The notes under the pieces: generated by a model
Database searches by the model: none
What the model was told of the DNA's origin: nothing
What the model saw: only the letters and a program-made list of their open reading frames with translations
Program-made: the position numbers and the translations under genes
Assembly (NCBI GenBank): GCA_003208835.1
Contig: QCVD01000005.1
Span: forward strand, 1-64,000
Source: Synechococcus sp. AG-683-C23
GTDB taxonomy: Bacteria; Cyanobacteriota; Cyanobacteriia; PCC-6307; Cyanobiaceae
Length of the DNA: 64,000 bases
Reading direction: 5' to 3'
Part shown: piece after piece, positions 1 to 64,000 of the stretch
Layout: each line of letters opens with the position of its first letter
Numbering within the stretch: position 1 is the stretch's first letter

Positions 1-639
1 GAAACACGCAAGGAAGACAAAGTTCCGGTGAAACCAGACCAGCTATTTGGGCTGATCGACAGCTTGTGCGACAAACCTGAACTACGTCTCGCCGTAACCC
101 TGGTCGGCCTATTTGGACTACGACCAGCAGAGCTAAAAGCGATGCGTGTGGTGGACGGAAAGCTGAAGGTTGGAAACGTCAAACGCAACCGCGCTACAGC
201 CAAAACACCGAAGCCAGACCGAATCGCCTACCCACTGGAGTTACCAGAACTGGCAGGTGCTGCAGGACAGGCACTTGCTCAGCTTGAAAGCGGTCTAGTG
301 AAGCTGCCCACTGGAATCGTTAATGCCCCTGACTTCAAAACTTGCGGCCACTCCTTCCGGCAATACCTTGATCGCCATTCGTACTGGGCAACCCTCGTGA
401 AAGCCAACCCGGGAATGTCTCCATACAGCCTGCGCCATGGCTACGCCTACCGAGGCGCTCTGGCCGGTATCCCTCTCAGGCAGCTCGCAGCCTCAATGGG
501 CCACGACGTGCGCACCCATATGAAGCACTACGGCCAATGGACTGATGAAGCCGGCCTTGATGCTGCCTTTGGTGCAGCTAATGCCAGGCTGACTGCATCA
601 CTGACCGAGCGTCAGCAGCAGATGCAGCAACAGCAATAG
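1..639 (+). CDS. Tyrosine recombinase/integrase, C-terminal part (frame open through window start)
   Basis: Frame reads ETRKEDKVPVKPDQLF from base 1; catalytic-domain motifs SLRHGYAYRG (HxxR-like) and MGHDVRTHMKHYGQW (active Tyr region). Confidence 0.85.
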   Translation, partial: ETRKEDKVPVKPDQLFGLIDSLCDKPELRLAVTLVGLFGLRPAELKAMRVVDGKLKVGNVKRNRATAKTPKPDRIAYPLELPELAGAAGQALAQLESGLVKLPTGIVNAPDFKTCGHSFRQYLDRHSYWATLVKANPGMSPYSLRHGYAYRGALAGIPLRQLAASMGHDVRTHMKHYGQWTDEAGLDAAFGAANARLTASLTERQQQMQQQQ

Positions 640-708
640 TCAGCGCACAGGCGGGGGGCAGCGTTTCCAGCCTGATCGGGTGTGAACTCAAGGTTGGCGC
701 AAAACTAT

Positions 709-1059
709 TTAAAAGCCGCCTGGCTCTTCAGGCATTTCACCGCTCGGATAGACGGTCAGTGCGTATTTGCCGTCAACTACAAAGCGGAAAAATTCCCCAA
801 AGTCCTGCTTTCTGTACGTCTTGCCCTGCTCGTCTAATGGAAAGTTGAAACTCCCTCGCGCGCTGTTGATGAAGGCGTTGCCCTGTTGATCGGCAAAGTC
901 GCAGGCAAAGTCCTCAGAGGGGGATGGCGGATCCAGGACCATCAGCTCGCACAGAGCACCCTTGACGGTATTGGCAGAAGCAAAAGGTGGATACATCGGC
1001 TCGCCTACGGCGATCAATGCTGCAACGGTGGCAACGGTGGTGAGTGAGATGCGGATCAT
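709..1059 (-). CDS. Hypothetical protein with possible signal peptide
   Basis: 116 aa ORF, hydrophobic N-terminus (MIRISLTTVATVAALIAVGEPMYPPFASA). Confidence 0.5.
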   Translation of the reverse strand: MIRISLTTVATVAALIAVGEPMYPPFASANTVKGALCELMVLDPPSPSEDFACDFADQQGNAFINSARGSFNFPLDEQGKTYRKQDFGEFFRFVVDGKYALTVYPSGEMPEEPGGF

Positions 1060-1091
1060 TGTTTTCTCTTGGCGCCTGCCTCTTAGTTAAA

Positions 1092-1394
1092 TCAATTCTG
1101 TGCCTTGTCGTTAGCTCTATCTGACGATGTACATAACTTGGTCAGCACTGACCCATCGCACGAGTCCTCAGTCAGCTCAATCACTTTGCGCCTTAGGAAC
1201 ACGCTGTCGATACGCCAATGACATAGTCCCTGCAGCTTTTCCTGCAACCCATTCACATCTATTAAACGCTGACCACTAGGCATATTGATATGCAAGTGGT
1301 CATCCAACCAACCATCATCAATCAACTTGTAGAGCTGTGATCGGCTCTTATATCCAAGATGTCTTGCAGCACCGCTAATGCTCATTAATTTCAT
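1092..1394 (-). CDS. Small helix-turn-helix (excisionase/MerR-like) DNA-binding protein
   Basis: N-terminus MKLMSISGAARHLGYKSRSQLYKLIDDGWL is typical of HTH_17/excisionase-like folds. Confidence 0.55.
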   Translation of the reverse strand: MKLMSISGAARHLGYKSRSQLYKLIDDGWLDDHLHINMPSGQRLIDVNGLQEKLQGLCHWRIDSVFLRRKVIELTEDSCDGSVLTKLCTSSDRANDKAQN

Positions 1395-1476
1395 TTGCGC
1401 GTCCCTTACTGTCTTCTATTTTAATTGCTCCACGCTAAACAAATAGCGAGCGTTTGAACGACCCACAGCGTTTACC

Positions 1477-2109
1477 TCAGGAGGGACCCTGAACAGATTC
1501 ACAGCCAGAATCAGCTTCGCTATTTTTTTTATTTTCTGCCTTCAGAAGCGGTGGATTGGCAGGGCTATTTTCATCCAATCTTCTTTCAACCTCTGACACA
1601 GATGCCTTGATTACATCGTCAGGAGGACGTCTATCCACTTGGTAGTTTTTAGGCGCAAATAAAAATATTGACTCCCCTATTCTCTCTTGGTGCCCTCCCA
1701 AGCTGTAGCAACCGCCAGCCACAAAGTCGACAGAGCGCTGAGCCAATTCAGGCTCCTGCATTGTCAAATTTAAATTAACAACATTCCCCTGCTTCATCGC
1801 ATCAATACAAATAGCCATTTCAGTAAACTTTGTAGGCTCAGCGATATAGATAAACGGCTTTTGATCTACAGCCAAATTCGACTCATCAGTCCTCAAAGAG
1901 GTCGCACCCCCAGCAACGGCAAGACCATTAACAGCTGCCTGTGTAAGAAGCGCGCGAAAAACACTTGCTCGATCGGTGCCTGAGCTAGCCACAAGAGTGT
2001 CTAATGCCTGCAGCTCTGCCGCATTCAGCGTCACCTTTACTTGATGGGTCCTTCTCCCCGGCTTTTCAGGAGGTGGAGTTGGGGCGTCCAAACCGTCAAG
2101 ATCATCCAT
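1477..2109 (-). CDS. Chimeric protein: ribbon-helix-helix-like segment + SepF-like cell division domain (start 2109 or 2139 uncertain; open frame reaches 2433)
   Basis: SepF signature KPFIYIAEPTKFTEMAICIDAMKQGNVVNLNLTMQEPELAQRSVDFVAGGCYSLGGHQERIGESIFLFAPKNYQV (about 1636-1860); upstream RRTHQVKVTLNAAELQALDTLVASSGTDRASVFRALL resembles RHH/CopG (about 1930-2046). The longer frame overlaps the divergent gene at 2318, so an internal start is likely. Confidence 0.8.
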   Translation of the reverse strand: MDDLDGLDAPTPPPEKPGRRTHQVKVTLNAAELQALDTLVASSGTDRASVFRALLTQAAVNGLAVAGGATSLRTDESNLAVDQKPFIYIAEPTKFTEMAICIDAMKQGNVVNLNLTMQEPELAQRSVDFVAGGCYSLGGHQERIGESIFLFAPKNYQVDRRPPDDVIKASVSEVERRLDENSPANPPLLKAENKKNSEADSGCESVQGPS

Positions 2110-2317
2110 AAGGACCAGGCAGGGACCAAGGTCCCTCATGTCTCCTAATAGTAAGTGATCGTCAAAAGCATTGCAAACACTATGGGATGAACCACGCGCG
2201 AAAAGCCCGCTCACTCTTTCGAGCGCGTCAGTCCTTATGAGTCCTTGACATCTAAGGGGCTGGGTCCCTATAAAAGGACCGTAGTCATTCAGCGGGCATC
2301 CGCCCTCTCCTCGATCG

Positions 2318-2563
2318 ATGATCAATCTCAAGTCAGCATTGGCCTTGAGCGCAGTAGTGCTCGGCATCTCCTCTGCATCCAGTGCAGCTATCGCACAAAC
2401 GTATGTGGGTGGATACCACCGCAGTAACGGCACATACGTAAGGCCCCATTACCGGTCCAGTGCAAATCACACCCAACGGGACAACTATTCGACGCGTGGC
2501 AACACCAACCCTTATACCGGCGCAAGAGGAACTAAATCTTGCGGTCTATGGGGATCTTGCTGA
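2318..2563 (+). CDS. Small secreted protein
   Basis: 81 aa with signal peptide (LSAVVLGISSASSAAIAQ) and YVGGYHRSNGTYVRPHYRSSANHTQRDNYSTRGNTNPYTGARGT motif seen in small exported proteins. Confidence 0.65.
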   Translation: MINLKSALALSAVVLGISSASSAAIAQTYVGGYHRSNGTYVRPHYRSSANHTQRDNYSTRGNTNPYTGARGTKSCGLWGSC

Positions 2564-2564
2564 C

Positions 2565-2596
2565 AAAAAGCCCGAGGGGGAATCAATCCCTCGGGC
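2565..2596 (-). terminator. Rho-independent terminator downstream of capsid gene
   Basis: Inverted repeat GCCCGAGGG (2570-2578) / CCCTCGGGC (2588-2596) with A-run 2565-2569 (U-tract on minus-strand transcript). Confidence 0.75.
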
Positions 2597-2626
2597 CATG
2601 CACTCACAAATCAGGACGTGTCGCGG

Positions 2627-4327
2627 TTATGCGATCGCGTCCTGCATCGCTGCAAATGATTCAGCGTGGCGGACTGCAATATCGATGCTCTGCAAGACCC
2701 GAACGCCTGTCGTGCCCTTAGCGAAGTCCGTGTAGGGGTCTACAAGTATTTCGAGCGTGCCAAAGAGCCCGATAAGCAGGTCGGAGAAATTTCCGTAGAT
2801 GACAGCGGACAGATCGGCCCCTGAACCCTTTGTGAGGTTTGAGGGGACATTGTTGCTGACCTCAAAACGCCGCCCTGCAATCTGGGAACGGCCAAGTTCA
2901 GCTCCATAAGGGCTGAGGAGGTACTGGCCTTGACTGTCCTTGAGCTTTCCAAGAACCGACTCGACTTTTGTGTTCGCAAGGAACCCGCAGGAGGCGACAT
3001 CAGCGTTATCAGCGGCGACCTCTTGTTTGAGATCCAACAGGTTGTCCAACGTTGGCGCGGCACCATTTGTTCCGCCGGCCACGCTCCCGATCCCTGACGT
3101 GTTCAGGATGCCGAGCGGTTGATTGCTTGATCCACTGCCGTTGATTGCAGCGGTATCGATTGCTTCAGCAATTAGGGCGACGAAGTCGGAGCGGATGAGC
3201 TGTTCGATGTCAGGCGTCGATTGCAGGCTCATCAGATGGGAGAACTTGCTCAGTGCACCAACCGTTTTGGGTGACATCGTCACGGTGCCGATGGTCCCAG
3301 TTGATTCAGTAACTGAGTCCGAGTTATCAGCACCAAACCAATACGCCGTGGCACTGCCGGTGCGCTTGGGGATGCTCACGTCACCGACCAAACCACTCAG
3401 AAATGTTGCGCCGAGTTCTGCAACGGCGAGGCGAGCGCGCAGTGCATCGATGAAGTTGTCAGCAAGGTGATCAGTGGCAATTAAGTTGCCGCCTGCAGTC
3501 GCTGTACCTGCGACATAAGCGCGTTTCTTCCAACCGTTATCTGGAACAAAAAAGCCCTGGGTACGGCGACCATTGCGGCGCTCAAGCTCTTGGTTGATTT
3601 CTGCTTCTCGGCCTCTGAGACCACGCCCGGAAGCGATGCCTTGGGCTGCAGCCACGATGGAGAACTGATCAATCTCGCGGCTGTATTCGTCTTCCGCCAC
3701 CCCATATGGAGCGATCGGTTCATAGGTGCTGGTCATTGTTTTGTGGGTCGTAGTTGGTTGTGAACGGTTCACGCCAATTGATGCGTCAGCAGGGATGCTC
3801 ACGACGCTGAGTTCGATGGGCTGCCATTTGCGGACAACCATCACCTCGCCCTCTTTCTCTGCATCGAGGACGGAATAGCCAACGCTGATGTTGGGCATCA
3901 CGCCCGCTTCCACGTCTTTACGGACCTGAATAGCGAGGTCATTGGTGGCCCATTGGATGCGGGCCATGCCTCGGCGTTTCTCATCGATCCATGCCCGCTC
4001 GACGATGCCGAGCACACGATCAGGGTCGTGATTCAGCAGCAGTGGAGCTGCGCCACCATTGAGCCTTGAGAGGTCAACGGCTTGGCGGTCATGGTCCAAA
4101 ACCTCATCACCGAAATATCGAGTGACAGGGGTTTCGCTGCTGAATGAAAACTCAAGCTGATCTGCATCAGCCTGTGGTTTATCGATGGTGAGATAACGCC
4201 GTTGGACTTCAACGGCTGTGGTTGTCATAGGAAGCCTTGCTTTCAATGAGGTCCCGTAAATAACGCCTTGACTGAGCAGAAGCCCGGTCATCTTCCCGAG
4301 GATCAGGTTGCCTTGGGGAGTCGTCAT
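2627..4327 (-). CDS. Fused HK97-type prohead protease + major capsid protein (start possibly 4228)
   Basis: N-terminal U35-like protease (LLLNHDPDRVLG His; PIELSVVSIPADASIGVN Ser motif), C-terminal HK97-like MCP (NLIATDHLADNFIDALRARLAVAELGATFLSGLVGDVSIPKRTG...NQPLGILNTSGIG...VLVDPYTDF-like). Confidence 0.85.
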   Translation of the reverse strand: MTTPQGNLILGKMTGLLLSQGVIYGTSLKARLPMTTTAVEVQRRYLTIDKPQADADQLEFSFSSETPVTRYFGDEVLDHDRQAVDLSRLNGGAAPLLLNHDPDRVLGIVERAWIDEKRRGMARIQWATNDLAIQVRKDVEAGVMPNISVGYSVLDAEKEGEVMVVRKWQPIELSVVSIPADASIGVNRSQPTTTHKTMTSTYEPIAPYGVAEDEYSREIDQFSIVAAAQGIASGRGLRGREAEINQELERRNGRRTQGFFVPDNGWKKRAYVAGTATAGGNLIATDHLADNFIDALRARLAVAELGATFLSGLVGDVSIPKRTGSATAYWFGADNSDSVTESTGTIGTVTMSPKTVGALSKFSHLMSLQSTPDIEQLIRSDFVALIAEAIDTAAINGSGSSNQPLGILNTSGIGSVAGGTNGAAPTLDNLLDLKQEVAADNADVASCGFLANTKVESVLGKLKDSQGQYLLSPYGAELGRSQIAGRRFEVSNNVPSNLTKGSGADLSAVIYGNFSDLLIGLFGTLEILVDPYTDFAKGTTGVRVLQSIDIAVRHAESFAAMQDAIA

Positions 4328-4632
4328 CTACAGGTGTTCTGATCACTGATTGACCGATAATTGGTGTCATGTGAATGCCTTTAATCTAGACAACTATATG
4401 CATTAATTATAGCTAATTTCTTATATTCGTTTAATTGACCTTATTGAATAGAGGTCACGCCTTGTTCGCTACCTAGTTCAGACTATTCAAGCTTAATTGC
4501 CCTTAATCGTCGCTAGTAGATATGCTATTAAGCCCCCTTTAACCTGGCGCTAGCGCGGCAATGGGGTCCGAATCAACCCATACACGCACTGACAGCCAGG
4601 ACCCTGAGTTGCACAGATATTAGAAGTCATGG

Positions 4633-5700
4633 TCATTGAGGGGGTGTGTTGGAGATGTAGGAAAAGTCCAGATCCGCATAGACATACATAGGTCGACCTC
4701 CTGAGTGAGGGAGTTTCTCCCTCTTCAATTCGCCTTGTGTGAAAAGCTTTTGCAGCACTCTTCTTGCATGTTCTGGGTTGCAGCTGATTTCCCTTGAAAT
4801 CTCATTTGTTGTCCATCGCTTTTCGCTGCCACGAATTAGATCGCAGACCTGGTTTGCAATCTCTAAACGCCTCATCGGCAGGACATCGTTTTGGTCGGCA
4901 ACGCTATGCAATCTATGGGAGTAATCCTCTTTGCATCCGTCAATATTCCAGGTAGTACCTTCTTCGCAAAATCTAGGTTTTAAGCAGCGCAACATGAGAT
5001 GTGTATCCAGCTCTTTATCTGGTTTATCAGCTCTCCAAATTCCCCAAACATCGCTTGCCGCCCAGCCTTGACTACCAGCACCATATAAATCAGCAATCTT
5101 GACTTTATTGGTCGTTGTCTCTCTCCCCTGTTTGCGTAGGTGACATGTCATCCCAATTAAGACACCTTCATCTGATGCCCAGTCATTTAGGGCATACAAA
5201 GGAAATCCAAATTCAGCGTCATTCATCCTTGGACCATCAGAGTTTCTACCAAAAAGAGTTGTGATGGAGTCAAGAAGGATGGCGTCATAACTCTCTTGCT
5301 CCTGCAAGGCATTGAGACGCTGCATGTCAAACGTCTTCATATCGGTGATGAAATCAAAAGCTGGGTCCATACCCATTACCTGAAGCTTGCGCTGTGCATT
5401 GCGCTCGCTTTCATCGGCCTGAATCACCAACACCTTGCTTTTCTGAGTGGTTAGTTGACCCATAAAGGGTTCCCCAACACTCATGGCTTGAGCCATTCCA
5501 TAGAGAAATGTGGTTTTGCTGGAGCCTGTATCCCCGGCAATTACAAGCAACGAACCACGACAGGCCAATTCAGTAATCAACCATTCCTCTTTTTGCTTGC
5601 TCGCGAGTAGTTCTCGGGCTGTAGGGACTTTTCCTACATCCCCAACACTGGGGTCAACCCATTCATGTCGAGCTGCAATTTCGTGAAGTTCAGAAGTCAT
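4633..5700 (-). CDS. RepA-like AAA ATPase/helicase
   Basis: Walker A AGDTGSSKTTFL, Walker B YDAILLDSITTLFG, RepA/AAA_25-like order; ATG at 5700 overlaps the primase stop. Confidence 0.8.
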   Translation of the reverse strand: MTSELHEIAARHEWVDPSVGDVGKVPTARELLASKQKEEWLITELACRGSLLVIAGDTGSSKTTFLYGMAQAMSVGEPFMGQLTTQKSKVLVIQADESERNAQRKLQVMGMDPAFDFITDMKTFDMQRLNALQEQESYDAILLDSITTLFGRNSDGPRMNDAEFGFPLYALNDWASDEGVLIGMTCHLRKQGRETTTNKVKIADLYGAGSQGWAASDVWGIWRADKPDKELDTHLMLRCLKPRFCEEGTTWNIDGCKEDYSHRLHSVADQNDVLPMRRLEIANQVCDLIRGSEKRWTTNEISREISCNPEHARRVLQKLFTQGELKREKLPHSGGRPMYVYADLDFSYISNTPPQ

Positions 5701-6685
5701 GTGAATGCGGCCTCCAGCCGTGATGTTTTGCCCAAAACCAGAACGAACCTGCAGAGACTTGCTCTCCACCACTGCGACACACCTGCCTGACATCCCACCC
5801 CGAACTGTTTGAGGGGCTATGTGCCTCCATCAGTTCAATGGCGACCTCCTCTGGAAATCCGCGGTCCTTACAGGCAGCACTCAGTCCCCAAAGGATCGAT
5901 CTGTATTTCGAATAGGTGTTGCTTCCTGGCACACGCCTAGGGATGCAATGAAGTCCGTCAGCTATGTCAACAAGGGGACGAGGCTGATGCTTGTTCGTGA
6001 CTTTGCGTGGAATGTGCCTGTGCTCTTGAGGAGCAGGCAGACACCGCTCGAATTGATCAAGCGTGTATTTGATGTCGCTGCTGCTGACAATCTCCACACG
6101 GCCTTTTGGCTTGCCATCAGGACCTATGTAGAGACTCCCTGGCAGCCGCATCACACGGCTTAGGTCCTTGCAAGAAGGATCACTACCGCAATGCTTGATC
6201 AATTGACATTGCACCTTCTTCCAACGCTCAAGGTCACTGCAATCGCCCAGCACCCAATAGGTGTGGATGGACTTACCGCTGGTTGAAACCTGTATCGAAG
6301 GTTCAGGCAGGTTGAGGTCTTGCCAGGCATTGAGTTGCCATTCGACAGGCTGGTCATCCCACTCAACGAAAAGAGCGCAGCAGTGAGTGATCTCAGCTGC
6401 CTTGTCTCCTCCTTCATTGATAACTAGATAGAGACCTCTACCTCCGTCCTGCCATTGCTGAGCTGCAAAGAGGTCAAACGATCCAGAACGAGAACCAAGG
6501 TTCTTCAGCTGAGTAGGAGGGAAAGAACGAATACGAGCAGTTAGCTCTGATTTGCCAAGCAGATCAAGGAAATAAAGCGCCGTAGCAGCGCAAATCTCAT
6601 TCGATCCAACACCAGGGATTCCCGGTAAGTTTTCAGTAGGTTTTGAAATCTCACCGGCCCCTGTTTCCGCAGGGGCTTTTTTCAT
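5690..6685 (-). CDS. RepB-like primase/polymerase domain protein
   Basis: FVEWDDQP, STSGKSIHTYWVL and DLSRVMRLPGSLY motifs of plasmid/satellite primases. Confidence 0.75.
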   Translation of the reverse strand: MKKAPAETGAGEISKPTENLPGIPGVGSNEICAATALYFLDLLGKSELTARIRSFPPTQLKNLGSRSGSFDLFAAQQWQDGGRGLYLVINEGGDKAAEITHCCALFVEWDDQPVEWQLNAWQDLNLPEPSIQVSTSGKSIHTYWVLGDCSDLERWKKVQCQLIKHCGSDPSCKDLSRVMRLPGSLYIGPDGKPKGRVEIVSSSDIKYTLDQFERCLPAPQEHRHIPRKVTNKHQPRPLVDIADGLHCIPRRVPGSNTYSKYRSILWGLSAACKDRGFPEEVAIELMEAHSPSNSSGWDVRQVCRSGGEQVSAGSFWFWAKHHGWRPHSHDF

Positions 6686-6963
6686 CCCTTTTGCTCCAAC
6701 TCTTCGAGTCGTTGCGTCATTGCAGTGACTGCAGTTTTGAAGTGTGCACTGACCTCTTGAGCGAGGTCTGCAGCATTAGCAGCCGCTGCACGATTCACCC
6801 CCATGCCTTCTTGCAGCTGACCAAGGCAAGCCATCAAAACGGTGACACTGCTGATGAGGCGCTGATCAAGCTCAGTGCTTGCCAATGGCATCAGTTCATC
6901 GCGCCAAGCATCGCTTTGCTCTTTGACCTTTTCAGTCGTCCAAAAGATGTCGAGGTTCGTCAC
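6682..6963 (-). CDS. Hypothetical protein (GTG start overlapping upstream stop)
   Basis: In-frame GTG at 6963 overlaps the TGA of the 6960-7184 ORF; coupled cassette. Confidence 0.6.
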   Translation of the reverse strand: MTNLDIFWTTEKVKEQSDAWRDELMPLASTELDQRLISSVTVLMACLGQLQEGMGVNRAAAANAADLAQEVSAHFKTAVTAMTQRLEELEQKG

Positions 6964-7184
6964 TTCAACACCCCCTTCCGAGCACACATTCCGCGGTAGT
7001 TGAAAGCCTCTCGGCAACGTTCAATGCACCAAATAATTGGGCTATTTGCAGTTGCACCTAGGAAGTAGTCCTTCCCGTTTTCAAGAAAGCCGCCGCATGT
7101 CTCACGCTTTCGCTTAAGCGTGTCCGTAGAGATGCCAAGAGCATCCGCCGCTGCCTTGGTCGGCAGGAAAAGTTGAGTTTTCAC
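6960..7184 (-). CDS. Excisionase-like small HTH protein
   Basis: LFLPTKAAADALGISTDTLKRKRETCGGF HTH-like N-terminus; first gene of the replication cassette. Confidence 0.6.
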   Translation of the reverse strand: MKTQLFLPTKAAADALGISTDTLKRKRETCGGFLENGKDYFLGATANSPIIWCIERCREAFNYRGMCARKGVLK

Positions 7185-7192
7185 TATCCGCC

Positions 7193-7567
7193 TCAGTTCT
7201 TGAACGAGACGATGAGCTGCTCCTTATTTGGAGACTCAATCCAATAGGACCCATACACCTTGCTGCTGTACGGATCCTCACCAGCCTCTAAGAGAGCAAC
7301 GTATTCATCGCGCTTGGCCCAAAGCTGATCGCGGGTCAGACCAGCTAATTCACGTTTGCGGAGAGCATCGCGAAGCTCTGGCTGACCATCAGAGATGCGA
7401 TCGAGATGGTTTGGCGCATAGGGATCGTTGACCAGCTGCTCAAGCAGCCGATGGAATTGCCATCGGCAATGCCAAGTGAACTCATCAACTCCACCAAGGT
7501 CAACACGAACTCCGTTGTCCTTAATTTGCCGAGGCTTGTCTTTGAACTTGTTCCGAGAAGTAGGCAT
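7193..7567 (-). CDS. Hypothetical element protein
   Basis: ORF MPTSRNKFKDKPRQIKDNGVRVDLGGVDEFTWHCRWQFHRLLEQ..., colinear with the element operon. Confidence 0.55.
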   Translation of the reverse strand: MPTSRNKFKDKPRQIKDNGVRVDLGGVDEFTWHCRWQFHRLLEQLVNDPYAPNHLDRISDGQPELRDALRKRELAGLTRDQLWAKRDEYVALLEAGEDPYSSKVYGSYWIESPNKEQLIVSFKN

Positions 7568-7792
7568 AACAGTTCCTTGCTGTCTTAGGAACCGTTCTCC
7601 CAATCACCAGCCAGTCCCGAAAGCCGAGACCTACTTCCGTATTGAACAGCTATTGCAACACCATATATGCTGCTGTAATCCCTAGCAAGTCAGCTACACC
7701 ACAGGTAGCGGCAGAGGCGCAAAAGATCACACCACGAATCACACCAACGACGACGATTCAGCGCAAAATAAAAACAGCCAAAAACTAGAAAA

Positions 7793-7811
7793 CCCTTCCA
7801 GCGGAAGGGAT
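7793..7811 (-). terminator. Hairpin downstream of tRNA-Ala
   Basis: CCCTTCC-AGC-GGAAGGG with A-rich flank on the left (U-rich on minus-strand transcript). Coordinates approximate. Confidence 0.5.
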
Positions 7812-7819
7812 TCAATCAA

Positions 7820-7892
7820 TGGAGCCAAGCGGATTCGAACCGCTGACCCCCTGCATGCCATGCAGGTGCTCTACCAGCTGAGCTATGGCCCC
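7820..7892 (-). tRNA. tRNA-Ala(GGC)
   Basis: Reverse complement GGGGCCATAGCTCAGCTGGTAGAGCACCTGCATGGCATGCAGGGGGTCAGCGGTTCGAATCCGCTTGGCTCCA folds as a cloverleaf; anticodon GGC. Confidence 0.95.
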
Positions 7893-7953
7893 AAAAACGA
7901 TGGACTTGCCCTCGAGCAAATCAGCGTCGTTGGAACTTTACACCGCGAAGTTC

Positions 7954-8583
7954 CTAAACCTGCCGCCAAACAGCGACGAGCTTTCCCTGAACCTGCACTT
8001 GATCCGCAGGAAGTTCAATCGGAGAATAAGACGGGTTCGCTGCCTCCAGCACAACAGTGGGGCCCTGGCGATGGAAATGCTTGAGCGTGGTGCCGCTACC
8101 AGCCACCAAAGCACTCACCACCGTGCCATCCCTGAGCCGTTGCGGGTCGGTCACAGGCTCCATCAGCACTACATCGCCATCGGCGATATGAGCATCCACC
8201 ATAGAGTCGCCATTCACGGTCAGCGCAAACAAACCTCGTGTTTCCAAAACGGGTGCAAGGTCCAAATGATCCTGCACATCGTCAAAGGTGTCGACCAAAC
8301 CACCTGCCGCCACAGCCCCTAGAACAGGAATGCCAACGGACGCCGCCACATCTCCGAGCAACTGCAACGTGCGGGCTTGGCCTTCTTGCCAAGTGATCCA
8401 ACCTTTCTGTTGCAGATGACGAAGGCGACTCTGCACCGGAGCTGGTGAACGCAAGCCCATGGCTTGCATCATCTGACGAATCGAAGGGCTGTGACGATGG
8501 GTGCCGATATAATCGGCCAGCCAGTCGTACAACTCTTGCTGTGCGGAGGTCAGGCTCTCCTGGGGGTTGGCGGCCACCAGCAA
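7954..8583 (-). CDS. lexA: LexA repressor
   Basis: N-terminal wHTH (SPSIRQMMQAMGLRSPAPVQSRLRHL), AAG cleavage region, NGDSMVDAHI Ser and TTLKHF Lys. Confidence 0.9.
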   Translation of the reverse strand: MLVAANPQESLTSAQQELYDWLADYIGTHRHSPSIRQMMQAMGLRSPAPVQSRLRHLQQKGWITWQEGQARTLQLLGDVAASVGIPVLGAVAAGGLVDTFDDVQDHLDLAPVLETRGLFALTVNGDSMVDAHIADGDVVLMEPVTDPQRLRDGTVVSALVAGSGTTLKHFHRQGPTVVLEAANPSYSPIELPADQVQVQGKLVAVWRQV

Positions 8584-8596
8584 TCAATCATTGAAC

Positions 8597-8610
8597 AATA
8601 CATTTGTACC
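8597..8610 (-). promoter_or_regulatory. Putative LexA box
   Basis: GGTACAAATGTATT on minus strand just upstream of lexA; close to the cyanobacterial RGTACNNNDGTWCB-type consensus (one mismatch). Confidence 0.45.
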
Positions 8611-8654
8611 CCCTGCCAGGACTTGCCGCAAGGGGGATTGGCAATCTCACGCAA

Positions 8655-9611
8655 TCACAAGCCACCCATGAGTGCCGCTAGCAGCGCTTGCTGGGCATGA
8701 AGTCGGTTTTCGGCTTGATCAAAAATCCGACTGGAAGCACCCTCCAGCACCTCCGCTGTGATCTCTTCACCGCGGTGTGCGGGTAAGCAATGCAGAGCAA
8801 TTGCATCCTTTGCGGCGTGATTCATTAAGGCCTGATCCACACAGAACGAGGTAAAGGCAGCTTCCCGTTCAGCTTGCTCATCTTCCTGTCCCATCGACGC
8901 CCAAACATCGGTGTACACCGCTTGTGCACCAGCCACTGCTTTGACGGGATCTGTGCAAATGTCGATCGAAGCTCCATGTTGTGCCAGCGATCTGGCCTGA
9001 TCCAGCACCCCAGACAACGGCTCAAATCCTTCCGGACAACCAATCCGAACGTTCACCCCGAGCAAGGCTCCACAGAGCATGAGGGAGTGAGCAACATTGT
9101 TGCCGTCCCCGATATAAGCCAACGTTTGTCCGGGAAGATCACCATGAACTTCCAACATCGTGAGGAAGTCAGCTAAGGCTTGGCAGGGATGTTCAAGGTC
9201 GGTAAGAGCATTGATCACTGGGATGGATGACCAGTGGGCATAGTCGACGAGTTCCTGCTGAGCAAAGGTGCGGATCGCCAATGCATCGCAATAGCGACTC
9301 AACACGCGTGCTGTGTCTTGCAACGGTTCGCCGCGGCCCAGCTGCGTCACGGTTGGGTTCAGATCCACCGTTTGACCACCGAGCCGGGCCATCGCAACTT
9401 GGAAACTGACCCGCGTCCGAGTGGACGCCTTGGTGAAGATCAACCCAAGAACGCGATTGCCGAGATCGATGCGTCGATCTCCAGATTTCAGCTGTGCCGC
9501 CAGCGTGAGAAGCGCTGTCGTTTCAGCGGCGGAACCATCTGCAGATGAAAGGTAATCGTGACCCTGCAGCCTCACAAGAGAAGGTGCAACCCCTTCAGCA
9601 GCGAAAGCCAT
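8655..9611 (-). CDS. argF: Ornithine carbamoyltransferase
   Basis: STRTRVSFQVAMARLGG, HPCQALADFLT and HCLPAHRGEEI motifs. Confidence 0.95.
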   Translation of the reverse strand: MAFAAEGVAPSLVRLQGHDYLSSADGSAAETTALLTLAAQLKSGDRRIDLGNRVLGLIFTKASTRTRVSFQVAMARLGGQTVDLNPTVTQLGRGEPLQDTARVLSRYCDALAIRTFAQQELVDYAHWSSIPVINALTDLEHPCQALADFLTMLEVHGDLPGQTLAYIGDGNNVAHSLMLCGALLGVNVRIGCPEGFEPLSGVLDQARSLAQHGASIDICTDPVKAVAGAQAVYTDVWASMGQEDEQAEREAAFTSFCVDQALMNHAAKDAIALHCLPAHRGEEITAEVLEGASSRIFDQAENRLHAQQALLAALMGGL

Positions 9612-9656
9612 AGCAAGGCTCTAAAGGACAGTTATCGGAGATGGAAGGGGTCTGCG

Positions 9657-11531
9657 TCAAGCGGTAACACCCTCAGGGAGAACACTCGCCTCCAACATTT
9701 GTCTGAGATCTTCGCCCTCAATCACTTCTTTTTCGAGAATCTTCTGGGCGATTGTTTCGAGAAGACCTATGTTTTGACGAAGGATCGAAAGAGCATCGTC
9801 GTGGGCTTTGTCGACAAGACTGCGCACTTCGTGGTCGATCGCTTGAGCTGTGGCATCACTCACTGAACGGCGGGGATTGTTGTTACCGCCAAGGAAACGG
9901 CCACCTCCCTGTTTGTCGTAGGCCAAAGGACCAAGGGTGTCGCTCATGCCATAGGTCCCCACCATTTGCTCAGCAAGATCGGTGGCTCGCTGCAGGTCGT
10001 TGGCAGCACCAGTGGTGATTTTGCCGAACACAATCTCCTCGGCCGAACGGCCACCCAACAGCGTGGCGATTTGCCCCTGAAGATCTTCTTTAGAGTTGAG
10101 GAAACGTTCTTCCGTGGGGAGTTGAAGCGTGTAGCCCAAGGCACTCATCCCTCGAGGAACAATCGAAATCTTGGCAACTTTGGTGCCGCCTGGCATGAGG
10201 TGGCCAACGATTGCATGGCCAACCTCGTGATAGGCCACCACCTTTTTCTCATCGTCTTGCAAAACGCGACTTTTCTTCTCCAAACCTGCGACGACACGCT
10301 CAATGGCTTCACCCAGATCTTGCTGTTCAACCCGAGTGCGCTTCACCCGAGCCGCTAGTAGAGCTGCTTCGTTTACCAGGTTGGCCAAGTCGGCACCGGC
10401 AAATCCGCTGGTGGATTGGGCCACGCTATCAAGATCAACACCTTCAGCCAATTTCACTTTCTTGGCATAAATCTCGAGAATGGTCTTGCGACCGGAGAGA
10501 TCTGGACGGTCGACGAGCACTTGACGATCGAAGCGGCCTGGACGCAACAGCGCTGCGTCGAGGACCTCGGGCTGGTTGGTCGCTGCAAGAACAATGACTG
10601 GCTTATCTTGGGCAGCAAAACCATCCATTTCGGTGAGCAATTGGTTGAGCGTTTGCTCGCGCTCATCATTTCCGCCCACAACTCCCATGGAGCCGGACCG
10701 ACTCTTACCAATGGCATCAAGTTCGTCAATAAAAATAATGCACGGCGCTTTCTTCTTTGCTTCCTCAAACAGGTCGCGGACACGAGCAGCACCCGCACCT
10801 ACAAACAACTCAACAAATTCCGAGCCGGAGATGATGAAGAAAGGAACTTCCGCTTCTCCAGCTACCGCCTTGGACAGCAATGTTTTACCAGTTCCAGGAG
10901 GGCCAACTAACAACACCCCTTTCGGAATGCGAGCCCCAATTTCTGTGTAACGCTCAGGCGTTTTGAGGAAGTCAACGATTTCTGTGAGTTCGTCTTTGGC
11001 TTCATCAACACCAGCAACATCTGCAAAGGTGACGCGAGATTCTTCATCCGGTACGTATACCTTGGCTTTGCTCTTGGTGAAGCTCAGGGCACCCTGCGCG
11101 CCTCCACCCATCGAACGACGAGCAAAAAACTGAAGAACGACAATGAAAATTAGTGGGGGAACAACCCAACTCAAAATCGTGGTGAAAATATTGGGTTTTT
11201 TCGGCGGTGCTGCAGCGAACTCAACGCCTTTTGCTTCAAGGCGTTGGGGTAGATCCATATCAAAGATCGGGGTTGTTGCCAACACAGGAGGAGTCCCTTC
11301 CTCAGGAGCGGTCAACTCGTAACGGATTTGATCTTGGGTAATGAAGGCCCGTTTGACGGCGCCATCATTGACTTGGTCAATAAATAACGAATAGGGAACC
11401 CTCGGCACCTGCTGCATGCCGTTACTTGGGATAAAGCTGCTAGCCAGCAACAAAACACCGAAACCAATCAGCACCAAGTTGATGATTCCGAAACGACGGT
11501 TCGGTTGATTGTCGTCCTGACGGATCGGCAT
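9657..11531 (-). CDS. ftsH: ATP-dependent zinc metalloprotease FtsH
   Basis: [27 protein letters not shown] zinc motif. Confidence 0.97.
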
Positions 11532-11626
11532 AGCCCACGACTGCTGTTCGTGCACGCTACGAGGGATAAAGCGAAGCGTGAAGTCAGCATGGGTGTGAGA
11601 ACCGAACGGCCCCTAACGTCTCGGGA

Positions 11627-12295
11627 ATGTGTGGTCGTTACTGCCTCGAATCAACAGCCGATCAATTGACGCGTCACCTCAGGCCATGGCTTAAGGCAGG
11701 CGATGCTCCATGGCTGAAGCATTACGCCCCCCGGGCGCTGATTCAGCCTGGGGAGCCAGTGCTGGCGCTTCGGCGCGAACATTGCCAAAGCAGAGCTGTG
11801 CACATGTTGTGGGGGCTGCTACCGGGCTGGGCCAAGGATCCACTGACCAGTCATCGGCCCATCAACGCCAGGGCCGAAAGCATTGCTGAGAAAGCCTCCT
11901 TCCGGGGCCCCTGGCGCCATCACCGTTGCCTTTTACCCAGCAGCAATTTTTTTGAAAAAGGCCATCAAATCGGCCGGAGCGACCAGGAGATTTTTTGGCT
12001 GGCGGGGCTCTGGGATCGCTGGGTGGGTCCTGATGGCAGCGAAGTGGAAACCTGCTGCGTGATCACCACAGAGGCCAATGCCTTGGTCAAGCCACTGCAC
12101 AACCGCATGCCCGTGATCATTCCGAACGGATTGGAAGACGTTTGGCTGGAACCCGGTGACAAGCACCATCGCCATGCCCTTGAACCGATGCTCTCTCCTG
12201 TTTCTGCAAAGGGTTGGTGCTGCAAAACCACATCTGCATCTGCAAAAACTGGTGGAACCAGCCTGATCCAACCGGAACAGCTCAACCTGCTCTAG
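11627..12295 (+). CDS. SRAP (HMCES/YedK) domain protein
   Basis: MCGRYCLE N-terminus, ARAES and HNRMPV motifs. Confidence 0.9.
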   Translation: MCGRYCLESTADQLTRHLRPWLKAGDAPWLKHYAPRALIQPGEPVLALRREHCQSRAVHMLWGLLPGWAKDPLTSHRPINARAESIAEKASFRGPWRHHRCLLPSSNFFEKGHQIGRSDQEIFWLAGLWDRWVGPDGSEVETCCVITTEANALVKPLHNRMPVIIPNGLEDVWLEPGDKHHRHALEPMLSPVSAKGWCCKTTSASAKTGGTSLIQPEQLNLL

Positions 12296-12359
12296 CCCCT
12301 CCATAGCGGGGCGATTGGAAAGCAGACGGTTGACAGACGTGAGGGGGGGATGACCCTGA

Positions 12360-13072
12360 ACGCAGTTCTGGATATCGACTTTGGGGTGGGCTTCGCGCCT
12401 GCGACGCTAGGGAAACTTGCAACTGAAGTTGCTGCTGCTGTTCACCCTGGTGGTGATGGTGGGCTTCGCCTTTCCGCGGCTGATCTGGGCCACCCACGTG
12501 GGCTACACCTTGATCGTGCTAACGCTGACACAGATTATGGTTCGCGACGGCCTGGCACCAATTTGGGCTGATCGGTTGTACCGCAGCCTTGGCTTGTTGG
12601 CGGTTTTGTCGATATGGCTCTGGCTGCTCACCCCCCATAAATTGATAAATAGCGGTGTTCCCCTCGCCCTGAGCTGGAGTGTGCTGGTGGGTTGGAGTGT
12701 GATCCGCCTCGTCAAACGTTTCGCCCAAGGACCCAACGTGAGCGAAGCCTTATTGATGGGTGCGACGGCGGGCTATCTCCACATCGGGCTAACCGCAGGG
12801 CTTGTGATGAGTGCCCTGCAAACCATCCAGCCCGGCAGTTTCGAACCGCTCAAATTTCCCATCGGTGCGGGGACGAGCGCTTTGCAACTTCCCGCGTGTT
12901 TTCGACGATTAACTACTACGCCTTCGTTTGCCTCACCACAGTGGGATTCTGATATATCAAGCCGATGCTGCCGCTCTCCAGAATGGTGAGTGTGGCCACC
13001 AGCATTGCCGCACCGCTCTACCTAGCTGCAGTGATGGGTGTCCTGATCGGTCGATTTGCCAACAACTTGTAA
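12360..13072 (+). pseudogene. Degraded K+-channel-like membrane protein
   Basis: Coding remnants in two frames: LQLKLLLLFTLVVMVGFAFPRLIW... (frame of 12417) then DERFATSRVFSTINYYAFVCLTTVGF*YIKPMLPLSRMVSVATSIAAPLYLAAVMGVLIGRFANNL; TAG at 12408, frameshift near 12875, TGA at 12950 in the selectivity filter. Confidence 0.75.
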
Positions 13073-13100
13073 CGAACCGTCGTCGAGTCCGAGCAGCGGC

Positions 13101-14198
13101 CTAACGAGCAAGCCTGAACTGAAACAGCCAATCGTCACCCAAGCGCTCAGAGCTCAGCAGAGATCCAGTGACCACCTGGTCCATAGCCGTAGAACCCAGA
13201 TCTCCGAGGGGCGTTCTCGCCGGCACCCCCCCCATGAGCTTGGGAGCCACTACAGCGGCAACCTCTTGGATGCAACCCTGACGAATGGCTGCGGCAGCCA
13301 GCTCAGGACCGCACTCCCACAACACACGATTGCAACCACGGTTCGCCAACTCCTGCATCAAGGGCTCTGGTTCAGAGGCTGAAAGTCGTTGGCGTTGGGG
13401 GCCTGAGGGGAAGTGGCGATCCTGCGCTTCAGGTCCATGGGCCACCAGGGTGGGAGCTAAAGATGTATCCCACAACTGAGCTGTTTCAGGAAGCTGCATA
13501 CTTCGACTCAGCACCACTCGTAAAGGCTCAGGCACCCGCAATCCGCGGCTGGTGAGCAATGGATCATCCACACGCACAGTGCCACCACCAACGATCACGG
13601 CATCTGATTTCGAACGGAGTCGATGCACCCACTGCCTTGCCGTTGGCCCACTGATCCATTGACTCTCCCCATTGGTCAAGGCTGTGCGGCCGTCCAGCCC
13701 CATTGCCCATTTGAGGGTCCCCCAGGGACGACCAGTGCGGACCCGATGCAGAAAAGCCCGATTCTGGAAAGCGGCTTCTGATTGCAAGACCCCACTGATC
13801 ACGTCAAGTCCTGCGCCCCTAAGTTGCTGTATCCCACCACCAGCGACCCTCGGATCCGGATCCTCAAGAGCAATCACCACCCGATGGACGCCAGCCTTTA
13901 GGACCGCTTCAGAACAAGGGGGAGTTCGCCCGTGGTGACAGCACGGTTCAAGGGTGACGACAAGGGTTCCGCCTTGGGCCCGATCACCGGCTTGCGCCAA
14001 GGCGCCCACCTCAGCATGGGGGGCACCGGCCCGAGCATGAAACCCTTCCCCCACCAACCGACCGTGCTCATCGAGAACAACAGCACCCACGAGAGGATTT
14101 GGGCTGGTTTGTCCATCGGCAAGGGCACCCAACGCCAACGCCCGCCGCATCCAGGCATCCCACATCAGCTCAATGGCAAGTCCTGTAACGAGCGCCAC
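13101..14198 (-). CDS. ribD: Bifunctional riboflavin deaminase/reductase
   Basis: HAEVGALAQAG / PCCHHGRTPPC deaminase zinc motif and RibD reductase domain. Confidence 0.93.
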   Translation of the reverse strand: MALVTGLAIELMWDAWMRRALALGALADGQTSPNPLVGAVVLDEHGRLVGEGFHARAGAPHAEVGALAQAGDRAQGGTLVVTLEPCCHHGRTPPCSEAVLKAGVHRVVIALEDPDPRVAGGGIQQLRGAGLDVISGVLQSEAAFQNRAFLHRVRTGRPWGTLKWAMGLDGRTALTNGESQWISGPTARQWVHRLRSKSDAVIVGGGTVRVDDPLLTSRGLRVPEPLRVVLSRSMQLPETAQLWDTSLAPTLVAHGPEAQDRHFPSGPQRQRLSASEPEPLMQELANRGCNRVLWECGPELAAAAIRQGCIQEVAAVVAPKLMGGVPARTPLGDLGSTAMDQVVTGSLLSSERLGDDWLFQFRLAR

Positions 14199-14653
14199 TC
14201 ACCCACCACGTAGGGAGGAACGGGCAACTCTGTGATCACCCCAGGCAAAACAAGGCGCAAGGGTCGGTTGTTGTTGAGATCGTTGAGCAAGGGGTCGAGC
14301 GCAAATTCCACAGCAGCATCCCGACCGTCAACTGCCAAAATGGGATTATCCAGGGTGATGTCGTCAAGAACCCAAGTGCGGCGACCAGCCAGAATCTGGA
14401 GTCCAACGGGGTGATCGATGCGCAGTTTGCCGGGATAACCAACAATGCGGAGCACAACAGGTTCTCCGGGTTTGCCCTCCCGATAGGCCACCGCTTGCCA
14501 GCTGTCGTAATCAAGATCGCGAAGGCTTTCGAGCGACCGAACCATAGGAACGCCTGATTCGCTTTCATGCTGATGGACCTGAGCCCAGGCCACACCCGGT
14601 GTTAGCACCAACAACACCAGTGCAGCTAAGAGAGAGCAAATCAAACGGCGCAT
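14165..14653 (-). CDS. DUF3122-like exported protein
   Basis: Signal peptide and VRSLESLRDLDYDSWQAVAYREGKPGEPVVLRIVGYPG. Confidence 0.75.
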   Translation of the reverse strand: MRRLICSLLAALVLLVLTPGVAWAQVHQHESESGVPMVRSLESLRDLDYDSWQAVAYREGKPGEPVVLRIVGYPGKLRIDHPVGLQILAGRRTWVLDDITLDNPILAVDGRDAAVEFALDPLLNDLNNNRPLRLVLPGVITELPVPPYVVGEWRSLQDLPLS

Positions 14654-14783
14654 CGAAAAGCTTCCCTGAGCGATTGGAGCGACGCTACTAAGACCAGCCG
14701 ATCCTGCGGGTGATCGGGGAAGCAAAACGATCACAAAATTTTGTTCCCTGCCCATTAGCAAAGAAGTCTGAGACAATTTTTCA

Positions 14784-15795
14784 ATGCAAAGTATGCATAG
14801 ACTTAAATATTGTCAGCCTCTGCAGAAGGGTGGATTCGCTCCCCAGAGCAAGTCGTTTCGAACGACTTAGGAACTGGAGCGGTGTTTTGCAGCGGTTGGA
14901 ATTCAAGTTAAGGCTGTCCAGATCACCCCGGGCGAGTTGAGGGGCACCTTTGATATTTACGGGAGCAGCTCCCTTCCGATTTTTTCGGTACATACCAATC
15001 AGAGATTGGTGGTGGAGGGAAATAGCAACCTCCAAATGACCGTCGTTGGACTCGAGCAAACTGACAATATCGCGCTCCATCGCGTACGAGGCGAAACCCT
15101 CAACCCTTGCAGCATTCACAGATTCAGCTGGCGAATCAAAGACGCATATTTTCAAATGTCGCCGTGTGCTGACACCACCATGGCATTTATCAAGAAGCAT
15201 CGCTTACAGGACCTCGAACTTATTCGTGGGGAGACGAGACTTGTTGATTGCCTAGATCATCAGAATTCCCTGCACCTTCAACCTGAACATTTCCAACAGC
15301 TCAAAATACTTCTAAGGCCAAATAGCAGAACCGATGGTGAGTTACAAGAAATCCTCACAGAAAGCACCTTGATGGAATATTTTCATCCAGAGATCTACCT
15401 TAGCAGCAGCAATGGTGAGTCAACTCATCAAGCGCAATTGATGCGTGACATGCTGCTTTGGGGGCTAGAAAATCCGAATAATGCGCTCAAATTGGATGAT
15501 CTTTCCGCGATTATTTTCGCATCAAGATCATCACTTGTTCAGAACTGTCGAAGCACTTTTGGCATGGGGCCGATGAGCTTGATGAAAAACATATGGCCTG
15601 GACAAGTGCAGCTTGCCCTCAATCATCCCGAGATCCGAAAAAGCATCGGTTGCACATCAGTGCGCAGCAACTCAGCCCATTACGGCTTCCAAAGTCGTAA
15701 TCATTTCGCCGGGACTATCGCCTGTTTTTCGGAGAAACACCGAGTCAGAAACTTCAACGCTCTGAAGCCCCAGGGATTTCAGCCCAATCGGTGTC
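14784..15795 (+). pseudogene. AraC-family transcriptional regulator, disrupted
   Basis: Frame from ATG 14784 has TAG at 14868; continues SLPIFSVHTNQRLVVEGN...IRKSIGCTSVRSNSAHYGFQSRNHFA, then a 1-nt shift near 15710 restores RDYRLFFGETPSQKLQRSEA, the AraC C-terminus. Confidence 0.75.
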
Positions 15796-18249
15796 GGTAG
15801 CCCATAGTCCCCAAATCGCCATGGCTCTGAGGTAGTGACAGGCCCGGAAGGTGTTCACAGCGGTGATCGCCTCTGGTGTGCGGAACTGCAAGCCACCGGA
15901 ATACACCTGATTCACCACCGCTCCCGTAATCGCTAGAGCCGTATCGCTCTGGCCCATCAAACGGAAATAGCTAGCAATCCCAAAATTGATTCCAGTCCAC
16001 ACCTCAAGTGGATGCGTGCCATTCGGATCGAGTGGCGTTCCATCGCGTCGCAATCCGTTGGCGACGCCAAGAGTCCCACACTCGAACCGTTCAAAGCAGG
16101 CTTCCCGCACCACATTCAACGTGCTGAGGGCATTGGCGTCACTCACGACAGGAGGTAACCCCAACAAACGCGCATAGAAATCGCCACAGAGCTGATCGGC
16201 CATCACTGCTGGTGTTCCGCTTTCAGCATCGATTTCGTAGTACTCGCCATTCCAGAGCAAACGATCAAAGTTGCTCCTCGACTGTTCAAGCCACTGACCA
16301 AATCGGCGCTGCTCCACGGTGGTGTCGAGACCAAGGTCGAGTTGCAGACGTTGCGCCATCGCCAATGCCGCTTCCAACGCTGCGATCCAGAGCGCCCCGC
16401 AATAGGCGCTAACCCCTTTTAAGGGCCAATCATCAAAAGTTTGATCCGGTGCTCCGCCGTTGTCCGGCAATCCGTCGTCATTGACGTCAAAACACTTGAG
16501 ATAGTCCAAGGCTTGAACCGCTGATGGCCAGCACTCCGCCAGAAAATTCAAATCCTCCCCCGTTGGAGCCAGTTGGAAGGTTCGCCACACCTGCAACACA
16601 AAGTCGCTGGCAAGGTCTTTCCAGAGGTTGCAATCTTGATAAGCGGTGTAGTTGGTGGCATCAAATGGAACCTCATTCGGGGCACCCAGATCGTGGGGCG
16701 TCGCACCAGCCACCTTGCGATCAGCCTCAACCCTGCCCCGGCCTTGGGTGAAGTACCAACCGATGGGGCGTTGGGTTGCATCATGCGCTGGAATCGCGCG
16801 GGAAAAACTGCGCAATACAGCCTTATCCAGCTCGGGCCAAAGCTGAAGCAAAGCCAAGGAGCCGTACAAACGAACATCCAAGCTTTCGTACCAGGCGTAA
16901 TCAAGACACTCCAGAACCCCAAAGCGGCCATAGGGATCCTTCGCCGTCGCCGCCGTCCAAAGGCTTCCACCACTACAGAGGTCGTAGAGCTCATTGAATA
17001 AAGCCATACGCACAGACTCCGGCAGAGCTTTTCGCTCCAGAACGGGTTGCTGCCAAGCGTCAATTCGCCTTCGCCACTCGCCCCAATCCCGCAGGGCCTC
17101 TACAGCAATCGACGCAGCATTGCAGCCTTCGCTCCCAAAGAAGTCGGTGTAGCGACGGCGGTCAGAACAGCCAGAGGCAAAAGCAGTGATCGGTAGATCC
17201 CAGCTCATAACCACAGGAATTTCGCGCGATTCGCCTGGAGCCAAGGTGAACTTCACCAGCATGGCGGCACTGGCCTGCTCGCCCGCACGACTCTCACGGT
17301 CGTTATCGCTTTGCGGAATGCGGCCCTCTGCCGCAAAGGGAGCCCAGATGTCCGAGCCATCTCCGCTGGGATCCCAGCGGCTGCAGCGCAACACTTCAAC
17401 GCCGTCTAGATCGTCGGGAACCGCAAGGCACCATTGGCCCTCCCCCTCTTGAATCGGCTCGGACGATCGCCCCTCCATCAGAACACCGATGAGGCCTGGC
17501 TCGCTGTGGGCACGGTTGCGTTGCCCTTTGCCACGGCCGATGGCTGGGGAATAGTTGTGTTCAGGGCTCCCGTCATCACGGAAGTGAACGTTCGCTGAAG
17601 CATCGGTATTGGTGAACCAGCCGACGGTGTTTCGCCAACTCACCATCAACGACAACTCCAGCGGTTGGTCGGTGGGATTCGCAAGCTGCCAACGAAACAC
17701 CGCTACTGGATAACTGCTGCGCTGGTAATCGCCCGGAAGAATCGGGCTAAACGCTTCACACAGCACACCCGAGCGGAACACCCCGTCGTAGTGGGTCCAA
17801 CTCAGCGGATAACGTGCGGCATAAGTGCCCGTGCTGCGTTCTACCGTACTGGCCGGGTACCAACTCCAAGCGGGAAGTGATGCTGAAGCCTCTGGACGCG
17901 ACGCATCACCCTCAGGCGCAACGGCGAGGGCATGGGCTCGCACGTCATCACCCTGCTTTTCCCAGAGGGAAAACTGGCAATCCGGCAGGATCCCAAACCA
18001 ATGTTCGCCGCCGTCAAGATGCCAAAGATTGGTGTGGCCATCAGGTGCCCGGCCAAAACATCCAGCACCAAATCCCCCAAGCGGCATGCCGTGGTTTGGA
18101 CCATTATCGAGATTACTTGCGTAACGGACGGTGTAGGGGTGGTCCCAACCGAGGCCAAACGGACGGATCCAACTCGCTGATGGCGGGGTCCAAGGACTGG
18201 AGCCTCGGCGCAGCATCCCACGCAAAGCGGAGAAACCCAGTCCAGTCAT
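15754..18249 (-). CDS. GH116 family glycosyl hydrolase (GBA2-type glucosylceramidase-like)
   Basis: GMPLGGFGAGCFGRAPDGHTNLWHLDGGEH, SYPVAVFRWQLANPTDQPLELSLMVSWRN, NGGAPDQTFDDWPLKGVSAYCGALWIAAL and C-terminal DGAP/GTLGVANGLRRDGTP motifs. Confidence 0.85.
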   Translation of the reverse strand: MTGLGFSALRGMLRRGSSPWTPPSASWIRPFGLGWDHPYTVRYASNLDNGPNHGMPLGGFGAGCFGRAPDGHTNLWHLDGGEHWFGILPDCQFSLWEKQGDDVRAHALAVAPEGDASRPEASASLPAWSWYPASTVERSTGTYAARYPLSWTHYDGVFRSGVLCEAFSPILPGDYQRSSYPVAVFRWQLANPTDQPLELSLMVSWRNTVGWFTNTDASANVHFRDDGSPEHNYSPAIGRGKGQRNRAHSEPGLIGVLMEGRSSEPIQEGEGQWCLAVPDDLDGVEVLRCSRWDPSGDGSDIWAPFAAEGRIPQSDNDRESRAGEQASAAMLVKFTLAPGESREIPVVMSWDLPITAFASGCSDRRRYTDFFGSEGCNAASIAVEALRDWGEWRRRIDAWQQPVLERKALPESVRMALFNELYDLCSGGSLWTAATAKDPYGRFGVLECLDYAWYESLDVRLYGSLALLQLWPELDKAVLRSFSRAIPAHDATQRPIGWYFTQGRGRVEADRKVAGATPHDLGAPNEVPFDATNYTAYQDCNLWKDLASDFVLQVWRTFQLAPTGEDLNFLAECWPSAVQALDYLKCFDVNDDGLPDNGGAPDQTFDDWPLKGVSAYCGALWIAALEAALAMAQRLQLDLGLDTTVEQRRFGQWLEQSRSNFDRLLWNGEYYEIDAESGTPAVMADQLCGDFYARLLGLPPVVSDANALSTLNVVREACFERFECGTLGVANGLRRDGTPLDPNGTHPLEVWTGINFGIASYFRLMGQSDTALAITGAVVNQVYSGGLQFRTPEAITAVNTFRACHYLRAMAIWGLWATDTDWAEIPGASER

Positions 18250-18291
18250 GGAGTGCCAAGAGATGTTCCCAGATTGCCAGGTTTGGGAGCA

Positions 18292-18534
18292 TCAGCCAGG
18301 GGTGAAATCCTGTGGTGTGTCTTCCGCATCCACAAGCGCATCCAGGGTGACCGCTGTTCGCACCAGGGCCTGATAGCGCTGCAGGGTGCGGCGGTTTTGA
18401 TCCAGCCAACGTGCTGGTGCACCGGCACTTGACGACTCTGGCCATTCTTTATCCATAAATGGCAATTCCTCTTCCCTGGCAATCAAGGCCAACACCAATT
18501 CATGCAACCGCTGGCGTCGTTCGGGGCTATTCAT
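18292..18534 (-). CDS. Conserved hypothetical protein
   Basis: MNSPERRQRLHELVLALIAREEELPFMDKEWPE...; start overlaps downstream end of the sulfotransferase ORF. Confidence 0.6.
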   Translation of the reverse strand: MNSPERRQRLHELVLALIAREEELPFMDKEWPESSSAGAPARWLDQNRRTLQRYQALVRTAVTLDALVDAEDTPQDFTPG

Positions 18535-19604
18535 CCCACCCCCATGAGCTCGCGCAAGCGCTGCTCCGCTGGTCGCTCCAGGACCACAGGATCCGCTTGA
18601 TACGTCGCCGACTGTTCGATGCGTTGACGGATGTGAGCTTGGGCAGAGTCCCAACTGCGTAGCCTCAATGTCTCATAGATCCTCTTCACCTCATCAAAGG
18701 GCTGTCGGACCAAATCAGAGAAGGCCACTTCAACCAACTGACCCTTGGGAATGAGGTGACGCGACGCCTCAAAAGCCTGCATCAACTCGTGATGGGCCGT
18801 CGCAATGTCCTCAACTTGGGTGATCTGGTCGGGCAGCGGCTGCAAGCCAATCAGGCCAGACATGCGTTGTTTCACCTGCACCAGAGAACGAATCGAATCG
18901 ATTGGCTCGCGCTCTAAGAAAATGAATCGCGCCTGGGGAAAATGCTTCAACACCATTGGCACACGAGCCATGTGTGCGGGGTTCTTAATTAACAGATGCG
19001 ACCGTCCCGCACCGGCATGCAACCAGGTGAGTTGTGTGACATGAAGCCAAAGTCGTTCAAAGCGGCGGGTCATGGTGACCACACTTCTTTGGAAATGGAC
19101 GATGTAATCCAATGGGAAAGCCACACCTGCCATGTTGGTGTCGATGGTGAGCTTCGCGATACAAAGCTCGTCTTCCTGCGGGTCATCCGGTCCCCAAGCC
19201 ACCGCATGAATGGGCCAGGTCGCCGAGATCAAACGGGCCAACAAGCTGTTGATCAGCGAATGGAGAAGCACACCAACCTGTGGAGCCACCATGAAGGAAT
19301 TGCGGGCAGTCGCAGCGGAAGGATCACTGGCGAGCAGCTGATGCATATAGATGGTGCCACTCCGCCAATGACCAATTACAACGATGGGATCGGGCGGAAG
19401 TCGATGGGCCCTCAGCTGACGACGAATCAGCAGAGATTGGAGCCATGCCAATGGTTCCAATACCAGTCCGCTCACGGTCATCATCAAAGCGGGTGACCAA
19501 CGGGAGAGGGAGGGTCTACCAAGCTGCAAACCACGCAGAAGCACCAAGGGCCGAATGAAACCGGCAATTACCAAGAGATCTGAGCGCTGCGGACGATGCC
19601 CCAT
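18531..19604 (-). CDS. Sulfotransferase family protein
   Basis: PIVVIGHWRSGTIYMHQLLASDP (PAPS-binding) and LIKNPAHMARVPMVLKHFPQARFIFLEREP motifs. Confidence 0.85.
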   Translation of the reverse strand: MGHRPQRSDLLVIAGFIRPLVLLRGLQLGRPSLSRWSPALMMTVSGLVLEPLAWLQSLLIRRQLRAHRLPPDPIVVIGHWRSGTIYMHQLLASDPSAATARNSFMVAPQVGVLLHSLINSLLARLISATWPIHAVAWGPDDPQEDELCIAKLTIDTNMAGVAFPLDYIVHFQRSVVTMTRRFERLWLHVTQLTWLHAGAGRSHLLIKNPAHMARVPMVLKHFPQARFIFLEREPIDSIRSLVQVKQRMSGLIGLQPLPDQITQVEDIATAHHELMQAFEASRHLIPKGQLVEVAFSDLVRQPFDEVKRIYETLRLRSWDSAQAHIRQRIEQSATYQADPVVLERPAEQRLRELMGVG

Positions 19605-19637
19605 CTGGAACACATCAACTCCCACCACAATGCCTGG

Positions 19638-20897
19638 ATGATCGATGTGATCGGAACCGATGCAGGAGCACCAGCCTCTTTGCCCACGGTTCAACAACAA
19701 CTGATCCGTGAGGCCCACTGGATTGCGGCACCGCGCCGACTTCAGCCAGCGCTGAAGTCTTGGCTCAATCGGCCCACACCCTTGATCGACAGTGACGATC
19801 CCCGCGTCTTGGTGGAAGCGTTGCAAGATCTCGACGCAACAGCTTCGGTTGTGGTTCTCGCGAGCGGCGATCCCCTCTGGTATGGCATCGGCCGCATCCT
19901 GGGCGATCGGCTCGGTGCAGGGCGTCTGCGCTTTCACCCAGCCCCAACCGCAATGCAACTGGCCTTTGCCCGTATCGGCCGTTCCTGGCAGGACGCCACA
20001 TGGGTGAGCCTGCACGGTCGAGAACCGCAATCATTAAGCAAGGCCCTCCAACAACGCCCCTCTGCGCTTGCTGTTCTCACCGATCCAAACCAAGGGGGTG
20101 CCAACAGCGTGCGACAGATCCTGGCCGGCAGTGGCCTTGAGGCCAGCTATGAGCTTTGGCTGTGCGAAAACCTTGGCCATTCCCAGGAACGCATTCAGCA
20201 GATCGCACCGCAGGACGATCTCCCAGTCGATTTGCAACGACTGTTGATTGCCTTGCTGATCTCGAAGGAACCAGCACAGCAGGACCCGAAGACCCTTCCC
20301 CTCTTTGGCCTCGATGATGGGGTGTACTTGCAACACAGCGACCACCCGGGGCTGATGACGAAGCGGGAGGTGCGGATCCAACTCCTGGCCGACCTCAATC
20401 CACCGGAGCATGGGGTGCTTTGGGATTTGGGTGCCGGCACGGGAAGCGTTGGGCTAGAGGCCTTGCGCTTGCGGCCGGAACTCCAACTCATGGCGGTCGA
20501 ACAACGGGCTGGAGGCGCTGCACTGATCAAAGCCAATGCGGAGCGACTGGGGGTTAGCCCAGCAGCGGTGATCGAAGCCAACGCCATCGATCTTCTGCGG
20601 GGGGAACTCCAACTCCCCGCTGGCCTTGAGCAACCCAATCGCGTACTGGTTGGCGGCGGCGGACGCCAACGCAATACGCTGCTGCAACTCGTCCTGGAAC
20701 GGCTAGATCCGAACGGCGTTGTGGTGGTGCCTCTGGCCACCCTGGAGAGCCTCAGTGAAGTGCGGCGCATCCTCGAGGGATCCAACATGCGCATCCGCGT
20801 CAGTCAGCTCCAGGCCTGGCGCGGCCAACCCCTCAGCGACGGCACACGACTTGCGCCAATGAACCCGATCCTGACCGCAATAGGGTCAATATCGTGA
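19638..20897 (+). CDS. cobL: Precorrin-6Y C5,15-methyltransferase (CbiE/CbiT fusion)
   Basis: CbiE-like SGDPLWYGIGRIL and CbiT-like LWDLGAGTGSVGLEALRL. Confidence 0.9.
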   Translation: MIDVIGTDAGAPASLPTVQQQLIREAHWIAAPRRLQPALKSWLNRPTPLIDSDDPRVLVEALQDLDATASVVVLASGDPLWYGIGRILGDRLGAGRLRFHPAPTAMQLAFARIGRSWQDATWVSLHGREPQSLSKALQQRPSALAVLTDPNQGGANSVRQILAGSGLEASYELWLCENLGHSQERIQQIAPQDDLPVDLQRLLIALLISKEPAQQDPKTLPLFGLDDGVYLQHSDHPGLMTKREVRIQLLADLNPPEHGVLWDLGAGTGSVGLEALRLRPELQLMAVEQRAGGAALIKANAERLGVSPAAVIEANAIDLLRGELQLPAGLEQPNRVLVGGGGRQRNTLLQLVLERLDPNGVVVVPLATLESLSEVRRILEGSNMRIRVSQLQAWRGQPLSDGTRLAPMNPILTAIGSIS

Positions 20898-20916
20898 GAA
20901 TGTCATACCGAATTAG

Positions 20917-21336
20917 TCACGGAATCGTGCTTATTTTGATGGTGTCGCCCGCCGCGATGCCAAGGCGTTCCGCCTCGCCAGCCGCCAGTTCCACCACCCC
21001 GTCCGCCAACTGATGCGGGCCATAGCTGGGGCAGGGCAGCCCTGGACACACCGGCGCTCTGGGCTGAATCGCCACCACTGTTTTACCCAGAACAAAAATC
21101 ATGTCCAACGGCGCCAGGGTGTTCAGCATCCAAAAACGCAGCGGTCGTGGGTTTTTAAATGGAAACCACATGCCGCGCAGGGGGGGTAAGGGGGGACGTT
21201 GCATGAGGCCAAGCCTCCGCTGTTCAGCGGACTCGGCCACCTCCAAGGCAATGCAGAGCTGCGGCTTGATGCACCATTGCGCAGTTAAAGGCAACTGCTG
21301 GGGCAACGGAAGGACTGGTGGGGCATCCATCGCCAA
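20917..21336 (-). CDS. DUF192 family protein
   Basis: RRLGLMQRPPLPPLRGMWFPFKNPRPLRFWMLNTLAPLDMIFV. Confidence 0.85.
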   Translation of the reverse strand: MAMDAPPVLPLPQQLPLTAQWCIKPQLCIALEVAESAEQRRLGLMQRPPLPPLRGMWFPFKNPRPLRFWMLNTLAPLDMIFVLGKTVVAIQPRAPVCPGLPCPSYGPHQLADGVVELAAGEAERLGIAAGDTIKISTIP

Positions 21337-22020
21337 TCAACCCTCAGCTGTAGGGGGGGCGAGGCAATATCCCCCGCTGCGGACGGTGAGCAGAAGCCTG
21401 CCCTCACCCCCAGCCTCAAGTTTTTGGCGCAGATACCGCACGTACACCTCCACAACATTGCCGCTACTCGCCCGCTCGTCTTGCCAGACCTGTTGCAACA
21501 ACTGATCTCGGCTCAAAATACGACCATCATGATGCAGCGGGGTGAGCAACAACATGAACTCCCGCGCCGTGAGGTTCAGAGATCGACCTCCACGCCAAAC
21601 CTCCCGCGTTGATGGATCCAAGCAAAGGTCGTCGTTCTTCAGTTGAAGCAGCGAAGGTCGGCTTGGCTGCCGTTGCGACAGGGTGCAATGCAACCGCAGC
21701 CGCATCGATAGATCACTGGGGGCACTCCCGGACAACCAAAAATCATCCGCACAGGTTTGCAGGAATTCAGCGCGAGCATCCACGCTGTCGACCACCAGAT
21801 CGAGCAAAAGCGGCAAGCCGGCAAAACGATGGCGGAGTAAGGCAATTCGGTGTCGTTGATCAGCTGCAAGAACAGCCGCCACCGGCCCTTAGTTCTTCAG
21901 CCCATCCCAGTCAGCGAAAGCCAAGTTCGTCAAGTCAACGGCGCTATAGCCCGAAGCTGAAAGACGGGGATCCAGCACAACAGCACTGCCTCCCACTAGC
22001 AACAGCAACGCCTCACTCAT
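21337..22020 (-). pseudogene. Response-regulator-like protein with winged-helix output domain, interrupted by in-frame TAA
   Basis: ATG at 22020 overlaps nadK stop; [43 protein letters not shown] then GPVAAVLAADQRHRIALLRHRFAG...LTAREFMLLLTPLHHDGRILSRDQLLQQVW...VRSGGYCL. TAA at 21889-21891; GTG at 21882 could restart. Confidence 0.7.
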
Positions 22021-22925
22021 TCCTTATCGGGCTTGGCAATATGCGGTAATCCCCAGCCGAGCTTGTTGCGTAGCACCTGGAAAAATTCGTGGTCCACCAG
22101 CCGCACAAAACGCACGGGGTGATCACTACGACGGATCAACACGCGATCCTCCGGCCACACATAACAACCAGCTGTTCCATCCACCACCATGATCAGGCGT
22201 TCTGGGGTGGCAGGGAACACGGTGACCGGTTCACGGTCGCTGAAGACAAGTGCCCTTGACGCCAAGGAGTGGGGGGCAATCGGCGTGAGCTGCAGCACAG
22301 AACAATCGGGCGTAATCACTGGACCACCCGCGCTGAGGGCATAAGCGGTAGACCCGGTGGGTGTCGCAAGAATGATTCCATCAGCAGCAATATCAACGGG
22401 AGCGTGGCGGCCGATCGCAATCTCGAAGTGACACATGCTGGTGAGCGGCTCACGGTGGAGTGCCATCTCATTGAGCGAAAGAGCTTCCCAGCGACGCTGC
22501 TCGCCCCGCATCACACTCACGACCAGATTGCTGCGCTCTTCGATCGTCCACTGCTCGGTGAGCACCACATCCAGCGCACGATCCAAATCCCCTAGATAGG
22601 CCTCTGCCAAAAAGCCGAGATGGCCCGTATTAATCGTGAGAATCGGCACACCCACAGGTGCGGTCTGGCGGGCAGCAGACAACACCGTTCCGTCCCCGCC
22701 CAGCACGATGGCCAAGGCCATCGATGCGTCAAATCCCTCGGGGACACAGGCGCTATAGCCCAACATCCGCAAGTGCTGATCAGGATTGGCGAATCCGACC
22801 ATCCCACCAGCACTGCTGGCTCGAACAACCTCCTGTCCAGCGGCTTCTAAGCGTTGCTGAATGGTGTCGGCCGTTTGTTCAGCTAGCGGCTTGCCATCGT
22901 TAACGATCAGTCCAATTCGGGGCAC
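22017..22925 (-). CDS. nadK: NAD kinase
   Basis: [30 protein letters not shown]. Confidence 0.95.
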
Positions 22926-23083
22926 TGATCGATCAAGAAAGACAACACACTCACTTTAAGAGGATTGACGTGAGCCCATTCGTACAGGAAGCCAATCGAG
23001 GGGATTGCAGATCGACGACTCCCCCTTAGCAAGGAGACAACACCACTTCGATAATCTGATCTAACAGCAGCAAAAAATAGTCC

Positions 23084-24091
23084 TTAAAACTGCTCAAGGA
23101 AGCGCAGGTCACTGGTGTACAGCCTGCGGATGTCGTCGATGCCATGCCGCACCATGCAAAACCGCTCCACTCCCAAACCGGCAGCAAAACCGCTGTAGCG
23201 CTCTGGATCAAGCCCTAGCCCTTCCAAAACGGCAGGATCGACCATGCCGCAACCCATCACCTCAAGCCAGCGGCCTCGCCACTGCACATCCACTTCGGCC
23301 GAAGGCTCCGTGAACGGGAAATAACTCGCGCGAAAACGTACCGGAAGATCGCCAAAAAAGGCTTTCAGAAAGGCCATCACGGTTCCCCTTAAGTGGCTGA
23401 AATCCAGGCCTTCATCGATGGCTAACACCTCCACTTGATGGAACACCGGCGAATGGGTGGCATCGACCGCATCACGGCGATACACCCGCCCAGGAGCAAC
23501 GATGCGAACCGGTGGGGGGTTGTCTTGCAGGTGGCGAATCTGCACTGGAGACGTGTGGGTCCTCAACAGCAGATCCCCCTTTAGATAAAACGTGTCCTGC
23601 ATATCCCGTGCCGGATGGTCTTCCGGGATATTGAGGGCCGTGAAGTTGTAGTGGTCTTGCTCCACTTCAGGGCCCTCCGCCACGCTGTACCCCAACCCCA
23701 AAAAGAGATCGACAATTTCTTCTGTTGTTGAGATCAAGGGATGGCGATGCCCCATCGGCGTACCAGACGCAGGAGCCGTGACGTCGAGGGTTTCTCCAGC
23801 GATTCGTGCTGCCATCGCCGCTTGTTTCACAGCCTGCAGACGCTCAGATAGCAACGTCTGCACTTGATTTTTCAGGACATTGGCCCGCTGTCCCACCACA
23901 GGCCGCTCCTCACCAGGCAATTTGCCCATGGCGCCGAGTACTGCGGAAATGCGTCCTTTTTTACCCAACAAACCAACCCGCATCTGCTCGAGGGATTGGG
24001 CATCAACAGCCTCTGCTATTTCAGCGGCAGCTTGCTGCTCTAGAGCATCCAGCTGATCGGTGAGCTGCTGCAGGGTGACCGTGGCGCTCAC
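23084..24091 (-). CDS. pheS: Phenylalanyl-tRNA synthetase alpha subunit
   Basis: [44 protein letters not shown] start at 24091. Confidence 0.95.
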
Positions 24092-24163
24092 TGGGCTGTC
24101 TTGAATGAGACAAGACTGTAAGCAGTCGGGACGCTTAGGTTTCGAGCAAAGACATTCGTTTCT

Positions 24164-24973
24164 ATGGCACCGCTGCGGATTCTGATCAGCAACGACGACG
24201 GCGTATTTGCTGACGGGATTCGGACCCTCGCCGCCGCCGCCGCCGCCCGGGGTCATGAGGTAACCGTTGTCTGTCCTGACCAGGAGCGCTCTGCCACCGG
24301 CCATGGCCTCACCCTTCAAGCCCCCATCCGTGCAGAACGAGCCGACGAGCTGTTTGCCCCAGGCGTCACGGCATGGGCTTGTAGTGGAACCCCAGCCGAC
24401 TGCATGAAACTGGCCTTATTTGAGCTGGTCAAACAGAAACCTGATCTGGTTTTATCCGGCATTAACCACGGTCCCAATCTCGGTACAGATGTGTTTTGTT
24501 CCGGCACCGTGGCTGCCGCCATGGAAGGAACGCTCGAGGGGATTCGCTCGCTCGCCGTGAGCAGTGCATGCTTCCAATGGCGTCAATTTCAAGCCGCTGC
24601 CGATCTGGCGATGGATGTAAGCGAACAGGCCATCCATGGCCATTGGCCCGAAAGCATGCTGCTCAATCTGAATATTCCGCCCTGTGCCAAGGAGGCCATG
24701 GGAGCGCTGCGTTGGACCCGTCTGTCGATCCGCAGATACGACGAGCAATTCAGCTCCCGCAAAGATCCACGCGGCCGTGTTTATTACTGGCTCGCCGGTG
24801 AAGTGGTCAACGATTTGGAATCGGCTGGCGAAGGTCCCAAAGACTGGCCGAGCGATGTGGCGCAAATCCACAAGAACTGCCCATCACTCACCCCCATTCA
24901 GCCGGATTTGTTCTGGAGAGGCCCACTTGGGGACCTACCCCAGCTGAAGCTTCAAGATCAGTCTGTCCATTAA
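24164..24973 (+). CDS. surE: 5'/3'-nucleotidase SurE
   Basis: [44 protein letters not shown]. Confidence 0.95.
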
Positions 24974-25019
24974 GGCGAGGCCCTCCTGAACAAGAATCGG
25001 AGGACTTCTGACTCAGGGC

Positions 25020-25580
25020 TCACTGCGCGCGATAGACGCGTTGCAGGAGCCAAAGCGAAAAAATCAATCCAATCAGGTGTCCAAACAAAACTTGGGTGTT
25101 GCTCAACACCGAGAGCATCTCGAGCGATGTAATCGCCAAATTGTCTGCAGAGCCACCACCACCAATGGCGATGCCAGGGGTCTGCATCGAGGCCTGAACG
25201 AACAAACTTCCAGCCAGGGCTTGATAACCGATCGCAGCAAAGGTGAGGCCCACAAGATCAGCGAGCAAACCTCGTTTCACCAGCCTTGCCGTTTCACCTC
25301 GGGTGGGTCGCGCCGGACTATCCACGGCACGGCCGATGCGAACAATCAACCAGCCTTGCCAAAGGCTATACAACAACACCAAAAACGACAGGGTGGTGAG
25401 CGATAGCCCTGGGCCCAGACCCACCGCCCGTTCAGCGTTACGGGCCAAACTTCCACCAATATTGTTGAAGATCAACACCCCCACCACCACCACTCCGAGC
25501 ACCACCTGAATCCAAAAACGGATCCAGCCCATGCGCTTAAGCCCAAAAGACAACTGCTGGAAATCGAGGCGATCTGCCAT
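25020..25580 (-). CDS. DUF3611 family membrane protein
   Basis: Four hydrophobic segments; cyanobacterial DUF3611-like sequence. Confidence 0.75.
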   Translation of the reverse strand: MADRLDFQQLSFGLKRMGWIRFWIQVVLGVVVVGVLIFNNIGGSLARNAERAVGLGPGLSLTTLSFLVLLYSLWQGWLIVRIGRAVDSPARPTRGETARLVKRGLLADLVGLTFAAIGYQALAGSLFVQASMQTPGIAIGGGGSADNLAITSLEMLSVLSNTQVLFGHLIGLIFSLWLLQRVYRAQ

Positions 25581-25604
25581 GCCCTGTCGGTCAGTCGTTC
25601 AAAC

Positions 25605-26567
25605 TTGCCATCAAAGCGTCAAACCTGCACCTCTTTGATCCCGCTCTGCTCGCCAAAGGATGCCCGCCGGCCCACAGCCCTGGCCCTTGGAAGCTTCGAT
25701 GGGATCCATGCTGGCCATCGCGCCGTGATTGCCGCGGCCCTCGACGGACTGGATCCAGAGATCGGCGCTGTTCCAAGCGTAGTGAGCTTTTGGCCCCACC
25801 CCCGCGAAGTGCTGTTTGGGGAAACACGGTTGCGCCTCGACCTCCCCCAGGAAAAGCTTTCTCTGCTCGGACCGTTGGGCATCGAACAGCTGGTGCTCGT
25901 GCCATTCACCAAAGAGCTGGCGCAACTCAGCGCAGAAGAGTTCGCAGATTCCGTTCTGTTGGAGACCCTCCAGGCCAAACGGATTGCTGTGGGGACCAAC
26001 TTCCGCTTTGGTCACCGACGTGCCGGCGATGCAGCGCTCCTGCAACGCCTGGCTCATAGTCGAGGCGTGGAGGTGAGGATTGTTGACATCGTTGAGGACG
26101 CGGACGGGCGCATGAGTAGCAGCCGAATTCGTTCCGCCCTCGAGCAAGGTGCGTTAACGCAGGCAGAAGATCTTCTTGGTCGGCCCTACCGCTTCCAAGG
26201 CAAGGTGGTCCGCGGCCGTGGACTGGGACGTGAGATCGGTTGGCCGACGGCGAATTTGCAGGTGGATGGCCGCAAGTTTTTGCCCGGTCTGGGGGTCTAC
26301 GCCGCCTGGGCTCGTTTGGAAGGATCGGGAGAGTCCATGCCCGCGGTGATGAACCTTGGGCCGCAACCAACGGTAGATCCCAATTCACCCTCAGCGGTGG
26401 AGGTCCATCTTCTTGATCGCAGCCTGGAGCTCGAACATCGAGAGCTAGTCGTCGAGCCCGTATGTCGCCTGCGCGGCCAACAAAAGTTCAACGGACTTCA
26501 AGAACTCAGTGCACAGATCGGGCACGATGCCGAAGCGGCCAGACAACTCCTCAGAGATCCTGGTTAA
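25605..26567 (+). CDS. ribF: Bifunctional riboflavin kinase/FAD synthetase
   Basis: ALGSFDGIHAGHRAVI, MSSSRIRSAL, GWPTANLQVDGRKFLPGLGVYA. Confidence 0.93.
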   Translation: MPSKRQTCTSLIPLCSPKDARRPTALALGSFDGIHAGHRAVIAAALDGLDPEIGAVPSVVSFWPHPREVLFGETRLRLDLPQEKLSLLGPLGIEQLVLVPFTKELAQLSAEEFADSVLLETLQAKRIAVGTNFRFGHRRAGDAALLQRLAHSRGVEVRIVDIVEDADGRMSSSRIRSALEQGALTQAEDLLGRPYRFQGKVVRGRGLGREIGWPTANLQVDGRKFLPGLGVYAAWARLEGSGESMPAVMNLGPQPTVDPNSPSAVEVHLLDRSLELEHRELVVEPVCRLRGQQKFNGLQELSAQIGHDAEAARQLLRDPG

Positions 26568-26683
26568 GCCATCCCTGGGTAAGCATTCACCAAGCCCCAC
26601 ACGATGAACACCCCGATGCTGCCGAGGAGCACGATGCCCCAAATCAACACTTTCATGGAGCTGTCGGAACCACCGTTCTCCAT
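26564..26683 (-). CDS. Small single-span membrane protein
   Basis: MENGGSDSSMKVLIWGIVLLGSIGVFIVWGLVNAYPGMA: one TM helix in an otherwise intergenic slot. Confidence 0.55.
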   Translation of the reverse strand: MENGGSDSSMKVLIWGIVLLGSIGVFIVWGLVNAYPGMA

Positions 26684-26697
26684 ATTGATACTCAAAA

Positions 26698-27774
26698 TTG
26701 TGCCCACAGCGTGCCATGAAACCGATGGATGAGGGGCCATCGGTCGATCGGAGAATTGCACGACTGATCGATGCCAATCTCGATCGAGCCAGGGAAGGCC
26801 TGCGCGTCGTGGAGGACTGGTGCCGGTTTGGCCTTGAGCGCGACGATCTTGTTTTACGACTCAAAGATTGGCGGCAACGCCTGGGGCGACTCCACCGAAG
26901 CATCTACAAGCAGGCGCGATCTACGGCCACAGACCCTGGGGTTGGTCTCAGCCATCCAGCCCAAATGGAACGCCACAACCCCCAAGCAGTAGTGGCGGCT
27001 AATTGCGGCCGCGTGCAAGAAGCTCTTCGCGTTTTGGAGGAATACAGCCGCAGCGTTGATCCATCCCTGGCATCCGAATCAGCCGCGATCCGTTACGGGC
27101 TGTACGACCTGGAAGTCACCTGTCTCAACGCCAGTGAGGGCAACGAGCGTCGCCGAACACTGAACAACTGCCAGCTGTGCCTCATCACCACCCCATGCCC
27201 AGATCTCATCGAGCGGGTGAAACAGTCCCTGGCGGCTGGGATAACCATGGTGCAGTACCGCTGCAAAAGCGGTAACGACAGAGAGCGACTGGAGGAAGCC
27301 AAAGCATTGCGAATACTGTGCCGGAAGCACGGAGCGCTTTTTGTGATCAATGACCGCATCGATCTGGCCCTCGCGGTCGATGCGGATGGCGTGCACCTTG
27401 GTCAAGACGATCTACCCACCGATGTCGCCCGGGGATTGATCGGTGAGGCACGTCTGCTGGGTCGCAGCACCAACACCCTGGACGACGTGCGTCGTGCCGA
27501 TGCCGAAGCCTGCGATTACTTGGGCCTCGGACCGGTTCACACCACCGTCGTCAAACCAGACAAACCCGCCGTTGGCCCATTGCGTTTGCAAGAGGCCCAG
27601 GCAATCACGCGTCTGCCGGTGTTCGCCATTGGAGGTATTGATCTCGACAACATTGCGGCACTCCTCGATGTGGGCTGCAGGCGCATCGCTGTGATCGGCG
27701 CAATCATGGCTGCGGAGAACCCTGAGCGCGCTAGTCAACAGTTGCTTCAGTCCTTGTTGCCCCCCGTCGATTGA
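26698..27774 (+). CDS. thiE: Thiamine phosphate synthase with N-terminal extension
   Basis: VQYRCKSGNDRERLEEAK, FVINDRIDLALAVDADGVHLGQDD, YLGLGPVHTTVVKPDKPAVG. Confidence 0.92.
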   Translation: MCPQRAMKPMDEGPSVDRRIARLIDANLDRAREGLRVVEDWCRFGLERDDLVLRLKDWRQRLGRLHRSIYKQARSTATDPGVGLSHPAQMERHNPQAVVAANCGRVQEALRVLEEYSRSVDPSLASESAAIRYGLYDLEVTCLNASEGNERRRTLNNCQLCLITTPCPDLIERVKQSLAAGITMVQYRCKSGNDRERLEEAKALRILCRKHGALFVINDRIDLALAVDADGVHLGQDDLPTDVARGLIGEARLLGRSTNTLDDVRRADAEACDYLGLGPVHTTVVKPDKPAVGPLRLQEAQAITRLPVFAIGGIDLDNIAALLDVGCRRIAVIGAIMAAENPERASQQLLQSLLPPVD

Positions 27775-27779
27775 ATTCC

Positions 27780-27998
27780 ATGGCTCTGGACTTGAACGTG
27801 AATGGCGAGCAACGGCGTCTTGATCCCGCTCCCACCCCAACAACATTGGTCTTGGTGATCGAAGCGCTTGATTACAACCCCCAACTGGTGGTCGTCGAGC
27901 ACAACGGCGTCATCGTTCCGCGTACTAAGTGGCCGAACACCTCCGTCAGCCATGGCGACAACCTCGAAATTGTCACCATCGTTGGTGGCGGTTCCTAG
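27780..27998 (+). CDS. thiS: Sulfur carrier protein ThiS
   Basis: ThiS fold-length ORF ending IVTIVGGGS (Gly-Gly-type tail). Confidence 0.85.
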   Translation: MALDLNVNGEQRRLDPAPTPTTLVLVIEALDYNPQLVVVEHNGVIVPRTKWPNTSVSHGDNLEIVTIVGGGS

Positions 27999-28040
27999 AG
28001 TTTATGAACAAAAACCAGCGCCATTTCGGCAGCTAAATCA

Positions 28041-28982
28041 TTGTTCCGGACCCGACGCTTGCTCGCTTCGCTGCTCCTCCCCATGATGTTGGTGGGGCTC
28101 AGCCTGATCCACGTCCAGCCAGCTGATGCCGCCCGGGGCGGCCGAATGGGTGGAGGAAGTTTTCGAGCTCCATCGATGCCCCGATCCGGCGGTCGCAGCT
28201 ATGGCGGTGGCGGATACCGCGGCGGTGGTTATGGCGGTGGCTACCGCGGCGGCGGTATGGGTTTCCCTTTCCTGATTCCGATTTTTGGATTCGGTGGTGG
28301 CGGCTTATTTGGACTACTGATCCTGATGGCCGTAGCGGGAGTTTTGGTGAACGCCGTCCGCGGTGGATTTAGTGGGGGAGGTTCCTCTGGATTGGGGGGA
28401 GCTCCAGCCGCTCCGCCCCTCCCTCGCAACGTGAACATGATCCAACTACAAGTGGGTCTGCTCGCCAGCGCAAAGTCTTTGCAGGAAGACCTACGACGAC
28501 TCGCCTCCAGCTCCGACACCGCCAGCAAGAGTGGGCTTCAGCGCTTGCTTCAGGAAACAACTCTCTCCTTGCTGCGTCAGCCGGATCTGTGGGTCTACGC
28601 CAATTCGGAGAGCGGAAGTGTTCCCTTCAACTCAGCTGAAGCCACCTTCAATCGTTTGTCGATGAATGAACGCAGCAAATTGGATGCTGAGCTCACCAGC
28701 AATGTAGCGGGAGAGCGTCGTGCTGACGCGAATGTTGGTTCTGGTGATGCTGACGACACCAACGAATTCATTGTGGTGACCCTGTTGGTTGCCTCAACCG
28801 CCACAGCAAAGCTTCCTGGCTCCGACACCGGCGAGGAGTTGCGTCAAACCCTGCGCATCTTGGGTTCAACCGCCTCAACGGAACTCATTGCCCTTGAAGT
28901 GATTTGGCAACCAGAAGGCCGCGGAGATGTGCTGAGCGCTGAAGATTTGGTGACGGCATATCCAAACCTCCAACATCTCTGA
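28041..28982 (+). CDS. DUF1517 family protein, glycine-rich N-terminal region
   Basis: Signal-like N-terminus, RGGRMGGGSFRAPSMPRSGGRSYGGGGYRGGGYGGGYRGGG, then DUF1517-type domain. Confidence 0.8.
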   Translation: MFRTRRLLASLLLPMMLVGLSLIHVQPADAARGGRMGGGSFRAPSMPRSGGRSYGGGGYRGGGYGGGYRGGGMGFPFLIPIFGFGGGGLFGLLILMAVAGVLVNAVRGGFSGGGSSGLGGAPAAPPLPRNVNMIQLQVGLLASAKSLQEDLRRLASSSDTASKSGLQRLLQETTLSLLRQPDLWVYANSESGSVPFNSAEATFNRLSMNERSKLDAELTSNVAGERRADANVGSGDADDTNEFIVVTLLVASTATAKLPGSDTGEELRQTLRILGSTASTELIALEVIWQPEGRGDVLSAEDLVTAYPNLQHL

Positions 28983-29099
28983 GCCATCTACAGATTTTCT
29001 TCTGCAGATTTCAGTGAACTAGGCATTTTTTCTTAGGACCAACACCTAAATTCTTAATCAACACATTCACTAGTCACCTTGTCTCCCGATCCTCGAGCA

Positions 29100-29228
29100 A
29101 TGAAATGGCAACAGGACGGTGAATTGTCTCCCGCGGATCTCGACGCTCTGATCAACACGCTGAAACGCGTTGAGTGCGATCAGAACTGCGCCGAATTGGT
29201 TCGGTTAGGTCAAAGCACATCTGATTGA
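29100..29228 (+). CDS. Possible 42-aa protein
   Basis: MKWQQDGELSPADLDALINTLKRVECDQNCAELVRLGQSTSD; short, coding-like composition only. Confidence 0.35.
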   Translation: MKWQQDGELSPADLDALINTLKRVECDQNCAELVRLGQSTSD

Positions 29229-29245
29229 TCCGCCCATTCCACTGC

Positions 29246-29893
29246 TCATCCTCGGAGAATTCGCAGCGCTGCCATCGCAGCGCCATAACCATTGTCGATA
29301 TTGGTTACCAATAATCCAGGCGCACAACTGGCCAACATTCCTTCAAGGGCAGTGCGACCTCCCTGACTAATGCCATAGCCAACAGAAACCGGCACGCCTA
29401 TCACAGGTTGCGGCACTAAGCCTGTCAGCACAGTGGGTAAAGCCCCTTCCATCCCCGCACAAGCAATCAAAACACGAGCCGTTTGCAGCCTTGGCAGTTG
29501 GTCGAGAAGACGATGCAACCCGGCCACCCCCACGTCCATCACGGCGTCGACCCCGATTCCATGGCATTGCAATGCAAGGGTGGCCTCGGCCACAACCGTG
29601 CGATCGCTGCTGCCGCCACTGATTACTGCCACCTGCGCAGCACCTTCCTCAGGAGTGGGCAACGCGCCCATCGTTAAACAGCGTGCGTGGCTATGGAACA
29701 TCACCTGAGGCAAAGCCGACGCAATTACGCCGGCTTTATTCGGATCAACCCGCGTCACCAACCCCAGCTCGCCGGCATCCTCAAAGCGCTTCAGGATCGC
29801 AATGATCTGACCTGCAGTTTTGTGCTCGCCCCAAATGGCCTCGACCATCCCGAGGCGCCTTCGACGCTGTAGATCGAGTCGGGCATCCAACAT
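29246..29893 (-). CDS. larB: Nickel-pincer cofactor biosynthesis protein LarB
   Basis: VAVISGGSSDRTVVAEA, VGVAGLHRLLDQ, CAGMEGALPTVLTGLV, GVPVSVGYG. Confidence 0.9.
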   Translation of the reverse strand: MLDARLDLQRRRRLGMVEAIWGEHKTAGQIIAILKRFEDAGELGLVTRVDPNKAGVIASALPQVMFHSHARCLTMGALPTPEEGAAQVAVISGGSSDRTVVAEATLALQCHGIGVDAVMDVGVAGLHRLLDQLPRLQTARVLIACAGMEGALPTVLTGLVPQPVIGVPVSVGYGISQGGRTALEGMLASCAPGLLVTNIDNGYGAAMAALRILRG

Positions 29894-30294
29894 CAGCCCG
29901 GCAAGCGAAGCGGCAACAACTCGCCCTCCAACACCAGCGGAAACGGGGATTCCGCAGTGACAGAACGGCCCAATGCGGCGTTCACAACGGAGTCGAATTG
30001 ACGCTGAACCACGTCCACCTCATCGGAGCTGATCGCCTTCCATTGATCACGGGTGGCCCAGTGAATCAACAAGAGACCTTCCTCATGCGCAGGATCCCAG
30101 GCGATGTCGCGTCCGAGGAATCCCTCCTGTTGCTCAAGCCAGGGTTGCCATGTCTGCTGCTCTGCCTCAAGCCAAATCTGCACCTGAGACTCAGGAACCT
30201 TCAAACGCAGTTGTTCAATCACCACCTCACTGGCCAAAGCCTGCCCCGCGAACAGCACAAGGATGGCGAATAGCAGCACAAACTTGCGGATCAT
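29893..30294 (-). CDS. TIGR03792-like exported protein
   Basis: Signal peptide, [42 protein letters not shown]. Confidence 0.75.
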
Positions 30295-31496
30295 GGCTTC
30301 TGCAAGAGCGCTACGGCATGGCAGCTGATCCCCTCTTCACGGCCTTCCGGACCAAGCGTTTCATTGGTGGTTGCTTTGACGCCAACAGCGTCCTCAGCGA
30401 TGCCGATTCTCGCCGCGAGGTTGGATCGCATGGCCTCGATATGGGTCTTGAGCTTGGGACGCTCTGCAATCACAACAGCATCCAGATTCACCACCTGCCA
30501 GCCCTGATTCCCCACGAGCTGAACCACCTGCTCAAGAAGCATCAAACTGTCGGCACCTTTCCACTTCGGGTCCGTCGGCGGAAAGTATTTACCGATATCG
30601 CCGAGGGATAAAGCGCCAAGAAGGGCATCCATCAACGCATGGACCAAAACATCAGCATCGCTATGGCCATCTAAACCGAGTCCATCGGGATGGTCCAAGG
30701 TCACACCGCCAAGGATTAAGGGTCGACCCTTCACCAACCGGTGCATGTCGTAACCGTTGCCGATACGCAACTGCATGGCGGTGTCATAAGGGTGCTCCAT
30801 TCTCTCGGTTTGCCACCGCGTCCAAAGATCCGGCCGACGGTCCTGGGTTCGCAGCTCACGCTGTTGCTGCCTCCACTTAGCAATCGCTCCATGGTCTCCA
30901 CTACGCAGCACCGCAGGTACCGTCATGCCTCGGAATTCCGCTGGCCGGGTGTAGTGAGGATGTTCCAGCAACACCATGCTGTGACTCTCCTCCACCAGCG
31001 AATCGGGGGCCCCCACCGTCCCTGGGAGCAATCGCACCACACCATTGATCACTGTCATTGCGGGCAATTCCCCGCCGGTGAGCACAAAATCGCCAACCGA
31101 AACCTCTTCATCCGCTAGGCCACGAATGCGTTCATCAAACCCTTCGTAATGCCCACAGAGAAACACCAACTGATCGAACTCGCTCGACCACCGCTGAAAA
31201 TCGTTCTGCTGTAACGGCCGTCCCTGGGGAGACATCAGCAAAACCCTGGAGCGGGGCCAGCGAGGAACCGACTCCATAGCGGCAAACACCGGTTCCGGCT
31301 TGAGCACCATCCCGGCACCACCGCCGTAGGGCACGTCATCCACTTTGCGGTGACGATCGGTGGCGAATTCACGCGGGTTGTGCAGATGCATCTCCGCAAT
31401 CCCAGCGGAGAAGGCTCGGCCAATCACCCCCAACTCCAGCAAGGGAGCAAACGCCTGGGGAGCCAGGGTCACCACATCGAGGCGATAGGTCGCCAT
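30291..31496 (-). CDS. trmD-ispF: TrmD (tRNA m1G37 methyltransferase) and IspF (MECDP synthase) in one ORF
   Basis: TrmD motifs [38 protein letters not shown]; IspF from Met at 30776: [25 protein letters not shown]...[18 protein letters not shown]. No stop between. Confidence 0.9.
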
Positions 31497-31502
31497 GTCG
31501 TC

Positions 31503-31967
31503 TTAGGCGGAGGGCTTCGAAACCCGGCGGATATCGGTGCAAAAGCTTCCCTGCAGGGGAACACCCTCACCATCCACTGCCGTGGTGCTGCGCAAACGCA
31601 AATTCACACGCGTGAACCAAATGCGCTCCTGCACCAAAACACCATCGGGTTTCGCGAGGTTGAGTTCCATGCTGCCATCGGGCCAAAAGCGCCAGGTCCC
31701 CGCAGGCTCACCATTACGCGATAAACCACCATCCTCTGCAAACGAAAGGATGCTGGTGTCTCCACTGGGGGGTTGCACGACCAGTTGCCCCAGACCAGAA
31801 GGTTGCGTGGCTTCACAACGCACCGTTAGCTCCCCACGTTCACTGCTGTGCCATTCATCGTCACCCTCCATGGACAGCTCAAAACAGCTGCGCAAACTCA
31901 TCCATTGCCCATCGCAAAGGGCAAGAAAAGTGGCTGGATCAGCAGGAGGGAAGGGTTGTTCACTCAT
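31503..31967 (-). CDS. CpcS/CpeS-like phycobiliprotein lyase
   Basis: FLALCDGQWMSLRSCFEL...ERIWFTRVNLRLRSTTAV typical of CpcS/CpeS lipocalin-fold lyases. Confidence 0.75.
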   Translation of the reverse strand: MSEQPFPPADPATFLALCDGQWMSLRSCFELSMEGDDEWHSSERGELTVRCEATQPSGLGQLVVQPPSGDTSILSFAEDGGLSRNGEPAGTWRFWPDGSMELNLAKPDGVLVQERIWFTRVNLRLRSTTAVDGEGVPLQGSFCTDIRRVSKPSA

Positions 31968-31989
31968 CAGATCATTCTCTCAGCCAGCT

Positions 31990-32940
31990 TCACCAGGTGA
32001 TGGGCAAAAACGGATACGGCCGATTCCATCCATAAAGAGCCAGACGCTGCTGCCCGGGAACAGCTGCACCACGACGGTGGAAGCCGAACACATCAGCGAG
32101 CACAAGGGTATTGGCGGGACATGTCACGGCCACTGGCTGTGGCAGGCCAAGGCTGGCCAATGCCTCGTGTCGGATCCGAAAAGACCCCGAAACGTCGGGT
32201 TGACGGCGATGCAACAGCGCCGCATCAGCAGTGGATTGTTCCCAGCGCAAACGAACTAGATCCAAACGGTGACTGCCGGGGACGTACTCAAACGGACCGT
32301 CATCACGCTCAACAGGACGCAAGAACAACCAAAACTTCAGCGCACGAAAAAACGTATCGCGATGCAAATCTTTCTGGAGGTCTGGCGTTTCGGTCTCCTC
32401 TCCATGGACGGTTAGGTACACATCCACCTTGTGATGATCCATCGGCAAACCAATCACCTGCCGAGAACAGGACGACAAGCGAGGGTCATGGCATGCCGCG
32501 GCCGTCTGGGGCAGCACCAACGGATCGATATGGAGAAAGCGGTTAAGGGTGCCGCCATCGAACCGATCAAAGCCACCGGAGAAGGGTTGCTTGGGTTGAA
32601 ATCCCACACGGTCATTCACCGGCAACGGATGCTGGTGCCCCATGTCGCGCACCAGCGACTCCACCTCATCGCGCAACACCTCGAATTGGCCGGTGGGGAG
32701 GAAATTATTGATCACGACAAAGCCGTCTCGCTTGAGATCGTCACAGCGACCCGGTTTCAACCACTGCCGCCAAGTGCAAAGGGCTTCGGCGAGGTTGACC
32801 CGTTGACGATGTAGCTGAAGCTGCCGGTTCAGGACGGGATGACCCACCCAAGGATCCCGAAAGCTCTTGGTGCGCGTCAGCAAAGAGAGCATGGTTTGAG
32901 CGTAGATCGGACTGAATCGCCGCTCAAAAATCACCCCCGC
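31990..32940 (-). CDS. Phytanoyl-CoA dioxygenase (PhyH)-like protein
   Basis: LHRDTFFRALKFWLFLRPVERDDGPFEYVPGSHRLD (Fe/2OG HxD region) and DVFGFHRRGAAVPGQQRLALYG. Confidence 0.8.
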   Translation of the reverse strand, partial: AGVIFERRFSPIYAQTMLSLLTRTKSFRDPWVGHPVLNRQLQLHRQRVNLAEALCTWRQWLKPGRCDDLKRDGFVVINNFLPTGQFEVLRDEVESLVRDMGHQHPLPVNDRVGFQPKQPFSGGFDRFDGGTLNRFLHIDPLVLPQTAAACHDPRLSSCSRQVIGLPMDHHKVDVYLTVHGEETETPDLQKDLHRDTFFRALKFWLFLRPVERDDGPFEYVPGSHRLDLVRLRWEQSTADAALLHRRQPDVSGSFRIRHEALASLGLPQPVAVTCPANTLVLADVFGFHRRGAAVPGQQRLALYGWNRPYPFLPITW

Positions 32941-33883
32941 CATATCCCAACTCAGCCAAGCGATGGGGCTTACTTCGCCAATCAGGCACAACCTTCACAA
33001 ACAACTCCAGATAAACCGAACCATCGATCAACGTTTGCATCTGGAGCCTTGCTCCCTGACCAATCGTTTTGAGCATGGCGCCGCCCTTGCCGATCAGGAT
33101 GCCTTTCTGGCTTTTCCGTTCCACCAGCACCGTGGCCAAAACAGCCGTCCGACCAGGGTTTTTGCCCTTAGGTGGAATGTCTTCGACGCGATCGATCGTG
33201 ACAGCAACGCTATGGGGCACCTCTTCACGGGTGTGAAGGAGCACCTGTTCACGAATCAACTCCCCCAAAAGAACGCGTTCCGGCTGATCCGTGACCATGT
33301 CTGGCGGATACAGCTGCGGTCCCAAGGGAAGCTGCTCAGCCATCGCCACGGACAGCTCAGGACAACCCTCCCCAGATATCGCACTGCAGCGATGCACCGG
33401 CCAATGGGTTTCCGCCAGTAGTTCGTCGTAACTCGCCGCCGCCTGCTCCTGATGATCGGCCGCAACCAGATCCCATTTATTTAAAGCAACCAACACGGGC
33501 AGCGACTGCTGCCTCAGCAGATTCACGATGAAGGCATCGCCGCGCCCAGGCCGCTCACACCCCTCGAGAAGAAACAGCACCAGATCAACCTCTCCAATCG
33601 CGCTTCGGGCGCTGTGGACCAGCCGTTCGCCCAAAAGGTGATGGGGCTTATGAATTCCTGGGGTATCCACCAGCACCATCTGGGACTCCGCCGTGGTGAG
33701 GATGGCGCGCAAGCGGTTTCGTGTGGTTTGAGCCACTGGCGATGTGATCGCCACTTTTTCCCCCACCAGCTTGTTGAGCAACGTGGATTTCCCAACGTTA
33801 GGGCGACCGATCAGGGCGATAAACCCGGACCGGTAGTCGACTGGCGCTTGGGCTTGAAGCATGAAATTAGTCTGCGGGTTCAT
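32924..33883 (-). CDS. era: GTPase Era
   Basis: GRPNVGKSTLLNKLVGEKVAITSPVAQTTRNR, DTPGIHKPHHLLGE, KH domain. Confidence 0.95.
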   Translation of the reverse strand: MNPQTNFMLQAQAPVDYRSGFIALIGRPNVGKSTLLNKLVGEKVAITSPVAQTTRNRLRAILTTAESQMVLVDTPGIHKPHHLLGERLVHSARSAIGEVDLVLFLLEGCERPGRGDAFIVNLLRQQSLPVLVALNKWDLVAADHQEQAAASYDELLAETHWPVHRCSAISGEGCPELSVAMAEQLPLGPQLYPPDMVTDQPERVLLGELIREQVLLHTREEVPHSVAVTIDRVEDIPPKGKNPGRTAVLATVLVERKSQKGILIGKGGAMLKTIGQGARLQMQTLIDGSVYLELFVKVVPDWRSKPHRLAELGYGGGDF

Positions 33884-33964
33884 GGGCCAGGTGCGATACC
33901 CATGGCGAAGCCAGACAGAGCTGATGATGGAGCCATAGCCTGATCACAGTGGCAATGCAGGGCC

Positions 33965-34486
33965 ATGCCGAATCAACAGCCCACATTTCAACAGGCGATG
34001 GAGATCACAGCCACTTGGCTGCAGCAATGGGACAACGAAGAGATCAGCGATGAAGTCCTCGCAGACCGCATCGGTGAAATGGTGGCGAGCCGCGATGGGG
34101 CGCGAGGATTTTTTGTGGTGACGCTCGCAGGAGATAGCGCCCTAATGGATCGCATCCCTGATGTGGTGGCGGGTCAGCTGCGCAGTGCTGGGCGTGATGT
34201 GGTGGACCTCAGCGTTCGCAATTTGGCCATGAGCACAGCAATGGCAGTGCATCACAAGCGCAGTGGAGATCAAAATCAGCAAGCCGGATCGGAACGGGTC
34301 ACGTTCCGCTGCACAGAATTACTGCGGCTATTAGAGCCGATCCTCGTGAAGGAACGCTTGGAGCAGCTGCTCGAAGCCACCATCGACAACAGCGGTGCTG
34401 ACGTTTCCTTCTTGGAAAGATGGGGCTATGACGACGAACAAAAACGTGCCATTAGCACCTGTGTGTATGACATCGCAGCGGCTTAA
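33965..34486 (+). CDS. Conserved hypothetical protein
   Basis: 173 aa ORF, no overlap with other genes; followed by a terminator. Confidence 0.75.
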   Translation: MPNQQPTFQQAMEITATWLQQWDNEEISDEVLADRIGEMVASRDGARGFFVVTLAGDSALMDRIPDVVAGQLRSAGRDVVDLSVRNLAMSTAMAVHHKRSGDQNQQAGSERVTFRCTELLRLLEPILVKERLEQLLEATIDNSGADVSFLERWGYDDEQKRAISTCVYDIAAA

Positions 34487-34522
34487 GTGCAAACCTGACC
34501 ACCAAAAATGAGATAAAGACAC

Positions 34523-34551
34523 AAAAAAACCCCGAGAATGTCGGGGTTTTT
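34523..34551. terminator. Bidirectional Rho-independent terminator
   Basis: AAAAAACCCCGA-GAATG-TCGGGGTTTTT between convergent genes. Confidence 0.9.
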
Positions 34552-34582
34552 AATGAAATAAATGAATGGGCCCGTGAATCAT

Positions 34583-35314
34583 TTAGTCGCGGCGACCGCC
34601 ACCGTTCAAAACAATGATCAACCGGAGAATGAAAATAAACAGGTTGATGTAAGTGAGATACATGCTCAGGGCACCGGCCAAATATTGGTCGTCCCGATAG
34701 GCGCGGGGCATCGTGTAGAAGTCCACAAAAGCGGCTCCCACAAACAGGATCGTGCCAAAACCTGCGATCAGCAGCTCAAAGCTGGTGCCATGGAACATTG
34801 CTGGGGCGAAGATCCCACCAACGAATTGAACGACCATCGCCAAAATGAGGCCGATCAAGCCAAGACCCACCGCACCCGAAAGGGCTTGGCCAACGCTGTC
34901 GCTCATGCGACGGCCAACGATGGAAGCGATGACGAATGTGATCCCGGTCGCCAGGGCCGCAGTGCCAACGGCTCCAACACCAGCCACAGCTCCGGCGAAA
35001 GCCACCAGTCCACTCAAGGTGAAACCAGTGATCAAGCTGTAGACCGCTAGAAGGGGTAACGCCACGGCGTTATTGCCCTTCATTGCCACATTTTGGGCAA
35101 CAAAAAAGAGAATCAAATTGCCAATTAACGCCACCCAGAACAGGGGCATAAAGATTGGCGTAGCGATCAAGGTGAGACCGCCAAGCACTCCCAAAGAGGT
35201 GAGCACCATGCCACCGCCCACATAAGGCAAAGCCTTATTGACGACGTTGGGTCCGACAAGAGCACTGGATTGCGCCTCGCGGATGGCTTGTTGAAAATTG
35301 CTGCTAGCTGGCAT
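34583..35314 (-). CDS. Bax inhibitor-1/YccA family membrane protein
   Basis: Seven hydrophobic segments, C-terminal YLTYINLFIFILRLI typical of the UPF0005/BI-1 family. Confidence 0.85.
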   Translation of the reverse strand: MPASSNFQQAIREAQSSALVGPNVVNKALPYVGGGMVLTSLGVLGGLTLIATPIFMPLFWVALIGNLILFFVAQNVAMKGNNAVALPLLAVYSLITGFTLSGLVAFAGAVAGVGAVGTAALATGITFVIASIVGRRMSDSVGQALSGAVGLGLIGLILAMVVQFVGGIFAPAMFHGTSFELLIAGFGTILFVGAAFVDFYTMPRAYRDDQYLAGALSMYLTYINLFIFILRLIIVLNGGGRRD

Positions 35315-35380
35315 GTCGACCAGACCACATTGCTGACCTCACTTTGACAGTGGTGACAATGAGATGGGGTGTGGATCTCC

Positions 35381-36328
35381 CTATCGACGCACAATCCGAG
35401 ACGAGGGCCTAGCCAGCCCTTGTTCCTCTCGTTGTTCAATCCGTTGCTCATCAAGGCGGGCGTAGGCCTCCACAACGCGTTGAACCAATGGATGACGCAC
35501 CACGTCCGCCGAGGTCAAACGGCAAACAGCAACCCCTGCAACGCCTTCTAATACTTCAGAGGCCTCCTCAAGACCACTCAACTGATTGTGAGGAAGATCC
35601 ACTTGGGTGACATCTCCCGTAACCACCATGCGCGACCGCTCTCCCAAACGGGTGAGCACCATGCGCATTTGGGATGGTGTGGTGTTTTGAGCCTCATCCA
35701 GGATCACAAACGCATCATTGAGCGTGCGTCCGCGCATGTAAGCCAGGGGTGCCACCTCAATCACGCCTTTGTCCAATAAACCTGCCGTCTTGTCGGCTCC
35801 AAGCAGGCAGTGCAATGCGTCGTAGAGCGGTCGCAGGTAAGGATCCACTTTTTGCTGAAGATCCCCTGGCAAGAAACCAAGCCGTTCACCTGCTTCCACC
35901 GCCGGTCTGGTCAAAATCAAACGATCAACCTTGCGTTCAGTCAGCATGCGCACCGCCAAAACGGCGGCCAAAAATGTTTTTCCTGTTCCTGCCGGCCCTA
36001 GAGCGAACGTGAGATCGTGACGCTCCATCGCATCCACATAACTCTTTTGTCGCAGGGTGCGCGGTCTCAAGGTGTTGCCCTGCGGACTTCGCACCAAAAC
36101 TTGCTCTGCCATGGCGGAGTGGTCGTCGCCGCGACCTGTGTTCAGTGCCCCAAGAGCCGATTGAAGATCAACGGAGGACACCGCTTGACCGTCTTGCCAA
36201 ATGGGGCGAACCAACTCGACAACAGACGCAGCTCTCTCAATCTGGGCAGCTCGACCGGAAATCACCAGTTGAAGACCGCGCAAGACGACTGAAGCCCCTG
36301 TGAGGGCCTCGAGTCGGTGCAACGTCAC
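35381..36328 (-). CDS. phoH: PhoH family ATPase (start may lie upstream, up to ~36420)
   Basis: GPAGTGKTFLAAVLAV, AFVILDEAQNTTPSQMRMVLTRLGERSRMVVTGD. Confidence 0.92.
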   Translation of the reverse strand: MTLHRLEALTGASVVLRGLQLVISGRAAQIERAASVVELVRPIWQDGQAVSSVDLQSALGALNTGRGDDHSAMAEQVLVRSPQGNTLRPRTLRQKSYVDAMERHDLTFALGPAGTGKTFLAAVLAVRMLTERKVDRLILTRPAVEAGERLGFLPGDLQQKVDPYLRPLYDALHCLLGADKTAGLLDKGVIEVAPLAYMRGRTLNDAFVILDEAQNTTPSQMRMVLTRLGERSRMVVTGDVTQVDLPHNQLSGLEEASEVLEGVAGVAVCRLTSADVVRHPLVQRVVEAYARLDEQRIEQREEQGLARPSSRIVRR

Positions 36329-36420
36329 TTCAGCTTCCCCGGCAATGGCGAGGGCAGCTTCAGGATCAGGAAGGTCGAGGACGAAACGACCGCGGTCGCC
36401 CTTATCGGGAGCTGAGGTGA

Positions 36421-36816
36421 TCAGCCTTCCGACGATTCAGCATCAGCAGCGGGAGCCTCAGCTTCAGCAGCAGCAGCAGCGGCCTTGGCCTCGGCTGCAT
36501 CCTTTGCTGCCTGTTTTGCAGCAGCTTCGCGCTTAGCGGTTTGCTTGGCTTGACCAACGGTGACGGAAGAGCGCACCGTTTTTTCGATCAAACCACCCCG
36601 CTCTAGAAGGGTGCGAACGATATCTGTTGGCTGGGCACCCTGACTCAGACGCTCGCGAATGGCCTCAGTATCCAAGCGAGTTTCCTTGGTTCTGGGGTTG
36701 TAGAAGCCAAGCTCCTGTAGTGGGCGACCGTCTCGTCGAGACGTGCTGTTGCAGGCCACGAGGCGGAAGCTCGCTTCCCGCTTCTTACCAAACCGCTTCA
36801 GGCGGAGCTTGATCAT
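36421..36816 (-). CDS. rpsP: 30S ribosomal protein S16
   Basis: [45 protein letters not shown]. Confidence 0.95.
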
Positions 36817-36895
36817 CGTGGCCCTGGTGTGAAATGTGGTGGAGGTTCAAGCTGAGCTATTCAGCCCGCCGAAAAACCACCATACCGGTTCACGC

Positions 36896-38374
36896 TCAGA
36901 GTTCTCCGAAGCCCTTCTTTTTCTTGGCTGGACGTTGACGTTTCGGGGGGCCACCACGGCCAGCACCGGAGGGCATTCCTGGCATTCCTGGCATTCCCGG
37001 CATGCCACCCATCCCTGGCATCCCGCCCATTCCTGGCATTCCCGGCGTGCCACCCATCCCTGGCATTCCTGGCATGTTTCCGCGGCTCATCTGCTGCATG
37101 AAGCCCCGCATCTTCTGGAAATCAGCCAGAACCTTGTCCACATCTGCGGGCTGGTGGCCACTCCCGGCAGCAATACGACGGCGCCTGCTCGGCTGAGAGG
37201 CCAGCAACTCCGGCTGACATCGCTCGCTCTCTGTCATTGAGCCAATCATGGCCTCGACGCGCTTGAGCTGGTCCTCTCCCTGTTTGAGCATGCCGTCATC
37301 GATCTTGTTCATGCCGGGGATCATTTTCATCAGCCCGCCAAGGGATCCCATCCTCTTGATCAGACGCATCTGCTGAAGAAAATCAGAAAAGTCGAACGAC
37401 GCCTCCTGCAGCTTCTTCTGCATTTTTTCAACGTCGGCGAGTTCGACCTCTTTCTGAGCCTTCTCCACCAACGTGAGCACATCCCCCATGCCGAGGATGC
37501 GGCTCGCCATCCGCTCTGGATGGAACGGTTGCAACGCCTCGACCTTTTCACCGGTGCCGATGAACTTGATCGGCTGACCGCTCACTTTGCGGATGGACAG
37601 CGCCGCACCACCGCGGGAATCGCCATCGAGCTTGGTCAGCACCGCCCCGGTAATGCCTACTTGCTCATGGAAAGCACGGGTCAGTTCAGCCGCTTCCTGG
37701 CCAATCATCGAATCCACCACCAGCAGCACCTCATCGGGCTGCACAGCGGAGCGAATTCGCACCATCTCCCCCATCATTTCGGTGTCGATCTGAAGGCGGC
37801 CGGCGGTGTCGACCAGAAGGGTGTCGTACCCCTCCGCCTTCGCCTTCGCCAAACCGGCTGCAGCGATCTCTTCAGGCTTTGCGTCTGTTCCCAGACTGAA
37901 CACATCAACACCAATCTGCCCACCCAGGGTTTTCAACTGCTCGATGGCAGCAGGGCGATACACGTCAGCACCCACCATCAGAGAGCGACGGCCCTGATCT
38001 TTGAGATGCAGGCCAAGCTTTGCCGTTGCCGTGGTCTTACCGGCCCCCTGAAGGCCGGCCATCAAAACCACCGTGGGTGCCTCGGAGGCCTGGGCGAGGG
38101 GGGCGTTGTCTCCACCCATCACATCCACCAGTTGATCGTGAACCACCTGGATGAACTTCTGGTCGGGGCTCACCCCACGCACCACCTCAGCGCCGACGGC
38201 CTTGTCTCGGACCTCGGCAACAAAATCCTTAACCACCGGAAGGCTGACATCGGCTTCGAGCAGCGCGCGACGAACCTCCTTCAGAGCCCCATCAACATTG
38301 GTTTCGCTGATCTTGTCCTGGCCTCTCAGCCCTTTGACTGCATCTTCAAAGCGGGCTGACAGCTCGTCAAACAT
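36896..38374 (-). CDS. ffh: Signal recognition particle protein Ffh
   Basis: GLQGAGKTTATAKLG, DTAGRLQID, TKLDGDSRGGAALS, Met-rich M domain. Confidence 0.96.
   Translation of the reverse strand: MFDELSARFEDAVKGLRGQDKISETNVDGALKEVRRALLEADVSLPVVKDFVAEVRDKAVGAEVVRGVSPDQKFIQVVHDQLVDVMGGDNAPLAQASEAPTVVLMAGLQGAGKTTATAKLGLHLKDQGRRSLMVGADVYRPAAIEQLKTLGGQIGVDVFSLGTDAKPEEIAAAGLAKAKAEGYDTLLVDTAGRLQIDTEMMGEMVRIRSAVQPDEVLLVVDSMIGQEAAELTRAFHEQVGITGAVLTKLDGDSRGGAALSIRKVSGQPIKFIGTGEKVEALQPFHPERMASRILGMGDVLTLVEKAQKEVELADVEKMQKKLQEASFDFSDFLQQMRLIKRMGSLGGLMKMIPGMNKIDDGMLKQGEDQLKRVEAMIGSMTESERCQPELLASQPSRRRRIAAGSGHQPADVDKVLADFQKMRGFMQQMSRGNMPGMPGMGGTPGMPGMGGMPGMGGMPGMPGMPGMPSGAGRGGPPKRQRPAKKKKGFGEL
36973..37078 (-). 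repeat. Tandem Met-Pro-Gly coding repeat in ffh
   Basis: Repeated GGCATTCC[TC]GGCAT / CCCATCCCTGGCAT units encoding MPGMPGMGGMPGMGG.... Confidence 0.85.
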
Positions 38375-38429
38375 TGCGGGACCATGACTGGCTCAATGCA
38401 GTGATCGTAAAAAGCGACTCGCCAATTGC

Positions 38430-40451
38430 TCAGGAACCGGAAATGTATTCATGCAATTTCCACTCTTTTCCATCCCTCCCCAGCACGTAGGTCACGGTCA
38501 ACGCGCCTGGAGGCGTCTGATCAATCACCGTTCCAGAGCGGTCGAGGGTCTGATCCGAATAGTCCACCTCAGCCTTCACAGCGATGCGTCGTGATGTTCG
38601 GCTCACTACGTCAACACTGGTGACTGATGCCTTGATGGTTTTTGTGCGGCCCAGCGCAGCATCAGCGGTGCGCTCAGCTTGCACCCGTCGCAACAACCGA
38701 TCGCGCGCAACCGTCGAAATCTGGCTCGAAACCGCTTCAGGCACGGCATTGGACTGGCCCGCCAGCGCATTGGCTTTGGCGTTCAACCAGCCCTGGACGA
38801 GATCCTCCAGTTGCTGCTCAGAAGGCACATCACTCGTTAACGGCTCAATTGGGCGATCCAGGGGCTGCTCCGGTTGGAGAGTGGCTAAGGGAAGCGCTGT
38901 CTCATCAAGATCATCGAAGGCCGGCAACTCCGGTTCCTGCTTCACCACTGGCGAAACTGGTGGTGCATCGCTTCGCTGACGCAGCATCAACGAGACGCCG
39001 CCACCAACAGCTGCCAGGACGGCCACCAGCACCCCAAGCTTGACCACGAGCGGTCGTGGTAGTTGGGGAAGCCGGGGCAGTTGAGGCAGTTGAGGCAGAA
39101 AGAAAGAAGGGAGGCGCATGCCGCGTTCTTCCAGACCCTCCGAAGACTGCTCGGAAGCCGAAATAGGCTCCCCAGACTGAAGACCCAGCCCAGAGGCAAC
39201 GGGGGTCTCCCAAGGCAAAGGCAACGCATCGTTGAGCGGCTGGCGGGACGCTTGGCGATCCAGTCGTTCGACGTGGTTCTGCACATCACGGTCGGCAAAC
39301 CAGGCGTCGAGATCAATGGCCGTGGCATCAACATCGCGATAGCCCGGCAAAACATCCCGCCCAAGCCAAGCCCTGCAGTATTCACACTGCGCCGCCAAAT
39401 TGTCGCCGGAATGCTGCAGGAACCAAGCCTGCACCTCCGCATCTCGGATCGCGGCGAAGTGATGCTCCGCCTCACGGACATTGCCAAGCAACAAGTCAAG
39501 ACAGCCCAGAAGGGGCTTCGGATCCAGCTCTGAGTCCGGCAGGAGTTGAAGACGGTCCCGCGCCTGCTCAAGGCATTCAGGCTTACGCCGGGAAAAACCT
39601 GCAGCCGTCAGGGCAACAACCGCCAAAAATCCTGCTTCTGCTTCGCCCTCGTCCGACCAACCAGTGAAGAGATCGATTTGTTCTTGCACCGTGAGGAAAC
39701 GGCGGATTTGTTGGAAGAACGATTCGAAATCGTCTTGGGTCATCGACCCTGCCCCCTCCACGGAGGTAACGAAATCCGTTCCATCCAGCCCGCCTCGGCG
39801 ACTGACAAGCTGATCGAGCAGCGTCAAGCCCTTTTGGTGAGAGGCCTGATCGCTCAGATCTCGACTGATCAGATCCAGAATTCTGAACGGCAGAAGAGCT
39901 TCTAAGTCGCCTTCGAGCCTGCGCTGCTGATCGGGCAGCTTGCCCATGCGCTGTTGTAGTTGGATTCCTTCCACCAACAATTGCGCCGCTGCTTCATAAC
40001 GGCGCTGACCCTGTTCTTCCACTGCTGCATCACGACACGCCAAAGCGGCCAACAGTGTGAGATCAGCTTCCCGCCCACTACCGAGGGCAGGCGCTTGGGG
40101 GGGCTGAAGCCCATGACTCGCCATTTGAAACGCCTCGAGGGCTCCATGGGCCTCCCAAAGAAGAATCAATCCAGCCACTTCACTGCTTGCAGGAAGGTCG
40201 AGTCCGACGGTCTCGTTTGGGTGAGATGCACTCAAACGAATCAGAGCAGATTCGTATTCGGCACGGTCATCTCGATCGGTGAGGAGATCAGCCGAACGAC
40301 TCAGCAGTTCGTTTCGTTTGAGCAGCGCTTCATGGGTAAATCCCTGATCAGGCGGACCATCACAGCGGGTTTGTAGCCGGTGAAGGATGGCCGCCGCATC
40401 AGCGGAAGGACTGACACCCAGCAGTCGGAAATGATCGATGGGCAAATCCAA
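38430..40451 (-). CDS. ftn2: ARC6/Ftn2 (ZipN)-like cell division protein
   Basis: N-terminal J-like domain ([22 protein letters not shown]), single TM, C-terminal IMS domain ([14 protein letters not shown]...). Confidence 0.88.
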
Positions 40452-40552
40452 CAGCTTTTTCTGTCGCAGGCGCGAACTTTAGTCAGTGTCAGGTGTTTTG
40501 CCTATTCCTCATCCGCTGGCCCTTACAGTTGGTCGGTGTGAATGAGCTGGTC

Positions 40553-41638
40553 ATGGGTCAGGACCTCGCGGTGGACTCCGCTTCCATCGGTATCGCCGCC
40601 GCCGGTGCCCATGCCGAGCGTCTCTCGAATCTGGTGACGTCTCAACGCGCCATCGTTGACCGCGACACGGGCTTAGACCTGTACCGGGATATGACCCTGG
40701 GTCGGCGCTTCGAAGACAAATGCGCCGAGATGTACTACCGGGGCAAGATGTTTGGCTTCGTTCATCTCTACAACGGACAAGAAGCCGTTTGCACTGGTGT
40801 CATCGGCGCGATGAAGCGCCAACACGACTGGTTTTGCAGCACTTACCGCGATCACGTCCATGCCCTGAGTGCGGGGGTCCCTGCGCGCGAGGTCATGAGT
40901 GAGCTGTTTGGTAAAGAAACGGGATGCAGCAAGGGCCGCGGTGGCTCCATGCATCTGTTTTCCAAAGAACATCACCTGTTAGGCGGGTTTGCTTTTATCG
41001 CTGAAGGAATCCCCGTTGCCCTGGGCGCGGCCTTCACCAGCCGCTACAAACGTGACGCCCTCGGCGATGCCTCCAGCAATTCGGTAACAGCGGCATTTTT
41101 TGGAGACGGCACCTGCAACAACGGTCAGTTCTTCGAATGTTTGAACATGGCCCAGTTGTGGAAATTACCGATCCTTTTTGTTGTTGAAAACAACAAGTGG
41201 GCGATCGGGATGGCCCACGACAGAGCCACCAGCGACCCTGAAATTTGGCGCAAAGCTGCTGCCTTCGGCATGGCAGGAGAGGAAGTCGACGGCATGGATG
41301 TTCTCGCCGTTCGCGCTGCCGCCCAACGGGCCATTGAACGCGCTAGGGCCGGAGAAGGACCCACTGTTTTGGAATGCCTGACCTACCGATTCCGCGGCCA
41401 TTCATTGGCTGATCCAGACGAATTGCGCTCCGAACAGGAAAAACAGTTCTGGGCGAAACGTGATCCCCTCAAAGCTCTCGAGCGCGACTTGACCGAAGCT
41501 GGACTAGTTCGTAGCGAGGAGCTACGTGGAATTGAAAAGGAGATTGATGCGGTGATCTCGGATTGCGTTGATTTCGCACTTTCCGCACCAGAACCCGATC
41601 CCTCAGAGCTAACCCGTTACATCTGGGCTGAGGATTAA
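40553..41638 (+). CDS. pdhA: Pyruvate dehydrogenase E1 component alpha subunit
   Basis: [58 protein letters not shown]. Confidence 0.95.
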
Positions 41639-41685
41639 CCTCAGCCGGGCCGCCGATCGTGTTCCACTCAATCAAGTTCCTCTAA

Positions 41686-42627
41686 TCAAATTCCACTCGG
41701 CAGACGTCTGGTGAGATTGCGCAACTTGCGCAACGCCTTCAGCTCGACCTGACGGACGCGCTCTCTAGACACCTCCATCATGCGGCCGATTTCTGCGAGC
41801 GTGTGTCTCTCATTGCCTTCCAAGCCAAAACGAAGCCGAAGCACGTTTTGCTCTTGCTCACTGAGATGACTGAGCCAACGCCCCAACTGTTCGTGATGGA
41901 TGCGCTGCTCGACAATGTCGAGGGGCTCTTCTGCTGACGAGTCGGCAATCAAGTCGCCAAGGAAGCTCCGCCCTTCCTCTCCGTTAACAGGGGCATCAAG
42001 GCTGCTGGTGGTCAGGGCCTGACGCAAGAGGGAATCAAGCTCCTCGAGCCCAATGTCCATCTCCTCAGCAATTTCAAGCCGGTTAGGCATGGCGCCAAGT
42101 TTGTGGGCCAAATCCAAACTGACTTTGCGAATCGTGGTGAGACGTTCGCTCAGATGAACAGGAAGTCGGATCGTCCGGGATTGGCAAGCAATGGCCCTTG
42201 TCATGCTTTGGCGAATCCACCAAAAGGCATAAGTGGAGAATTTGTATCCCCGCGTGGGATCAAATTTTTCAACAGCACGTTCAAGACCCAAAGAGCCTTC
42301 TTGGATCAGATCCAAAAGCTCTAGCCCTTTGCCCTGGTATTTCTTGGCGACACTGACAACAAGGCGAAGGTTCGCCTTCATCATTCTTTCTTTGGCACGA
42401 CGGCCAATCCGCAACATGCGTCGCTGTTGCGTTGTTAGATCCTCAACCTTGAAATCCTTAGAACCGTCTTCCGTGAAAGCCTGCATGGCTTGCACTTGAT
42501 TGCCCAATTCAATTTCCTCAGCTGGGGTCAGCAGGGGGATTCTTCCGATCGTGGACAAATACCAACTCACAGGATCGCTACTACGGCGACGCTGGGTCTC
42601 GAGCGGCTTAGAAGCTGAGGACACCAT
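41686..42627 (-). CDS. RNA polymerase sigma-70 family factor (RpoD-like)
   Basis: DPVSWYLSTIGRIPLLTPAEEIELG, DLIQEGSLGLERAVEKFDPTRGYKFSTYAFWWIRQSMTRAI, region 4.2 HTH. Confidence 0.95.
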   Translation of the reverse strand: MVSSASKPLETQRRRSSDPVSWYLSTIGRIPLLTPAEEIELGNQVQAMQAFTEDGSKDFKVEDLTTQQRRMLRIGRRAKERMMKANLRLVVSVAKKYQGKGLELLDLIQEGSLGLERAVEKFDPTRGYKFSTYAFWWIRQSMTRAIACQSRTIRLPVHLSERLTTIRKVSLDLAHKLGAMPNRLEIAEEMDIGLEELDSLLRQALTTSSLDAPVNGEEGRSFLGDLIADSSAEEPLDIVEQRIHHEQLGRWLSHLSEQEQNVLRLRFGLEGNERHTLAEIGRMMEVSRERVRQVELKALRKLRNLTRRLPSGI

Positions 42628-43121
42628 GGAGGCAGCCCGAATGTGCAAAGACTTTCTTACGAAGAAACAAAATGAGCGCTCTTTTTCAGCAACCCTTCAG
42701 ATTTAGGCCAGGAAATCGAAACATTCGGCCTTAACAAATAATCCCTAATTCAAAAAAACAGCTTCATCCGGTCAGATTAAAACAGGAGTTGATTCATCAC
42801 TCAACTCCCAAATACTTAGTCAATTGACACCTAAATATGAGGGTTTTCATACAACAGAAGTCGCCATCCAATTCATTTGAAGAGCGTTTACAGCAACCCA
42901 CACAGACGAAAAGCAACGACTGCAGGGGGTCTCAATGAATCCGAGCAAAGAACTGGTCGCACAATGTTTTTAAACCCAGGGGACACCAGCAACCCAACGT
43001 GCTGCACCCAAGCCGATCCCCTCAAGCGGCGACACCAGAAACGCAGCACTTCATCTACGGATCTGGGTTGTTTCGAACGATCCCGATGCACTTTTCGTTG
43101 GAAAGGGCGCCGAAGCGATGC

Positions 43122-43163
43122 GCTCCCGACGACCAGCCACGCCATGGGCTGGTCGTCGGGAGC
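43122..43163. other. Long perfect hairpin upstream of mnmA
   Basis: GCTCCCGACGACCAGCC - ACGCCATG - GGCTGGTCGTCGGGAGC: 17-bp perfect stem, 8-nt loop, no following T-tract. Confidence 0.85.
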
Positions 43164-43193
43164 CCACTATGGATAAATCTCCCTGCGCCGCCC

Positions 43194-44363
43194 ATGGCCC
43201 TTGGAACAAGCATGACGGGAGCCGGAGAAGCTGCCCTAACGCGACTCCGCCAATGGCCTGGAGAACATCGGGTCGCCGTCGGCTTGTCGGGTGGAGTGGA
43301 TAGTTCATTGACCGCCGCCCTTTTGGTTGAAGCGGGCTGGGAGGTCGAGGGACTGACGTTGTGGCTGATGAGCGGAAAAGGAGCCTGCTGCGCGGAAGGG
43401 CTCGTGGATGCCGCAGGCATTTGTGAGCAGCTAGGCATCCCTCACCACGTGGTTGATACCCGCGACACCTTTCAAAAAGAAATCGTTCAACGACTCGTGG
43501 ATGGTTACCAAGACGGCATCACCCCGCTGCCTTGTTCTCAATGCAACCGTTCAGTGAAATTTGGCCCCATGCTCGATTGGGCCTCACGGGAGCGCAATCT
43601 TCCAAGAATTGCCACAGGGCACTACGCCCGCATCCGTCATGGCGGTGATCTTGGCCGCCATCAGCTGTTGCGGGGATTGGATTCCCGCAAAGACCAGAGC
43701 TATTTCCTTTACGACCTGCCGCAAGAAGCTCTCGGCAAAATCGTGTTTCCGCTCGGCGAACTCACCAAACCGGATACGCGCATCGAGGCCAGCCGTCATG
43801 GCCTGCGCACGGCTGAAAAGCCTGAAAGTCAAGACCTATGCCTGGCAGACCATCACGGATCGATGCGTGCCTTCCTAGATGCATATCTGCCGCCACGCCA
43901 AGGCGAAATTGTGCTGAAGGACGGAACTGTCGTGGGTGAGCACGATGGCATCGAACATTTCACCATCGGCCAGCGCAAGGGGCTTGGCGTGGCTTGGCGA
44001 GAGCCATTGCACGTGGTGAAACTCGATCCAGCCATGAATCGCGTGGTGGTAGCTCCTCGCGCAGAAGCTGGGCGTCAGGAGGCCATTGTGGGAGCGATCA
44101 ACTGGGTTTCGATCGATCCCCCCCAACAGCCCATGGACCTAGAGGTGCAAGTGCGGTACCGCAGTGCTCCCGTCACCGCACGGTTATCTCCTTTGCCCGC
44201 AACCGATAACGACCATCAACGCCAACGCCCCCATCGTTGTCATCTTGTGTTTGAAGACGAGCAGTTTTCCATCGCTCCAGGCCAAGCGGCCGTCTTCTAT
44301 GCGGGGGACACGGTGTTGGGGGGTGGATTGCTTCAGCGCAACGTCGAGACCAGCCAGGGATAA
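43194..44363 (+). CDS. mnmA: tRNA 2-thiouridylase MnmA
   Basis: [48 protein letters not shown]. Confidence 0.95.
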
Positions 44364-45757
44364 AAGCCGACCTCCTCGCGTAGCTGGACCGTCACCGTGG
44401 CCAGTCCCGCCTGCATCGGCGGCAACAGGCGCTCCACATGGCCATCGGCAGAAATCAAAGCTGTTGGCCCCGTATTCGCGATGCTGAGGAGGTCACGACC
44501 CGATTCGATCGCACGCAACTGAGCCAACGCCAAAAACTGTTGCTGCAGCTGCAAGGGATAGGGATCGAGATTGGCGATAGAGAGCAGCCAATCCGCCCCC
44601 TCGGCTGTAGCCAGCGCCAGGGTGCTGCCATCAGCAATTTCGTAGCAAATCGCTCCACCAGCAGGGGAGTCGAACAGGGAAAACAGCCGCGATGCTCCAC
44701 CGGGATGCAGTCCCCCCACCGCCGATAAACCGGCAGCTAATCCCCCAGGGAGCGGCGGAATCCATTCCCCGATGGGCACCAGCCGATGTTTATCAAGGAG
44801 AGGATATGGGCGCTCAGCGCCTGGGGAGAACAACAGCAATGAGCTGCGCTGCTGCCCCCGAATCCAACGAAACCCTCCACTGATCAATGGCACAGGCGGA
44901 GATCCTTGGGGCATACGCCAACCGGAAGGAAGCACGCCCTCAGGCGCGACCACAGCGTCAACCGGCTCACCTTCCGCCACTTGCAACGCAGCCAGCAACG
45001 CCTGAGGGAGCTGCCGACGCCGCTCTGGATCCAATTTTTCACGGGTTGGAACGGCTGGCTGCCATACGGCCAAAGAGAGGGCACCGGTCGCCGGAGGTGC
45101 TGTCGCCAAAAGCACAGCACCCAGACCATGGGCAAGCAGAAGACTGCCAAAACCGATCCATAGACCACGACGGCTAGCAACTCGGTGGGTAGCTCGATGC
45201 TTCACCAAGCCGCAAAGCCACCAGGCCCACATCAGCTGAATCACAACCAGACCCCCCGAGCCAAACCAACGGGACAAGCCAGCTAGCGGAAGATCCCAGG
45301 GCAACGTGCTGCCGCCAACCCCGATCCAAAACAACGGCGAACCAGACAACACCAGTTCGGCCAAGGCCCATATCAACGCGAGAACACCCGCAAGCAACCA
45401 AGGCGCTAAGCGCGGAAACCAACGACGACATCGCTGCAGCACCAGCGACCACAACGCCAGCAACGCTGCAGCACACATGCCGCAGACCAACCAAATGGTG
45501 ATAGCCACCGGAAGACTTAACAGGGCAGGCACACCCATCCAGGTGAGTGGATGCAAAGACAGCAGCCAGGCATGGCTCACCAGCACAGCGAGCAGACCCC
45601 ACACCGCACACCAACGGGTGCGCTCAGCCAAAGACCACAACAACGCCAGCGCAGGCACCATCAGAAGAGGACCGCCCAAAGAGGGGGCAAGCCCTGCAAG
45701 CACACCTCCCAGAGCGGCGCGCCAGCCAAACAGCAGTCGGTGATCGCCCATGGTCAT
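44333..45757 (-). CDS. lnt: Apolipoprotein N-acyltransferase
   Basis: Multi-TM N-terminus, [35 protein letters not shown] nitrilase-fold motifs. Confidence 0.85.
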
Positions 45758-45804
45758 CGGGGCAAGACCAAGCCATCCTGAACGGCAGCCCTCTGCTGCC
45801 TCCC

Positions 45805-46131
45805 ATGGACGCCAACCCGCTTCAGCAGCTTTTGCTCCGTGGACTCGGCACCACCACCCTGGTGGCCGATCGGCTGCGCGGGGTGACCCAAGCATGGGTT
45901 AGCAACGGCCAGCTCGATCCAAACCAGGCCTCCGCACTGGTGGACGACGTGCTCAAGGCCTTGCGGGGAGAGACCCCAGAGCTCGAGCAACAAATGGGGC
46001 GGAACCTGGAGCGCAACCGAGACAATCTCCTTCAAGACATCGGCGTTCCAAGCCAAAAAGAGATGGATGAACTTCGAGGGCGACTCGACCGACTGGAACA
46101 ACAGTTTCGTCAACTGGACCGGCCCGAATAA
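45805..46131 (+). CDS. Phasin-like/coiled-coil protein
   Basis: [53 protein letters not shown]... resembles phasin superfamily. Confidence 0.6.
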
Positions 46132-46183
46132 ATCATCTCGGTCCTGCGAGAGGCCAGAATCACAACCATCCGACTCAGCTTGT

Positions 46184-46777
46184 GTGCGCGACATCTTGAT
46201 CTCCACATCGGTGTGTGTGGCTTGCCTGCTTCTGGCTTTTGTCAGTCAACTGATTTCTCCCTCCACGGTGACGGCTGCACCTCAGGCTCAGGCCGCTGTG
46301 GTGCGTACCGAATCAAAAGCTGCCTTATCCAGCTTTGAACTAGACCCGGAAAACCCCAACCCAACGCTCTTCGCTATGGCTCCCGATAGCAACCAAGCCG
46401 ATGCATCCAACCTTGGCGGCCCCATGGATGCCCCCGACACCAGCCTTCTGCCCAGTGGCTTAAAAATTACGGAGCTCGAGCTGGGTAGCGGGGACGAAGC
46501 CACTGCGGGACAGACGGTGGTGGTGAATTACAGAGGCACCCTCGAAAACGGCACCGAATTCGACAGCAGCTACGGACGCGGACCCTTCAGCTTCCCGCTG
46601 GGAGCTGGCCGCGTGATTAAGGGCTGGGAAGAGGGTGTTGCGGGGATGAAGGTGGGCGGCAAGCGCAAGCTGGTGATCCCCCCCGACCTGGCTTACGGCA
46701 AGCGTGGCGCTGGTGGCGTGATTCCTCCGAATGCCACATTGCTCTTTGAAGTCGAATTACTCGACGTCAAGAAGTGA
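46184..46777 (+). CDS. FKBP-type peptidyl-prolyl isomerase
   Basis: [61 protein letters not shown]. Confidence 0.92.
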
Positions 46778-46815
46778 GCGGAAGCTAGGCTCCTACCAAG
46801 AAAATCTTTTTAACA

Positions 46816-47289
46816 ATGTTGCGCTCGGCCCTCAACGCCATTGTCTGCGCCCTGCCTGCTCCCATTGTGGAAGCTCATTGCGATGGACCTTGCGGCGTCT
46901 ACGACCCTGCTTCAGCTCGTGTTCACGCTGAAGCAGTGCTCGCGATGACGAAAAAGCTCCAGGCTTTGGAAGCACCTGCTGCAGGAAATGCTGCAGCTCT
47001 TGCCACTTACAACAACACCTTCTCCCGCTTCGTTGCGGTCAAAGAAGACGAAGCCCAAAAGACCAAGAAAGAACTGTTGATCCTTTGGACCGACTATTTC
47101 AAGCCCGAGCACCTCGGCACTTTTCCCGATCTCCACGACACCTTCTGGAAAGCGGCCAAGCTTTGCAGCGCCTGCAAGGTGCACATCGACCAAGGCAAAG
47201 CCGAGGAACTGCTGGCTGCTGTTGAAAAAATCCACGGCATGTTCTGGCAATCCAAGGGCCGCAACGACGCCTGGGTCACCGCCTCCTGA
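46816..47289 (+). CDS. sodN: Nickel superoxide dismutase
   Basis: EAHCDGPCGVYDPASAR Ni-hook motif. Confidence 0.97.
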   Translation: MLRSALNAIVCALPAPIVEAHCDGPCGVYDPASARVHAEAVLAMTKKLQALEAPAAGNAAALATYNNTFSRFVAVKEDEAQKTKKELLILWTDYFKPEHLGTFPDLHDTFWKAAKLCSACKVHIDQGKAEELLAAVEKIHGMFWQSKGRNDAWVTAS

Positions 47290-47339
47290 GCCCCATCTGC
47301 TCATCAACAACATCTATTGCAGCAGCTGGTCTCCATGAC

Positions 47340-47672
47340 TTGTTGCTGCTTTTTTGTGGACGTCGTTTGCTTCTCAAAGTGGAGGGCCAATCCATGGCTC
47401 CCACCCTCAACCCTGACGACCGCGTGCTGGTTCGACGGGTCTCTGCCATCAAAGACACTCCAGCCTTAGGAACTGTTGTGGTGGCATGGCATCCATCGCA
47501 ACCAGGTCTTCGCCTGATCAAACGCCTTAAGAGCCTGGAGAACAACGGAATGATGTTGCTGGGAGATAACCCTTCATTCAGCACCGACAGTCGGCAGTTG
47601 GGTCCCATTCCCCGATCAGCGTTGATCGGCATCGTCGTATCCCGCGTAACTCCATCAAAAAAGATTCAATAA
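47340..47672 (+). CDS. sodX: Nickel-type SOD maturation protease
   Basis: GQSMAPTLNPDDRVLVRRV and LLGDNPSFSTDSRQLGPIP signal-peptidase-like motifs directly after sodN. Confidence 0.9.
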   Translation: MLLLFCGRRLLLKVEGQSMAPTLNPDDRVLVRRVSAIKDTPALGTVVVAWHPSQPGLRLIKRLKSLENNGMMLLGDNPSFSTDSRQLGPIPRSALIGIVVSRVTPSKKIQ

Positions 47673-47770
47673 AATCACTTTCAATTGGGGGGCTTTGGCA
47701 TCGATATACATCCCTATCAACGTCAACCAATTTGATGATAATGATCCCCAAGATATCGCTACAAATCAAT

Positions 47771-47806
47771 CCTGTAAATTTATTTAGATCGTCTAAATAA
47801 ATCAGG
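47771..47806. other. AT-rich perfect palindrome between convergent sodX and transporter genes
   Basis: ATTTATTTAGA (47778-47788) TCG TCTAAATAAAT (47792-47802), flanked by CCTG/CAGG. Confidence 0.8.
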
Positions 47807-47817
47807 ACTTAAACGCT

Positions 47818-48567
47818 TCAGAACACAACCGCAGAGGTTTTTTGCAACCAAAAAGCACCGGTAGCAATTGACAGAGCACCCGTGCATCCCACCAACAACG
47901 GCAGCATTCGAGCCCCACTGCGCAGGGTGAGAAACGACAAGGTGCTGACAACAGCCGCCATCGCTGCAATCGATCCGCCCAGATAGGCCAGCAAGTAAGC
48001 CAAAGCTCCCATGGGAGGCAGCGCCAAAGCAGGAATCACTGCTAGGAGATGACTCGCACCCGCCAAACCATGCAAAAGACCCAGGCCTGAGGCGGCATGG
48101 GCGTGGCGACGATGATTGCTCTGGCCACGCACATGCAGATGAAGGTGCCGATGAATCGACGCACCGTTGTGATGGTGCTCGTGGCTGTGCAGCTTGAGTC
48201 CAAAAGCAGTACGCACCGCCAAGCCACCCACCACCAATAGAGCAACACCCACGAAGAATTCAGCCCATGCCGACATCGCTTCGATGTGAACGACATCTTT
48301 AAAAACGATCGCCGCGAGGGCTAGCAACACAACACCGACCGAATGCCCCGCACCCCAAGCCAAACCTGAGCGGAACGCGGCGACAGGCTGTCGCATAGAA
48401 AAAGGCGTCATCGCCACGAGATGGTCAGCACCACCCACAACATGGACGGCACCAGCGGCGAACCCCGTGAGGAGGCTAATCAGCAAAAGCTCGATGCGAT
48501 AGATATCAATTCTGCAGGACTGAGCGACATCACGCCCCCACCAATGCATGGAGGGCCGTTTCCACAT
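47818..48567 (-). CDS. Putative nickel transporter (HupE/UreH-like), His-rich loop (start uncertain)
   Basis: [61 protein letters not shown]; adjacent to sodN/sodX. Confidence 0.75.
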
Positions 48568-49426
48568 CCTCTTGACGCATTAAGGCTTCACCCACCAAGA
48601 CGGCCTCAGCGCCAGCGGCCTGAACCCGATCGAGATCGGAACGCGTAAACAAGCCAGACTCGCTCACCAAAACCGTGGTCTCCAAATGCAAACGATCACG
48701 GAATTGATTCACCAACACCTCTGTGGTGGCCAGATCGGTTTCGAATGTGGCTAAGTCGCGGTTGTTGATACCAATCAACGGAAAGCCTCCAATCGCGAGC
48801 ACCCGCTCCAACTCAGCGGCGTCATGCACCTCAACCAACACATCCAAACCCAGGGATTGAGCCACTTTGTTGAGATAGCGAAGATCCTGATCCGTGAGGA
48901 TCGCAGCGATCAACAGCACCGCATCCGCACCAGCGGCACGCGCCTGAAAAAGCTGGTACGGACTCAGAACAAACTCTTTGCAGAGCAAGGGCAAATCAAC
49001 GGTTTCACGCACCTTCACAAGAACGTCAAAACCACCCTGAAAAAACTGCTTATCGGTGAGCACGGACAAGCAACTTGCCCCCCCTGCGGCATAGGCCTTC
49101 GCGATGGCCACAGGATCAAAATCATCACGAATAACCCCCTTACTTGGGCTGGCCTTTTTGACCTCTGCAATCACCGCTGGCTTCACCTGAGCCCGCTTGA
49201 GTGCAGCAATGAAAGACCTCGTGGATGGCAGCAAGCCAATTTGTTTTTTGAGCTGATCTAACGGCACTTTCTGTCGTGCCAACTCCACTTCCCGGTCTTT
49301 CTCCCAAACAATTTTTTCGAGAATATTGCGCGGCTCTTCCTCCTCATGTGGAACGCCATACTCAAGGTATGAAACTCGAATCTTGGGACTAGGCGAACGA
49401 CGACGAATCTCCATACCATTTTCCAA
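48530..49426 (-). CDS. trpC: Indole-3-glycerol phosphate synthase
   Basis: [55 protein letters not shown]. Confidence 0.95.
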
Positions 49427-49447
49427 AAAAGTGAATCAAAACCCGAA

Positions 49448-50890
49448 TCAAGCCACCAATTGGGAGGCAGCTTGTTTGTAAGCCACTTCCACCACCTCAC
49501 TCAACGTGGGATGGGTATGCACCTCTTGTGAGAGCTGGGTCACGCTCTGACGTCGTGCCACGGCATTCGCCACTTCTTGAATCAAATCAGCGGCATGTAA
49601 CCCATAAATGTGGGCACCAAGGACCTCCCCGCTGGACTTGTTGAAGAGGAGCTTCATGACGCCGTCACTATCGAGTTCTGCCAACGCTTTGGAATTGGCC
49701 TTGAAGTAACTACGTACAGCCCCCAAGGGGAAATTTTCCTGCTCAGCAAGGTTCTTCGCATCAGCTTCCGTTAGGCCAACGGAACTGATCTCTGGATGCG
49801 TAAACGTGGCCGCTGGAATGCTGCGGTAATCAATCGTTCGAGCGTGTCCAAGAATATTGTCGACAGCCACAGTTCCCTGCGCTGCAGCCGTATGGGCCAA
49901 CATCAGCTTTCCGGTGACGTCACCAACAGCCCAAAGATGGGGGATTGGTGAATCATTCACCAACACACGCATTGCATCATCAATCGGCACAAAACCACGG
50001 TTGGTTTCGATGTTTAAGCATGCAAGATTGAGTCCTTTGCTCGTGGGCACACGGCCAGTGGCCACCAACACAGCATCCACCTCCAATGTCTCGACAAATT
50101 CGCGGCTGTTGAAGTCGGCGAGTTCAATCTGTACAGGACAACCAGGCGTAACTTTTCGAGCCAACACACCAGAACGAGCATCGATGTCGCGCCCCTCAAT
50201 CAAGTTGCGGCGGGCAATCTTCGCGATATCTGGATCAAATGTTGGCATGACACGATCGAGGGCCTCGATCATCGTGACTTCACAGCCAAGGGCCGTATAA
50301 ACATCGGCAAATTCCAAGCCGATATACCCACTGCCGATTATGGCAATCCAACGCGGTAGCCACTCAAGGTTGATGGCTTCGTCACTTGTGAACACCGTCC
50401 GACCATCGGTTTCGATACCAGGTGGAACGAAGGGATCAGAGCCCGTGGCCAGGATCACGTCCTTAGCGGTAAGGACACGATCGACGCCACTGGGTTCCCG
50501 CAAACCAACCCGCTGAGACCCTTCAAGACGACCATGGCCGCGGAGAATGGTGACGCCTGAACGCTCAAGCGTTTTGGTCAGGTTGGTGCGAATCGCCTGC
50601 ACCAACTGATTGGCGTGATCAGCAATTTTTTGGCGTTCAAAGCGCACGGGCGCTGCGTGGATGCCGAAGCTCGACAAATGCTTGTCATCGGCAAGCTCAC
50701 GCACCTTTCCACTGGCGGCCAGGAGTGCTTTCGACGGGACACAGCCTCGATTCACGCAGGTGCCGCCCATATCGCGCGATTCGATGATCGCTGTCTTCAA
50801 TCCATGGTCGGCAGCATGCTTTGCAGCATCAAAGCCTCCATAACCGGCACCGATCACAATGACGTCAAAGTCGAAGCTGGCGTCGCTCAC
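49448..50890 (-). CDS. lpdA: Dihydrolipoyl dehydrogenase
   Basis: IGAGYGGFDAAKHAADHG, GGTCVNRGCVPSKALL, C-terminal HAHPTLSE-like motif. Confidence 0.93.
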   Translation of the reverse strand: MSDASFDFDVIVIGAGYGGFDAAKHAADHGLKTAIIESRDMGGTCVNRGCVPSKALLAASGKVRELADDKHLSSFGIHAAPVRFERQKIADHANQLVQAIRTNLTKTLERSGVTILRGHGRLEGSQRVGLREPSGVDRVLTAKDVILATGSDPFVPPGIETDGRTVFTSDEAINLEWLPRWIAIIGSGYIGLEFADVYTALGCEVTMIEALDRVMPTFDPDIAKIARRNLIEGRDIDARSGVLARKVTPGCPVQIELADFNSREFVETLEVDAVLVATGRVPTSKGLNLACLNIETNRGFVPIDDAMRVLVNDSPIPHLWAVGDVTGKLMLAHTAAAQGTVAVDNILGHARTIDYRSIPAATFTHPEISSVGLTEADAKNLAEQENFPLGAVRSYFKANSKALAELDSDGVMKLLFNKSSGEVLGAHIYGLHAADLIQEVANAVARRQSVTQLSQEVHTHPTLSEVVEVAYKQAASQLVA

Positions 50891-50895
50891 CCGAA

Positions 50896-51735
50896 CTATT
50901 GCTGTGTACCTCCCATTCTCGCCCTTAGGCGCTCCAAAAGAAGCGGAACCGCAGCAGCCGCCACATTTAACGACTCAACCCTTGATCCATGCGGGAGGGT
51001 GACGGCATGGGTGCAGCAGGCTTGTAGGCGTGGATGAAGACCAGCACCCTCGGTGCCAAGCACCAACGCTGTGGGCTTACTCCAATCCAACTCCCAATAG
51101 GGAATCGCTCGTAGCGGGCCAATCGCATCCGGAACCAAGGTGGCTACCACTTGGATCCCTTGGTCCACCAGACGTCTCAAGGCCTGATCGAGATCGTCGA
51201 TCGCCTGTTTTTCCTCAGGACCAAAGCGGTGATGGGGCAGTTGCAACAGCGCCCCTGCCGATGCTCTTAAGGCCTTTCCCCCCAACGGATCCACCCCAGA
51301 TCCCATCCAGACGCTTTTCACATCAGCAGCCAAGGCGGTGCGTAGCAGGGATCCAAGGTTTCCAGGATCCTGAATTCGGTCCAAGACCAACCAAAAATCA
51401 CAGGTTTTGGGTGGTTCCGGCAGCAGTGACAATCGGCAAAGACAAGCAACACCATCGGGAGTAACGGTGGTGAGAGCAGCCCCCAAAACCTCTTCGGTGA
51501 CACTTCGCCCAACAACAGATGCATCCAACGCCTGGACCAGATCGCTGTGGCGGTCCAACCAAGCCTCCGTGGCGATGACCTCGGTGGGCTGTCCACCCAT
51601 CACCAACAACTCTTGAAGCAGATGGGTGCCTTCGAGAAGAAGCAGACCCGCTTCTTGGCGACCAACTCGAGACGACAGCCTTCGCAGACGCTTAACCAAC
51701 GGATTGCGCCGGCTGCTGATCAACGGATCCGACAA
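50896..51735 (-). CDS. SpoU/TrmH family RNA methyltransferase
   Basis: VLDRIQDPGNLGSLLRTALA, ALVLGTEGAGL, VESLNVAAAAVPLLLE. Confidence 0.9.
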   Translation of the reverse strand: MSDPLISSRRNPLVKRLRRLSSRVGRQEAGLLLLEGTHLLQELLVMGGQPTEVIATEAWLDRHSDLVQALDASVVGRSVTEEVLGAALTTVTPDGVACLCRLSLLPEPPKTCDFWLVLDRIQDPGNLGSLLRTALAADVKSVWMGSGVDPLGGKALRASAGALLQLPHHRFGPEEKQAIDDLDQALRRLVDQGIQVVATLVPDAIGPLRAIPYWELDWSKPTALVLGTEGAGLHPRLQACCTHAVTLPHGSRVESLNVAAAAVPLLLERLRARMGGTQQ

Positions 51736-51755
51736 AATACTCGAGAACTCCGCCT

Positions 51756-52004
51756 CTAAAAGGTGCTGTGCTTGCGGACTTTGAGGGCTTTGTGCACACT
51801 CAGGTCTTCGCCTTGAAGCTCAAGACCATCAATTGCTGCAACTTCTCCTTTTAAACCCTCGGCAGCTAAATTTTCGATCAACTTTCTAATAACTTGGTCT
51901 TCCACAGTGGTTTGGTCGATTGAATCAGGGGTGAGACGCTCCAAAAACCGGCCAACCTTTGAAGCCACCACTTCCGAAGCATTAGAAATCTTCAGAACAA
52001 TCAT
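51756..52004 (-). CDS. Conserved hypothetical protein
   Basis: MIVLKISNASEVVASKVGRFLERLTPDSIDQTTVEDQVIRKLIENLAAEGLKGEVAAIDG. Confidence 0.65.
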   Translation of the reverse strand: MIVLKISNASEVVASKVGRFLERLTPDSIDQTTVEDQVIRKLIENLAAEGLKGEVAAIDGLELQGEDLSVHKALKVRKHSTF

Positions 52005-52038
52005 TGTTGAGGAAGTGTTGTTCGAATCGTGAAAGCAG

Positions 52039-52122
52039 TGCGGATAGGGAGACTTGAACTCCCACGATGTTGCCACCACTAGTACCTGAAACTAGCGCGT
52101 CTACCAATTCCGCCACATCCGC
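52039..52122 (-). tRNA. tRNA-Leu(CAG)
   Basis: Class II tRNA; reverse complement GCGGATGTGGCGGAATTGGTAGACGCGCTAGTTTCAGGTACTAG...; anticodon CAG. Confidence 0.93.
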
Positions 52123-52277
52123 AGGCGTTGTCGTTTTATCGACCGGATGACCTTACGGCATCGACTCACCGCAAACTGGCAGCACAGCTTTAAGCCATCA
52201 ATCCAGTTTGAACGCCGGCTCTCTAGACGGTCTCAGCCACCATTGCGAATATTCGCTAACGAGAGTGGTTTAAAGGC

Positions 52278-53579
52278 ATGGCGGTGGGTGTAATTACATC
52301 TCAAGAGAGCGTCACCCAGCGCCTGAAAGTCACTGGCGGCCAGCGGCTAAATGGAACGTTGAAAGTAAGCGGCGCCAAGAATTCGGCCCTTGTGTTGATG
52401 ACAGCAAGTCTTCTCACCCGTGAAACAGTTGAATTAGTCAATGTTCCAGACCTGACTGATATTCAAGGAATGGGCGACATTTTGGGTGCCCTGGGTGTGC
52501 AGGTGGAGCGAAGTGACAGTCGAGTGTCTCTGACCGCAGAACAGCTCACCAATGCAGAACCTCCCTACGAACTCGTCAATAGCCTTCGCGCCAGCTTTTT
52601 CAGCATTGGCTCCCTCCTCGGTCGAATGGGTCACGCCAAGGTTCCTCTCCCCGGCGGTTGCCGGATTGGAGCCAGACCCGTCGTCGAACACATCCGCGGT
52701 CTTAAAGCCCTTGGTGCAGTCGTCAGCGTCCAACACGGCATTGTGACCGCCTCAGCGAAGGGGACCAACCGGCGACTCAAGGGAGCTGCCATTATTTTGG
52801 ATTGCCCGAGCGTGGGCGCTACAGAAACAATTTTGATGGCCGCCGTCTTAGCAGAAGGCACCACCACAATCGAAAATGCTGCCCAAGAGCCCGAAGTTCA
52901 AGACCTTGCCAGCTTGCTGAATGTGATGGGGGCCAAGGTAAAGGGTGCAGGGGGTCCAGTCATCACGATTGAGGGAGTGCAGTCACTCCACGGGTGCCGC
53001 GGTTACGCCGTTATTCCTGATCGCATAGAAGCAGGCACCTTTCTCATGGCTGCTGCGATTACCCGCTCAAAGATGTGTGTGGAGCCAGTTATACCTGAGC
53101 ACATGAATGCTGTTTTACAAAAATTGCGTGATTGCGGTTGTTCCCTCGAGATCAAAGGCAGAAGCATTCAAATCATCCCTGGTGAAATCGTCGCAACCGA
53201 CATCACGACGCAACCTTTCCCAGGTTTCCCCACCGACCTCCAGGCTCCATTCATGGCCTTGATGTCAACGGCGAAAGGCACCAGCGTGATCAGTGAAAAA
53301 ATCTATGAAAATCGGCTTCAGCACGTTGCTGAGCTGCAACGCATGGGTGCTGCTATTCGGGTTGATGGCAGCACGGCCATCGTTGAAGGTGTGTCGACCC
53401 TCAGCGGTGCACCCGTAACCGGTAGCGATCTTCGAGCCGCCGCGGCGATGGTGCTGGCGGGCTTAATAGCAACCGGCACAACTCAGGTGTCTGGTTTGAC
53501 CCACCTGGACCGTGGCTACGACAACGTTGAAGCAAAGCTTCGTGGCGTGGGAGCAACTGTTGAACGCGACGGTTTCTAA
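52278..53579 (+). CDS. murA: UDP-N-acetylglucosamine 1-carboxyvinyltransferase
   Basis: GTLKVSGAKNSALVLMTA, PGGCRIGARPVV, PDRIEAGTFLMAAAI. Confidence 0.95.
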   Translation: MAVGVITSQESVTQRLKVTGGQRLNGTLKVSGAKNSALVLMTASLLTRETVELVNVPDLTDIQGMGDILGALGVQVERSDSRVSLTAEQLTNAEPPYELVNSLRASFFSIGSLLGRMGHAKVPLPGGCRIGARPVVEHIRGLKALGAVVSVQHGIVTASAKGTNRRLKGAAIILDCPSVGATETILMAAVLAEGTTTIENAAQEPEVQDLASLLNVMGAKVKGAGGPVITIEGVQSLHGCRGYAVIPDRIEAGTFLMAAAITRSKMCVEPVIPEHMNAVLQKLRDCGCSLEIKGRSIQIIPGEIVATDITTQPFPGFPTDLQAPFMALMSTAKGTSVISEKIYENRLQHVAELQRMGAAIRVDGSTAIVEGVSTLSGAPVTGSDLRAAAAMVLAGLIATGTTQVSGLTHLDRGYDNVEAKLRGVGATVERDGF

Positions 53580-53632
53580 ACCAGTCCGTTCAATTCCTAA
53601 AAAGGGGACGTCAGTCCTTACAATTGCACTGC

Positions 53633-53714
53633 GGGAGCATGGCGGAATTGGTAGACGCAGTGCACTCAAAATGCACCGACTTCGGTCATCTCGGTTCAAG
53701 TCCGAGTGCTCCCA
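53633..53714 (+). tRNA. tRNA-Leu(CAA)
   Basis: GGGAGCATGGCGGAATTGGTAGACGCAGTGCACTCAAAATGCACC...GGTTCAAGTCCGAGTGCTCCCA; anticodon CAA. Confidence 0.93.
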
Positions 53715-53722
53715 CTGCAATC

Positions 53723-54907
53723 ATGCGCACCTACAACCGTTATCCGCTGACGTTGGTTAGCGGACGCGGCTGTTGGCTTCGCGATCATCGTGGACATCGT
53801 TATTTGGATGCGGTAGCGGGTATCGCCACCTGCACACTGGGCCATAGCGACAGAGTGATGCGTCGTGCGCTGAAAGATCAGCTCAATCGACTGCAGCATG
53901 TTTCCAACCTTTATCAAATTCCCGAACAAGAACAGCTGGCCCGCTGGCTTGTGAACAACAGCTGCACGGATAGCGTTTTTTTCTGCAACTCCGGTGCTGA
54001 AGCCAATGAAGCGGCCATCAAGTTGGCTCGCAAGCACGGCCATCAACGCCTCGGCATTGAACGCCCCGTCATCCTTACGGCAGCGGCCAGTTTTCATGGC
54101 CGCACCTTGGCAGCCGTCAGCGCCACGGGTCAGCCTAGATATCACAAGGGTTTTGAACCGATGGTCGAAGGCTTCGAAACCTTCGAATACAACAATCTCG
54201 CCAGCTTCGAAGCCCTGCTCACGCGCTTGGAAGCCAATGGACCAAGGGTGTCGGCTGTCTTAATCGAGCCGCTTCAAGGGGAAGGGGGAGTTATTCCTGG
54301 AGATCCCGCCGTCTTTCAAGCGATCCGGCGCCATTGCAGCGAGAGGGAGATCCTGTTGATTTTCGACGAAGTGCAAGTGGGCATGGGCCGTAGCGGCCAG
54401 CTGTGGGGCTATGAACAACTTGGGGTCACCCCTGATGCCATCACCTTGGCGAAAGGCCTTGGCGGTGGACATGCCATCGGTGCCTTACTGGTGAGCGAAC
54501 GAGCCGACCTTTTTGAACCCGGCGATCATGCCAGCACCTTTGGAGGTAATCCTTTTGCCTGCCGAGCGGGTCTCACCGTGGCGAAGGAACTGGAACGACG
54601 CCATTTGCTCCGCAATGTGCGCGAGCGTGGTGAGCAGCTACGCCAAGGACTTGAAAGCCTGGTCGAACGCTTTCCCAACGTGCTGCAACAGGCCAGAGGC
54701 TGGGGACTCCTGCAAGGACTCGTGCTTCGAGACGATTGCGATCTGAATGCCGCAGCTGTTGTAAACGCTGCTCTCGATCAAAAACTGCTGATTGTTCCTG
54801 CAGGGCCCAATGTTGTTCGCATGGTGCCTGCACTTGTGATCTCCCGTCGAGACGTCGCTGCACTCCTCACCCGCTTGGAGCGCACACTTCAACTGCTTCA
54901 GGCGTGA
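53723..54907 (+). CDS. argD: Acetylornithine aminotransferase
   Basis: FFCNSGAEANEAAIKLARKHG, LIFDEVQVGMGRSG, TLAKGLGGG PLP lysine. Confidence 0.93.
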   Translation: MRTYNRYPLTLVSGRGCWLRDHRGHRYLDAVAGIATCTLGHSDRVMRRALKDQLNRLQHVSNLYQIPEQEQLARWLVNNSCTDSVFFCNSGAEANEAAIKLARKHGHQRLGIERPVILTAAASFHGRTLAAVSATGQPRYHKGFEPMVEGFETFEYNNLASFEALLTRLEANGPRVSAVLIEPLQGEGGVIPGDPAVFQAIRRHCSEREILLIFDEVQVGMGRSGQLWGYEQLGVTPDAITLAKGLGGGHAIGALLVSERADLFEPGDHASTFGGNPFACRAGLTVAKELERRHLLRNVRERGEQLRQGLESLVERFPNVLQQARGWGLLQGLVLRDDCDLNAAAVVNAALDQKLLIVPAGPNVVRMVPALVISRRDVAALLTRLERTLQLLQA

Positions 54908-56151
54908 CGCAATCCCAGGACGCTGCGCTGCACCGCCTGATTCAGCGCCTTCTGCCACCGTTCGAGCAACGGGGCATGGATCTATCCCTCGATCGCATGC
55001 ATCGCGTTCTCTCAGCATTGGGGGATCCTTGCGGCAATACGCCCGCCGTCCAGGTTGTGGGAACCAATGGGAAAGGGTCCATCGCTTGCATGATCCACAG
55101 CGGTTTATCCGTAGCTGGCATTCGGTCTGGCCTCACCACCTCACCCCACCTGGTGAGCTGGTGCGAGCGGATTTCTATCAATCAAGCCCAGATCACGATG
55201 GTGGATCTACACCAGCGATTACAAGCGCTGGAACCGTTCGCGGAACAGCATCACCTCACCACATTTGAGCGGTTGATCAGCGCAGCGTTTCTGCACTTCG
55301 AAGCCAACGACGTGGATTGGCTAGTGCTTGAGGCAGGACTCGGTGGACGCCTCGATGCCACCACAGCCCACCCCAAACGTCCGTTAATCGCCGTGGGGGC
55401 GATTGGCATTGATCACCGCGAACATCTTGGAGACACGCTGACGGCCATCAGCCGAGAAAAAGCTGCTGCTATCAGCCCCGGCGCCCACGTGATCAGTGCC
55501 GCGCAGTTGGATCCTGTGCGTGCTGTTTTAGAGGAGCACACACGAAGAATGGGGGCCACCCTCGAGTGGGTTGAGCCGCTACCCGACGATTGGGAGCTTG
55601 GATTACCGGGAACCCTGCAACGGCGCAACGGGGCCGTTGCCTGCGGCGCTCTCCAACATATCGGCAGTTTGGGCTCCACAATTTCTGATCAATCCATCCG
55701 CCAAGGGCTCGCCATGGCCCATTGGCCCGGTCGCCTCCAAACGGTGCTGTGGAGAGGGCAACCGATCCGCCTGGACGGAGCCCATAACCCTGCTGCCGCG
55801 GCCCAGTTAGCCCAAGAGCGTCGTTGCTGGTGCGATCCCCAACAGGCTCAAATCTGGATTTTGGGCATTCAATCCCACAAACAGGCCCCCGAGATGTTGC
55901 AGCTCTTGCTGGAACCCAACGACTTCGCCTGGGTCATCCCCGTGCCAGGACACGAAAGTTGGAGCCTGGATCGTCTCTCTGAAGCTTGTCGACAACATGC
56001 CCATCAAATGGGACACGCCAATGACGTTGTGGAGGTGCTGAGTGGGCTGGCCTCGGCGCCTGGAGCTTGGCCCACTCCATCTCCACTCATTGCTGGGTCG
56101 CTTTATCTGCTCGGAGAATTGATAGCCCAACGGATTTTTGAGGCAAAGTAA
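54904..56151 (+). CDS. folC: Folylpolyglutamate/dihydrofolate synthase
   Basis: VVGTNGKGSIACMIHS, LEAGLGGRLDATT, LDGAHNPAAA; GTG overlaps argD stop. Confidence 0.93.
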   Translation: MTQSQDAALHRLIQRLLPPFEQRGMDLSLDRMHRVLSALGDPCGNTPAVQVVGTNGKGSIACMIHSGLSVAGIRSGLTTSPHLVSWCERISINQAQITMVDLHQRLQALEPFAEQHHLTTFERLISAAFLHFEANDVDWLVLEAGLGGRLDATTAHPKRPLIAVGAIGIDHREHLGDTLTAISREKAAAISPGAHVISAAQLDPVRAVLEEHTRRMGATLEWVEPLPDDWELGLPGTLQRRNGAVACGALQHIGSLGSTISDQSIRQGLAMAHWPGRLQTVLWRGQPIRLDGAHNPAAAAQLAQERRCWCDPQQAQIWILGIQSHKQAPEMLQLLLEPNDFAWVIPVPGHESWSLDRLSEACRQHAHQMGHANDVVEVLSGLASAPGAWPTPSPLIAGSLYLLGELIAQRIFEAK

Positions 56152-56159
56152 ACCGGGTT

Positions 56160-56708
56160 ATGGACCAAAACGTAATGCGCCATTCGTTTTTGCGAGCAGC
56201 GGAGGCCATAACGCTCATGGTGTGTCTTTGGGTGTGGCCCAGCGCTGCCATCGCTCTCGACACCTCCGCCGGTTTTGGGTTGCAAGATCGCGCCCTGTTC
56301 CAGGAAAAAGTCGACTACACCCTCACCAACCAAAGCAACGGGGATTTCCGAGGTCAAAACCTGGCCAATACGTCGTTTGCCGGAGCCACAGGGCGAGGGG
56401 CTGATTTTCGCGATGCAAACCTCCACGGAGCGATCCTCACGCAGGGAGCTTTTGCTGAAGCGGATTTCCGAGGGGCCGACCTCTCCGATGCCCTGATGGA
56501 CCGTGCCGATTTCGTGGCCTCTGATCTGCGGGATGCCCTACTGATAGGGGTGATCGCTTCAGGCAGCAGTTTCAGCAAAACCCTGATTGAAGGGGCCGAT
56601 TTCAGTGATGCCTTGCTGGATCGTGATGACCAACGACGCCTCTGCCGCGAAGCCGATGGCATTAACCCAAAAACCGGCGTGTCCACCTTCGACAGCTTGG
56701 GGTGTTGA
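56160..56708 (+). CDS. Exported pentapeptide-repeat protein
   Basis: Signal peptide, then DFRGQNLANTSFAGATGRGADFRDANLHGAILTQGAFAEADFRGADLSDALMDRADF repeats. Confidence 0.88.
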   Translation: MDQNVMRHSFLRAAEAITLMVCLWVWPSAAIALDTSAGFGLQDRALFQEKVDYTLTNQSNGDFRGQNLANTSFAGATGRGADFRDANLHGAILTQGAFAEADFRGADLSDALMDRADFVASDLRDALLIGVIASGSSFSKTLIEGADFSDALLDRDDQRRLCREADGINPKTGVSTFDSLGC

Positions 56709-56715
56709 GTTTCCT

Positions 56716-58074
56716 TCAGCTGTTTTCCACACGCTCGAGCCAACCCCGAAGCTTGCCGGGGTTCATCAAACCAGCAGGATCAAAGCGTTGTTTAGCGGCG
56801 ACTTGATCACCATCCACAACACCAAGCCCTCCATCTTCCACGGTGATCACATGGGGGTTAAACACCAAGGCTCCATGGGCACGACAGTCGTCCATCAGCT
56901 GCTCCAACAACGCAGCGCCACGCCAACGCACCAGAGGTAATGCAGCCACACGCACTGAACCTTGCTGCTTGACAAGCTCCAGGTGCCAAAGCAAATCATC
57001 ACCCCATTGGTTCCGAAGCGCCTGCATGGCGGGCAGTTCAGGTTGGGGCAACAGCATTTGCAGATACGTCCAGCCCGGCTCCGAAGCCCGCATGTGCAAT
57101 GTGGTGTGGTTCCAACTCAGTTCCCGTAAACCGTTTCCGCCGTTGAGATCCTCCGCCCCAAGATCATGCAGATCAGCTCCGGCATCCGCTGCCAATCGTT
57201 TCAGGCTGGCGATGCCATCAGGGGCCACCAACAACAACAACCTGTGTTGACCCATGGCCGGGCCACTCCAGCCGGGCAAGCGTTCCAAAACTGAGGCTTC
57301 CAACGCCGTCGCGAGCTGCAGCGCTACAGCAGAACGGCCACAGGCCAACAACAACGCCACGGCATTGGCCCAATCCCTGCAGTCGATACAGACCTGATGC
57401 CAGTTCACCGCAGGGGCCGTGGACAACGTCAGCGCTGTAATGATCCCGTTCGTTCCATAGGAATGGTTCAGTGCTTCCGCCTCGATCTCATCCAATTGAC
57501 GGCAATGGGCATCCGTCGTGATGGGCACAACCTCCAGACCCAACAGGTGACCTGGATCGCGTAAAAATCCCCAGCGAATTGAACCAATCCCCCCCGACCC
57601 CCCAGCCACAAATCCACCCACCGTTGCGCTGCGCCAGGTGCTGGGGAGCAAGCGCAGCTGCCGCCCGTGGCGGCGCAGCTCCTGATCCAAGTGACTCATC
57701 AGGCAACCCGGCTCCACCGTGACAACACCCGTGGAGGGATCAAGACTGCGAATACGCTGTAAGGCTGTGGTGAGCATCACCACCCCACCATCGAGGGGGA
57801 CGCATTGCCCGTAATTCCCAGTGCCAGAACCCCGCACGGTGAGAGGGACCCCATGTCTTGCACAAGCTGCTGCCAACTGCTCAACGGCGGCAACCGACTT
57901 AGGACGAGACACCAACTGCGCTCGAGCCCCCTCCAACTTGGGACTCAGCACAGGTGAATAGTCGTAGGCGTCCCGTGAACAACGCACCAACTGGCCAGGG
58001 TCATCCAGTAGGTCCAGTTCAGGAACATTGGCCAAATCCTGCCTTAGAGCGAGAAGCGCCTCTGAGCGGGTCAT
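56716..58074 (-). CDS. FAD-binding oxidoreductase (GlcD-like)
   Basis: PLTVRGSGTGNYGQCVPLDGGVVMLT FAD-binding motif; C-terminal GLMNPGKL. Confidence 0.88.
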   Translation of the reverse strand: MTRSEALLALRQDLANVPELDLLDDPGQLVRCSRDAYDYSPVLSPKLEGARAQLVSRPKSVAAVEQLAAACARHGVPLTVRGSGTGNYGQCVPLDGGVVMLTTALQRIRSLDPSTGVVTVEPGCLMSHLDQELRRHGRQLRLLPSTWRSATVGGFVAGGSGGIGSIRWGFLRDPGHLLGLEVVPITTDAHCRQLDEIEAEALNHSYGTNGIITALTLSTAPAVNWHQVCIDCRDWANAVALLLACGRSAVALQLATALEASVLERLPGWSGPAMGQHRLLLLVAPDGIASLKRLAADAGADLHDLGAEDLNGGNGLRELSWNHTTLHMRASEPGWTYLQMLLPQPELPAMQALRNQWGDDLLWHLELVKQQGSVRVAALPLVRWRGAALLEQLMDDCRAHGALVFNPHVITVEDGGLGVVDGDQVAAKQRFDPAGLMNPGKLRGWLERVENS

Positions 58075-58108
58075 AGCTGCAGACAGTTCATACCAACGGG
58101 TCTAACCG

Positions 58109-59374
58109 TTACGTGGTCGCGAATGTCGACGGCAACCACTGGCCTTGAACGAGAACACGCCGGGACGACGACCTTCGCAAGACATCCGACCAACTCGTTC
58201 CTTTTACCGCCATCAGATCGGCAGGCGCACCCCGACGCAGCACGCCATCCCAAGGGAGGCCAAGAACTCCAGCCGCCGCCGTGGTGAAGGGTGCCAAACC
58301 AAGGCGCTGCCACGGCAAAAGCTGAGTGAGTGGAATGGCAGAAGCCATCAACGACAGAGGATCGAAATCACCACAGGGGAACCACGGGTCGGCGACGTTA
58401 TCGCCAGCAACGGCCACCCGAACACCCGAGCGTTGGAGTTGACGGATGGGAGCCTGAGGCCGCTTCAGAGGAGTGATGTCAGACCGTCGTTCCAGCAACC
58501 AGGCATTGGTCAGGGGTAGTGCAATCACCTGGAGATTGGCCGACATCATTCGCTCACCAAGACGTTGCAAGGCTGCCTGAGGCAGAAGCGCAAGGCTGCT
58601 GGCATGACTACAGGTGATCGGCACCGCTACAGGACTGATCTGCAGAGCCCGAAGCAACTGCTTCACCCCTTGTGCCGGTGCATGGTCGGCTTCATCAATG
58701 TGCAAATCCACGGCAAGACCATGACGGTCAGCCAGGCGAAGCAACGCCTTTAACTGCTGATCAACATCTGGCCCACTCATCGATGGATCCAGCACACCGC
58801 CCAGCAACCCTCCGCACGTCGAGAGACGCTCGGCCATCGATTCCGCCTCAGCGCTCATCCAGAAGGCAAGAGGTGCAAGGGCGACAAGTTGAAGTCCCAA
58901 ACGACCACGCCAACGCCGTTGGAGAACCTGAAGCGCCTCCCAACTCGACTCAGCTCCAGGACCACCACTATCAATGTGGCTACGTACAGCCCTCAACCCA
59001 CACCCGAATGCTTGCTGCAGGGCCCGTTCACCGCGGGACAACACCACCTCGGTCGATCGAGATTGGTGCTCCACCAGATTGGCCTTCAAGGCTCCCTCAT
59101 AGGTGCCAAGAAGATTGGGATGGTCTTGCCAAGTAAAGGCTTTATCGAGATGCACATGGGCATCCACGAACCGTGGCAGCACCACTTGCTCTGGTGACGA
59201 TTGATCCTCATCCAGAGGTCGTACATCGTCTAAGACGCCCTCATGCCAGTGGAGCTGAACAGGCGTAAGGCCTTCCAGCGTGCAAGCCGGAACTCGATGC
59301 TGATGGGACAACTCAAGCAATCCCCGCGGGATCCAGGCTTGAAGAGAGTCGGATTGATGGAGGGCCTCACTCAC
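58109..59374 (-). CDS. Amidohydrolase (cytosine deaminase-like)
   Basis: LPRFVDAHVHLDKAF, RSHIDSGG, VDLHIDEADH, VAVAGDNVADPW. Confidence 0.87.
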   Translation of the reverse strand: MSEALHQSDSLQAWIPRGLLELSHQHRVPACTLEGLTPVQLHWHEGVLDDVRPLDEDQSSPEQVVLPRFVDAHVHLDKAFTWQDHPNLLGTYEGALKANLVEHQSRSTEVVLSRGERALQQAFGCGLRAVRSHIDSGGPGAESSWEALQVLQRRWRGRLGLQLVALAPLAFWMSAEAESMAERLSTCGGLLGGVLDPSMSGPDVDQQLKALLRLADRHGLAVDLHIDEADHAPAQGVKQLLRALQISPVAVPITCSHASSLALLPQAALQRLGERMMSANLQVIALPLTNAWLLERRSDITPLKRPQAPIRQLQRSGVRVAVAGDNVADPWFPCGDFDPLSLMASAIPLTQLLPWQRLGLAPFTTAAAGVLGLPWDGVLRRGAPADLMAVKGTSWSDVLRRSSSRRVLVQGQWLPSTFATT

Positions 59375-59801
59375 TCCTCACACCCTGATTCGTTTCAGCC
59401 CGCAGGATCACAAACCGACCCGCCAACCCGAGGCTCAAAACCTCCATATCCGGCAGGCTCAAACCAGGCAGCAAGGCCTCAGCTCCAATTTGAGTTCGAT
59501 AGAAGCTGCCAAGTCCAAAGTTCCAGCGCGTTGTGAATCGACCGGCCAAATCAGCAAGAACCTCTCGCTGCGATTCCACAAGAGCGGAACAATCCTTGAC
59601 CCATAACCGCAGCAACATCGACAACGCATTTTCATTGCACAGTTCGTCGGAAGCGAGCAGCACCAACTGATCACCGGCATGGGCCTCGTAATCATCAAAG
59701 GAAGGGTTGGTCCAAGCGAGAGCAAGAGCCCCTGCAACGCCAAAGCTCGCTGCCAGTAATGCCGTCACAGGGAGACGCTGACGAGTGAAAAAACGGAACA
59801 C
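59367..59801 (-). CDS. DUF4359-like membrane-anchored protein
   Basis: N-terminal TM, ALAWTNPSFDDYEAHAGDQLV. Confidence 0.7.
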   Translation of the reverse strand: MFRFFTRQRLPVTALLAASFGVAGALALAWTNPSFDDYEAHAGDQLVLLASDELCNENALSMLLRLWVKDCSALVESQREVLADLAGRFTTRWNFGLGSFYRTQIGAEALLPGLSLPDMEVLSLGLAGRFVILRAETNQGVRSE

Positions 59802-59842
59802 CTGGTGAGCCGTGGCACGAATTGGTAGATTCTTACCGACAC

Positions 59843-59916
59843 GGCGGGTGTCGCCAAGTGGTTAAGGCAGCGGCTTGTGGTGCCGCCATCCGGGGGTTCG
59901 AATCCCCTCATCCGCC
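59843..59916 (+). tRNA. tRNA-His(GTG)
   Basis: GGCGGGTGTCGCCAAGTGGTTAAGGCAGCGGCTTGTGGTGCCGCCATCCGGGGGTTCGAATCCCCTCATCCGCC; anticodon GTG. Confidence 0.95.
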
Positions 59917-60068
59917 CTCAACTTTCAGCAAGGTCTCCACCTCTTTATTCCAAACCGATTGGATGAAGTCTGGGATCAATCACAAAAAAATTGAGTCGTT
60001 GCAGACCGGCCCAGGTGGTTTCGCTCGACGGGGTAGCACCTTTCACCTCCACATCACAAAATGGAAGG

Positions 60069-61517
60069 ATGACAGCGACATCCCTAAAACCGTTAACCCC
60101 ACCGTCAGAACCGGGACTCGATCAAATTCGTCGCAGCTATTGGATAACCACCTTTGGCTGCCAGATGAACAAGGCCGACTCCGAGCGAATGGCAGGAATC
60201 CTCGAGTCGATGGGGTACGACGAAGCGACGGGAGAATTCGACGCGGATTTGGTGCTTTACAACACCTGCACCATCCGAGATAACGCCGAACAAAAGGTTT
60301 ACAGCTATCTGGGTCGCCAAGCTCAGCGAAAACGGGACAATCCCAACCTCACCCTTGTGGTGGCGGGTTGCGTCGCACAACAAGAAGGTGAATCGCTACT
60401 CCGTCGAGTGCCTGAGCTGGATCTCGTGATGGGACCGCAGCATGCCAATCGCTTAGAGACCCTTCTTCAGCAGGTGGACAGCGGACAGCAGGTTGTCGCC
60501 ACAGAAGAACATCACATTCTTGAAGACATCACAACGGCCCGGCGCGACAGCGCCATCTGCGGCTGGGTCAATGTGATTTACGGGTGCAATGAACGCTGCA
60601 CCTACTGCGTTGTGCCATCCGTACGTGGACAAGAACAATCCCGTCTGCCTGAGGCAATCGGCCTTGAGATGGAAGGCTTAGCTGCCCAAGGATTTAAAGA
60701 GATCACTCTTCTGGGGCAAAACATTGATGCCTATGGGCGTGATTTACCTGGCATCACTCAGGAAGGACGTCGTAAAAACACCCTCACGGATCTCCTCCAC
60801 CATGTTCATGGCGTGGAAGGGATTGAACGCCTCCGTTTTGCAACGAGTCACCCGAGATATTTCACCGAACGGTTAATTGATGCCTGCGCTGACCTACCCA
60901 AAGTATGCGAACACTTTCATATCCCTTTTCAAAGCGGTGACAACGAACTTCTGAAGTCAATGGCGCGCGGTTACACCGTGGAGCGCTATCGAAGGATCAT
61001 CGATCGAATCCGTCATCGGATGCCTGACGCATCGATCAGTGCTGATGTGATTGTGGGTTTTCCAGGCGAAACAGACGCCCAATACCGACGCACCCTGGAT
61101 CTCATCGACGAGATCGCCTTCGATCAGGTGAACACAGCCGCTTATTCACCAAGGCCAAATACCCCTGCTGCGACTTGGGACAATCAGCTGCCAGAGGCCG
61201 TGAAGGTCGAGCGGCTGAAGGAAATCAATGCGCTAGTGGAACGCAACGCCCGCGAACGCAATGCCCGTTACTTGGGTCGGATAGAAGAGGTTCTCGCAGA
61301 GGGCATCAATTCCAAGGACGCTCAACAACTCATGGGTCGCACGCGCACCAACCGGCTCACCTTTTTCAGTGCCACATCGGCCGATGGGCATCACTACCAA
61401 CCTGGTGATCTTGTGAACGTTCGCATCGATGCGGTGCGTTCCTTTTCTCTTAGTGGAACCCCCTTAGCCAAAACCCCATTGCCCAACACCCCCCTGCCCA
61501 GCAACTCAGTGCGCTGA
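60069..61517 (+). CDS. miaB: tRNA methylthiotransferase MiaB
   Basis: [39 protein letters not shown] radical-SAM motif. Confidence 0.95.
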
Positions 61518-61556
61518 TACGTTTGGCGCTCTTGTTTCACGGGGTCAGCCCAAGCC

Positions 61557-62609
61557 ATGGCGTCGCGCCCCACAACGGTTGGTCTTGTCTTTGGCGGGTA
61601 CTCTGGCGAACACGAGGTATCCATTCGTTCAGCGGCCACCGTCTTAGGTGGTCTACGTAGCGGGGAGAATCGTCAGCGCTACCGCGTGATCCCTTTTTAT
61701 ATCGATCGGGAGGGTCGCTGGTGGGGGGAGGACTTAGCCGATCGAGTTTTGGCCACTCAAAAGCCAATCGATCAACCTGACCCCGTCGAGACCAGAGGAT
61801 TTAGAGGGCTTCCAGAGGGCAGTGAAACCGTTCAGGTTTGGTATCCGGTTTTGCATGGACCCAACGGAGAAGACGGAACTGTTCAGGGCTTGTTTCAGCT
61901 GATGCGTCAACCCTTCGTTGGTGCAGGAGTCCTTGGATCAGCGGTGAGCATGGACAAACTTGCAATGAAAGCAGCATTCGCAGGCGTTGGGCTGTCTCAA
62001 GTGCCCTACGTCGGACTCCATGCCTCCGATCTCCATGATTCGGCCCGTCGTGAACGCGTCTTGGATCGGATCGAAGCCGAGCTGCATTACCCATGCTTTG
62101 TGAAACCAGCCAATCTCGGCTCTTCAGTAGGGATTAGCAAAGTGCGCAACCGTCATGAGCTGGAAGCAGGCCTAAACAAGGCGGCGCAACTCGATCCTCG
62201 GCTGGTGGTGGAGGAAGGCGTTAGCGCCCGAGAATTGGAGTGCGCTGTTTTAGGGCGTAATCAACTTCGATCGTCTGTTGTTGGAGAAGTGCGCTTCGAT
62301 GCGGATTGGTATGACTACACAACGAAGTACACAGCCGGGCTGAGCACAACGGTGATCCCCGCTGAGCTGCCAGATGGTGTCGCAGAGCGTGTTCAAAAGC
62401 AATCCCTAGAAGCCTGTGCTGCACTGGGTGTTATCGGAATGGCCCGCGTTGATTTTTTCTACGACAACACCAGCCAGCAACTCTGGATCAATGAGATCAA
62501 CACCCTGCCCGGCTTCACAAGTCAAAGTATGTACCCCATGCTCTGGGAGGCCAGTGGAGTAACACTCGACCAGCTCGTGCACAAACTGGTTCAATCAGCA
62601 GGAGAATGA
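61557..62609 (+). CDS. ddl: D-alanine--D-alanine ligase
   Basis: [49 protein letters not shown]. Confidence 0.96.
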
Positions 62610-62631
62610 ACGCAGCGTCCCCACTGTCCCG

Positions 62632-63042
62632 ATGAGTCACGGACTGCTCTGGCTTCCACTGCTTTTCGCTTTCGTCCTGTTGGCGTCACTTGGTTGGTTG
62701 GAACGCCGTCGTCAGACCATGTTCCGCAGCTGGGCCAAGGGGTCAGAGCTCGCCAAACTTGACGGCAGCGGCGGTGCACAGCTCAGAAATGGGCAGCTGC
62801 AGTGGAGCAGCTTTGAAGCGGGTCGATTTCAAGATCAGGGAAGCTTCGATGTTTGCAAACTCGAATTGGTTGAACTCATGGCGCTCGCTTCGGGCGATGC
62901 ACCCCTCACCGATGAATCCCAAGGCCCCTGTCGCCTGAGACTGGTTGGCAAAGGGTTGCAGATGGATGTGCCGTTTGCCGATGCAGAACGGGCCAGAAAC
63001 TGGGGAGCCCAACTGATGGCTCAAGCCCGATGCGATCTTTGA
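62632..63042 (+). CDS. Conserved membrane-anchored hypothetical protein
   Basis: Between ddl and ftsQ; N-terminal TM (WLPLLFAFVLLASLGWL). Confidence 0.75.
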   Translation: MSHGLLWLPLLFAFVLLASLGWLERRRQTMFRSWAKGSELAKLDGSGGAQLRNGQLQWSSFEAGRFQDQGSFDVCKLELVELMALASGDAPLTDESQGPCRLRLVGKGLQMDVPFADAERARNWGAQLMAQARCDL

Positions 63043-63100
63043 GCCCTGAGTCGTTCGCCCCTTGTTTTGACACCGTGTTTTCACACCGTGATCCCTCTCA

Positions 63101-63934
63101 GTGACACCCCGTACTAAACGATCGGAACGCCTTCTCTCACCGCAACTCGCGCGGCGCAGAGAACTACGTCGGAGCAAACGCCGAGAGCTTGCTGTTCACA
63201 CATGGCGCATTTTTATTTGTCTTTTGCTTGGCAGCGGCTTGGGGTGGTTGTTGCTTCGGCATGGATGGAGCATGGATAGCGTCGACAGGATTTTGATCAG
63301 CGGCGATTCAGGGCTAAGCGCCAAACAAGTGGCCCAATCAGGTCAGCTGTCCTTTCCCAAGCCACTGTTTTCGATGAGTCCAAGGGACTTGGAGCGCCAG
63401 CTTCTCCGCGACCTTCCTGTGCAATCTGCATCCGTAGAACGGCGCCTCCATCCAGCCCGCATCGAAGTTTATTTGCTGCGACAAACGCCAATCGCTCGCG
63501 CGACCAGGCAGCAGGCGGGATCACGGGAACGCGGGATGGTGAATGCCGATGGTCGTTGGATCCCACTCAGTGCCTACTCAACTATGCCAATGCCGTTATC
63601 GGCTATCACGGTGCATGGCTGGCGGATCTCTCAACGACCTGCTATCGCCAAACTTCTTCAAGCTCGCGGCCGATTCCAAGGCAAGCTCCAAACCATCACG
63701 GTGCATCCCGATGGAGGAATCAGCTTGCGCACAAGCAAAACCGGTCGAATTGACCTTGGACAAGATCGCGGACGATTGAATGAACAAATTGACGCCATCA
63801 TTGAACTGAGACGAAGCCTCCCTCCCCAATTTTTAAAGCCAAATCAGGGGTACCTAGATCTCACAAATCCCGACCGACCCGAGCTTCAGCTACCCGTGAT
63901 ATCTGTTCCTTCCGCAACCGCTCCCTCCCTTTGA
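63101..63934 (+). CDS. ftsQ: FtsQ/DivIB-type cell division protein
   Basis: TM near N-terminus, POTRA-like VDRILISGDSGLSAKQVAQ..., position after ddl. Confidence 0.85.
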   Translation: MTPRTKRSERLLSPQLARRRELRRSKRRELAVHTWRIFICLLLGSGLGWLLLRHGWSMDSVDRILISGDSGLSAKQVAQSGQLSFPKPLFSMSPRDLERQLLRDLPVQSASVERRLHPARIEVYLLRQTPIARATRQQAGSRERGMVNADGRWIPLSAYSTMPMPLSAITVHGWRISQRPAIAKLLQARGRFQGKLQTITVHPDGGISLRTSKTGRIDLGQDRGRLNEQIDAIIELRRSLPPQFLKPNQGYLDLTNPDRPELQLPVISVPSATAPSL

Positions 63935-64000
63935 ATGAGAAACGTTGCGAACCCTCAAAGTCGATCAACCTGTCTTTAGTTGAGGCTAATTCGAGCCAAT

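Follow-up and report, generated by a model that had tools for sequence, protein, structure and literature searches.

The capsid homolog Ccm of SaPIbov5 has a delta domain of 87 residues, compared with 128 in the helper protein (PMC8569155). Ccm is the only SaPIbov5 protein required to turn the prolate shells of the helper into small T=4 shells; it sits in the pentamers and cannot form shells alone (PMC8569155). The growth of the helper is blocked by Ccm too, and a correlation between delta-domain length and capsid size has been proposed (PMC5052747). The cf-PICIs encode a portal, connectors, both terminase subunits and an HNH protein (PMC10690885). Tycheposons have been cited among the marine islands that are possibly satellites (PMC10803314). 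The use of phages by satellites of marine picocyanobacteria is largely untested so far. The 2023 Cell paper on tycheposons by Hackl et al. reportedly describes capsid genes in the satellite subset of these elements; we know of no report of a scaffold deletion in them. To this background, the analysis of an element at the start of the window (the whole 64,000-nucleotide stretch of DNA) adds a shared scaffold deletion, a single clade of satellite capsids and a link to Ccm.

Gene content and insertion site

The window starts at base 1 of a contig, C5, in a draft genome of 1.91 Mb (81 contigs, 77% complete). Since the contig ends at this base, the tyrosine integrase is without its N-terminal half and the left attachment site is absent. 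The C-terminal 212 aa that remain of the integrase (1–639, plus strand, 5′ part cut by the contig end) match PF00589 (5e-5) and phrog_1 (3e-11). Two minus-strand genes follow: an open reading frame for a small protein with an apparent signal peptide (709–1059), of which a weak relative (L192, 33%) is found on contig C12, and a winged-HTH protein that is a candidate regulator or excisionase (1092–1394). By iterated HMM, the winged-HTH family is present at 14 other loci and lies 3′ of the capsid gene in most relatives. The AlphaFold model of the protein has a pLDDT of ∼88 over residues 1–50 and is MerR-like in Foldseek, with a probability of 0.92 but an E value of 0.43. Its assignment as a small terminase is unsupported, the MerR-like model having weak statistics and the PHROGs search giving no terminase match.

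A cargo gene at 1477–2139 (minus strand, 220 aa from the likely ATG) encodes a SepF domain at residues 97–168 (PF04472, 5e-21), and solved SepF structures were matched at 3.5e-9. Ahead of this domain, residues 34–68 give a weak match to the ribbon-helix-helix family RHH_1 (0.057). The host's own SepF is encoded on contig C15. The other SepF matches listed in 151 family genomes covered the SepF domain alone, and scans of viral contigs found no relatives of the cargo gene. That its product acts on host division or on the positioning of the element is speculation. The cargo slot also contains an open reading frame for a small putative secreted protein of 81 aa (2318–2563, plus strand). Similar positions in relatives are occupied by an outer-membrane-barrel-like protein (L057), an RTX/cadherin-like protein together with a DNA-ligase adenylation domain (L058) and again a ligase domain (L100).

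The protease-capsid gene spans 2627–4327 on the minus strand, with a likely true start near 4225, where the homologs begin. It matches PF05065 (6e-48, over 1–279 of 280 positions), PF04586 (7e-7) and phrog_617 (8e-112). The remaining genes are also on the minus strand. They encode a RepA-like AAA_25 ATPase/helicase (4633–5793; PF13481, 2e-18; 38% identical to its L059 counterpart), a primase-like replication protein (5690–6685; phrog_36873, 2e-26; weak RepB_primase match, 0.0095) and a small, apparently helical protein that iterated HMM and alignment show to be conserved in several relatives (6682–7017). They are followed by an AlpA/excisionase-type HTH protein (6960–7184), whose family occurs across the elements and whose L006 homolog matches HTH_17 and the excisionase phrog_2907, and at the tRNA-proximal end by a conserved small protein (7193–7603) with relatives in L095, L096, L106, L057 and L232 by iterated HMM. 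The first-pass annotation had placed in 1–7820 an integrase, HTH regulators, a primase and RepA-like ATPase and one protease-capsid protein, all of which the Pfam and PHROGs searches bear out. It had omitted the SepF-domain gene, and the left edge that it gave is an assembly end rather than a biological boundary. Its remark that terminase, portal and tail genes are missing holds as well, with no such matches among the ten window proteins scanned.

The integration target is a tRNA-Ala(GGC) gene predicted by ARAGORN at 7819–7893 on the minus strand. Similarity to a same-genus genome (G206), 96% identical over tRNA-lexA-argF, is lost exactly at the 3′ end of the tRNA, where window position 7820 corresponds to position 611 of L228. 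From this alignment, the sharp break of homology at the tRNA edge is read as an insertion. The attachment core is deduced to be the 3′ half of the tRNA gene (7819–7865, minus strand), from 47–54-nt copies that flank the related L233 and L226 elements and a copy on contig C12. Such 47–54-nt copies were found a few kb from the tRNA in three same-genus genomes (G188, G187 and G131), with distances between copies of ∼9.0 kb in G188 and ∼4.7 kb in G187. Next to these repeats lie integrases that are 42%–51% identical to the integrase of the window. The elements at tRNA-Ala in G188, G187 and G131 carry different cargo and gave no match to the capsid, which marks the locus as a hot spot whose contents can be exchanged. 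With L233 as a model, ∼0.85 kb would be missing at the left of the present copy, for a full element of ∼8.7 kb. The missing left end was not found elsewhere in the same assembly; the tRNA-Ala copy on C12, considered as this end, was rejected as a separate remnant inside that contig.

Related elements and a circular form

Full-length relatives of the capsid were found in three others of the 151 family genomes (83%, 67% and 59% identical), with fragments in more, and the presence of the element is thus sporadic. The complete relatives measure 6.8–9.4 kb, lie between tRNA-Pro repeats of 45–63 bp and follow the same plan as the element in the window. One of 9.4 kb (G130) is bounded by 51-bp tRNA-Pro repeats, and another measures 9.3 kb (G092). 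A genome scan placed relatives in Synechococcus and in Prochlorococcus single cells, among them AG-355-O17, AG-388-A01, AG-388-F11, AG-402-N10 and AG-424-E20. Between exact repeats of 45–63 bp, the element is 7.3 kb in AG-355-O17 and 8.3 kb in AG-388-F11; AG-388-A01 contains two capsid-bearing elements in tandem, of 6.8–6.9 kb each, each within such repeats. The recurring order is an AlpA-like HTH protein, small genes, a Rep ATPase/helicase, the capsid-protease, a winged HTH and the integrase, and on the integrase side of the complete relatives only the integrase and the attachment site are found. That other genomes have the identical set and order, flanked by exact tRNA repeats, indicates that this collection of genes is not due to chance.

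The IMG/VR contig L006 (8,725 bp) has identical ends of 99 bp and is therefore circular, with a length of 8,626 bp. The circle contains a single 45-nt copy of the tRNA-Pro attachment site immediately before the integrase, as would be expected of the form produced by excision. Among the proteins scanned in L006 and L099a, no structural genes besides the capsid were found, and portal, connectors and terminases were likewise unmatched. L113, on the deepest branch, has in addition a gene for a terminase small subunit (phrog_57, 8e-27), and this gene lends support to a packaging function of the satellite lineage. Comparison with related strains and a search for an excised circle had been proposed in the earlier annotation. 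The former yielded sporadic presence, homology ending at the tRNA 3′ end and attachment repeats in relatives; the latter yielded one circular relative, L006, with its single attachment site. The own integrase, the insertion at the tRNA edge and the lack of a full virion gene set support the view of the locus as an intact mobile satellite-like element.

The capsid clade and its shortened scaffold

A tree that includes 46 phage capsids unites the 14 satellite capsids in one clade, which has a support of 100/100 and a long stem. Pairwise dN/dS values among the satellite capsids are 0.09–0.15, indicating strong purifying selection; synonymous changes are near saturation for the more distant pairs, and recent pairs likewise give 0.09. 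In the window protein, the S78 prohead-protease domain (3770–4159, minus strand) contains the residues H100, S148 and E172, which are retained in 14 of 14 satellite capsids. The HK97-fold shell core (2630–3523, minus strand) is of full length, with 286 residues in the satellites and 280 in the phages. The AlphaFold model of the capsid, of moderate confidence (pLDDT 67.7) and used for the fold alone, has the HK97 fold, and its best Foldseek match is the capsid of the marine siphophage R4C.

The difference lies between these domains, in the delta/scaffold segment (3524–3763, minus strand), which has 90 residues in the window protein. The segment measures 89–98 residues in all 14 satellites and 155–223 in 79 phage homologs, so that the ranges are disjoint and, as in Ccm, a capsid homolog carries a delta domain shorter than that of its phage counterparts. 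The satellite capsids lack ∼75 scaffold residues, and the missing block is found in every phage protein of the displayed alignment. An alignment-free motif distance gave 68–94 for satellites and 153–219 for phages, with motifs missed in 36 of 101 sequences. The cut, being common to all relatives, suggests that small shells are built or forced and that a helper phage supplies the remainder.

The same capsid family occurs in phages. Of 21 phage-like contigs that encode it, 18 carry the lambda-type portal PF05136; of the other three, one has PF04860 and two have the capsid at the contig start. PF04860, tried as the portal family of these contigs, is wrong for most of them, and PF05136 fits. In a profile search, none of the nine genomes that host satellites had the PF05136 portal, and neither did L006 or L113. 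The cyanosiphophages S-LBS1, S-CBS1 and S-CBS3 have the gene order terminase, unnamed gene, portal, capsid. Their capsids are 31.7%, 33.8% and 36.3% identical, respectively, to the L059 capsid over 89%–97% of its length, and the closest capsids of isolated cyanophages are just 32%–39% identical to those of the satellites.

Possible roles of the capsid and relation to known systems

The element is probably a capsid-remodeling satellite that relies on a siphophage as its helper, its genome entering small shells completed with the portal, terminase and tail of the helper. Integrated in tRNA-Ala(GGC) of a marine Synechococcus-type genome, with its right end in the window, it would excise as a circle by means of its own integrase and the AlpA-like factor and would be copied by its own primase and RepA-like ATPase. 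Its sole structural gene would be the phage-derived protease-capsid protein with the delta domain cut by ∼75 residues, which would build small shells matched in size to the satellite genome or force the helper protein into such shells. Portal, terminase and tail would come from a siphophage of the S-CBS1 and S-CBS3 type, whose capsid belongs to the family found in the satellite. Redirection of capsid size is favored because the marine satellites carry a Ccm-like signature in an unrelated setting. More tentatively, and with the odds somewhat against it, the whole hijacking device could be a single capsid protein that cleaves itself and whose scaffold helices were deleted in an ancestor. The Ccm trick would then have been invented independently, with cargo free to be swapped; here the cargo would be a SepF-domain protein, possibly DNA binding, that could act on host division.

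The full shell core, the intact protease motifs and the purifying selection would also suit a complete shell made by the satellite alone, with the helper adding portal, terminase and tail and the short scaffold itself setting a small T number. The logic would be that of cf-PICIs, and the Foldseek list for the capsid does contain a cf-PICI capsid as well as RcGTA, a structural relative. The fused protease, retained unlike in Ccm, likewise indicates that satellite proteins may build complete shells alone. However, portal and connectors are not encoded, and Ccm, the closest mechanistic precedent, is unable to form shells by itself (PMC8569155). The HK97 delta domain is, going by the title of a reference in PMC5052747, essential for assembly, and the cut protein might thus need help to assemble. 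A shell made by the satellite alone is the less likely of the two readings.

It is unlikely that the capsid serves mainly as a weapon, which would poison the assembly of the helper capsid and so protect the host while contributing little to the packaging of the element. A shortened homolog could be dominant negative, as the block of helper growth by Ccm illustrates (PMC5052747), but transfer is suggested by the integration and replication genes that the element itself encodes, by the circular form and by the spread over several tRNA sites, and interference may be a side effect. Still less probable is that phages or vesicles move the element as a general shuttle for genomic islands, in which the capsid is domesticated cargo such as an encapsulin-like compartment. 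Elements of the same integrase clade do occupy the tRNA-Ala locus with other cargo and no capsid, but the prohead protease and its motifs, needless for an encapsulin, are retained, and one relative (L113) encodes a terminase small subunit. A decayed prophage that has kept its integrase, replication genes and capsid can be rejected with considerable assurance. Although capsid fragments abound in the family, the 14 capsids stand as one clade outside the 46 phage capsids with one common scaffold shortening, dN/dS is ∼0.1, and a constant compact order is kept between exact repeats. These data and the circle agree with the earlier judgment against decay.

Among known systems, the cf-PICIs share with this element an own capsid and head protease; their tail comes from a helper, as is predicted here. 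Identity with them was rejected, as portal, connectors, TerS and TerL were unmatched in the window proteins scanned, L006 and L099a, and the nine satellite host genomes gave no PF05136 match. The earlier description as a capsid-encoding PICI-like or marine-picocyanobacterial satellite therefore stands for a mobile satellite-like element and fails for a strict cf-PICI. The satellite-type tycheposons of Prochlorococcus have in common with it a tyrosine recombinase, tRNA sites (tRNA-Ala here, tRNA-Pro in relatives) and picocyanobacterial hosts, including Prochlorococcus single cells. The element is probably of this class. S-CBS1, S-CBS3 and S-LBS1 have the same protease-capsid family but are full phages, with terminase and portal genes before the capsid and a scaffold of 173–187 residues. 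PICMI and VEIME elements are likewise small, marine and integrated, and they are moved by phages, as is predicted here; PICMIs encode no capsid or capsid-remodeling gene (PMC10803314).

The closest resemblance is to the cos SaPIs of the SaPIbov5 Ccm type, which are also small and integrated, have a single capsid homolog with a far shorter delta domain and need a helper for the rest, as this element probably does. The marine hosts belong to a different phylum, the capsid is of a different family and the protease is fused to it. The cut is ∼75 residues compared with 41–44 in Ccm. With the clean deletion common to the satellites, the vague finding of an island-borne capsid gene becomes a testable prediction of small shells. 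If this proves true, hijacking by a capsid homolog arose more than once, delta length is tied to capsid size in natural variants, and a Ccm-like trick operates in the most abundant phototrophs of the ocean.

Satellite traces and capsid-free elements at the tRNA-Ala site

Contig C12 of the same genome (G000) carries a remnant of the tRNA-Ala 3' half (9406-9466) and a fragment of a capsid gene (27358-27639), which are traces of satellites formerly present in this genome. Capsid-free elements of 4.7 kb (L226, 12115-16877) and 9.0 kb (L233, 865-10025) occupy the tRNA-Ala site at two loci of the same genus. Both share the target and the integrase clade of the window element, and their other contents, judged by eye, include a methyltransferase-like or VapE-like ORF.

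Cargo genes

The mobile cargo of the window element includes a gene with a SepF cell-division domain (1477-2139, minus strand), with a weak ribbon-helix-helix match at its N-terminal side. Among the matches listed in a search of 151 genomes of the family, all others are confined to the SepF domain. In several satellites, a lone NAD-dependent DNA-ligase adenylation domain adjoins the integrase, identified by Pfam match in L058 (5963-6727) and L100 (7338-8093) and by similarity in L101 (12385-13140).

Other capsid-bearing elements

Prochlorococcus AG-388-A01 contains a tandem pair of capsid-bearing satellites (L099, 6634-20431), each with its own integrase; three exact repeats of the tRNA-Pro 3' half delimit the pair. 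The L113 element, whose capsid branches most deeply within the clade of satellite capsids, combines a capsid gene with a terminase small subunit (3372-3935, minus strand; phrog_57), and a tRNA-Arg lies at the end of its contig. A viral contig of 9.7 kb (L114, 247-6701) also encodes a capsid, together with an integrase and an AAA ATPase; this capsid has a long scaffold and belongs to the phage clade, and the contig may represent a different type of satellite.

Follow-up and report, generated by a model that had tools for sequence, protein, structure and literature searches.

A SepF core joined to a ribbon-helix-helix segment in a picocyanobacterial satellite: a possible DNA-bound division factor

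SepF is known as the membrane anchor of the Z-ring. In C. glutamicum SepF, residues K125 and F131 touch the FtsZ tail, and mutating them abolishes binding; a SepF core lacking the membrane part can still bind FtsZ and bundle it (PMC7118173). Too much SepF blocks division in B. subtilis and M. smegmatis (PMC5717166), and in Anabaena it makes the cells longer (PMC12288457). DNA-bound proteins that bind the FtsZ tail also exist, SlmA being one (PMC4117426). The locus described here joins a SepF core to a ribbon-helix-helix (RHH) segment, a domain architecture that is new relative to the literature searched: no description of such a fusion came up when papers outside subscription journals were searched for SepF and ribbon-helix-helix in combination.

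The gene lies in a 64,000-nucleotide stretch (the window) that forms the start of contig C5 in the incomplete draft genome (77% complete) of Synechococcus sp. AG-683-C23. Its product has 210 aa when read from ATG 2109 (P0001) or 220 aa from ATG 2139. Both halves of the protein are real, the RHH half being less certain than the SepF half. The element and the fusion show the following features:

28-639, plus strand: tyrosine recombinase, C-terminal part, cut by the contig end (PHROG integrase E=9.7e-11; Pfam PF00589 sub-threshold)
1092-1394, minus strand: small protein with an HTH-like N-terminus (similar N-terminus in the protein after the capsid gene of L119)
1477-2139, minus strand: RHH-SepF fusion gene, start ATG 2109 or ATG 2139, stop 1477-1479 (ORF, SepF Pfam match, seven further fusions)
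1636-1851, minus strand: SepF core, residues 87-158 of P0001 (Pfam, PDB match, Foldseek)
1681-1683 and 1663-1665, minus strand: FtsZ-contact equivalents R143 and F149, respectively (alignment with C. glutamicum SepF)
1921-2055, minus strand: RHH segment, residues 19-63 of P0001, QVKVTLN strand and two helices (RHH_1 sub-threshold, hhalign, AF2)
2110-2136, no strand: proximal operator-like sites, AAGGACC and the perfect palindrome AGGGACC-AA-GGTCCCT (2121-2136)
2230-2281, no strand: distal operator-like sites, AGTCCTT twice, GGGTCCCT and AAGGACC
2318-2563, plus strand: divergent small protein with a signal-like N-terminus, sharing the operator region with RHH-SepF (by-eye comparison)
2627-4327, minus strand: prohead protease-major capsid fusion (Phage_capsid 6.3e-48, Peptidase_S78 7.4e-7, PHROG 7.7e-112)
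4633-5793, minus strand: AAA_25 helicase-like protein (Pfam, PHROG)
5690-6685, minus strand: primase/helicase-related replication protein (PHROG E=1.6e-26)
6960-7184, minus strand: small HTH-like protein of the satellite early module (sub-threshold HTH matches)
7819-7893, minus strand: tRNA-Ala (GGC), the integration site (relatives' homology ends at or near the tRNA 3' end)

The element part spans positions 1-7818 and holds an integrase C-terminus, small HTH-like genes, a protease-capsid fusion, an AAA helicase and a primase-like gene, with RHH-SepF placed between the protease-capsid gene and the integrase. Homology to relatives stops at 7818-7820; in the same-genus genomes nearest to this one, and in almost every other genome whose alignment extends to the tRNA, the alignment begins at or near the tRNA 3' end. 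The 3' end of the tRNA recurs, over 41 bp and with 1 mismatch, at G000:C12:9424-9464, and this copy adjoins, by eye, sequence that flanks the same site in genome G001; contig C12, we infer, carries the other end of the same island. AcrB-type efflux genes (L161:3606-7028, on the same contig) lie beyond this att-like copy and may belong to the island too. Extra partial tRNA-Ala 3' copies near the intact gene in G001, G002, G014 and G015 suggest stacked elements, and G001 also has a broken integrase-like gene at the tRNA-Ala site.

The sequence-only reading had placed the gene in an integrated element, a location supported by the integrase, capsid and replication genes and by the tRNA-Ala junction. 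It had also linked the element to a Ftn2 homologue at 38430-40451. That gene is a genuine ARC6 but lies about 30 kb off, beyond the tRNA-Ala, in ordinary host chromosome, and is left out of the system.

The gene order primase, helicase, capsid, HTH and integrase recurs in L119, an 8.7-kb contig from a viral collection, whose capsid is 67% identical to that of the window. Because L119 keeps this order without SepF, RHH-SepF is an accessory gene that a capsid-bearing satellite carries as cargo. The 7.8-kb element part, truncated where the contig ends, showed neither a tail nor a lysis module. A known phage gene was considered and rejected: IMG/VR scans with the fusion and with the SepF core gave no match, and phage records gave distant matches to the SepF core only.

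Relatives were collected by searching picocyanobacterial genomes with the N-terminal part and then with its profile. The RHH subfamily appears in eight further genomes, joined to SepF in seven of them, so that the search for the fusion in other cyanobacteria proposed by the sequence-only reading found it in seven other picocyanobacterial genomes. With the window included, eight of nine members are fusions, seven of them above the Pfam cut-off (the relatives at 84.3 bits in G220, 54.6 in G281, 47.3 in G390, 53.6 in G586, 37.3 in G432 and 46.2 in G470); G316 is sub-threshold at 21.6 bits, and G204 is the sole case of RHH without SepF. G390 is Prochlorococcus AG-355-N16, G316 is AG-347-L20 and G204 is AG-436-C13. 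The linker is short in the window and G220 proteins. A long, probably coiled-coil stretch precedes the RHH in G281 and separates RHH from SepF in G390, G432 and G470, with TPR-like repeats after it in the last. In G586 (L113:8043-9788), a single protein of 581 aa combines an RmuC nuclease domain, RHH, a coiled coil and SepF, and its gene adjoins tRNA-Pro. The family is rare, found in 6 of 400 sampled family genomes, and 388 genomes from elsewhere in the phylum gave no convincing match to RHH-SepF. No integrase was found within 10 kb of the other fusions, so the case for those loci being mobile depends on their patchy distribution and on a tRNA gene within about 2 kb in four of them (G316, G586, G432 and G470). 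A SepF-core tree, with too few columns and long branches, did not separate one fusion origin from several.

ATG 2109 is most likely the start of the RHH-SepF coding part. In this form the N-terminus aligns with the relatives in G204 and G220, its MDDLDGLDAP pairing with MSDLDSAKVP of a Prochlorococcus relative. The start chosen earlier, ATG 2139, is also plausible and has AGGAG 5 nt upstream. A still longer start at GTG 2433 is unlikely, because it would overlap the divergent gene. The product of that divergent gene gave no match in a Pfam scan. In two elements, 80-aa proteins that resemble each other and have signal-like N-termini are encoded divergently from the RHH gene: at 2318-2563 of the window, beside RHH-SepF, and at L057:9971-10210, beside the RHH-only gene of Prochlorococcus AG-436-C13.

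The SepF half is identified by several matches. Pfam SepF (PF04472) matches over its full length (1-72 of 72) with E=9.9e-21 and 74.2 bits against a cut-off of 27, and the PDB SepF 3zih matches by sequence with E=5.9e-9. When the AF2 model is searched with Foldseek, SepF structures rank first (3zih, E=8.6e-6; the SepF/FtsZ-CTD complex 6sat, E=1.1e-4). The SepF core that had been read in the C-terminal part is thus borne out. The core shares 40 of 72 residues (56%) with host SepF, and the stretch AQR.VDFVAGG...GHQER.GE.IFLFAP is near-identical to host SepF in both the window and G220 copies. A canonical host sepF lies at G000:C15:27160-27375, which rules out the possibility, raised in the earlier reading, that the element gene is the host's only copy. 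Another candidate identity was the second short SepF-like protein (about 95-160 aa, typically with GWHDV.V..PE.F..) found in the same genus and many other picocyanobacteria (loci L033-L042 in G005, G006, G007, G009, G012, G013, G019, G020, G021 and G025); it was rejected, the inspected paralogues having no RHH.

R143 and F149 of the window protein occupy the positions of C. glutamicum K125 and F131, and the same R/F pair occurs in the host, B. subtilis and G220 SepF proteins. The pair is E/I in G281, K/Y in G390, E/Y in G432, K/F in G470, E/F in G586 and N/A in G316. Judged by these residues, the window and G220 copies look FtsZ-competent, and the other copies may have lost or altered the contact. 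The changes in G281, G432, G586 and G316 imply that FtsZ binding is not a family-wide constraint, and a universal FtsZ role is weakened accordingly. At the N-terminus, host SepF begins VSLISRLRAVVAGDDYL, whereas the fusion read from 2109 begins MDDLDGLDAPTPPPEK; with a moment of 0.16 against 0.37 for the host, this form lacks the amphipathic membrane-targeting helix. Starting at 2139 would prepend MRDLGPCLVL, whose moment of 0.37 fits either the presence or the absence of such a helix.

Pfam RHH_1 (PF01402) falls below the cut-off on the window protein itself (E=0.008, 16.5 bits against 20.5) and matches five of six subfamily members, and hhalign against a CopG-type set gives 94.4% with E=8.4e-8. 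The AF2 model, low-confidence overall (mean pLDDT 50.7, from a 4-sequence alignment), places helices at 30-43 and 47-65 after QVKVTL with a block pLDDT of about 62-84; the strand is absent from this monomer model. A sequence-profile search of solved RHH structures gave no match. A TetR-type fold, as in SlmA, was not found in the window protein, which matched only RHH-like and SepF families. The earlier proposal of an RHH/CopG-like segment replacing the membrane-targeting N-terminus therefore probably holds up, on the hhalign score and the RHH_1 matches across members, even though the window copy is sub-threshold. The recurrent fusions, together with repeats upstream of every member, suggest that DNA binding is more than a resemblance.

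Side-by-side reading shows AGTCCTT/AAGGACT repeats in the upstream regions of all nine RHH genes. The most widespread 6-mer is AAGGAC/GTCCTT, present in nine of nine regions with 23 copies, whereas 300 dinucleotide shuffles averaged 0.93 and never exceeded 5. In a leave-one-out analysis, the motif was picked among 6-mers containing two or more G/C at eight loci and tested in the ninth. The window scored P=2.3e-6, and P ranged from 4.1e-6 to 8.7e-2 at the other loci; the result is weak in G281, G220 and G586, with one copy each. The repeats share the consensus RGTCCYT and form two clusters relative to the start, one spanning about -5 to -40 and the other about -120 to -200. In the window they include the palindrome at 2121-2136, which, beside the gene start, is the sole one in the element with arms of at least 7 and a spacer below 3. 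Since conserved repeats lie upstream of all nine genes, a strong if indirect argument, the RHH subfamily very probably binds DNA next to its own gene, including its own promoter region. A scan for consensus promoters and terminators found nothing above chance. Near host sepF, RHH-type sites form one small cluster, apparently in coding sequence well upstream. At L054, 156-bp direct repeats (90%) at 117-272 and 11524-11679 surround 11.4 kb with the G281 RHH-SepF gene and contain AGTCCTT pairs.

Taken together, these observations favor a reading in which RHH-SepF is an autoregulated, DNA-bound, FtsZ-binding factor of the satellite that modulates division under dose control, either blocking the division machinery or reporting on it. 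Its probability is put at roughly 45%. The best-supported part is a probable autoregulated DNA-binding protein with a SepF core, to which we infer an added FtsZ step. The RHH would occupy RGTCCYT repeats, some close to the start of its gene and others some 120-175 bp upstream, where the divergent satellite gene starts, thereby controlling its own dose, an arrangement the sequence supports. The membrane-free SepF core, attached to DNA, could then bind the C-terminal tail of FtsZ, and possibly the host's SepF as well. Such tethered binding might antagonize or misplace the Z-ring, as DNA-activated SlmA does; alternatively, Z-ring assembly might titrate the repressor off its operator, making satellite genes follow the host division cycle. 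The FtsZ step is favored because the window copy keeps the SepF surface with both contact residues. Dose control fits autoregulation as well, since excess SepF blocks division and a satellite carrying it would need to limit the amount. More tentatively, the fusions may represent a class of DNA-tethered FtsZ-binding regulators in picocyanobacterial satellites and islands, in which AGTCCTT recognition would couple element expression or maintenance to the host Z-ring as a mobile analogue of SlmA.

A plain repressor is a rather unlikely alternative to this division-modulating role, yet it survives best among the rivals. The SepF core would then be only a second dimerization or oligomerization module, looping proximal to distal operators without touching FtsZ. 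RHH segments and SepF cores are both dimeric in known families, and two dimeric modules would suit cooperative binding and looping; the conserved operator arrays alone would explain repression, and the loss of FtsZ-contact residues in several relatives points the same way. A mere dimerizer, however, needs neither near-identity to host SepF nor both FtsZ contacts, and the SepF half of the window and G220 proteins has kept them.

An improbable reading is that the fusion acts in segregation, its RHH on a centromere-like array and its SepF linking the element or island with the Z-ring during partition or the handling of DNA at the septum, with nuclease partners (RmuC, DUF2130) helping. RHH proteins are centromere binders on plasmids. 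Eleven tandem 11-bp repeats, TCAGACTTTTC, lie directly upstream of the RmuC-RHH-SepF gene of G586, and DUF2130 (PF09903) genes stand beside RHH-SepF in three Prochlorococcus-type loci (L054:7882-9174 in G281, L056:11199-12836 in G316 and L113:5716-7071 in G586). Segregation is nonetheless less likely because no ParA/ParM-type partner was found among the element ORFs scanned (7.8 kb) and because the window element is chromosomally integrated, so that partition would not be needed; at most loci, moreover, the repeats occupy promoter positions and are not long arrays. Neutral cargo, a stray captured paralogue of host sepF with no role for the element, is very improbable: larger picocyanobacterial genomes often encode a second SepF-like paralogue, but those inspected have no RHH. 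The upstream repeats, moreover, are retained across fusions whose linkers differ, a pattern suggesting selection for the combination.

A satellite-borne family of this kind, with a DNA-binding domain and its own conserved repeats in place of the anchor, would mean that a division protein has been remodelled by mobile elements as a regulator addressed to DNA. Two questions can now be put to the test: do satellites influence or monitor the division cycle of their hosts, the most abundant phototrophs of the sea, and can a SepF core function off the membrane?

Compared with known systems, the element resembles tycheposons, VEIMEs and capsid-forming satellites in its tRNA site, tyrosine recombinase, primase/helicase and own capsid gene. 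Integration at a tRNA 3' end with a duplicated att site is present, and so is the capsid gene; the relative L119 is small and satellite-like at 8.7 kb, and the window element is truncated by the end of its contig. Unlike these elements, it carries an RHH-SepF cargo that is absent from the literature searched. Lambda Kil and other phage division inhibitors are likewise mobile-element factors aimed at FtsZ, as would be the case here, but Kil is a small peptide that is not known to contain a DNA-binding or SepF domain (PMC3961180). CdrS of Haloferax is an RHH protein tied to division control as a regulator of ftsZ2; it differs in being a small RHH protein with no SepF domain described, encoded by a host gene directly upstream of ftsZ2 (PMC8406309). 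SlmA, which acts in E. coli nucleoid occlusion, is a sequence-specific DNA-binding dimer that also binds the FtsZ tail, as the fusion may do; SlmA is, however, TetR-type with no homology to it, and SlmA sites are spread around the chromosome, whereas those of the window are known only beside the gene. SepF itself, as in B. subtilis, C. glutamicum and cyanobacterial Cdv2/SepF, shares the full-length core, the same Foldseek fold and the FtsZ contacts kept in the window copy, but the window protein probably has an RHH segment instead of the N-terminal membrane-binding helix, is encoded by a satellite and is preceded by upstream repeats.
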